Position numbers and translations under genes: made by a program. Of a DNA stretch of 32,693 nt, positions 1 to 32,693 are shown one piece after another. The stretch is from Thermomicrobiaceae bacterium. Lineage in GTDB: Bacteria > Chloroflexota > Chloroflexia > Thermomicrobiales > Thermomicrobiaceae. Under the pieces are notes generated by a model. It searched no databases. It was not told where the DNA came from and saw only the letters and a program-made list of their open reading frames with translations. Each line of letters starts with the position of its first letter. Position 1 is the first letter of the stretch. The stretch lies in the NCBI GenBank assembly GCA_007133615.1, contig SLMJ01000329.1, forward strand, positions 1-32,693, read 5' to 3'.

Positions 1-984
1 TCATTTATTAGCGGTGTCAATAGCCGCATGTGCGGCACGCTCAACGACTACCTCAATGGCAACCTCGAATCGGCCTACGAGTCGTGCAGCCTAGTGATTC
101 ACACATCTAAAAATTCGGCAATAGTTGAAAATGCCTCGGTAACCCTGGCTGATATCCACCTCCTTCGCGGCGAGTACGACCGCGTCTGGAACCTCCTCAA
201 GGAAATTACTCCCGAGGGTCCGGAAACTCCTCCAGGAAACAACTACTTCGCGGCAGCGATCCAGGCGCATCGCATCGCCGCTCGGACGCTGCTCCGCACC
301 GGGGAGGCCGAAACGGCCCGTCGCTGGCTGGAATCTCGCGACCACTGGCTTCAATGGAGTGGGGCAATCCTCTGGAACGCGGAGCAGCAACTGCTCTGGG
401 CCGAGTATTTCCGGTCGGTGGGAGACACGGAACAGGCCGCAACGCTCGCAGAGCGCGCTTTGCACACAGCGCGAGAACCCCGCCAGCCATTGTCGTTACT
501 GCAAGTACACCGGCTGTCCGCTGAGCTGGCAATGTGTGTTGACGATCTGACCACGGCTGACACTCACGCTGGCGAGGCCGCAACGCTTGCTGCCGAGTGC
601 GACATCGCATACGAGCTGGCCTGCACACAACTCGTTCAGGCGGAGCTGGAGTTGCGACGCGACAATCAACAGGAGGCGCACAGTCTGCTCAAATCTGCCG
701 GCTCCCGGTTCGAACGGATGGGTGCCCGGCCGGAGCTGGAGCGCATCGAGCAACTTCTCCGCAGCAACAGGGATTCCAGCTCAGCCCGCCCCTGGTCTCT
801 TTCGAAACGCGAGCTCGAGGTTCTGCATTTGCTGACAGAAGGCCGCTCTGATCGCGAAATCGCAGAAACGCTCTTCATCTCACACCACACAGCGATGCGC
901 CATGTATCCAGTATCCTCCGCAAGCTCGGTGTCGAATCCCGAACCTCCGCGGCCGCCCTTGCCGTTCGCGAAAACATCTTCTGA
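1..984 (+). CDS. LuxR-family transcriptional regulator with TPR-like region (5' partial)
   Basis: The reading frame is open to the first base of the window, so the N-terminus lies outside it. The visible part is a long all-helical region with TPR-like character (alternating Ala/Leu/Glu-rich helices, as in the arms of MalT-type regulators). It is followed by a C-terminal LuxR-type helix-turn-helix of about 60 residues that starts at a SKRELEVL motif and contains EGRSDREIAETLFIS, HVSSILRKLG and a terminal SRTSAAALA segment. These are the conserved positions of the GerE/LuxR DNA-binding fold. No ATPase motifs are visible; a MalT/LAL-type NTPase domain could lie upstream. The gene ends 152 bases before the secreted repeat protein and is read in the same direction, so that gene is a plausible target. 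Family assignment is firm; the target is inference. Confidence 0.88.
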   Translation, partial: SFISGVNSRMCGTLNDYLNGNLESAYESCSLVIHTSKNSAIVENASVTLADIHLLRGEYDRVWNLLKEITPEGPETPPGNNYFAAAIQAHRIAARTLLRTGEAETARRWLESRDHWLQWSGAILWNAEQQLLWAEYFRSVGDTEQAATLAERALHTAREPRQPLSLLQVHRLSAELAMCVDDLTTADTHAGEAATLAAECDIAYELACTQLVQAELELRRDNQQEAHSLLKSAGSRFERMGARPELERIEQLLRSNRDSSSARPWSLSKRELEVLHLLTEGRSDREIAETLFISHHTAMRHVSSILRKLGVESRTSAAALAVRENIF

Positions 985-989
985 ATCGG

Positions 990-1033
990 GATCACCTATT
1001 CTTCAGCCATTGATTAGTTGAGATCACCTATTC
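990..1033. promoter_or_regulatory. Direct repeat GATCACCTATTC upstream of the secreted repeat protein
   Basis: The 12-mer GATCACCTATTC occurs at 990-1001 and again at 1022-1033, 32 bp apart, or close to three helical turns. The second copy is flanked by the inverted pair TTAGT/ACTAA. It sits between the LuxR-type regulator gene and the gene starting at 1137, which suggests tandem binding sites for a regulator. No good -35/-10 pair was found next to it, so its role as an operator is inference. Confidence 0.35.
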
Positions 1034-1136
1034 ACTAACTACTCCGGGGAAATAGTCAGTCTCGGGGATGTGGCAGAGCCGGATCTGGGCCATGCTAGAC
1101 CCACGCTCATCACAACCTCATCGAAAGGAGGCTGAC

Positions 1137-1790
1137 ATGCAGGGGTTCCAGAACATCAAGGGGTCGGCCAGAAAACGATTCATCGCCTTCGTGGCCGCAT
1201 TGCTGACATTCGCGCTTATCACACCGGCTGCGGCCGCAATGTCGCTGGTTGCGCAGGCAGAACCCGACGAGGAGGAACAGGCGCAGGTCACCGCACCAGT
1301 TGGCGGACTGTCCTCGACCGAGATCCAGTTTCTTGAGGATAACTGGTACTTCGCGATCGACGATCTTGTGGAGGATGATTCCGAGCGAGAAGCGGCTCCC
1401 GAACGGTATTTCGGGCTGTCACAAGATCAGATTCTCTTCCTTGAAGATAACTGGCACTTTGCAATCGACGACGTGGTCGAGGAAGAAGCAGAGCAGGGAC
1501 GCAGCGTTACCGACGCAACGATCCTGCGAAACGAGATCCAGTTCCTGGAAGACAACTGGTACTTCGCCGCCGACGATCTTGGATTCAGCACAGACGACGA
1601 TCCTGTTGTCGAGCATCTTCCGATGACCCGCGGCGAGATGTACTTCATCGAGCAGAACACCGAGTTCGGCCTCAGCCCCTCTGGCGATTCAGAGGACGAA
1701 GAGGAAGACGAAGGTGACGATGACTCGAACGACGCCGGTAACAGCCTCACACACCCGTGGGGCGGTGACTCCACCGAGCTGGACTGGTAG
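1137..1790 (+). CDS. Secreted acidic protein with four FLEDNW-type repeats
   Basis: A 217-residue protein of unknown function. The ATG at 1137 is chosen because AAAGGAGG lies just upstream and because it gives a typical signal peptide: a basic N-terminus (KRF around residues 13-15), a hydrophobic core at about 16-30, and an Ala-rich cleavage region near 31-42. The mature part is very rich in Asp and Glu. It contains three close copies of a motif of the form EIQFLEDNWYFAIDDL (starting near residues 62, 98 and 133) and a fourth degenerate copy (EMYFIEQNTEFGL, near 167), with a period of 34-36 residues. The C-terminus is a low-complexity Asp/Glu/Ser tail (about 184-200). There are no cysteines and no sorting signal. 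It could be an ion- or surface-binding extracellular protein, but I recognise no family. A terminator follows directly. Confidence 0.85.
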   Translation: MQGFQNIKGSARKRFIAFVAALLTFALITPAAAAMSLVAQAEPDEEEQAQVTAPVGGLSSTEIQFLEDNWYFAIDDLVEDDSEREAAPERYFGLSQDQILFLEDNWHFAIDDVVEEEAEQGRSVTDATILRNEIQFLEDNWYFAADDLGFSTDDDPVVEHLPMTRGEMYFIEQNTEFGLSPSGDSEDEEEDEGDDDSNDAGNSLTHPWGGDSTELDW

Positions 1791-1830
1791 TAATCTTGAC
1801 AGCTAGACCCTTTCCTCCCACCTCTTGCAT

Positions 1831-1860
1831 GACGGACCCCCTACAAGTTGGGGGTCCGTC
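1831..1860 (+). terminator. Rho-independent terminator
   Basis: Perfect 11-bp stem (GACGGACCCCC at 1831-1841, GGGGGTCCGTC at 1850-1860) with an 8-base loop, followed by ATTTA. It lies 40 bases after the stop of the repeat-protein gene. The T-run is short, but stem length and position are convincing. Confidence 0.8.
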
Positions 1861-2210
1861 ATTTACATGGTCTGGGAAGCAGCCTTGCACCGCAGAAACG
1901 CTCGTACCCGGCACCTCAGTTGATACAATTATGTAGAGCACACATTATGTCGGGTTACGTTGTCAGTGAAGCCACTGGCAAGCCCCGGCATGTGTCTTGC
2001 ATCCATCGAGAGCACGCGCCGGTGAGCTAACGAGAGTTTTCCCGCCAGATAGGCAAGACTGGCATTCGTTTTTCGCTCACGGCGAGAACTCGAAGGCAGG
2101 CACTCTACCTGTACGTACACTTTCCTGACTCGGAGAAACGGGTCATATCGATCGATCGAAACCCAGAATTCCGGATTATCCGGTCGATCAAAAGTGAGGT
2201 TGAGGTCAAG
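1861..2210. other. 350-bp leader region with short palindromes, no gene seen
   Basis: No credible open reading frame or RNA gene was recognised. Structures visible are a perfect palindrome TGTACGTACA (2110-2119), a CGATCGATCG run near 2150, and CCGGATTATCCGG (2171-2183), which lies 27 bases before the start of the next gene. A weak hairpin GCCAG/CTGGC (2044-2063) is followed by a T-rich stretch. The palindromes may be operator sites for the membrane protein gene; no clear -35/-10 pair was found. Confidence 0.3.
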
Positions 2211-4319
2211 ATGGCTACGAATCCGACCCAAACTCGCAACGATAGAGACAAGCAGCGGACCCCGCTGGTGCTGGAACGCGTGAACAACGCGATCCCGTAT
2301 CCATCGATTCCAGCGGCAGGACTGTTTTTCGCTGCGATCGCCATGCTGCTCATGGCCGACTCGGCGATCCGTACGCCCAGCGCGCTGGAAATGAGAGTCG
2401 TTGAGGTCATCCAGGGCCTGGAACCCGGTGTGATGAGCAGCGTCCTCGGTTTCGTTGACGGAGTCACCGGACTGACGTTCGCGCTGATCGCGTCGGCGAT
2501 CGTGCTTTCGATGGCCGCGATCACTCGCTCCTGGGGCACGGCGATCATCGCGTTCATGCTGCCGATTGTCACCATCGCGCTGACAATGCTGGAGCGCGTC
2601 TGGCCTTCCTGGACACTTCCGGGGATGTCGATGGTGGAACGTGTTATTCCCTCGATGGCGGTACCGGGCATTTCCAGCATCCAGGTTGCTGGTGCGGTCC
2701 TGATTTACGGACTTCTATTCTTCGTCGCGCGCCGGATCGATTTCTGGCCGGCTCGTCTCGGTATTCAGGGCGCAAGTCTGGCCGTCATGTTGCTGGCTGG
2801 TCTCTCGCAGCTCTGGACTGGCAATCTCATGCCAACGGAAGTGCTGATTGCGCTGTCGATTGGCGGTCTGATTCTTCTGCCCCTGATTACGATCGCGAAG
2901 CGTGTCGACTCTGCCTGCGGTGACATTCCGGCGGTGAAGGCGGGTGATGTTCCGGTCGATGAGTCGAAGCGGCATGCTCATGCGCTCACCAGCACCGTTG
3001 TCTTCAATGATTCGACCGTCTCCAAGATTTATCGTCCGGGATTCCTGCCACGAGCCATTTACTGGCTGGCGTTCCAGGCCGAGTTCCCGTATATGCGGAA
3101 CACGGCCGCACTCCGGGCAGCGGTTGAACGCCGAAACCTGATCGGCCAGTTGACCGAATACTGGTATGGCTCGAACCACGTTGCCCGGGCGATCGGCGTC
3201 GACCAGATCTCGGGTCGCTATGCTATCACCAGCGAGTACGTTGATGGTGCTGAGCCGGAAGACCGCGAGGAAGCGAAGGCGTTCCTCCAGGATCTGGTGG
3301 AACGATTCGACGCCGCTGGACTGCCGACCTGGCAGATCGATCCGCGGCAGCCGCGGGCCACTGACAACGTACTCCAGACTGAGGACGGCCAGTTCCGCGT
3401 GGTTGACCTCGAATCCGGACTGGTCTCGCCGCTCGCCTCGTTCAAGGCGTGGCGACGCGCATTCCAGCGAGGACTGGTTCCGATGTACGACGACGTCTTC
3501 TTTGACGTGACACGCACGTACATCCAGGAACGCGAATCCGACATGCGGGCGAAGCTCGGTTCGACGTGGGTGCAAGAGTTGTACGCCACGCTCGACGCAA
3601 CCGAGCGCCAGACGCAGATCTGGCACGACAGCGAGCCCCGCATCTGGAGCCGGTTGCTTGGCCGCCGCCGATCCTCGGATAGCGCCGGAGAACGACAGCA
3701 CTGGGCGATCCAGTGGTTTGATGACGCGATCGCCAACTGGCGCGATGAAGGCCGCATCTCGGTTACCGAAGCGCGAGAACTCAAGCGACGCATTCACTCG
3801 CCGCAGTTCCTTCGGGTGATGCCGCACTTCGGCGTCCATCTCGGCACCGGTGTTTTGCTGCGGTTCCCGCTCGGTAGTATTGTCCGGGCTGCATACACCG
3901 GATTCAATCTGTTGAACGTGACCGTGCAGTTCGCGCTGCGCCGGATCGACCGGAACGAGTGGCGCGAAGGTGTCGGAATCCATTCGCCGCTGGTAATGCT
4001 GATCAGTGCGATACCTGGATTCGGTGCGTTCGCCTATCTGGCGTCGAAGCCGATTCGGTCGGACCATGTGATGCTCTGCATCGGGCTCGACGCAGTTATG
4101 ATGAAGATTCCCTGGAATCTCTATGAGCGGACGCCGGCGCGCCGGATCGTCACCCGGACACCGCAATTACTGGATCGATTCGCGAGCGCCACCGGCCGGA
4201 ACCTGCGCAAAGTACCGCAGTTCGCCTGGCCGCACGAGCATCGAACCGGTTCAGCGCCCGATGCGAAACCTGCTGCGATCGAGGGTTCGACACACGGGCC
4301 GCTACGGAGTATCGTCTAA
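2211..4319 (+). CDS. Multidomain membrane protein: PAP2-like N-terminal domain, kinase-like middle domain, C-terminal membrane domain
   Basis: A 702-residue protein. The ATG follows a GAGGT-type ribosome site. Residues about 35-230 hold five or six hydrophobic segments whose layout (a VVEVIQGLEP stretch, then FVDGVTGLTF) recalls PAP2/undecaprenyl-diphosphatase-like membrane domains, although I do not see the full catalytic histidine set. Residues about 260-430 look like a kinase fold: TVSKIYRPG with a candidate ATP-binding Lys272, a catalytic-loop-like IDPRQPRATDNVL with Asp377 and Asn387, and VVDLESG with a candidate metal-binding Asp399. A helical linker follows, then about three more membrane segments (about 542-632) and a basic tail. 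It could be a lipid- or sugar-phosphate-modifying enzyme or a pseudokinase; no substrate can be assigned. It is convergent with the stress protein at 4408 and shares a terminator with it. Confidence 0.7.
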   Translation: MATNPTQTRNDRDKQRTPLVLERVNNAIPYPSIPAAGLFFAAIAMLLMADSAIRTPSALEMRVVEVIQGLEPGVMSSVLGFVDGVTGLTFALIASAIVLSMAAITRSWGTAIIAFMLPIVTIALTMLERVWPSWTLPGMSMVERVIPSMAVPGISSIQVAGAVLIYGLLFFVARRIDFWPARLGIQGASLAVMLLAGLSQLWTGNLMPTEVLIALSIGGLILLPLITIAKRVDSACGDIPAVKAGDVPVDESKRHAHALTSTVVFNDSTVSKIYRPGFLPRAIYWLAFQAEFPYMRNTAALRAAVERRNLIGQLTEYWYGSNHVARAIGVDQISGRYAITSEYVDGAEPEDREEAKAFLQDLVERFDAAGLPTWQIDPRQPRATDNVLQTEDGQFRVVDLESGLVSPLASFKAWRRAFQRGLVPMYDDVFFDVTRTYIQERESDMRAKLGSTWVQELYATLDATERQTQIWHDSEPRIWSRLLGRRRSSDSAGERQHWAIQWFDDAIANWRDEGRISVTEARELKRRIHSPQFLRVMPHFGVHLGTGVLLRFPLGSIVRAAYTGFNLLNVTVQFALRRIDRNEWREGVGIHSPLVMLISAIPGFGAFAYLASKPIRSDHVMLCIGLDAVMMKIPWNLYERTPARRIVTRTPQLLDRFASATGRNLRKVPQFAWPHEHRTGSAPDAKPAAIEGSTHGPLRSIV

Positions 4320-4352
4320 CTGACAATCGCACCACATTGACCTCAACAAAAA

Positions 4353-4382
4353 CGGCCAGCCCTTTGTTATCGGGGCTGGCCG
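4353..4382. terminator. Bidirectional terminator between convergent genes
   Basis: Perfect 10-bp stem CGGCCAGCCC (4353-4362) / GGGCTGGCCG (4373-4382) with a 10-base loop. Read on the minus strand it is followed by TTTTTGTT, a good U-tract for the universal stress gene. On the plus strand it is followed by CTTTC. It lies between the stops at 4319 (+) and 4408 (-). Confidence 0.85.
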
Positions 4383-4407
4383 CTTTCAGCTTTCCAGGTC
4401 GTGCCGT

Positions 4408-5433
4408 CTAATCCCGCACCCCGTGAGTGGACTCCGGGCGAACCAGGAACATCGGCCTGGTTGATTTGTGCAGAACCTCTTCTGCCACAGACCCGATTGC
4501 CAGGCGCCGAAGTCCGGAGCGACCATGTGTCGCCAGCGCAATAACATCTGCCTGAACATCCGCTGCTACGCTGTTGATGCGCTCGGCCGGATCACCTTCC
4601 ACTACATCCCACGTCACCGTCAGCCCGCGCGCCTTCATCCGGTCCGCTATTCCCGCGATATACTGCTCGGCGTTGTCGCGCGCGGTTCGGCCCTCTGAAT
4701 CCTTTTCCTGCGGCTCACCAGTTACCCAGCTTCGCTCCATATCGACCGACGTCATCAGATGAATCTCCGTGCCGTCCCGTCCGAAGACGTGCCGGGCAGG
4801 TTCCACGACAGACTCGCTGAAATCCGATCCATCCAGCGCGATCATGATCCTGTTCAGTGAGATCTCGTCAGCGGACGGCACCGGAGAGCGCAATGCCCGG
4901 ATCATGAGCATTGGGCTTGTCGCCCGTTCCGCTACTTTCAACGCAACGCTTCCCAGGAGAACTCGACCCAGTCCGGAGCGTCCATGGCTCGCTATCACAT
5001 AAACCGGGGAATCCTCGCCGATTCCGTTCATCGCTTCCCCGGCGCGGATGATCTGATCCACTGGATTTCCGTAGACCACCATCTTTTCGACATGAACATC
5101 CGTAATCGAATCGCCAACGTACGAGAGGTACTGCTCGGTTTCGTTCAACTGTTCAGTCAACTCATCGATCTGGCTCTCGTCGAACTCGGGAAGACCGGGA
5201 TTGAACCCGATCGGCAAACTGGCAGAATAGCGAACCCCGGCCGGGCCCGAAGGAGGTTCTTCGATTGGAGGCAGATCTTCCTCGATCGGCGGCTCCGGAA
5301 GGTTTCCCGAGGGCTCCACCACCGAGAGCAACACAAGCGGCGCATTCATTCGCCGAGCCAGCGCCCGGGCATACGGGACCGCACACTCGGCAACGTGGGA
5401 CTGATCAAGCGGAACGATTACCTGTCTTGCCAT
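4408..5433 (-). CDS. Tandem universal stress protein (UspA family)
   Basis: 341 residues containing two UspA-type alpha/beta domains, cytoplasmic. Domain 1 starts with VIVPLDQS (about 5-12) and carries the nucleotide-binding loop SHGRSGLGRVLLGS (149-162). Domain 2 starts with IMIALDGSDFSES (about 196-208) and carries THGRSGLRRLAIGS (302-315). Both loops keep the glycines and terminal Ser of ATP-binding Usp proteins. Domain 1 has a Pro/Glu-rich insertion at about 40-90. The family binds ATP or AMP and supports stress survival; no partner is evident here. It is divergent from the dehydrogenase at 5689, and a second tandem Usp lies at 21688. Confidence 0.92.
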   Translation of the reverse strand: MARQVIVPLDQSHVAECAVPYARALARRMNAPLVLLSVVEPSGNLPEPPIEEDLPPIEEPPSGPAGVRYSASLPIGFNPGLPEFDESQIDELTEQLNETEQYLSYVGDSITDVHVEKMVVYGNPVDQIIRAGEAMNGIGEDSPVYVIASHGRSGLGRVLLGSVALKVAERATSPMLMIRALRSPVPSADEISLNRIMIALDGSDFSESVVEPARHVFGRDGTEIHLMTSVDMERSWVTGEPQEKDSEGRTARDNAEQYIAGIADRMKARGLTVTWDVVEGDPAERINSVAADVQADVIALATHGRSGLRRLAIGSVAEEVLHKSTRPMFLVRPESTHGVRD

Positions 5434-5522
5434 GGCCGGAGCTCACTTTCAGGTTATGCGGCGAAGCTATTCGATGCACCGATTGCGGAATCAACGCGCT
5501 ATTGTTCTCACTCTAGTCCTGT

Positions 5523-5607
5523 CGTTGCAACGTTGGCATGCAGTTCATGTGCCACACAGTGACAATACCGTTGCAGACCGGAACTTTCCTGATAACTCGC
5601 TGCAACG
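5523..5607. promoter_or_regulatory. Three TTGCA-core motifs in a divergent intergenic region
   Basis: A perfect palindrome CGTTGCAACG (5523-5532) is followed by two degenerate copies, CGTTGCAGAC (5569-5578) and CGCTGCAACG (5598-5607). They lie between the stress protein (-) and the 2-hydroxyacid dehydrogenase (+). A possible -10 box TATGAT at 5614-5619 directly follows the third copy, but no matching -35 is clear. Such spaced copies could bind a LacI- or GntR-type repressor; this is inference. Confidence 0.3.
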
Positions 5608-5688
5608 TGTTAGTATGATCGATGGCGTGGCCGTCGCGCGTCACACCCGTACCGTTCCCCGGCGATCCGGGTTCGAAAGGAGTTGACC

Positions 5689-6654
5689 GTGCCTCGACTA
5701 ATGTTTCTCCCGCCCCAGGACTCGCAGACCCGCGACTGGGCAGCAAGGCTTCAATCCGCCCTCCCCGAATACCAGATCCTGGTGCCGGACAATGAAAACG
5801 AGGCGATGGAGCAACTGCCCGGCGTTTCCGCCGCGTACGGCTATCTCACGCCGGAAATGCTCCAGGCAGCCGAGAACCTGGAATGGCTGCAGAGCCCCCA
5901 GGCCGCGCCACCCGCTGGCTACTACCATCAGGGACTGGTCGAAAGTGACGTCAACGTAACGAACATGCGTGGCATCTACAACGACCACATAGCCCAGCAC
6001 ATCATGATGTTTGTCCTGGCGCTTGCCCGCGGTCTGCCCTATTACTTCGACGCGCAGCGGCAGCGAAACTGGAACAAAGAGGCTCCACATTACTCGACTG
6101 TCGATCTGAAGTCAGCGACGGCGCTGATCGTCGGTGTCGGGGGGATCGGACAGGAGACAGCGAAACTCCTGCAGCCGTGCGGTACGAGGATCGTCGGCGT
6201 AGACGCTCGCTGGGAATGGGATGTTTCTGGAATCGAGAAACACGGTCCTGAGGCGCTCGATTCGCTTCTACCAGAGGCCGACTTCGTCATTGTCACCCTC
6301 CCACACACGCCTGAAACGGAAGGAATGTGGAACCGGGAGCGATTCAAGAAGATGAAACCGTCGGGCTACTACATCAACATCGGTCGCGGGATGACAACGG
6401 TTCTGGCCGATCTGGTGGAGGCGCTTGAAGCCGGAGAACTGGCAGGATGCGGACTGGACGTCTTCGATGAGGAACCACTGCCTCCACGACATCCGCTCTG
6501 GACGATGGACAATGTGGTTCTGACCCCACATATCGCCGTCCGCGATGCGCCGGATGTCGAGGAACGCCGCTATCACGTTCTGCTGGAAAACGCCCGCCGG
6601 TTCGCCGCCGGAGAACAGCTCCAGAACCTGGTCGACAAGCGGATGTGGTATTAA
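5689..6654 (+). CDS. D-isomer-specific 2-hydroxyacid dehydrogenase
   Basis: 321 residues. It reduces or oxidises a 2-oxo/2-hydroxy acid pair with NAD(P)H in the cytoplasm. The GTG at 5689 is chosen because AAAGGAG lies six bases upstream; the in-frame TTG at 5683 is too close and the ATG at 5701 too far. Visible motifs are the Rossmann loop GVGGIG (149-154) with Asp172 at the end of the next strand, which favours NAD, and the catalytic triad Arg233 (in NIGRG), Glu262 (in DVFDEEPLP) and His281 (in LTPHIA). The length is normal for the family. The exact substrate (glyoxylate, hydroxypyruvate or another acid) cannot be read from the sequence. It is convergent with a sugar-acid dehydratase, so a role in sugar-acid metabolism is plausible. 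Confidence 0.92.
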   Translation: MPRLMFLPPQDSQTRDWAARLQSALPEYQILVPDNENEAMEQLPGVSAAYGYLTPEMLQAAENLEWLQSPQAAPPAGYYHQGLVESDVNVTNMRGIYNDHIAQHIMMFVLALARGLPYYFDAQRQRNWNKEAPHYSTVDLKSATALIVGVGGIGQETAKLLQPCGTRIVGVDARWEWDVSGIEKHGPEALDSLLPEADFVIVTLPHTPETEGMWNRERFKKMKPSGYYINIGRGMTTVLADLVEALEAGELAGCGLDVFDEEPLPPRHPLWTMDNVVLTPHIAVRDAPDVEERRYHVLLENARRFAAGEQLQNLVDKRMWY

Positions 6655-6667
6655 GGCCCGCCCCCGG

Positions 6668-6717
6668 CCCCTCTCACAGAACCTTTCCTGAGCGGAGCCG
6701 AAGGATCTGGAGAGGGG
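6668..6717. repeat. Imperfect hairpin with GAGCGGAGCCGAAGGATC core (dispersed repeat-like, probable terminator)
   Basis: CCCCTCTC (6668-6675) pairs with GAGAGGGG (6710-6717), and the inner arms CAGAACCTT and AAGGATCTG pair with one mismatch and one bulge. The apex carries CTGAGCGGAGCCGAAGGATC (6688-6707), a phrase resembling short dispersed intergenic repeats known from several bacterial phyla. It lies between the convergent stops at 6654 and 6739, where it could terminate both transcripts. No second copy was seen in the window. Confidence 0.5.
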
Positions 6718-6738
6718 AGTCACGGGGGACGTGTCCTC

Positions 6739-7929
6739 TTAATCGATCGTGATCGTCTTCTCTTCAACCCATTCTTTCGTCACCTCGAATCCGAATCCCG
6801 GCGCATCGGTCGGTCGGACGTAGCCGTTCTTGATCGGAACTGTCCCAGGAATCGCGACCATCTCCTCCAGCGGAACGCCTGGTGGAGCCACGCCTTCGGA
6901 TCGTTCACCCATCGGAATCGCCGGCATCGCCATGGCAACGTGCTGGCCATAGGGATAGTTCATGCCGGCATGGGTAATGACGTTCAATCCATGCGCTTCG
7001 GCGATATGGCAGATCCGAACCACTGCGCTCACCCCGCCGACCCAGAGAATGTCCGGCTGGAAGATGTCCACCAGGCCTTCGGATGCCGCCTCGGCAAACG
7101 GATGCAGCGTGTACCAGTGCTCGCCGGTCGCCAGCACCGTCGATGGAATCCGGCTCCGAAGTTTCCGATAGCCGCCCATGTCTTCCGGCAAAAGCGGATC
7201 CTCCAGCCATTTGACCCGATATGGCTTCAGCTCTTCGGCCAGACGAACCGCGTACTCGACATCCAGCGACATCCAGGCATCGACCATGATCTCAACGTCA
7301 TCGCCCGCTCGCTCTCGAGTCCACGCAATCTGCTCGATGTCTTCGTTAATCCCGCGGATACCCTTCACCGGGCCATTCCGCAGGAACAACTTGACGGCAG
7401 TGAATCCGAGTTCCAGAAACCATTCGATGCTGTTTCGGTAGCCATATGACTGATCAACATTGCTTCCGTAGCAGTAGATCTGATCCTTTTGCGGACCGCC
7501 GAGCAGTTCGTAAACCGGGCGCCCAAGAAGCTTGCCCTTGAGGTCCCACAGCGCGGTGTCAACTCCGCTTATCGCATAGCTGGCGAGCCCGTAGGTGCCG
7601 TAGGCAGACGAGGCGCGACGCATCATGTCCCAGCACTTATCGATCGCCATCGCGTCCTGTCCTTCGAGTAACGGAGCAAAGTGATCGTTGATCACTCGCA
7701 CAACTGGCGACGCGTGGTTCGCCATGCCCAGACCCCAGGTGCCGTCTTCGGCTTCGGCGATCACCGCAACTTTGCCCAGCTTGTTGGTCCAGTCGCCTCG
7801 GGTGAACTCCGCATATCGCTCCATGGGGCTAACGAATCCCGGATCGTCCGGAATCTGTGACACCCGCGGTTGAGTCGTTGGTTTCGGGGAGATGTCGACC
7901 ACTGCGGCCCGGATACTCTTGATCTTCAC
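6739..7929 (-). CDS. Mandelate racemase/muconate lactonizing enzyme family, L-rhamnonate-dehydratase-like
   Basis: 396 residues from the GTG at 7929. That start is chosen because AAGGAAGG sits at the right distance upstream; the GTG at 7944 would place this site inside the coding region. The N-terminal capping domain (SPMERYAEF; ISGVDTALWDLKGKLLGRPVYELLGG near 120-145) is followed by the barrel. The barrel carries metal ligands Asp217 (VDAWMSLDVEYA), Glu243 (WLEDPLLPED) and Glu270 (TGEHW), and a catalytic Asp293/His320 pair (QPDILWVGG; ITHAG). The VDAWMSLDVEYA and TGEH contexts resemble L-rhamnonate dehydratase more than mandelate racemase. The likely reaction is dehydration of a sugar acid to a 2-keto-3-deoxy acid. 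Substrate specificity is inferred, so no symbol is given. Confidence 0.88.
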   Translation of the reverse strand: MKIKSIRAAVVDISPKPTTQPRVSQIPDDPGFVSPMERYAEFTRGDWTNKLGKVAVIAEAEDGTWGLGMANHASPVVRVINDHFAPLLEGQDAMAIDKCWDMMRRASSAYGTYGLASYAISGVDTALWDLKGKLLGRPVYELLGGPQKDQIYCYGSNVDQSYGYRNSIEWFLELGFTAVKLFLRNGPVKGIRGINEDIEQIAWTRERAGDDVEIMVDAWMSLDVEYAVRLAEELKPYRVKWLEDPLLPEDMGGYRKLRSRIPSTVLATGEHWYTLHPFAEAASEGLVDIFQPDILWVGGVSAVVRICHIAEAHGLNVITHAGMNYPYGQHVAMAMPAIPMGERSEGVAPPGVPLEEMVAIPGTVPIKNGYVRPTDAPGFGFEVTKEWVEEKTITID

Positions 7930-8025
7930 AGCGCCTTCCTTCACTTGTGACGCGCCATCGCGTCCGGTTGTTCAACTACGAACGGTCAGAACCTTGCGAA
8001 AGGTAAGACAGGACCACCCGGATCC

Positions 8026-8047
8026 TTACCCGGCGACGGGTTATACT
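8026..8047. promoter_or_regulatory. Candidate operator/-10 region in divergent spacer
   Basis: TTACCCG (8026-8032) and CGGGTTA (8037-8043) form an inverted repeat with one mismatch around a 4-base centre. It overlaps a TATACT hexamer (8042-8047) on the plus strand. No good -35 was found. It lies between the dehydratase (-) and the methyltransferase (+). Apart from this I see nothing definite in the 270-bp spacer 7930-8199. Confidence 0.2.
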
Positions 8048-8199
8048 GGGCAATTTCGGGACGGCGTGCGTGTGTACAACACTCTGCACCAGCCAGGGCT
8101 ATTGCGCAACAGGTAGTTACCACCGAGGACCTGTCGAATGTTCAGTCAGGCGATAAGGTTCGTGGCATGATTAATTAGATCGATGCTGCGCAACCATCG

Positions 8200-8997
8200 A
8201 TGAAATGGAAAGTCTTACCAGTGCGTCAAAGCGATCAGTCCATCGAACCGATAAGCGCGGTTGGCAAGCTTGTCCGTCGAGCCAATCCACTCCGGGAGCG
8301 ATCGTTCCCACACGAGATCCTCGACGATGGCAATCATCCGGAGACCGATCTCTACGGAACGTTCGAAGACATGCGCCGGGTCAATTCGCTGCTCGGTGGT
8401 ACCAGCATCACACTCAAGGCCATCGAGCGACTGACCGGTAATATTCCGGCCGGCGATTCGCTGTCGATCGTTGACATTGGCGCCGGACACGCCGACATTC
8501 CCCGGGCGATTCGCGACTGGGCATCACGGCGGTCTCTCGGTCTCGAGGCAATCGCGCTCGACATCGATCATGCGACGCTGCTCACAGCGACGAGGTTGCC
8601 GGAAAACCACGGTTTCCACTTCCTGCAGGGCGACTTCCTGAATTTGCCACTTACCAACAATGCGGTGGATGTCTCGTTGTCATCGATGACTCTCCACCAT
8701 CTCACTGACGACGATGCTGTGTTGGCTCTTCGTGAGATGGCCAGAGTGTCGCGGCGGGGAATCATCGTTAACGACCTGATGCGCACGGTGCACGGATATC
8801 TCGTTGCATGGGGACTGGGGCGAATCGCGACTTCGAACCGCCTGACGCGACACGACGCCCATCGATCGATCCAGCGCGGCCGCACGGAGGGTGAACTCGC
8901 CGACCTGGCTGAACGCGCCGGTCTGCAGGCGCCGGTGTTCGATTCGACGCTCGGCTACCGCACCGCCATGACGATTGGAGTGCAGCCATGGCGATGA
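8200..8997 (+). CDS. Class I SAM-dependent methyltransferase, first gene of a biosynthetic cassette
   Basis: 265 residues. SAM-binding motif I is VDIGAGHADI (91-100), the acidic end of strand 2 is at Asp121 (ALDID), and GDFLNLPL (144-151) and MTLHHLTDDDAV (163-174) follow in the expected order. The C-terminal stretch IIVNDLMRT...LTRHDAHRSIQRGRT resembles methyltransferases that sit beside an FAD oxidoreductase in bacterial type III polyketide synthase clusters (recalled family knowledge, not searched). The start is uncertain: the ATG at 8200 has no clear ribosome site, while the GTG at 8221 has GGAAAG eight bases upstream. The 3' end overlaps the next gene by 10 bp, which implies translational coupling. 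It probably O- or C-methylates the product of the downstream ketosynthase; the acceptor is unknown. Confidence 0.85.
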   Translation: MKWKVLPVRQSDQSIEPISAVGKLVRRANPLRERSFPHEILDDGNHPETDLYGTFEDMRRVNSLLGGTSITLKAIERLTGNIPAGDSLSIVDIGAGHADIPRAIRDWASRRSLGLEAIALDIDHATLLTATRLPENHGFHFLQGDFLNLPLTNNAVDVSLSSMTLHHLTDDDAVLALREMARVSRRGIIVNDLMRTVHGYLVAWGLGRIATSNRLTRHDAHRSIQRGRTEGELADLAERAGLQAPVFDSTLGYRTAMTIGVQPWR

Positions 8998-10187
8998 CCG
9001 GTCAGCCACATGTCCTCATCGTTGGCGGCGGTCCGGCCGGGTCATCCACCGCGACGCGACTTGCGAGGGCCGGCATTGATGTAACCGTCATCGACCGCGC
9101 TGTCTTTCCAAGGGAGAAAGCCTGCGCCGAATACTGTAGTCCCGGCGTGGTTGACGCCCTGGACGATCTCGGTGCTCTGGAGCGAATTCAATCGAGGGAA
9201 CACGTCTGGCTCTCAAGCATGCAGATCGTTGCTCGCGGGAAATCAATACTGCTCGAGTTCGGATCCCATCGACCGTCCGGCAATCGCGCACTCGGCATCA
9301 AGCGATCGGTGCTCGATCAGGAACTGTTGCACCTGGCCGCGGAATCCGGTGCCCGCGTGCTGGAGAGTACCCGGGCAGTCAGAGCGACGCTGTCCGGCGG
9401 GGTCGTTTCCGGCGTCATTGCGAGGTCGGGCGAGCACGAATTTGCGATTCCGGCCGATTTCACCGTGGTTGCAGACGGACTGCACTCCACCATCGCCCGT
9501 TCGCTCGATCTTCACCGGCCCATCCGCTGGCCGAACCGGCTCGGTCTCGTCGCCCGTTTTACCGGTATGCCGGAGACAATCCAGGCCGGACAGATGCATA
9601 TAGGCGATGGTATCTACTGCGGGTTGTCCCCGGTTACAGACCGTGAAGCGAACGTCTCGCTGGTGGTTCCCATGGGATCGAAACCTGCCGGGGTTTCAAC
9701 AGGAGAATTCTTCGACGCGACGATTCGCACCATTCCTGGGATCGATCATCTCCTGGGGAATGCCCGGCGAATCTCACAGGTGCGCGGCGTTGGACCGCTC
9801 GGAAAACAGGCACGAAGATCGCACGGGCGGGGCTACCTGCTCGTTGGAGACGCCGCAGGTTTCTTCGATCCGCTAACCGGCGAGGGAGTTCACCGCGCGT
9901 TAAGCGGCGGGAAACTCGCCGCCAGCGCGGTCCAGCGTGCGCTTAACCGCCCCGATCGCCGACCGACCGGCTATCGCGGTGCCCGAAAGCGCATGCTGAA
10001 AGACAAACATCGGGTCTGTCAGATTATTCAGTTGTTGCTGCAGTCTCGACCGGCGCTGGACTACATCGCTGATCGGGCGGCAAAACGGGAATCTGTCAAC
10101 CAGACGCTGTGCGGCGTCCTCGGCGACTACATCCCGGCCCGAACAGCGCTTCGCCCACGATTTCTGTGGGATCTGCTGCGCCCCTGA
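8988..10187 (+). CDS. FAD-dependent oxidoreductase, geranylgeranyl-reductase-like
   Basis: 399 residues. The ATG at 8988 has GGAG seven bases upstream; an ATG at 8994 that overlaps the previous stop as ATGA is the alternative. Motifs in order are the FAD Rossmann loop GGGPAGSS (13-20) with acidic Asp36, a PREKACAEYCSPG stretch (41-53) where the geranylgeranyl reductase family usually has a KACGGG-like segment, VADG (161-164), and the second FAD signature GDAAGFFDPLTGEGV (287-301). No membrane segments are seen. The family includes hydroxylases and reductases of polyketides, quinones and isoprenoids. Here it presumably oxidises or reduces the cassette's intermediate. The Cys-rich PREKACAEYC variant is unusual and may reflect a different substrate. 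Confidence 0.88.
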   Translation: MAMTGQPHVLIVGGGPAGSSTATRLARAGIDVTVIDRAVFPREKACAEYCSPGVVDALDDLGALERIQSREHVWLSSMQIVARGKSILLEFGSHRPSGNRALGIKRSVLDQELLHLAAESGARVLESTRAVRATLSGGVVSGVIARSGEHEFAIPADFTVVADGLHSTIARSLDLHRPIRWPNRLGLVARFTGMPETIQAGQMHIGDGIYCGLSPVTDREANVSLVVPMGSKPAGVSTGEFFDATIRTIPGIDHLLGNARRISQVRGVGPLGKQARRSHGRGYLLVGDAAGFFDPLTGEGVHRALSGGKLAASAVQRALNRPDRRPTGYRGARKRMLKDKHRVCQIIQLLLQSRPALDYIADRAAKRESVNQTLCGVLGDYIPARTALRPRFLWDLLRP

Positions 10188-10215
10188 ACCGCCGACGACT
10201 GGAAGGAAGGGATCA

Positions 10216-10695
10216 ATGCATACCGAAACGAAAATATTCATTGAGGCTGATCCGATGACGGTGTACCGCTACGCCGCCGCAACCGAACGCTGGCCAGAGT
10301 TCCTGCCTCACTATCGCTGGGTCTACGAGCTCGATCGCGAAGGCGATAGCAAGCTGGTCGAAATGGCCGCGAACCGGAACTTCTACCTGTTCAACTGGCC
10401 GGTTCGATGGTGGGCGGCACAGACAAATATCGACGAGGAACCGCGTATCAAGTTCACCCACGTCGGAGGAATCACAAAAGGAATGGAAGTGGAATGGCTG
10501 TTCGAATCGAAAGACAACGGAGTGGAGGTAACCATCGTGCATGACCTGGAACTCAAGTGGCCACTCATCGGTGGATTCGCGGCGAGCTGGGTTGTCGGCC
10601 CCGTCTTCGTGGATGCGATCGCCGGGAAGACGCTGGCTCGCGTCAAGGAAATGGCCGAGGCCGGTCAGCCAGCACCGGCCGGGGCGTCATCATGA
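10216..10695 (+). CDS. SRPBCC-superfamily protein (polyketide cyclase/aromatase-like)
   Basis: 159 residues, with a strong GGAAGGAAGGG ribosome site. It starts with TKIFIEADPMTVYRYAAATERWPEFLPHYRWV, the usual beginning of START/Bet v1-type SRPBCC proteins (strand, helix, then the W-P-F-L-P-H segment seen in polyketide cyclases and coenzyme Q-binding proteins). It ends with a long C-terminal helix (about 125-150) followed by an Ala/Pro-rich tail. It has no conserved catalytic residues that can be named, since the fold works as a hydrophobic binding pocket. Its stop overlaps the ketosynthase start as ATGA. In this setting it may shape or cyclise a poly-beta-keto chain; binding a lipid or quinone is the alternative. 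Confidence 0.82.
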   Translation: MHTETKIFIEADPMTVYRYAAATERWPEFLPHYRWVYELDREGDSKLVEMAANRNFYLFNWPVRWWAAQTNIDEEPRIKFTHVGGITKGMEVEWLFESKDNGVEVTIVHDLELKWPLIGGFAASWVVGPVFVDAIAGKTLARVKEMAEAGQPAPAGASS

Positions 10696-11927
10696 ACCGG
10701 CGGGTTGTTGTTACGGGAATCGGCCTGATCACCCCGCTCGGAACCGGAAACGACGAGTCATGGGAATCACTTCGCGCCTGTAAATCGAAGGTTCGTGCGG
10801 TCGACTTCCTGAATCCTGATGAATTCAAGTCCAGGATTGCCGCGGCGATCCCGTGTTTCGATCCGCTCGACTACATGGCACCAAAACGCGCGAAACGGCT
10901 GGACCGCTTCAGCCAGCTTTCGGTTGCATCGAGCAAACTCGCCCTCGAAAATGCGGGCCTGACGATCACCGACGAGAACCGCGAAAAAATCGGGATCAAC
11001 CTCGGGTCAGCCCTCGGCGGCGTTGGCTATGGAGAAGCCCAGCACAACAAGTACTTCAATGGCGGATTGAAAGCGGTCGATCCGATGATCGCACTCTCGG
11101 TCTTTGGTGGAGCCGGTGCAACCAACGCGGCAATCGAGTTCGGCCTGCAGGGTCCGTCGATGGGAAACGCGAACTCCTGTGCCTCTGGTGCGAATGCAAT
11201 CGGCGAAGCGTTCCACATGATCAAGCGCGGCGAGATAGACATGATGCTCGCCGGAGGAGTAGAAGCACCACTTGCTCCAATGATCTTCGGCGGTTTCTCA
11301 TTGATTCGGGCGCTCTCCACTCGAAACGGTGATCCGACGCATGCCAGCCGGCCGTTCGATGCCGGTCGCGATGGATTCGTCCTTGGTGAAGCCGCAGCAA
11401 TTGTCCTGCTCGAAGACTACGAACACGCCGTAAATCGCGGCACGGAACCGATCGCCGAAATTACCGGCTACGCGGCGACCAACGATGCGTACAACATGAT
11501 CGCGCCAAGACCAGACGGAAGCCAGGCAGGCCGAGCGCTGGCGATGACGCTCGATGAAGCAGGTATCAGTCCCGACGAAGTGGACTATCTGAACACCCAT
11601 TCCACGTCAACGCCACTTGGCGATACCGCTGAATCTCTGGCCATCCATAACGCGCTTGGAGAACGAGCGAGCACGATACCTGTCAGCGGAACCAAGGGTT
11701 ATTACGGACATCCGCTTGGCGCCAGCGGAGCAGTTGAAGCGGCATTGATGTGCCTGATTCTTCAGAAGGGCTGGCTGCCACCTACCCTGAACATGGAGAA
11801 CCCGGATCCGGACGCCCCGCTCAATTTCGTCCGGGGAGAGGGACTCGAACAGTCGGTGGAAACCGTCATGTCATCCGCGCTCGGATTCGGTGGCATCAAC
11901 ACAGGCATGATCTTCCGGCGAATTTGA
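10692..11927 (+). CDS. Beta-ketoacyl-ACP synthase II (FabF)-type ketosynthase
   Basis: 411 residues, normal for FabF. The ATG at 10692 overlaps the previous stop by four bases; the longer open frame starting at 10557 lacks support. It begins with RRVVVTGIGLITPLGTG. The catalytic triad is complete: Cys163 (NANSCASGANAIG), His303 (NTHSTSTPLGD) and His340 (GTKGYYGHPLGASG). Three sites differ from textbook FabF: SCASG instead of TACATG, NTHST instead of NAHGT, and KGYYGH instead of KSMTGH. It is therefore probably a specialised enzyme rather than the housekeeping FabF. It catalyses decarboxylative Claisen condensation with malonyl-ACP. No acyl carrier protein or chain-length factor lies beside it. 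It is the last gene of a four-gene coupled set. Confidence 0.9.
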   Translation: MNRRVVVTGIGLITPLGTGNDESWESLRACKSKVRAVDFLNPDEFKSRIAAAIPCFDPLDYMAPKRAKRLDRFSQLSVASSKLALENAGLTITDENREKIGINLGSALGGVGYGEAQHNKYFNGGLKAVDPMIALSVFGGAGATNAAIEFGLQGPSMGNANSCASGANAIGEAFHMIKRGEIDMMLAGGVEAPLAPMIFGGFSLIRALSTRNGDPTHASRPFDAGRDGFVLGEAAAIVLLEDYEHAVNRGTEPIAEITGYAATNDAYNMIAPRPDGSQAGRALAMTLDEAGISPDEVDYLNTHSTSTPLGDTAESLAIHNALGERASTIPVSGTKGYYGHPLGASGAVEAALMCLILQKGWLPPTLNMENPDPDAPLNFVRGEGLEQSVETVMSSALGFGGINTGMIFRRI

Positions 11928-11937
11928 CCACAGGCTC

Positions 11938-11965
11938 TGGACAGCATGCAGTTCTCATGTATGAT
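11938..11965 (+). promoter_or_regulatory. Sigma70-type promoter for the mannonate-dehydratase-like gene
   Basis: The -35 box TGGACA (11938-11943, 5/6) and the -10 box TATGAT (11960-11965, 5/6) are separated by 16 bp. Transcription would start near 11972, about 30 bases before the ATG at 12002. It lies just after the ketosynthase stop (11927), which suggests that the sugar-acid/purine genes form a new transcription unit. Confidence 0.5.
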
Positions 11966-12001
11966 GTCCGTGGCCTGACAATTCGACGGAAAGGAACAAC
12001 G

Positions 12002-12973
12002 ATGTTCAGGATCGCCGAAGTCCTGCCCCCGGAGCCGAACCTGGCGTGGGAGACCACGTTGCAGGCCGGTGTGACGGAGGTTGTGGGCGGACTTCCGTGG
12101 AACGACCGGATGAATCGGGGCGATGCTCCGTGGGACTACATGCCGCTGTTGCGTATGAAGCAACGCTACAACGATGCCGGCTTCAACCTCGCCGTGATCG
12201 AGCAGCGGCCGCCTCTCTTCAAGGCCAAGCGTGGCCAGGATGGCCGTGACGAGGAAATCGATACCGTCTGCACCCTGATCGAGAACATGGGCAAACTCGG
12301 GATTCCGGTCTGGTGCTACGAGTGGATGGCGGATTTCGTCGTCCATCGAACGAGCAGGACGATCGAATCCCGCGGCGGATCACTCGTCACCGGGTATGAC
12401 AACTCGCTGGTTGCCGATGATCAGCCGGAACTGGGTCCGATCTCCGAGGAAGAACTCTTTGATAATCTCAGGTACTTCCTGGAACGAGTCATTCCGGTTG
12501 CCGAAAAGGCGGGCGTGACGCTGGCGATGCACCCGGACGACCCCCCGCTGTCGCCGACTCGTGGCGTTTCCCGGATCATGTGCAGCGTCGAGAACTACCA
12601 GCGCCTGATCGACATGATTCCCAGCCCGGTCAACCAGATCGCGCTCTGCCAGGGGAACTTCACCCTGATGACCGACGATCTTCCCGGTGTCATTCGCCAT
12701 TTCGGCAATCAGGGCAAGGTCGCGTTCGTCCATTTCCGGGATGTTCAGGGAACTCCGGATAACTTCGTCGAGACCTGGCACGACAACGGCAAGACCGACA
12801 TGCTGGAGTGCATGCGGGCCTGGCGGGACGTCGGGTACGAGGGCGTTATGCGTCCAGACCACGTTCCGGTGATTGCCGGGGATGATCCCAACCAGTACTC
12901 AGCGTACGCTGCCCTCTACGCTCTCGGCTACATGCGAGGGCTGCGAGATTCAGTTTATCGAGAGAAGCATTAG
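12002..12973 (+). CDS. Mannonate dehydratase (UxuA)-like TIM-barrel enzyme
   Basis: 323 residues from the ATG at 12002, with GGAAAGGAA upstream; the longer frame beginning at 11750 overlaps the ketosynthase and is rejected. Family motifs are MHPDDPP (176-182), CQGNF (216-220), VHFRDVQG (243-250) and MRPDHVP (283-289), which hold the metal-binding His/Asp/Cys residues of UxuA. UxuA dehydrates D-mannonate to 2-keto-3-deoxygluconate. The protein is clearly shorter than the about 394 residues of the E. coli enzyme, so a related sugar-acid dehydratase or isomerase activity is possible. The next gene, RraA-like, lies 61 bases downstream on the same strand. Confidence 0.82.
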   Translation: MFRIAEVLPPEPNLAWETTLQAGVTEVVGGLPWNDRMNRGDAPWDYMPLLRMKQRYNDAGFNLAVIEQRPPLFKAKRGQDGRDEEIDTVCTLIENMGKLGIPVWCYEWMADFVVHRTSRTIESRGGSLVTGYDNSLVADDQPELGPISEEELFDNLRYFLERVIPVAEKAGVTLAMHPDDPPLSPTRGVSRIMCSVENYQRLIDMIPSPVNQIALCQGNFTLMTDDLPGVIRHFGNQGKVAFVHFRDVQGTPDNFVETWHDNGKTDMLECMRAWRDVGYEGVMRPDHVPVIAGDDPNQYSAYAALYALGYMRGLRDSVYREKH

Positions 12974-13034
12974 ATCAATACGCGCGTCGAGCAACGGTGC
13001 TCGCCTTGACGCTGCCAGGAAAGGAATCCGATTA

Positions 13035-13778
13035 ATGCCACCGCAGGTGAAGGACATCAATCGACCGGACAAAAAGATCGTTCAACAGCTCGCCGAACTC
13101 GGCAGCGCCACGGTTTCCAGTAGTCTCTCCAAGCTCGGCATCCGCGACGTTCATCTGACCGGACTCCAGAACTGGACCCCGGGCAAAGCGATCGCCGGAC
13201 CGGCCGTTACCCTGCAATTCATGCCCCTCCGTGAGGATCAATACAAGCAGGACGAGTATTCTGACCCGGAAGAGCAGCTTCACCGCCATGCGCTTTACAC
13301 CAGCCAGGAAGGCGACATCGTCGTGGTCGATGCTCGAGGAAGCATGAGCAGTGGGGTCTTCGGCGACATGATGCTCACTTACTTTGCCGGCAAAGGTGGT
13401 GCTGGCGTAGTGATCGATGGCTGTATCCGTGACTGGCCGAAGGCCAAGAAGCTGGAAAGCCTCGGATTCTGGATCAAGGGCACAACCCCGAACTTTCACA
13501 CGCAAACAGAGATCTTCCCCTACGCCGTGAACGTTCCAATTGCCTGCTGCGACACGCTGGTGATGCCAGGCGATATCATTGTCGCCGATGACGATGGTGT
13601 CGCCACGGTGCCGGTCAGTATGGTTGACCAGCTACTCGAGCGCGCCAGCTTCCATCACGAGTGGGAAGACTTCTCGCGGGAGCGTCTGATGCAGGGTGGC
13701 GACCTTCGCCGGTACTACCCGTTGCACGACGACGCCCGGGAAGAATACGAGCAGTGGAAGAAGGAACGGGGACACTAA
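13035..13778 (+). CDS. RraA-like / HMG aldolase family protein
   Basis: 247 residues from the ATG at 13035, preceded by AGGAAAGGAA. It shows the family core: GDIVVVDARGSMSSGVFGDMM (about 93-113) and VVIDGCIRDW (125-134). Arg132 and Asp133 match the substrate/metal-binding pair of 4-hydroxy-4-methyl-2-oxoglutarate aldolases. The C-terminal half has PGDIIVADDDGVATVP, also typical. Members either cleave 4-hydroxy-2-oxo acids or are non-catalytic RNase E regulators (RraA proper). Next to a sugar-acid dehydratase, an aldolase or decarboxylase acting on a keto-deoxy acid is more likely. The Glu-rich C-terminal extension (about 205-247) is longer than in RraA. Confidence 0.85.
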   Translation: MPPQVKDINRPDKKIVQQLAELGSATVSSSLSKLGIRDVHLTGLQNWTPGKAIAGPAVTLQFMPLREDQYKQDEYSDPEEQLHRHALYTSQEGDIVVVDARGSMSSGVFGDMMLTYFAGKGGAGVVIDGCIRDWPKAKKLESLGFWIKGTTPNFHTQTEIFPYAVNVPIACCDTLVMPGDIIVADDDGVATVPVSMVDQLLERASFHHEWEDFSRERLMQGGDLRRYYPLHDDAREEYEQWKKERGH

Positions 13779-13832
13779 CCTCATGCGAATTCGGACCGGC
13801 ATCGGCAATTCGACTGAAGAAGGTGCCGCGTC

Positions 13833-15002
13833 ATGACCGCAGCGAAATCAAACGAACTGGCAGCGCCGCTCGGGATTCTGGGCGGCGGTCAGCTTGGTCG
13901 GATGACGATCCAGGCCGCCAGCACGCTCGGAATTGACGTGGTCGTCGGTGATTTCAAACCTCGCTCGCCTGCCGGGAGACTGGCCCAGGGCGAAGTAATC
14001 TTCACTGGCGGTTGGGATGACAACGAAGCTATCACCGAGATAGCCCGTAGTGCGCCGGTAATAACCCTGGAAAACGAGTTCGTTGATGCCTGCGTGCTGG
14101 AGAAACTGGAAGGCGCCGGTTCAACCGTCCTTCCCACTCCAGACTGCGTCCGGACCGTTCAGGACAAACTCAAACAGAAGACGGCAATGCAGAGTGCCGG
14201 AATTCCGGTGCCGGAGTTTCGCAAGGTCGAACACCCCGACGATCTCGCAATGATCGGCGATGAGCTCGGCTGGCCGTTTGTGCTCAAGGCTCGCCGGGAC
14301 GGTTACGACGGCTATGGCAATCGAAAGCTCGACCACGGCTCGGATCCAGCGAGTACGTGCGAGGAACTCGGCTGGCCGGAGCGAGAGCTGTTCGTCGAGC
14401 AGTTCGTGCCATTCGAACGCGAGCTTGCCGTGATTGTCGTCCGTGGTCGTGACGGAGAAACGATCAACTACCCTGTTGTCGAAACGCAGCAAGACCCGGA
14501 GCTGCATATCTGTCGAGTCGTGATCGCTCCGGCCGATATCCCGGCGACGGTTGCTGAGCAGGCGGAAGCGATCGCCCGGCAGGCAGTCGAGTCCGTTGGC
14601 GGTACCGGAACGTTCGGCGTGGAAATGTTCCTGCTGCAGGACGGGCAGGTGCTAGTCAATGAACTGGCCCCACGGCCGCACAACTCCGGTCACTACACGA
14701 TCGAAGGGTGTGTTACCTCCCAGTTTGAAAACCACGTCCGGGCTGTCCTGGGATTGCCGCTCGGCGATCCGTCCCTGCGAGAGGGCGCAGCAGTGATGGT
14801 CAATCTGCTCGGCTATGGCGGCGAAATGCCCGGGAAAGATCAGTTCGACTCCGCGCTCTCGGTTCCGGGAGTTCACCTGCACAACTATGGCAAGGACCAA
14901 AGCCGCTACGGACGCAAGATGGGACACATCACCGCGTGCGGAAGTTCGACTGAGGACGCGCTTGATCGCGCTCAGCGCGCGGCAGACCAGATAAGGATGT
15001 AA
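13833..15002 (+). CDS. purK: N5-carboxyaminoimidazole ribonucleotide synthase
   Basis: 389 residues. It joins AIR, bicarbonate and ATP to form N5-CAIR in de novo purine synthesis. The N-terminal [11 protein letters not shown] (14-24), the ATP-grasp segments ([32 protein letters not shown]) and the metal-binding [15 protein letters not shown] are all present and intact. The ATG at 13833 follows AAGAAGGTG. It begins 54 bases after the RraA-like gene and is followed after only five bases by purE. This is the standard bacterial order and indicates co-translation. Confidence 0.97.
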
Positions 15003-15007
15003 CGGGA

Positions 15008-15508
15008 ATGAACGGCACTCCGCTCGTCGGAATCGCAATGGGCAGTTCGTCCGACCTGCCGACTCTACAGCCAGCAATCGATGTCCTTACCGAGTTCGGC
15101 GTCCCCCACGAGGTGCGGGTTCTCTCCGCACACCGAACTCCGGACCGCATGAGCGAATACGCCCGGACGGCCCACGAGCGAGGTCTGAAGGTCATTGTTG
15201 CCGGAGCCGGCGGCGCAGCGCATCTGCCGGGCATGATCGCCGCAAGCACGCCGCTACCGGTTATCGGTGTGCCGGTCGACACATCCTCTGGAACGATCGG
15301 CGGCATCGACGCCCTGTTGTCTATTGCCCAGATGCCGCGCGGTGTTCCCGTTGCCACCGTCGCAATCGGTGGAGGCCAGAACGCCGGTATCCTGGCCGCT
15401 CAGATCTGCGCCGCGGGGGATCCGCAGTTGCTCGAAAAGCTCATCAATTACAAGGAAAGCCTCAAAGAGAAGGTCCTGCAGCAGGACGAGGATGTGCGGA
15501 ATAGCTGA
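15008..15508 (+). CDS. purE: N5-carboxyaminoimidazole ribonucleotide mutase
   Basis: 166 residues, normal for class I PurE. It converts N5-CAIR to CAIR, the step after PurK. Visible motifs are GIAMGSSSD (8-16), [10 protein letters not shown] (38-47), and [12 protein letters not shown], which contains the conserved glycine-rich loop, followed by [22 protein letters not shown]. The presence of purK argues for the N5-CAIR (class I) reaction. It ends about 107 bases before the next gene. Confidence 0.97.
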
Positions 15509-15562
15509 CGGCGTCTCGATTACCCTTCTCACAGCACCCCACTGATAATCTGACGAGAAACC

Positions 15563-15571
15563 TGCTATTCT
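15563..15571 (+). promoter_or_regulatory. Extended -10 promoter element
   Basis: TGC followed by TATTCT (15563-15571) fits an extended -10 (TGN plus a 4-5/6 hexamer). No good -35 is present, as is usual for this class. It would start transcription near 15578, about 37 bases before the flavoprotein gene at 15615. Confidence 0.35.
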
Positions 15572-15614
15572 GGTCACACAAACTACCCCCGTCCTTAACA
15601 CAGGAGTAACCATC

Positions 15615-16613
15615 ATGTTGCGCACACGGGTTACTGAAATGTTCGGTCTGGACCATCCGATCATCAGCGCACCGATGGCCGGAACCTCGGGTGGTGCACT
15701 GGCGGCGGCCGTATCCGCTGCCGGTGGACTGGGGATGATCGGCGCCAGTGTCTACTCTCCAGAGCAGCTTGCCGCTGAGATCAGGCTCGTTCGCGATCAT
15801 ACAGACCGCAACTTCGGCGTCGGGTTCATTACGTCCGCCCCGAACACCGACGAGTTGATGGATGTGGCGATCGAGCATCAGGTTCCAGTCATCGCGCATG
15901 CGTTTGCCGATCCGGGCCGTCACATCGCTGCGGCTTCTCAGGTCGGAATAAAGACGATCGTTCAGGTGCAGTCGGTTGAACTTGCGCGCCGGGCGGTCGC
16001 TGCCGGAGCGGACGCTATTGCTGTCCAGGGTATTGAAGCAGGCGGGCATACCGGTTACGTCGGGGGCACGCTCCCGATGGTTCCCGCGGTGATCGATGCG
16101 ATTGGAGACATCCCGGTGGTCGCCGCTGGCGGAATCGCCGATGGCCGCGGTCTGGCCGCTGTGCTGATGCTCGGGGCAGACGGTGCCTGGATGGGCACCC
16201 GCTTTGTCGCCAGCGAGGAGTCGACCAGCAATGCACTCAGCAAGCAGGCAGTCGTTGACCACGGTGCCGATGAGTGGGTTCTGACCCGGATCTACGACAT
16301 TCTGACCCACGCTCCGTTCCCGGACGACATCGGCGAGCGCATCCTCAACAATCCATTTATCGAGGCCTGGACCGGTTTTGAAAACGAACTCGACGAACAT
16401 CGAACCGAGTTGCTGCAGCAGATCCAGCAGGGCAGTGAATCGGGCGATCTCGATATCATCCGGGTACTGGCCGGGAATAGCGCCGGTCTCGTGCACGAGA
16501 TTCTTCCTGCTGGAGAGATCGTTCGGAGAGTCGTTGCCGAAGCAGAAATGATACTCCGGTCCCGGCCGTCCGGGATCATCATCGAGGGGGAAGCCGACAC
16601 GTCCGTTGCATGA
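15615..16613 (+). CDS. NAD(P)H-dependent flavin oxidoreductase / nitronate monooxygenase family
   Basis: 332 residues, FMN-dependent TIM barrel, cytoplasmic. The ATG follows CACAGGAG. Motifs in order are PIISAPMAGTSGG (15-27, substrate/FMN entrance), FGVGFIT (67-73), VQGIEAGGHTGYVGG (137-151), with the His of the GGH segment that aligns with the catalytic His of nitronate monooxygenases, VVAAGGIADGRGLAAVLMLGADG (FMN phosphate site; spans about 168-190) and GTRFVAS (194-200). The same family includes FabK-type enoyl reductases, so a role in lipid metabolism is the alternative; the HTG context favours nitronate monooxygenase. The C-terminal about 40 residues are a family-typical helical tail. 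Confidence 0.88.
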   Translation: MLRTRVTEMFGLDHPIISAPMAGTSGGALAAAVSAAGGLGMIGASVYSPEQLAAEIRLVRDHTDRNFGVGFITSAPNTDELMDVAIEHQVPVIAHAFADPGRHIAAASQVGIKTIVQVQSVELARRAVAAGADAIAVQGIEAGGHTGYVGGTLPMVPAVIDAIGDIPVVAAGGIADGRGLAAVLMLGADGAWMGTRFVASEESTSNALSKQAVVDHGADEWVLTRIYDILTHAPFPDDIGERILNNPFIEAWTGFENELDEHRTELLQQIQQGSESGDLDIIRVLAGNSAGLVHEILPAGEIVRRVVAEAEMILRSRPSGIIIEGEADTSVA

Positions 16614-16647
16614 AGACTGGTTGACGATAACGCCCGCGTCAGAAAAA

Positions 16648-16694
16648 GTGACAAAGGTTCAGATTCGCGATATATTTGGGGTGAACGTACACCC
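16648..16694 (+). promoter_or_regulatory. Strong sigma70-type promoter with palindrome at the start site
   Basis: The -35 box GTGACA (16648-16653, 5/6) and the -10 box TATATT (16671-16676, 5/6) have an ideal 17-bp spacer. An imperfect palindrome GGGTGAACGTACACCC (16679-16694) covers the expected start point near 16683 and could be an operator or a 5' hairpin. The downstream sortase start is at 16846, leaving a leader of about 160 bases in which no other gene is evident. Confidence 0.6.
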
Positions 16695-16845
16695 TGGCGT
16701 CCGAGTGTGACGGTACGTGTATTGCGCGACCGAATCCGTCGGGGTAGAGTTGCCGTTATCGACGCGACTCGACGAACGAAAGGATGGTCGGGGTTCACCC
16801 GGCAAGCCGGATTTTCAAACGTCTCGGGATGCAAGGATCTTTTTC

Positions 16846-18042
16846 ATGCAGCGTATTTTTCTGATTGCTCTTGCCGCAGCGCTGATCGCCGTTGCCGCAC
16901 CCACCAACGTCAGCCAGGCCGTGGCAGAAGAAGGCCCCGATCAGGTCTATTTCGATGTCACCGGTCACTATCTGGAAGACGAGTTCCTGGATTTCTGGCG
17001 CGAATACGGCGGCATCCAGACGTTTGGCTACCCCCTGACACCGGCATTTGGGCAGGACGGAATGACCGTCCAGTACTTCGAGCGGCATGTCCTCGAGTAT
17101 CATCCCGACAATCCCGATGAGTATCAGGTCCTGCTCCGACGCCTTGGTGCAGATGCTCGCGACGACCGCAATCTCGCACATCGCTGGCCCTTCGATGCGC
17201 ACGAAGAGGAAAACCCGGATCGCTTCTTCCCGGCAACACAGCAGAACCTGAGTCACCGTTTCGCCGACTACTGGGAAGACAACGGCGGAACGCGCATCTT
17301 CGGCTACCCGATCAGTTCGCAATTCCGGCATCACGGAACCCGCGTACAGTTCACTGAACGCGCCATTTTCGAGCACCATCCGGACAACGATCCGGAATGG
17401 GAGATTCTGTTCGAACGACTCGGCGCGCAGGCAGCAGAGCGCGACGGTGTCGACACCTCGCCTCAGGAGCACGACGGCGCCACACCGCATTACGATGAAG
17501 ATCTCTGGCAGGAACCAGAGCCCGAGCCTGAACCGGCGACATCGTCCAGTGGCTCATCAGGCTCAACAGATTCGGAAGCTACATCGAATTCCCCGGCACT
17601 TCCGGCCGAACTTCGAATCGATCGGATCGGTGTTCGCTCGAGCTTCGAGCACCTCGGTCGAAACTCGATCGGCGCAATGGCAGACCCGGTCGGCTGGGAC
17701 AACGTCTCCTGGTTCAATGAAGGTCCACGCCCTGGTGAACGGGGCAACGCTGCAGTGGCCGGACATCTGGATCGGCCCGGAGGAGCGCCGGCGGCATTCT
17801 GGAATCTCAGGCAGTTGCGTCCCGGAGATCGCGTGACGGTGATTACCGAGGCTGGCGAGGAACTCGTTTTCGAGATCACTGAGATGGAGCAATTCCACAT
17901 CAACAACCCGCCCACCAGCAAGATCTTCGGTAGCTCCGACAGCCGCGACATGAACCTGATCACCTGTGCCGGGAACTGGGATACGTCAATCGGAATGTAT
18001 GATCAGCGTCTGGTGGCCTATACAACGCTAGTGAGTGACTAG
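16846..18042 (+). CDS. Secreted class E/F-like sortase with two TGH/FGYP modules
   Basis: 398 residues from the ATG at 16846, chosen because it gives a signal peptide (MQRIFLIALAAALIAVAAP, Ala-rich cleavage zone near 25-28) and has AAGGAT upstream. Two repeated modules follow: FDVTGHYLEDEFLDFWREYG...FGYPLT...QYFERHVLEYHPDN (about 36-100) and a second copy (about 127-193, FGYPISS, ERAIFEHHPDN). A Glu/Pro then Ser/Thr-rich linker (about 222-252) leads to a sortase domain (about 253-398). Its catalytic His307 (AGHLD), Cys374 (LITCAG) and Arg388 (DQRLVAY) are all present. Sortases cleave and transpeptidate sorting signals at the cell surface. No LPXTG-type substrate is visible in the window, so this one may process a distant substrate or itself act as a crosslinking surface protein. 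Confidence 0.88.
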   Translation: MQRIFLIALAAALIAVAAPTNVSQAVAEEGPDQVYFDVTGHYLEDEFLDFWREYGGIQTFGYPLTPAFGQDGMTVQYFERHVLEYHPDNPDEYQVLLRRLGADARDDRNLAHRWPFDAHEEENPDRFFPATQQNLSHRFADYWEDNGGTRIFGYPISSQFRHHGTRVQFTERAIFEHHPDNDPEWEILFERLGAQAAERDGVDTSPQEHDGATPHYDEDLWQEPEPEPEPATSSSGSSGSTDSEATSNSPALPAELRIDRIGVRSSFEHLGRNSIGAMADPVGWDNVSWFNEGPRPGERGNAAVAGHLDRPGGAPAAFWNLRQLRPGDRVTVITEAGEELVFEITEMEQFHINNPPTSKIFGSSDSRDMNLITCAGNWDTSIGMYDQRLVAYTTLVSD

Positions 18043-18081
18043 GCGCGCATTTCGCCTTGTCATCGTAGGGGCCGACGCCCC

Positions 18082-18212
18082 GAGCCTGTCTCACAATTCA
18101 GAATCTACCGGTAGATTGGGCAGCTCCGTCTGCCCCTGCCCACCGAATCGCCTGTCGGACTGGGCTACACGGAGGTGGCCGGTCTACCAGATTCCAGCTA
18201 TGAGACAGGCTC
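18082..18212. mobile_element. MITE-like element, copy 1
   Basis: Perfect 12-bp terminal inverted repeats (GAGCCTGTCTCA at 18082-18093, TGAGACAGGCTC at 18201-18212). Further inside, the arms keep pairing imperfectly over about 45 bp (GGTAGA, GGC and CTCCGT against their complements). It contains the perfect 16-bp palindrome AATCTACCGGTAGATT (18102-18117). It has no coding capacity and no obvious target-site duplication. It shares a 23-bp block with copy 2 (18168-18190 against 18371-18393, one difference). Confidence 0.6.
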
Positions 18213-18262
18213 TCTCTGTCGAGCCGAACCGGACCCATTGATAGCACGATCCCACAGGCGGT

Positions 18263-18413
18263 GCCTGTCTCAGAAGTCGATTCCCGCCGGCAGATTGGGC
18301 CGCGGAGCCCGCACTGAGTTTGCCGAACATGTCTGCTCCGGACTTCCAATTCGCCCACCAGAAAGGGCCACACGGAGGTGGCCCGTCTACCAGAAACAGG
18401 GCCTGAGACTGCC
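18263..18413. mobile_element. MITE-like element, copy 2 (diverged)
   Basis: It starts with GCCTGTCTCAG (18263-18273), as in copy 1, and ends with CTGAGACTGCC (18403-18413), a degraded terminal repeat. Shared internal blocks are GCAGATTGGGC-like sequence near the left arm and CACGGAGGTGGCCCGTCTAC (18371-18390) near the right. It lies in the same orientation as copy 1, 50 bases downstream. It ends 15 bases before the stop of the TPR gene on the minus strand, so the pair may also act as the transcription barrier between convergent genes. Confidence 0.55.
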
Positions 18414-18428
18414 TCGCGGCGTGAGAAC

Positions 18429-20084
18429 CTACACCCCAACCACGCTCGTTCGGCAAGCGCAGGAAGCCTGAACCGGGAACTCCGCCCGGGCCTCGGCCAG
18501 CGTCAGACGCTGGCGAATGATCTCCGCTTCGTCACGGCGTCCCATCCGAACCAGGCACTCGTGGTATCCGTGCAGCGCCCAGACGTTGTCTGGATGCCAG
18601 TAGGCCCGGGGAATCGACGAATCAAATCCGAGATCTTCGCGGTAGACCTGTAACGCCTCTTCGACCTGATCCTGTTCGAGCAACAGCGCACCCAGGGCAT
18701 GGCGGGTCGGCTGCATCCAGGACCAGGGTTCGTCGTACTCCAACCCGTCTTCCATCCTGATCGCTCGACGCAGGTAATCAAACGCGTGCTCGTGATGACC
18801 CTTGCGATATTCCAGTTCTCCGCAGAGCATCGCATCGGCAATCTGCAGAATGTCCAGATAGCGATTGTTATGCAGGTAGCGCGTCTCCGGCACCCAGCCA
18901 ACCGCCTCCTGGAACAGTCGGTACTGCTCGTCAGCCTCCGGAGTCTGACCGGTCGCGGCGTAGGCCACGCCCTTCGCGTAGTGCGCCGTTGCGACGGTCA
19001 CGCAATAGAGTTCGCGGTCTTCCGGAATCGGCTCGTCAATGATGTCCTGCCAGCGTCCGAATCGGATCATCACATGCCATTTGATCGGGAAAAACGCCTC
19101 GAGCCAATCGGCCATCGGTGGCGATTCCCATCGCAGGAGTGCCTCAGGTATCGTTGAAGCCATCTCCTCATACGTATCCATTGCGACCTGATACTGGCCG
19201 AGGAACATCGCCCCATAGATCTTGAAATGGTAATTGTGAACCCGGTAGAGGGTGTAGTAGTTCTCGCACCCATGCACCTCGACGTACTTTCGGTCGGCAA
19301 CGATCGCCGCGTGGTTCGACGCGACGACGTTCTGGTAGTCTCCGCACAGCACGTCGATGTGCGTCGGCATATGCTCCAGATGTCCGGCATCTGGCACCAG
19401 ACCGCGAAGCCAGTCGGCTGACTTCAGGGCCTTCTCCGGCCTCGGTGACATCTCCATCAGATGAATGTACATGTGCGTGACACCGGGGTGCTGTTGAGCC
19501 TCAGGGGTATCGAGCGCACGCTCAAGAACCTGCTGAGCCTCGAGCGTGCTGGCTTTCGGGTTGCTCACCCCGGTCTGAAGATCCCAGAGTTGCCACGGAG
19601 TCCGACACATCAGCGCATCTGCAAACAGCGCAACGATATCCATATCGTCGGAGAACTGCTGGTAAACGCTTCGCATCGCTTCCGCGTAGTCATCGTAGAG
19701 CTTCTGGAAATCTTCAACAGGTGTCTGCGTAGGGTAGCGCAGGCGCAACGTCTCGATGATTGCCTGTTCCTTTTCGGAGCCTCGACCACGAAGGGCTAGC
19801 GCATTCTGAGCTTCGTCGAACGTCCGCCGGAACGTCACCTGCAGCTCGCGTTCGTCGAACCGTTCCCATTGCTTGTTGTAATTCGGTCCGGCCGCGAGCG
19901 CGATTCCCCAGTACGCCATGGGGCAGTCCGGATCTTCAGCAACGGCTCGTTCGAAACAGGTCACCGCTTCGCGATGGTTGAATCCATAGACCCAATTCAG
20001 GCCACGGTCGAACCAGAGTTGCGCGGATAGTGACGAAGTCGTGATCGGAAAGGTGTGCGTGCCGAGGTCAAAGTAGTCGTCCAT
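18429..20084 (-). CDS. TPR-repeat protein of unknown function
   Basis: 551 residues, no signal peptide or membrane segment. The ATG has GGAG six bases upstream. It starts with a TPR (WFDRGLNWVYGFNHREAVTCFERAVAEDPDCPMAYWGIALA, residues about 24-64) and continues with helical repeats. It contains the conserved GHLEHMPTHIDVLCGDY and VTHMYIHLMEMSPRPEKAL segments that mark a widespread family of TPR proteins without an assigned function. His/Met/Pro clusters in these segments are unusual for a pure scaffold and could form a binding pocket. The gene begins 17 bases after the membrane protein at 20102-20767, so the two probably form one transcript. Confidence 0.85.
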   Translation of the reverse strand: MDDYFDLGTHTFPITTSSLSAQLWFDRGLNWVYGFNHREAVTCFERAVAEDPDCPMAYWGIALAAGPNYNKQWERFDERELQVTFRRTFDEAQNALALRGRGSEKEQAIIETLRLRYPTQTPVEDFQKLYDDYAEAMRSVYQQFSDDMDIVALFADALMCRTPWQLWDLQTGVSNPKASTLEAQQVLERALDTPEAQQHPGVTHMYIHLMEMSPRPEKALKSADWLRGLVPDAGHLEHMPTHIDVLCGDYQNVVASNHAAIVADRKYVEVHGCENYYTLYRVHNYHFKIYGAMFLGQYQVAMDTYEEMASTIPEALLRWESPPMADWLEAFFPIKWHVMIRFGRWQDIIDEPIPEDRELYCVTVATAHYAKGVAYAATGQTPEADEQYRLFQEAVGWVPETRYLHNNRYLDILQIADAMLCGELEYRKGHHEHAFDYLRRAIRMEDGLEYDEPWSWMQPTRHALGALLLEQDQVEEALQVYREDLGFDSSIPRAYWHPDNVWALHGYHECLVRMGRRDEAEIIRQRLTLAEARAEFPVQASCACRTSVVGV

Positions 20085-20101
20085 GGCGACTCCGTTTCGT
20101 T

Positions 20102-20767
20102 TCAGGTTCGATCCGCATGATCGTTCTGATCGTTCCCCTCAGATCGATCAATCTTTGGTGGTGTCTGGTCATGCGGATTCCGGCGTTGCGAGCCGGTCCG
20201 CGCCAGCGCATCCGGGTCGGAGCTGATCGTGTCGATGTTTCGCTGCAAGTAAACCACCACGGCGAGGTTCAGGAGAATAGCGATGAGCAGAACGAGGGCT
20301 ATCCATCCGCCAATGAACTCCCACACAATGATGTTCAGCCCGGCCAGCAGCAACGCCACGCCCACATAGAACGAAAACAACGCGGCCGCAAAGTACACCG
20401 CCCAGCGCTGGACGATCCGCCGCAGCCAGGAAGTCCGGTCGTCGACGTTCATAGATCGCAGGCCACGGTCTCCCATATCCAGAAATGGCAGATAGTTGTT
20501 CGCCTGCGCATTGAGCGCAAACCCGATTGCCGAGATAAACATGAGCGTCGCCAGCAAAAACGACACCAGCGCGATGTAGATCAGAACAGAAGGATCCTCA
20601 CTTGCCGGATCCAGAATCAACTGGACTGCGATGGTTATCGCAAAACCGGCAAGCACGGTCGAAAGCAATGGGAAGGATGTTCCGGCAACGTCCGGCCCGT
20701 TCGGTTGTTCCGGTGTCTGTTCGAAAACTGGATTGCCGTGCTCCGGGTCGTTGTTGCTATTGCTCAT
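20102..20767 (-). CDS. Four-TM membrane protein, paralogue of the protein at 20921
   Basis: 221 residues of unknown function. The hydrophilic N-terminus (about 30 residues) is followed by hydrophobic helices at about 31-50, 62-85, 118-142 and 146-172, then a charged tail rich in Asp, Arg, Asn and Gln. Signature stretches are GTSFPLLSTVLAGFAITIAV and ALNAQANNYLPFLD. Both recur almost unchanged in the divergent neighbour, so the two are paralogues. The ribosome site at 20767 is weak. The TPR gene follows after 17 bases. Confidence 0.8.
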   Translation of the reverse strand: MSNSNNDPEHGNPVFEQTPEQPNGPDVAGTSFPLLSTVLAGFAITIAVQLILDPASEDPSVLIYIALVSFLLATLMFISAIGFALNAQANNYLPFLDMGDRGLRSMNVDDRTSWLRRIVQRWAVYFAAALFSFYVGVALLLAGLNIIVWEFIGGWIALVLLIAILLNLAVVVYLQRNIDTISSDPDALARTGSQRRNPHDQTPPKIDRSEGNDQNDHADRT

Positions 20768-20920
20768 CTATGCACCACCGGGTTCGAGTCGACTTGAGAT
20801 AATGCTCGATTCAGATTAGCAGGTGCATCGATGCTCGCCAATCAGTTTGACCAGAGTTGTCGCGCATCTGATACGCGATAACAACGCGCGCTACGGGAAT
20901 GAAATGCAGCACCGGCAATA

Positions 20921-21598
20921 ATGCAAACTAGCGGAAGCGCGGGGTTCAACAACGGAGTGCCCAAGGTGCCTGTCGAATCAACGAGCAACCCCATCGAGAG
21001 GCAGATGCCGGACGGGATTCTGGCATCCACCGCCGATCAACCGAATCTGCCGGAGGTTAGTGGAACATCGTTCCCGCTGTTGACCACCGTGCTTGCCGGT
21101 TTCGCGGTCACGATCGCGGTGCAGCTGATCATAAGGCCGGATGCGGCAGAGGCGCTACCCCTGCGAATCACACTCGGGATTGTCGTGTTTCTGGCGAGCA
21201 CGCTCATATTCATTGCATCAATCGTGTTCGCGGTGAACGCCCAGGGACACAACTACCTGCCGTTCATTGACCTCAGCCAGGCACGCGCAGCCGATTTTGG
21301 TGTGAGCGACCGTGGGCGCTGGATCCAGTGGCTTCACGCCGGCTGGACCAGTTTCCACACGGCAGCAATCACCACGTTCTACGTTGGAATCATGCTGTTG
21401 CTCGGTGGCGTCAACCTGATCGTCTGGGAGTTTGTGGGAGCCGGTGTCGGGCTGATTGTTCTTATGCTTATCCTGGCCACGATCGGGCTGGTCGTTCTCG
21501 TGGGACTCACAATCGAGCGACGACAGCGTGTGACGAGCGAACTTCACCAATCTGCAAATCCGGAGACATTCACACGTCCGGAACGACGGGAGACCTGA
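20921..21598 (+). CDS. Four-TM membrane protein, paralogue of the protein at 20102
   Basis: Up to 225 residues. The start is uncertain: the ATG at 20921 has no ribosome site, a GTG at 20966 has GGAG eight bases upstream, and an ATG at 21005 has GAGAGG three bases upstream. Comparison with the paralogue, which has about 29 residues before the shared GTSFPLL, fits 20966 best. The four hydrophobic helices and the signatures GTSFPLLTTVLAGFAVTIAV and AVNAQGHNYLPFIDL match the neighbour. The tail is charged. A tandem universal stress protein starts 89 bases downstream on the same strand. Function unknown. Confidence 0.78.
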   Translation: MQTSGSAGFNNGVPKVPVESTSNPIERQMPDGILASTADQPNLPEVSGTSFPLLTTVLAGFAVTIAVQLIIRPDAAEALPLRITLGIVVFLASTLIFIASIVFAVNAQGHNYLPFIDLSQARAADFGVSDRGRWIQWLHAGWTSFHTAAITTFYVGIMLLLGGVNLIVWEFVGAGVGLIVLMLILATIGLVVLVGLTIERRQRVTSELHQSANPETFTRPERRET

Positions 21599-21687
21599 AC
21601 GGGGGAATTCGCGGAAGAAATCGACGAGAACGAACGCAGCGATTGAAGATCTCGCCCGGTTCGGGCGAATCGAAGGGAGCAAACTCC

Positions 21688-22653
21688 ATGACCACAAGAC
21701 TTATCGTGCCACTCGATCTTTCAGCTACTGCGGAAGCGGCACTTCCGCTCGCCAGACGGCTTGCGAAACAACTCAACGCCGAGGTAACGCTCGTTTCGAT
21801 TCTGGAAGTGCCGTCATCGTTTGGTCATTACGTTGAAACGCCGACCACCACACGCCTGGACGACGGAGCAACCGGGTTCAGGAGAACAAGCACGATACCG
21901 GACAGCCCATACGGCCAATGGTCCGGATGGAGCAGTTCTGAGCCGTCTGCGAAGCAGGTCGAAGAGGTGGCGGAAGAAACAGCCGCGGCAGAACGATACC
22001 TGACGACCGTCGGTCGCTCGTTCGAATGTGATCATGTTGAGAAGGTGGTCCGCTTCGGAAGTCCGGCCGAACGCATTCTGGAAGTCGCTGAGACACGGGA
22101 CAACCCGCTGATTGTCCTGGCAAGTCACGGCCGGACGGGTATCGGCCGCGCGATCATCGGTAGCGTTGCTTCCCGTGTTGTGCAGGCGGCCCGACACCCG
22201 GTATTCGTCGTTCGTGCACGCAATGGCAACGACCAACAGGACCCGGACACGCCGTTCAGCAGCGCGCTGGTCCCCGTTGATGGATCAACGTTCGCCGAGC
22301 GAGCCATCCCACAGCTTTCAAAGCTGTTTGAAGGTGCAGGAATGAAGCTCAATCTGCTTTACGTCATTGAAACGCCGAGATTCGCCAACAAGGGACATGC
22401 CGAGGAGTATGCCAAGTGGCTGGCGAACCAGGTGAGTGAAGCGGACCTGCCGGCAGGCTATGAAGTGACGGAAGGCCGTCCATCCGACGAGATCAATGCT
22501 GCTGCAGCCCGTCATGACGTGGACATGATCGCGATGAGCACCCACGGGCGCACCGGGTTCGATCGGTTCGTCCTCGGCTCAGTGGCCGAGCGCGTTCTGC
22601 ACGTTTCGGAGCGACCACTGTTGCTGATCCCGGCCCGGGCGTCAGTCGAATAG
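21688..22653 (+). CDS. Tandem universal stress protein (UspA family), second copy
   Basis: 321 residues from the ATG at 21688, with GAAGGGAG eight bases upstream; the longer frame from 21328 overlaps the membrane protein gene and is rejected. Two UspA domains are seen: LIVPLDLSATAEAALPLA (5-22) with loop SHGRTGIGRAIIGS (146-159), and ALVPVDGSTFAERAIPQL (193-210) with loop THGRTGFDRFVLGS (285-298). Domain 1 has a low-complexity insertion (about 48-90), as the other tandem Usp in the window does. ATP binding is expected. It is convergent with the diguanylate cyclase, with only 27 bases between stops. Confidence 0.92.
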   Translation: MTTRLIVPLDLSATAEAALPLARRLAKQLNAEVTLVSILEVPSSFGHYVETPTTTRLDDGATGFRRTSTIPDSPYGQWSGWSSSEPSAKQVEEVAEETAAAERYLTTVGRSFECDHVEKVVRFGSPAERILEVAETRDNPLIVLASHGRTGIGRAIIGSVASRVVQAARHPVFVVRARNGNDQQDPDTPFSSALVPVDGSTFAERAIPQLSKLFEGAGMKLNLLYVIETPRFANKGHAEEYAKWLANQVSEADLPAGYEVTEGRPSDEINAAAARHDVDMIAMSTHGRTGFDRFVLGSVAERVLHVSERPLLLIPARASVE

Positions 22654-22680
22654 CAATCGAACGCAGTTCCGGGACCGGAC

Positions 22681-24294
22681 TCAGGCCGACACCACGCCCT
22701 CAACGGGTTGGCGGTACATCACAGTCCGGTTCCGGCCGTCTCGCTTTGCCTCGTACATCGCCTCGTCCGCCATATCGATGACGTCTTCCGGATCGTCGGT
22801 GTCGTCCGGGTAGAGAGCGACGCCGACACTCATCGTCAGCGTAACGCGCTGACCGTCGAAGATGAACTCCTGCTCCGCCAGCGCCCGCCGAAGCCGTTCC
22901 GCCAGTTGTAGAGCATCCTCTCGAGTTATGTCAGGCGCGATTATCATGAACTCTTCCCCGCCATATCGACCGGCAAAATCGCTGCTTCTCACGTTCTCCC
23001 TGAGGATGTCAGAAACGCTGACGATCACCTGATCACCTGACTGATGTCCAAAGCTATCGTTGAACCGCTTGAACCGGTCGATGTCCATAAACAGGACCGC
23101 AAGTGATGAGTCCGTGCGTTCCGATCTGGCGACTTCGCTTCCAAGCAGATCATGCAACGCCCGGTGCGTGAAGAGGCCAGTCAAGCCATCGCGAATCGAA
23201 GCATTTGCCGCGCGAAGAAACGCCTTCTGGTTGTAGCGCAACATCGGGATCTGCCAGGCCATCATCAGGATTACGATGATCCCGACCCCCACCACCATTC
23301 CCGGGCGATACTCTTGCCGCCAGTCGAAGCCCTCCATCCCGAAGCGAATTCCGACCAGCATGATCAACACTGGATACGGGAGAATCATCTGCCAGAAGGG
23401 CACGGGTGAGATGTCATCGACCAGACGAGCGTGTCCGGGTTGCTCACTGCGACTGACCAGCGCTCTGACGCGCAGTACCGCCGCCAGCGCAATCGCCAGT
23501 AGTGAAGCTGAACTGGCTCCATTTGCCACAAGCAGCGGAAGGGAGTGCCCGTCGCCCTCTACGCGAACCAGATAGGCGAGCAGGCCAATCTGAATGAGAA
23601 TCATGCACCCGATCGAGATCATAAAGGCGATTGCAGTGGGCCAGAGGTCCTCGCGAACCTCGCGCATCATGATCCAGAGCATGGTGAACATGAGGATCGC
23701 GACACCGATAAGATAGTTCGCAAACGATTGCAGGTTGAGCGTGCCCGCAATCCCGGCCGACACTGCCGGACCGATCATGATCGGCCAGAACAGCGTTCCC
23801 GTCGCCACAACCACGATTGTTGCGCTGACGAACGACGAGCCGGCAGGGCGTCGCCGAGAGGACCACGGGATCAGGAGCAAACCGACGAGAATAAAGAGAA
23901 ACGACAGTGCGAACAGGACATCGGCAAGGACGATACTGTCCGGGGTACCCGGGGTCAGAAGCTCTTCCCAGGCGTAAATCGCGCGACCAATAACGATTAC
24001 CAGCGCGCCCACGGCAATGATCGCCCAGGCGCGATTCTCACGCGTGCGTTCCCCTGACGACCCGACGTAGAAATCGACCCGGCTCAATGCCAGCAACGCC
24101 GGAATGACCGACGCGACAATGGCCGTGATCAGGACCATCAGTGTGTCGATCGTGTGAAAGTAGCGGTCAAAGAACACGGCCGCGACCGCAAGCGGACCGT
24201 AGACCACGAAAAACGCACTCGCACACAACGCAGCGAGAACGGTACTCCGCGTCTCGCCTATACGCCGCACAAATTGTGAAATCGAATCTTGCAA
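22681..24294 (-). CDS. Membrane-bound diguanylate cyclase (GGDEF)
   Basis: 537 residues. It makes cyclic di-GMP from two GTP. About nine hydrophobic helices occupy residues about 15-345 with no recognised sensor family. The GGDEF domain follows: RDGLTGLFTHRALHDLL, then VLFMDIDRFKRFNDSFGHQ, then the active-site YGGEEF (GGEEF at 445-449). An RSSD inhibitory site (436-439) lies exactly five residues before it, so product inhibition is expected. The C-terminal ADEAMYEAKRDGRN is also typical. The predicted start is a TTG at 24294 behind a G-rich stretch; a GTG eight codons later is possible. No EAL domain is present. Confidence 0.92.
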   Translation of the reverse strand: MQDSISQFVRRIGETRSTVLAALCASAFFVVYGPLAVAAVFFDRYFHTIDTLMVLITAIVASVIPALLALSRVDFYVGSSGERTRENRAWAIIAVGALVIVIGRAIYAWEELLTPGTPDSIVLADVLFALSFLFILVGLLLIPWSSRRRPAGSSFVSATIVVVATGTLFWPIMIGPAVSAGIAGTLNLQSFANYLIGVAILMFTMLWIMMREVREDLWPTAIAFMISIGCMILIQIGLLAYLVRVEGDGHSLPLLVANGASSASLLAIALAAVLRVRALVSRSEQPGHARLVDDISPVPFWQMILPYPVLIMLVGIRFGMEGFDWRQEYRPGMVVGVGIIVILMMAWQIPMLRYNQKAFLRAANASIRDGLTGLFTHRALHDLLGSEVARSERTDSSLAVLFMDIDRFKRFNDSFGHQSGDQVIVSVSDILRENVRSSDFAGRYGGEEFMIIAPDITREDALQLAERLRRALAEQEFIFDGQRVTLTMSVGVALYPDDTDDPEDVIDMADEAMYEAKRDGRNRTVMYRQPVEGVVSA

Positions 24295-24344
24295 GGGACC
24301 CCCGATTCCCTCGCATTGCGCGCTACCGCTTCCCCCAAACGGGT

Positions 24345-24373
24345 AGCCTACTCAACGACTGAGCAAATTGCAA
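24345..24373 (-). promoter_or_regulatory. Possible promoter for the diguanylate cyclase
   Basis: On the minus strand, TTGCAA (24368-24373) and TAGGCT (24345-24350) are separated by 17 bp, about 50 bases upstream of the gene start. Box matches are only 4/6 and 3/6, so support is modest. Confidence 0.25.
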
Positions 24374-24435
24374 ATAACCACAAACTGCCCATCGTCAGGT
24401 TGCGCACAGCGTCCGGGATAACTGTGAAGGACACA

Positions 24436-24470
24436 CAAAAATCCCCGGTCGGGACATACCCGCCGGGGAT
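24436..24470 (-). terminator. Rho-independent terminator of the small CPxCG gene
   Basis: ATCCCCGG (24441-24448) pairs with CCGGGGAT (24463-24470), and inside it CGGG (24450-24453) pairs with CCCG (24459-24462), making 12 bp with one bulge and a 5-base loop. On the minus strand it is followed by TTTTTGTG. It lies 30 bases after the stop of the small gene at 24500. Confidence 0.85.
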
Positions 24471-24499
24471 CTCCGCTTATGTCTGGCGCACTGTTCAGG

Positions 24500-24688
24500 T
24501 CAGTCGTTCGGGACGATATCATCCCGGTACTGTGGTGGCTGGGCGGGTTTCTCACGCCACTGGCTACCGTTGAGTACCTGAGCAAACCTGACGTCTCGCT
24601 GTGACGTTTGCGAGGCAGCTACATCGCCGCCATGATGGTGCTCCATACGGGTCGAGCCGCATTCCGGGCACGTCTGTGTGTAGCTCAT
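24500..24688 (-). CDS. Small Cys-X2-Cys (CPxCG) protein
   Basis: 62 residues from the ATG at 24688, which has a near-perfect GGAGGT site upstream; a longer open frame to 24802 lacks such a site. It starts MSYTQTCPECGSTRMEHHHG. The CPECG knuckle (residues 7-11) followed by HHH (17-19) could bind one zinc ion, or it may dimerise around one. The rest is polar (Gln/Arg/Pro-rich) with no further domain. It has its own promoter (24729-24757) and terminator (24436-24470), so it is a complete single-gene transcript. No family name is assigned. Small CPxCG proteins in bacteria are often regulators or partners in stress responses; that role is inference. Confidence 0.75.
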   Translation of the reverse strand: MSYTQTCPECGSTRMEHHHGGDVAASQTSQRDVRFAQVLNGSQWREKPAQPPQYRDDIVPND

Positions 24689-24728
24689 CGGGTGTACCTC
24701 CTTGTACATCCAGTATCGCCAAGCTATC

Positions 24729-24757
24729 AGTATGCACACTGCGAGGCTGCTTGACAA
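24729..24757 (-). promoter_or_regulatory. Sigma70-type promoter of the small CPxCG gene
   Basis: On the minus strand, -35 TTGTCA (24752-24757, 5/6) and -10 CATACT (24729-24734, 4/6) are separated by exactly 17 bp. The start would be near 24722, giving a leader of about 34 bases with GGAGGT near its end. Confidence 0.6.
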
Positions 24758-24771
24758 GCTGTCGAACCCGG

Positions 24772-24808
24772 AAAAGCGATGGGGTGGCTCGTTCCGAGCC
24801 ACCCCATC
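24772..24808 (-). terminator. Rho-independent terminator of the secreted GerMN-like gene
   Basis: Perfect 14-bp stem GATGGGGTGGCTCG (24778-24791) / CGAGCCACCCCATC (24795-24808) with a 3-base loop. Read on the minus strand it is followed by GCTTTTCC. It lies 30 bases beyond the stop at 24839. Confidence 0.85.
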
Positions 24809-24838
24809 CGCGATTCTTCCCTGTGCTCTGCGTGTCTT

Positions 24839-26467
24839 CTAGATGTCCCGATAATCGTGCAGCTCGATCAGTTCAGCGCCGGATGGGCAGTATGTGCCGA
24901 TCTCGCTCTGGAACCATTCGGAACTTGCCTGTACTTCAGACGGAGTTGCATCACAGGCAGCCGGTGCCGAATCGACCATCTCCGTCTCCACTGGATCGAG
25001 GTGCCAGTCCCAGGGGACATTTGCTGCGCCCTCGTCCGGCGGATCGTCACTGAACGGGCCGTATGGGAAGTGGCCCTGCAGTTGTCCCGCCTCCATGGCT
25101 TCCAGGTCGCTGATCGTCTGATCGTCAGTTACCCAGACGCGGAATTGTTCGCCATCGACATCGAAGATGCCGATCACGCCGTCCGCCGGAGTTGCCAGCG
25201 GCTGCGTCAACGGACCTCCATCGAGTAGACCAGTCGCGCGATCGATGTCCTCGAACTGCGTGGCGGTTTCCTCGAGCTGGCCCATCAGCCGAACATCGCT
25301 GATGTCACCAGCCGGAGTGATCTCGCCGCTCAGATTGACCGTTGCGTGACCGTCGATGATCGTGACACGTTCGACTGCAAGGTTCGCTCCGCTGGCGGTC
25401 CACTCGTTGTGCAGTGTTGCGTGTTCGTAGGTGAACAGTTCGCCCAGCGTGGCGGTAATTCGACCTTCGGTCGTGTCCTGCTCGGGGATCTGCACATCGA
25501 CCGGCACCAGGCTATCGCCTGGAATTTCTTCCTGTTCGATGTCCGTCAGGAAGATCTGGGCATCTTCGGTTGCAACGTCATCCTGGTCGTCGTATCGCCA
25601 TTCGTAGTAATGCTGGCCGACGTTACCTGTTTCCACCTGCCAGCCGTCCGGGTTATCCGGCGTGTACGTCATACAACGGCGCTCGAAGCACTGCCACAGG
25701 ATGTCTTGGGATTCTCCGTCAACCGGCGTCGTCGTCCAGTAGGCCTCAGTGATCGGATACCCAGTTGCGTAGAACGGATTCTGGAACAGGTCCTCGGCGA
25801 CAAGGTTTCCTGCGTCATAGATCAAACCGGTTGAGTTCATGAAGTTCCAGAACGGCTCGGCCACGGTGTGGTTGGTTTCAGACACATGCTGGGCGGCTTC
25901 AATTCCGTGTGCCGCGTACTCGTCCGACTGCTCGATCGTCGTCATCGCCAGATACTCGCTTATGACAGTACCTTCAGCCAGCGGATCAACGTCCTGCAGT
26001 TCAAACGAGGCGATGTCGGCATAGGTCGGGCTTTCCGAACCTGCAGCGTCACCGGCGATCTGTACATCGGCCGGATCCGGCGAGGTGTCGAACTCGTTGT
26101 CGCCAACCTGGATCGCGCCCTCGATCATCTCCACGACCAGCAAGCCGTTGGTTACCGACCACAGACCTTCGGCGTCCGGATCGTTAATCTCCATCCGCGA
26201 CTTGTCGAAGTACTGAACCAGACGCTCGCCACCAGGCGAATCGGCGTACGGCTCCATAAACGCATCTGTGTGAGGTGTTGGGCCCCAGATCCACGTCCGG
26301 TCGACGTGACCCTCGATGACGGGTCGTTCAGTTCGGTCCCGGCGCTCTTCAAAGCGAGGATCACCAAACGGATGGTCTCCGTTCTCGTGCTCTGCAGTCG
26401 CCGGCGCCGCCACCGAAAGGGCGAGCAGGCCCGCCATGACCGCGAGCAATCGCTTCTTGAAAGGCAC
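24839..26467 (-). CDS. Secreted multidomain protein: FGYP-type module, GerMN-like and BP74-like domains
   Basis: 542 residues from the GTG at 26467, chosen because GGAG lies six bases upstream; the TTG at 26479 would put this site inside the gene. The signal peptide is MPFKKRLLAVMAGLLALSVA with an APATA cleavage area. The N-terminal half contains WIWGPTPHTDAFMEPYADSP and then a TGYPITEAYW...CFERRCMTYTPDNPDGWQVETGNVGQHYYEWRY stretch, a variant of the module in the sortase protein. Residues about 332-410 resemble a GerMN domain (VERVTIIDGHATVNLSGEI). Residues about 428-542 resemble the BP74-type domain (FRVWVTDDQTI; VPWDWHLDPVE; two or three Cys near the end). No sorting signal or TM anchor is seen. 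It is probably an extracellular or wall-associated protein of unknown role. Confidence 0.85.
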   Translation of the reverse strand: MPFKKRLLAVMAGLLALSVAAPATAEHENGDHPFGDPRFEERRDRTERPVIEGHVDRTWIWGPTPHTDAFMEPYADSPGGERLVQYFDKSRMEINDPDAEGLWSVTNGLLVVEMIEGAIQVGDNEFDTSPDPADVQIAGDAAGSESPTYADIASFELQDVDPLAEGTVISEYLAMTTIEQSDEYAAHGIEAAQHVSETNHTVAEPFWNFMNSTGLIYDAGNLVAEDLFQNPFYATGYPITEAYWTTTPVDGESQDILWQCFERRCMTYTPDNPDGWQVETGNVGQHYYEWRYDDQDDVATEDAQIFLTDIEQEEIPGDSLVPVDVQIPEQDTTEGRITATLGELFTYEHATLHNEWTASGANLAVERVTIIDGHATVNLSGEITPAGDISDVRLMGQLEETATQFEDIDRATGLLDGGPLTQPLATPADGVIGIFDVDGEQFRVWVTDDQTISDLEAMEAGQLQGHFPYGPFSDDPPDEGAANVPWDWHLDPVETEMVDSAPAACDATPSEVQASSEWFQSEIGTYCPSGAELIELHDYRDI

Positions 26468-26478
26468 GTATGTCTCCA

Positions 26479-26518
26479 ATCCCGTGCTTCACGGATAGAG
26501 CAGAACTCTCGTTCTGCT
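26479..26518 (-). promoter_or_regulatory. Two 5'-leader hairpins before the secreted GerMN-like gene
   Basis: On the transcript, AGCAGAAC-GAGA-GTTCTGCT (26499-26518 on the plus strand) is a perfect 8-bp stem with a GNRA-type tetraloop. It is followed by ATCCGTG/CACGGGAT (26479-26496), a 7-bp stem with one bulge. The second ends two bases before the GGAG ribosome site. They could control translation or stabilise the message; no known riboswitch family was recognised. No clear promoter was found in 26519-26672. Confidence 0.4.
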
Positions 26519-26672
26519 ATTACGCGAAAGCGGCCATCCGCCTTCCGGATGTTAAGTCGCATGGACATCATGATCCGTTACAGATCCGGAAGCGATACCG
26601 ATTTCAACGCCCATGAGAAACGCAATCGGAATGCCAGACAGTCATTGCCGCGCGTGAATGGGATTGCAGTTG

Positions 26673-27821
26673 TTAGCGGGAAGTTCCACTCCGTTCGAGT
26701 GCCTGCTCGAAGTCCGCGACGATATCTTCTGCGTTTTCGCACCCGACCGAAACTCGAACCAGTTCATCTCTGTGCGGCCAGACCAGCGTGGAGACATCGC
26801 CAAGGCTTACCGCGTGGTCACACAACTCGAGCGCTCCGGCAAACCGATTCCCGGCCTGCTCATCCCCGGCAAGCGAGAACGAGAGCATTCCACCGTAGCG
26901 ACCGTTCAATAGTCGCTTCGCCACGTCATGTCCGGGGTGCGATGGCAATCCGGCGTAGTTCACCCGGGTCACATCAGGTTGCCGGGAGAGAAACTCGGCG
27001 ATCTGCATGGCGCTGTTGCAGTGTCGTTCCATGCGCATGTCCAGGGTCTTGATACCGCGAAGCAACAGCCAGGAGTTAAACGGGCTGATGGGCGATCCCA
27101 GGACCTGAATCTGATGGCGCACCTTCTCGATCAGGTCTGCTGAACCCGAAATCACCCCGGCCAGGGCATCCCCGTGACCACTGATGTACTTCGTGGCGGA
27201 GTGGATCGACAGATGCGCGCCATGTTCCAGCGGTCGGAACAGGTACGGGCTGGTAAACGTGTTGTCAACGATGAAGAGGATACCGGCGTCCCGGGCGATC
27301 TCGGCCAGCGCGGGAATGTCGGCAACTTTGATCGATGGATTCGAAAGCAACTCCGCGTAGAGAACCTTCGTTTCCGGCCGTATTGCTGCACGAACCGCAT
27401 CCAGATCCGCGGCATCAACCCGCGTCACACCGATCTGATACTGCGGTGCTTCTTCCTTCAACCAGATGTTCGCCCAGGTATAGACATCGTCTGCGGCAAC
27501 AATGTGATCGCCCGACTTCAGAAAGGCATACAGCGCGGCAGCGATCACCGACATTCCGGACGCTCCGGCGACCGCCGCTTCAGCGCCTTCCAGATCAGCG
27601 ACCTTCTTCTCGATCATTGCCGTCGTTGGATTACCTTCCCGGGTGTAAACATACCCTTCTTTATCTCCGGCCAGAATCGCTGCCTTTTCTTCGAGTGATT
27701 GAAACGCATAGGTCGAGGTCAGATAGATGGGCGGGTTGTGCGCGCCGGTTGCGGGGTCCGGCCCCTCGCCGGAGTGAATCTGACGGGTCGCAAATCCGTG
27801 CCGGGTGTCCCTGTTTTTCAC
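26673..27821 (-). CDS. PLP-dependent Cys/Met metabolism enzyme (cystathionine gamma-synthase/lyase family)
   Basis: 382 residues, from a GTG with AGGAG six bases upstream. It starts like the family (FATRQIHSGEGPDPATGAHNPPIYLTSTY). The PLP-phosphate-binding residues Tyr59 and Arg61 (YTREGNPT) come from the partner subunit. ASGMSVI (87-93) is the glycine-rich cofactor segment, Asp186 (VDNTF) contacts the ring nitrogen, and Lys211 (HSATKYISGHGD) forms the Schiff base. The usual YGGT/YGCT segment near residue 113 reads YTWAN, which may change substrate choice. Candidates are cystathionine gamma-lyase or synthase, O-acetylhomoserine sulfhydrylase and methionine gamma-lyase; sequence alone does not decide. 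It stands alone, divergent from the histidine kinase. Confidence 0.9.
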   Translation of the reverse strand: MKNRDTRHGFATRQIHSGEGPDPATGAHNPPIYLTSTYAFQSLEEKAAILAGDKEGYVYTREGNPTTAMIEKKVADLEGAEAAVAGASGMSVIAAALYAFLKSGDHIVAADDVYTWANIWLKEEAPQYQIGVTRVDAADLDAVRAAIRPETKVLYAELLSNPSIKVADIPALAEIARDAGILFIVDNTFTSPYLFRPLEHGAHLSIHSATKYISGHGDALAGVISGSADLIEKVRHQIQVLGSPISPFNSWLLLRGIKTLDMRMERHCNSAMQIAEFLSRQPDVTRVNYAGLPSHPGHDVAKRLLNGRYGGMLSFSLAGDEQAGNRFAGALELCDHAVSLGDVSTLVWPHRDELVRVSVGCENAEDIVADFEQALERSGTSR

Positions 27822-27890
27822 ATACCGCTCCTGTGATAAGGCGCAAATCCATTCGCGAAATCCTAACAGAACTCGATTTCGGCAGAGACG

Positions 27891-27912
27891 ATGGTGAGGC
27901 TAACCCCACCAT
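27891..27912. promoter_or_regulatory. Palindrome in the divergent spacer before the kinase operon
   Basis: ATGGTG (27891-27896) and CACCAT (27907-27912), with an inner GG/CC pair around CTAA, form a 22-bp dyad. It lies 70 bases upstream of the PLP enzyme start and 128 bases upstream of the kinase. It may be an operator; no T-tract makes it a terminator. Confidence 0.25.
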
Positions 27913-28039
27913 AGAATCACCGGTCCGCTCCATTCCCCGTCAATCCGCCGATCTCTACAGTTGAAGGTAATGAGCAACGTGCGTCGGACGTCACGCATCT
28001 CGCTCGATAACGACTTACAATCTCACCGGAGGAAACACG

Positions 28040-29359
28040 ATGGCGACCACGTCTACAACCCGGCAGGGTGGATTTCAGGACATTCTGCCGACCGGCAATC
28101 CGCTCCGGCTGATCTTCTCGCTGGAGCCGATCAAAGCCTTCATCTTCCTGATCCTCAGTTTCATTCTGGGGCTGGTTCTGTTCGTCACGTTTGTGACGCT
28201 GTTTGCGACGGGACTGAGCCTCACACTTAGCGTCATATTGGCAATCGTCGGCATCCCGATCCTTGCCCTCCTGTTCGTGCTGGTGCCACTCGTCGGACAT
28301 CTCGAGCGCGCCAGGATCAGCATATTCACCGGGATCGACATCGCCAGCCCATATCGCCCGCTTCCGGACGGCAAGATCGGGGACAAAGCGATCGCGTTCG
28401 CTTCGGACGGCGCGCTCTGGCGCGACATGCTCTACGCGGCGATGCTCTTTCCGGTCGGGCTGTTTCAGTTCGTGGTGGCGGTGGTCGGTGCGTCGGTACC
28501 GCTGTCGATGATGGCCACGCCGCTTATCGTCTACTTTGGCGACCCAAGCTACGTCAGTGGCCCACCCTTCTATACGGTGGATTCCGTATACGACACGATT
28601 CCACTGGCAATCTTCGGCCTTTTCCTCGGCATCGTCGCGATCTATGTGTTCGTGATTCTGATGCGGGTTCACGCGGTCTTCGGACGCTGGCTGATCGGCC
28701 CAAGTGATCGCGACGAACTCGCCGCACGGGTCGAGACGCTCTCCGAAACTCGCTCCCGGATGGTCGACGTCTCGCTGGAAGATCGGCGCAACATCGAGCG
28801 CGATATTCACGACAGCACGCAGCCGAAACTGGTGAACCTGGCAATGAGCCTCGGTATGGCGAAGGAAAAGATCGACACTGATCCGGCACAGGCAAGAGAT
28901 CTGGTTGAAAGCGCGCACCGGGAGTCACGAGAGGTTCTCAGCGAGATCCGGAACCTCGTTCGCGGATTGCATCCCTCGATTCTGACCGACCGGGGACTCG
29001 AAGCGGCGATCCGCTCGCTTGCCGGCTATTGCTCGGTGCCGGTGCACATCGACGCCGACCTCCCGGAACGTCCGCCGGAAGCCGTAGAAACGACCGCCTA
29101 CTACATTGTGGCCGAAGCACTGACGAATGTGGCAAAACACAGTCAGGCGACCGAAGCACGTGTTATGGTACGCATGCAGAATGGAACGCTCGCCCTTGAT
29201 ATCGAGGACGACGGCAAAGGTGGCGCAACTCCGTCGCCAGCCAGTGGGCTATCCGGACTGCAAGACCGAGCCGCGGCGCTTGATGGTCGACTGACGATTT
29301 CCAGCCCCGAAGGTGGGCCCACAAGGATCAGTGCTCGATTACCATGCGGATCGTCATAG
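28040..29359 (+). CDS. NarL-type sensor histidine kinase with multi-pass sensor domain
   Basis: 439 residues. The ATG follows CCGGAGGAAA. The N-terminal membrane sensor domain (about 25-215) has hydrophobic helices around 31-85, 128-165 and 188-208, and a conserved ERARISIFTGIDIASPYRPLP loop. The HisKA_3 dimerisation segment carries the phosphorylated His257 (ERDIHDSTQPKL). The ATPase domain has EALTNVAKH (359-367), DDGKGG (390-395) and GLSGLQDR (403-410). Such kinases phosphorylate a LuxR-type partner, and the response regulator gene overlaps the 3' end by 16 bp. The sensor domain recurs alone in the gene at 30124. The signal is unknown; envelope stress is the usual theme for this kinase type (LiaS/DesK group). 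Confidence 0.92.
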   Translation: MATTSTTRQGGFQDILPTGNPLRLIFSLEPIKAFIFLILSFILGLVLFVTFVTLFATGLSLTLSVILAIVGIPILALLFVLVPLVGHLERARISIFTGIDIASPYRPLPDGKIGDKAIAFASDGALWRDMLYAAMLFPVGLFQFVVAVVGASVPLSMMATPLIVYFGDPSYVSGPPFYTVDSVYDTIPLAIFGLFLGIVAIYVFVILMRVHAVFGRWLIGPSDRDELAARVETLSETRSRMVDVSLEDRRNIERDIHDSTQPKLVNLAMSLGMAKEKIDTDPAQARDLVESAHRESREVLSEIRNLVRGLHPSILTDRGLEAAIRSLAGYCSVPVHIDADLPERPPEAVETTAYYIVAEALTNVAKHSQATEARVMVRMQNGTLALDIEDDGKGGATPSPASGLSGLQDRAAALDGRLTISSPEGGPTRISARLPCGSS

Positions 29360-29994
29360 CTGAAGATTCTGTTCTCCTTCGCGAAGGTATAGCCCGACTT
29401 CTCACCGACGCCGGCTGCGAAATCGTAGCCGGCGTCGCGGATGGTCCTGCCCTGGTGGAAGCGGTTCGTGAGTACAATCCGGACATCTCGATCGTCGACG
29501 TCCGCATGCCACCCAGCTACCGTGACGAGGGCATTCGGGCCGCGCTGGAGATCCGCAACGAAAAGCCGACGAGCCCGATCCTGGTACTCTCCCAGTACGT
29601 GGAAGCTGAATACGCCAGCGAACTCCTGGAATCTGGCGCCGGTTCAGTCGGCTACCTTTTGAAGGACCGGGTGGCCGAAGTTTCGACCTTCATTGACGGC
29701 GTGAAGCAGGTCGCCGGCGGGGGAACCGTGCTCGACCCGGAAGTCATCACCCAGCTCGTCTCACACAAGCGCAAGGACGACCCCATCACGTCGCTGACGC
29801 CACGCGAGCGGGAAGTGCTTTCCCTGATGGCGGAAGGTAAAACCAACTCTGCGATCGCCGATGAGATTTTTATCTCGCACGGCGCCGTTGAAAAGCACGT
29901 CCGGAACATCTTCATGAAACTCGGCCTACTCCACGGTGAAGATACCGGCCATCGGCGGGTACTCGCCGTTCTCAGCTACCTGCGAAACAGCTGA
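29344..29994 (+). CDS. NarL/FixJ-family response regulator
   Basis: 216 residues. The receiver domain (1 to about 120) has acidic Glu7/Asp8, phospho-acceptor Asp52 (SIVDVRMPP) and Lys107 (YLLKDRV). The C-terminal LuxR-type HTH begins at SLTPREREVLSLMAEGKTN and contains IADEIFISHGAVEKHVRNIF. It overlaps the kinase by 16 bp, so the two are translationally coupled and clearly a cognate pair. Targets are not visible; the sensor-domain gene 130 bases downstream is the obvious first candidate. Confidence 0.95.
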   Translation: MRIVIAEDSVLLREGIARLLTDAGCEIVAGVADGPALVEAVREYNPDISIVDVRMPPSYRDEGIRAALEIRNEKPTSPILVLSQYVEAEYASELLESGAGSVGYLLKDRVAEVSTFIDGVKQVAGGGTVLDPEVITQLVSHKRKDDPITSLTPREREVLSLMAEGKTNSAIADEIFISHGAVEKHVRNIFMKLGLLHGEDTGHRRVLAVLSYLRNS

Positions 29995-30123
29995 TCTGTC
30001 ACACATTCAGTACTTTGTGCGTCGTAAATTACGGGGATAACCGTACGGGCTGCACTGCCCGGAATCGTTCATGCGTGCGAATTATTACGACGCGCCAGAT
30101 CTCCATTGAAGGGGAGGTGACGA

Positions 30124-30807
30124 ATGGCAACGAGCGTTTCCTCAGGTCAAACCGGTAACCACCGCATTCTGCCGGATCTTGATCCGAAGTCGTTTCTACT
30201 TTCCGGTGAGCCGTGGAAGTCCGTTCTGTTTCTGTTGCTCACGTTCGGGATCGGCTTCGCGCTGTTTGGTGCACTCTCCATGCTGCTGGCGATGAGCCTG
30301 ATGCTCTCGTTCATGATCGTCGGTATCCCGATGCTGGCGCTGACCGCGGTTGCCTGGACCTACATGGCCCAGATCGAGCGGGCACGGATCTCGATGCTCA
30401 CCGGAATCGAGATCTCGAAGCCATACCGGAAGCTTCCCGATGAAGGGGTGTTCCAGAAGGTCAAGACGTTCGCCGGGGATCCAGCTGTCTGGAAGGACCT
30501 TGTCTACATCGTGCTGTTGTTTCCGATCGGTATCCTGCAACTGTTCATCGTCCTGTTCGCGGTAGTCACACCGTTCGCGCTTATCAGCGCGCCGATTTCC
30601 GTGCTGCTTGGCGGAGAAGCGACGGTGCAGAACATCGAAATCACATCGGCTTCTGGAGCGGCGGTCGCCTTCGTTGCAGGATTGATTCTCTTGCCAATCG
30701 CCGCGTATGGCGTGACGATATGTGCTCGTGGTCATGCGCTGATCGCACGCTGGCTCCTTGGTAAGCGTAATGCGAACAAAGCTCCGGACGAAACCACGTC
30801 CGCCTGA
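30124..30807 (+). CDS. Stand-alone sensor-domain membrane protein, paralogue of the kinase input domain
   Basis: 227 residues, with a strong GGGGAGGTG ribosome site. Its whole length matches the N-terminal half of the histidine kinase at 28040: GIPMLALTAV against GIPILALLFV, IERARISMLTGIEISKPYRKLP against LERARISIFTGIDIASPYRPLP, and KDLVYIVLLFPIGILQLFIV against RDMLYAAMLFPVGLFQFVVA. Four or so hydrophobic helices are seen (about 33-80, 131-165, 180-205). It lacks any histidine, ATPase or other output domain. It may form mixed oligomers with the kinase, titrate its signal or be its regulated target. The rhodanese gene follows after 31 bases, so they may be co-transcribed. Confidence 0.85.
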   Translation: MATSVSSGQTGNHRILPDLDPKSFLLSGEPWKSVLFLLLTFGIGFALFGALSMLLAMSLMLSFMIVGIPMLALTAVAWTYMAQIERARISMLTGIEISKPYRKLPDEGVFQKVKTFAGDPAVWKDLVYIVLLFPIGILQLFIVLFAVVTPFALISAPISVLLGGEATVQNIEITSASGAAVAFVAGLILLPIAAYGVTICARGHALIARWLLGKRNANKAPDETTSA

Positions 30808-30838
30808 CCGGACGATTCACAAGCCGAATGGAGGAAGA

Positions 30839-31690
30839 ATGACGGCGATCACCGTACCGTCGCTGGTTGAGACCGACTGGCTCCAACAGCACCTGCTGGA
30901 GCCACAGATGCGGGTGCTCGATTGCACTGTGTTCCTGGAAATCAATCCGGACACGGGAGAACGAAAGGCCGAGTCTGGTCGGTCTGAGTGGGAAAAGGCC
31001 CACATCCCGGGAAGCGTGTTCGCCGATATCCTCAACGATCTCTCGGAAACCGATAATCCGCAGTTCCCGATGCAGATGCCGACAGCGGAGAAATTTGCCG
31101 ACTCAATGGGCGAACTCGGGGTCGGCGATGACACCGCGGTCGTGCTGTATGACTCGCGAGGCAACATGTGGGCGGCACGGGTCTGGTGGATGCTTCGAGC
31201 CTTCGGGTTCGAGAACGCCGGCGTGCTGAACGGCGGCTGGTCGAAATGGGTTGCCGAAGACCGGCCAATCTCCAGCGAAACCACGAAGGTGACACCAGCC
31301 ACCTTTACGCCGAAGCCGCGTCCGGAGTTGATCGCCAGCAAACAGGACGTTCTTCAGGAGATTGACCAGGGTGGCAGCTGCATTCTTAATGCGCTATCGC
31401 CCGACGACTTCAATAACGCGCGGATCCCTTCGAGCACAAACGTTCCGGCGGTTGGCGGCGCGGTCGATCCGGAAACGATGACCTATCGGCCGCCGAAATC
31501 GCTTCGTCAGTTGTTCTCCGATGCCGGAGCCATGGACGACCGGCGCGTTATCACCTACTGCGGTGGCGGAATCGCGGCAAGCAGCGCTGCGTTCGCACTC
31601 CATCTGATCGGGAAAGACAACGTAGCAGTTTACGACGGTTCGATGTCCGAATGGACGAGCGATCCTGATCTGCCGCTGGAGCGAGGCTAG
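30839..31690 (+). CDS. Two-domain rhodanese sulfurtransferase (thiosulfate/3-mercaptopyruvate type)
   Basis: 283 residues from the ATG at 30839, behind GGAGGAAG; the longer frame from 30758 overlaps the previous gene. It transfers sulfane sulfur from thiosulfate or 3-mercaptopyruvate to an acceptor, in the cytoplasm. The N-terminal inactive rhodanese domain (about 10-145) has RVLDCTVFLE, HIPGSVFADI and LYDSRGNMWAARVWWMLRAFG. The catalytic domain (about 160-283) has ARIPSSTNVP and the active-site loop ITYCGGGIAAS with the catalytic Cys. The CGGGI loop fits a thiosulfate-type (CRxGxR-like) pocket only loosely, so the donor is open. Its stop codon overlaps that of the convergent cyclase. Confidence 0.93.
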   Translation: MTAITVPSLVETDWLQQHLLEPQMRVLDCTVFLEINPDTGERKAESGRSEWEKAHIPGSVFADILNDLSETDNPQFPMQMPTAEKFADSMGELGVGDDTAVVLYDSRGNMWAARVWWMLRAFGFENAGVLNGGWSKWVAEDRPISSETTKVTPATFTPKPRPELIASKQDVLQEIDQGGSCILNALSPDDFNNARIPSSTNVPAVGGAVDPETMTYRPPKSLRQLFSDAGAMDDRRVITYCGGGIAASSAAFALHLIGKDNVAVYDGSMSEWTSDPDLPLERG

Positions 31691-32693
31691 TTTTCCACGG
31701 ATTCTGAGACCGTTCGCACCTGGAGATCACGGGATGCGGGGCCTGCCTTTCGGTGAGCCCGCGAATAGAGGAGGCAGGTCTCCGTTTCCCCGATTCCTGT
31801 CAAGTTGATCGGTCCCCGAACCACGCATTCAAAGCTGTCGTTTAGAAGTGCAGCGGTTACGTTATCCAGGTGGACCTCGCCATCCGGTGCGGTGTCTTCG
31901 AGCCGGCTGGCAACGTTCACTGTTGTTCCCCAGAGATCAAAGTGCGGCTTGCGACGACCAATCACCCCTGAAATGACAGGGCCGCTCGCAATACCCACGC
32001 GCAGATCAAGACTGACGTTGTGCGAGACGTCGAGATTGCGCATCGCCTCAATAGCCTCGACAGCAAATGCCGCAGCATCGTTCGCGGTCCTCGCTCGCGC
32101 ATCAGCCACGCCTGCCGCGACCATGTACGAATCACCAATCGTTTTGATCTTCTCCAGTCCGTGCAAGCGGGCAAGGTCATCGAGGACCGAAAACACCTCT
32201 GTCAGCAGGTTGATCAACTCTTCAGGAGTCAGCTTGCGAGTCAGTTCCGTGAATCCAACAAGATCGGCGAAGACCACGGTTGCCTGCGGTTCGACCTCGG
32301 CGATAACCTCGGTGCGTTCCCGTAATCGTTCGGCAATCCGCTGCGGAAGTAACGCACTCAGCAGGGCATCCCCGCGTTCTTTCTCGACCGCAAGTGAGTG
32401 CTCCAGCAGAAACGCATTCCGGTTCGCCTGGTCCAGCACCAGCGCGAGACCAAAGGCGACCATCCCGCCGGAAACAAGCATCCAGTTCGAATTCATCACC
32501 GTCAGCCACGGTTCCCCGGTGATCATCATCGCGGCGTTCGGAATTAGCAGGTACGAAACGGCCATGATCGCGACGATGATGGCGCTCAGATCCACCGCCA
32601 GTACGGTCGCAATCACTGTGAAACTGACAAAAGTACCGATGCCGATGAGAAAGCCGCCAGGCAGCACCGACAGAAACAGTGACGACACCACCA
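31687..32693 (-). CDS. Membrane-bound class III adenylate cyclase (N-terminus outside window)
   Basis: About 334 residues are visible and the frame is open to the window edge, so the N-terminus is probably cut. Four or so hydrophobic helices (about 1-85 of the visible part) are followed by a helical linker (EHSLAVEKERGDALLSALLPQRIAERLR) and the class III catalytic domain. Metal-binding Asp is in VVFADLVGFTELTR. Adenine-selecting Lys is in EKIKTIGDSYMVAAG, its Asp partner is in HFDLWGTTVNVASRLE, and the transition-state Asn and Arg are in the same segment. All catalytic positions look intact, so cAMP production is expected. It is convergent with the rhodanese gene; the stop codons overlap in a CTAG. 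Confidence 0.92.
   Translation of the reverse strand, partial: VVSSLFLSVLPGGFLIGIGTFVSFTVIATVLAVDLSAIIVAIMAVSYLLIPNAAMMITGEPWLTVMNSNWMLVSGGMVAFGLALVLDQANRNAFLLEHSLAVEKERGDALLSALLPQRIAERLRERTEVIAEVEPQATVVFADLVGFTELTRKLTPEELINLLTEVFSVLDDLARLHGLEKIKTIGDSYMVAAGVADARARTANDAAAFAVEAIEAMRNLDVSHNVSLDLRVGIASGPVISGVIGRRKPHFDLWGTTVNVASRLEDTAPDGEVHLDNVTAALLNDSFECVVRGPINLTGIGETETCLLYSRAHRKAGPASRDLQVRTVSESVEN

Follow-up and report, generated by a model that had tools for sequence, protein, structure and literature searches.

A Methyltransferase–FAD Oxidoreductase–SRPBCC–Ketosynthase Cassette in Thermomicrobiaceae: A Candidate Aromatic-Lipid Pathway

Type II aromatic polyketide synthases (PKSs) use an acyl carrier protein (ACP), and type III PKSs require neither a carrier protein nor partners. 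Against this background, the locus described here raises the question of which pathway is encoded when a FabF-like ketosynthase (KS) is grouped with a methyltransferase (MT), an FAD oxidoreductase, and an SRPBCC protein, and of how this KS is supplied with a carrier. The reading we favor, with a probability of about 0.6, is an aromatic-lipid pathway of the phenolic-lipid type, in which the SRPBCC protein and the KS together replace a type III PKS and use the fatty-acid ACP.

Layout and conservation of the cassette

The window, i.e., the whole stretch of 32,693 nucleotides that was analyzed, is a contig of a 3.78 Mb genome with a completeness of 98%. The cassette spans positions 8200–11927 and consists of four co-directional genes in the order MT, FAD oxidoreductase, SRPBCC, KS:

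8200–8997, + strand: MT, class I SAM methyltransferase, 265 aa; Pfam Methyltransf_11
8988–10187, + strand: FAD oxidoreductase of the FAD_binding_3/geranylgeranyl-reductase/flavin halogenase superfamily, 399 aa; Pfam FAD_binding_3
10216–10695, + strand: SRPBCC protein, aromatase/cyclase-like by profile and predicted-fold matches, 159 aa; Pfam Polyketide_cyc
10692–11927, + strand: KS, FabF-like, of a separate clade, 411 aa, ATG start; Pfam ketoacyl-synt N and C

MT and FAD genes overlap by 10 nt, FAD and SRPBCC genes are separated by a 28-nt gap, and SRPBCC and KS genes overlap by 4 nt (ATGA), in agreement with a preliminary description that had noted four genes in one direction with junctions that overlap or measure less than 30 nt. 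The same description had stated that neither an ACP nor a chain-length factor (CLF) adjoins the KS, which is borne out at the locus: neither gene was found beside the cassette. Pfam detected no fatty-acid-cycle reductase or dehydratase within it, and a scan for promoters and terminators gave a result at chance level. A longer KS reading frame with a GTG start at 10557 was discarded as an artefact of the ORF listing. The downstream genes uxuA-rraA-purK-purE are common to the window's genus only.

A dedicated pathway had been expected to keep these genes together in related genomes, and absent linkage had been named as an argument against it. We found that linkage is kept across the order, the phylum, and other phyla: Among 68 loci examined, KS and SRPBCC genes are adjacent in 60; by content, 41 loci hold all four genes, nine hold KS, SRPBCC, and FAD, four hold KS, SRPBCC, and MT, and six hold KS and SRPBCC only, with several of the incomplete loci stopping at contig edges. 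In loci of relatives selected by their KS, the SRPBCC gene adjoins the KS in nearly all cases, FAD and MT genes lie upstream, and the outer neighbors differ from genus to genus; no conserved fifth gene was seen across the cassette loci compared. The SRPBCC profile, with matches in about 9% of 400 Chloroflexota genomes, was also used to select 33 loci independently, and in 26 of these the KS gene adjoins the SRPBCC gene. Some loci are devoid of FAD or MT, and a few carry the SRPBCC gene without a KS; the latter (L205, L208, L213, L215) have unrelated neighbors and were not counted as cassettes. Loci with all four genes occur in Chloroflexota, Gemmatimonadota, and Eremiobacterota: The order in a Gemmatimonadota MAG is FAD-flavin reductase-MT-SRPBCC-KS, an Eremiobacterota (“Vulcanimicrobiota”) MAG has the complete set, and Verrucomicrobiota MAGs have SRPBCC-KS or the KS alone, where single out-of-phylum MAG cases could reflect binning errors. 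Because numerous divergent genomes have the four genes together, but amid differing outside neighbors, their grouping is not due to chance. In one locus, a UbiA prenyltransferase gene directly follows the KS; a cyanobacterial hierridin-like cluster likewise has a prenyltransferase.

The ketosynthase and its carrier

The catalytic triad Cys163/His303/His340 is intact, as is Lys335, which confirms from the sequence the earlier assignment to FabF-like KSs with a complete triad; all four residues are kept in 61 of 61 KSs of the clade delineated below. The active-site contexts, which had been singled out as unusual, are present as NSCASG (161; including the reported SCASG), NTHST (301), and KGYYGH (335), but the last of these conforms to KG[LYM][HY][GA]H, the pattern that clade members of this order typically show. 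NTHST is particular to the genus of the window, where congeners show NSHST, and NAH plus A or G is the prevailing form in the clade. Over the 61 members, the residues diagnostic of the clade are Ala107 (Gly in FabF), Leu108 (Ile or Met in FabF), and Ser or Gly at position 162 preceding the catalytic Cys (Ala in FabF); moreover, position 338 is mostly His or Tyr (mostly Thr in FabF) and position 402 is hydrophobic (His, Thr, or Gln in FabF).

These differences are paralleled by profile scores and phylogeny. FabF is the best NCBI model for the cassette KS, which nevertheless reaches 462.9 bits and thereby stays below the cutoff of 493.75 bits of the FabF equivalog model TIGR03150, whereas three other KSs of the genome exceed it with 592, 542, and 502 bits. 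The genome thus encodes four FabF-type KSs, the fifth PF00109 match being a thiolase. Within the order, the window KS is 49–83% identical to cassette KSs and about 40% identical to other KSs. In a maximum-likelihood tree of 74 rows, computed by a quick search without bootstraps and with KS-α/CLF represented by Streptomyces only, a single clade with an SH-aLRT support of 99 unites the cassette KSs of Chloroflexota, Gemmatimonadota, Eremiobacterota, and Verrucomicrobiota. FabF (support 90) and the Streptomyces KS-α/CLF sequences lie outside it. The separation from housekeeping FabF that had been anticipated is hence observed, and the opposite outcome, a KS that is the genome's only FabF, did not materialize: it is one of four and lies outside the FabF clade. 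In summary, cassette KS and FabF share the family, the Cys-His-His triad, and Lys335; the former differs in its own clade, its score below the cutoff, and changes at positions 107, 108, 161, 162, 336–338, and 402. That the KS is a duplicated housekeeping FabF with chance neighbors, as its family, its triad, and its best NCBI model might suggest, is refuted by the separate clade, the synteny across phyla, and the score below the cutoff, and we regard it as scarcely credible.

With respect to the carrier, the window genome contains a single ACP gene (PF00550) and no dedicated ACP. No CLF/KS-β was found, either beside the cassette or in the rest of the genome (98% complete), which likewise encodes no KS without the active-site Cys, and the loci compared show no second KS beside the cassette KS. 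Because of the single ACP and the absence of a Cys-less KS from the genome, CLF-free operation of the KS on the fatty-acid ACP is the most likely case, unless the 2% that the assembly lacks holds further genes; the borrowing of this ACP had been suggested before and fits the single gene found. In some relatives, PP-binding domains are more numerous, and many of them lie in long ORFs with the appearance of NRPS or PKS genes. The same inventory bears on the idea of a true type II PKS with CLF and ACP encoded elsewhere. Its usual clusters have an aromatase/cyclase near the KS, an FAD oxygenase, and often a methyltransferase, which resembles the cassette, but here the KS falls outside the KS-α clade without an adjoining second KS, the three other FabF-type KSs of the genome all keep the active-site Cys, and the genome has one ACP; we deem a type II system very improbable.

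Partner enzymes and the link to type III PKSs

The MT and the FAD enzyme had both been likened to partners of type III PKSs, a resemblance that proved specific for the MT and holds at superfamily level only for the FAD enzyme. A profile of the cassette MTs (METHYLTRANSFERASE) gives 309–367 bits to cassette members in relatives, 233 bits to the type III PKS-linked MT of genome G023, 110–233 bits to type III-linked MTs overall, and at most 61 bits to the other MTs in 31 related genomes, one extra copy in genome G003 excepted. Of twelve annotated plasmid matches to the MT, eleven have a gene annotated as type III PKS at a distance of no more than about 3 kb, and the twelfth adjoins a gene whose product has a KAS III C-terminal domain; a neighboring FAD enzyme is also present in most cases. 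In Paludisphaera, the gene order is MT-FAD-type III PKS. The MT comparison took in MTs from type III PKS loci and left out HidA; in the resulting tree, which was rooted on distant outgroups (outgroup branch support 88), the type III-linked MTs branch within the cassette MTs and separately from other MTs. Judged by its sequence, the MT belongs to a family found in company with type III PKSs. The second MT copy of G003 (L277) has an unrelated DAO-type FAD gene nearby, and neither a KS nor a type III PKS was identified in its vicinity.

Type III PKSs themselves (PF00195) are absent from the window genome and from nearly the whole order. The exception is G023, which is without the KS cassette and has MT, FAD, and type III PKS genes together. 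Among 400 Chloroflexota genomes, not one combines an SRPBCC match with a type III PKS, where 5.6–7.2 would be expected (37 SRPBCC genomes versus 60–78 type III PKS genomes; P(0) 0.002–0.0002, a value confounded by phylogeny); at genus and family level, too, the two never co-occur.

The SRPBCC protein matches aromatase/cyclases at the family level, by sequence as well as by predicted fold. Compared with the PDB, a profile of 25 family members ranks BexL, WhiE-ORFVI, and TcmN first, and a search of 72,556 plasmids with a family member yielded five Streptomyces records and nothing else, all five being annotated as aromatase/cyclase. For the AlphaFold model (pLDDT 87), the top fold match is the uncharacterized TTHA0849 from Thermus, with the aromatase/cyclases WhiE-ORFVI, TcmN, and ZhuI at ranks 3–15. 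Trp26 and Tyr33 align with a Trp and a Tyr of TcmN; the catalytic Arg69 of TcmN falls into a gap of the alignment, and the conserved Arg34 and Arg54 of the family are located elsewhere. The protein is hence predicted to be a relative of aromatase/cyclases, within a fold that is versatile. This kinship had been missed in the preliminary description.

For the FAD enzyme, profile and fold matches comprise FADH2-dependent halogenases, PqsL, and geranylgeranyl (GG) reductases, with which it shares the fold and the FAD motifs. We consider it probably a ring oxygenase, with low certainty. A role as type III-specific partner was rejected: Type III-linked FAD enzymes score 46–136 bits with the FAD profile, and GG-reductase-type paralogues, which occur in most relatives, score equally or higher, with up to 190 bits. 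The pathway could also be an aromatic-lipid pathway with an FADH2-dependent halogenase as its FAD enzyme and hence a halogenated instead of a hydroxylated product. The best solved relatives of the enzyme are in fact the halogenases FasV, PltA, CmlS, and ChlB4, and a flavin reductase is encoded inside the Gemmatimonadota operon, but PqsL and GG reductases belong to the same superfamily, and the cassette family conserves no Lys near the segment that holds the Lys of the aligned halogenases, the alignment being weak there; this variant appears quite unlikely.

A further alternative dispenses with aromatic chemistry: In a lipid-modification operon, the KS would carry out one or two elongations of a special fatty acid, the SRPBCC protein would bind or carry the lipid, the FAD enzyme would act as a GG-reductase-like saturase, and the MT would methylate the chain or the head group. 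The match of the FAD enzyme to the GG-reductase family TIGR02032 (145.9 bits, under the cutoff of 158.8) and the scores of the GG-reductase-type paralogues point in this direction, as do the frequency of lipid binding among SRPBCC proteins, a weak match to 1t17 (CC1736), and the MT- and SRPBCC-containing locus L205, which has no KS and adjoins phospholipid genes. However, the closest solved relatives of the SRPBCC protein are aromatase/cyclases, the MT family goes along with type III PKS clusters, and the cassette is devoid of a fatty-acid-cycle reductase or dehydratase; on balance, we judge this operon type to be unlikely.

Proposed pathway and relation to known systems

For the favored aromatic-lipid pathway, we infer substrates, number of extensions, homodimeric state, ring chemistry, and product from enzyme families and gene order. 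The KS would take an acyl chain from the only ACP of the cell and extend it with malonyl-ACP in the absence of ketoreduction, yielding a short poly-β-keto chain; since the genome yielded no CLF, it would act as a homodimer. In the next step, the SRPBCC protein would fold and dehydrate the chain to an aromatic ring of the resorcinol type or a related one, which would be oxygenated by the FAD enzyme and then methylated by the MT. KS and SRPBCC protein would thus jointly perform the task that a single type III PKS performs in hidABC-like operons.

The cassette shares with type II PKSs (act, tcm, whiE) a KS of the FabF superfamily, an SRPBCC aromatase/cyclase, an FAD oxygenase, and a methyltransferase; it differs in having neither a CLF nor a dedicated ACP and in a KS outside the KS-α clade. 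Known type II aromatic PKSs elongate with an obligate KS/CLF heterodimer (PMC12664062). The literature connects alkylresorcinols with both hidABC (hierridin B) and planctomycetal operons of the MT-oxidoreductase-type III PKS kind (PMC8086630, PMC10896814). With these operons, the cassette has in common the order of MT, FAD enzyme, and condensing enzyme, the MT family, and the format of a small, self-contained operon in non-conserved surroundings that is scattered over phyla, whereas an SRPBCC protein and a FabF-like KS take the place of the type III PKS and extension is presumably ACP-dependent instead of CoA-dependent. As tested, the cassette is a variant among aromatic polyketide/phenolic-lipid operons and a member of neither the type II nor the type III PKSs. 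In those parts of the open-access literature that were searchable, we found no published description of it (KS without CLF, SRPBCC with KS, Thermomicrobiales polyketides), an absence that does not amount to proof.

More generally, and with somewhat less than even confidence, we propose a further aromatic-polyketide architecture, in which a CLF-free, FabF-like, probably homodimeric KS on the fatty-acid ACP passes an unreduced chain to an SRPBCC aromatase/cyclase and which, in phenolic-lipid operons, functionally takes the place of type III PKSs, with Chloroflexota, Gemmatimonadota, Eremiobacterota, and perhaps Verrucomicrobiota as the phyla concerned. If so, a widespread KS–cyclase pair without its own CLF or ACP would represent a minimal form between fatty-acid and aromatic polyketide synthesis, and would point to an exchange of the condensing enzyme in the evolution of phenolic-lipid operons. 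It would also indicate unseen aromatic lipids in cultured thermophiles: Locus L042 of genome G005, which we take to be Sphaerobacter thermophilus, holds all four genes, and locus L154 of genome G157, which we take to be Thermobaculum terrenum, holds KS-SRPBCC-FAD, making both cultured carriers of the cassette.

Additional genes in cassettes of other genomes

Further genes lie within or next to the cassette in other genomes:

L068, 4223-4699: flavin reductase gene inside a Gemmatimonadota cassette, with the FAD enzyme on one side and the methyltransferase on the other
L210, 7177-8043: UbiA prenyltransferase gene, starting immediately past the ketosynthase gene of one Chloroflexota cassette

The flavin reductase within the Gemmatimonadota cassette suggests that the FAD enzyme encoded there takes up free FADH2, and the UbiA prenyltransferase may have the cassette product as its prenylation target.

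SRPBCC and methyltransferase homologues

The closest solved fold to the SRPBCC protein is that of TTHA0849 from Thermus (PDB 2d4r), which is uncharacterised. Homologues of the SRPBCC protein are present at four loci (L205, L208, L213 and L215) from which the ketosynthase is absent: at L205 the homologue is adjoined by phosphatidylserine decarboxylase/CDP-alcohol transferase, at L213 by an AMP-ligase and two aldo-keto reductases, and L215 shares the gene layout of L213.

The methyltransferase family occurs on Sphingobium and Novosphingobium plasmids (L267, L274), together with a phosphopantetheine-binding protein, a ketosynthase and a type III PKS, which is a mixed arrangement. A relative within the genus (G003) carries a second copy, near which neither a ketosynthase nor a type III PKS was identified:

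L277 (contig C8), 2974-4071: second cassette-type methyltransferase, 262 bits

Window genes outside the cassette

11999-15508: UxuA-like, RraA-like, purK and purE genes, after the cassette
16717-18042: class F sortase-like protein whose N-terminal region is long

Conservation of the UxuA-like to purE stretch is limited to the genus. Stretches related to the sortase-like protein are found on contig C219 (L065).
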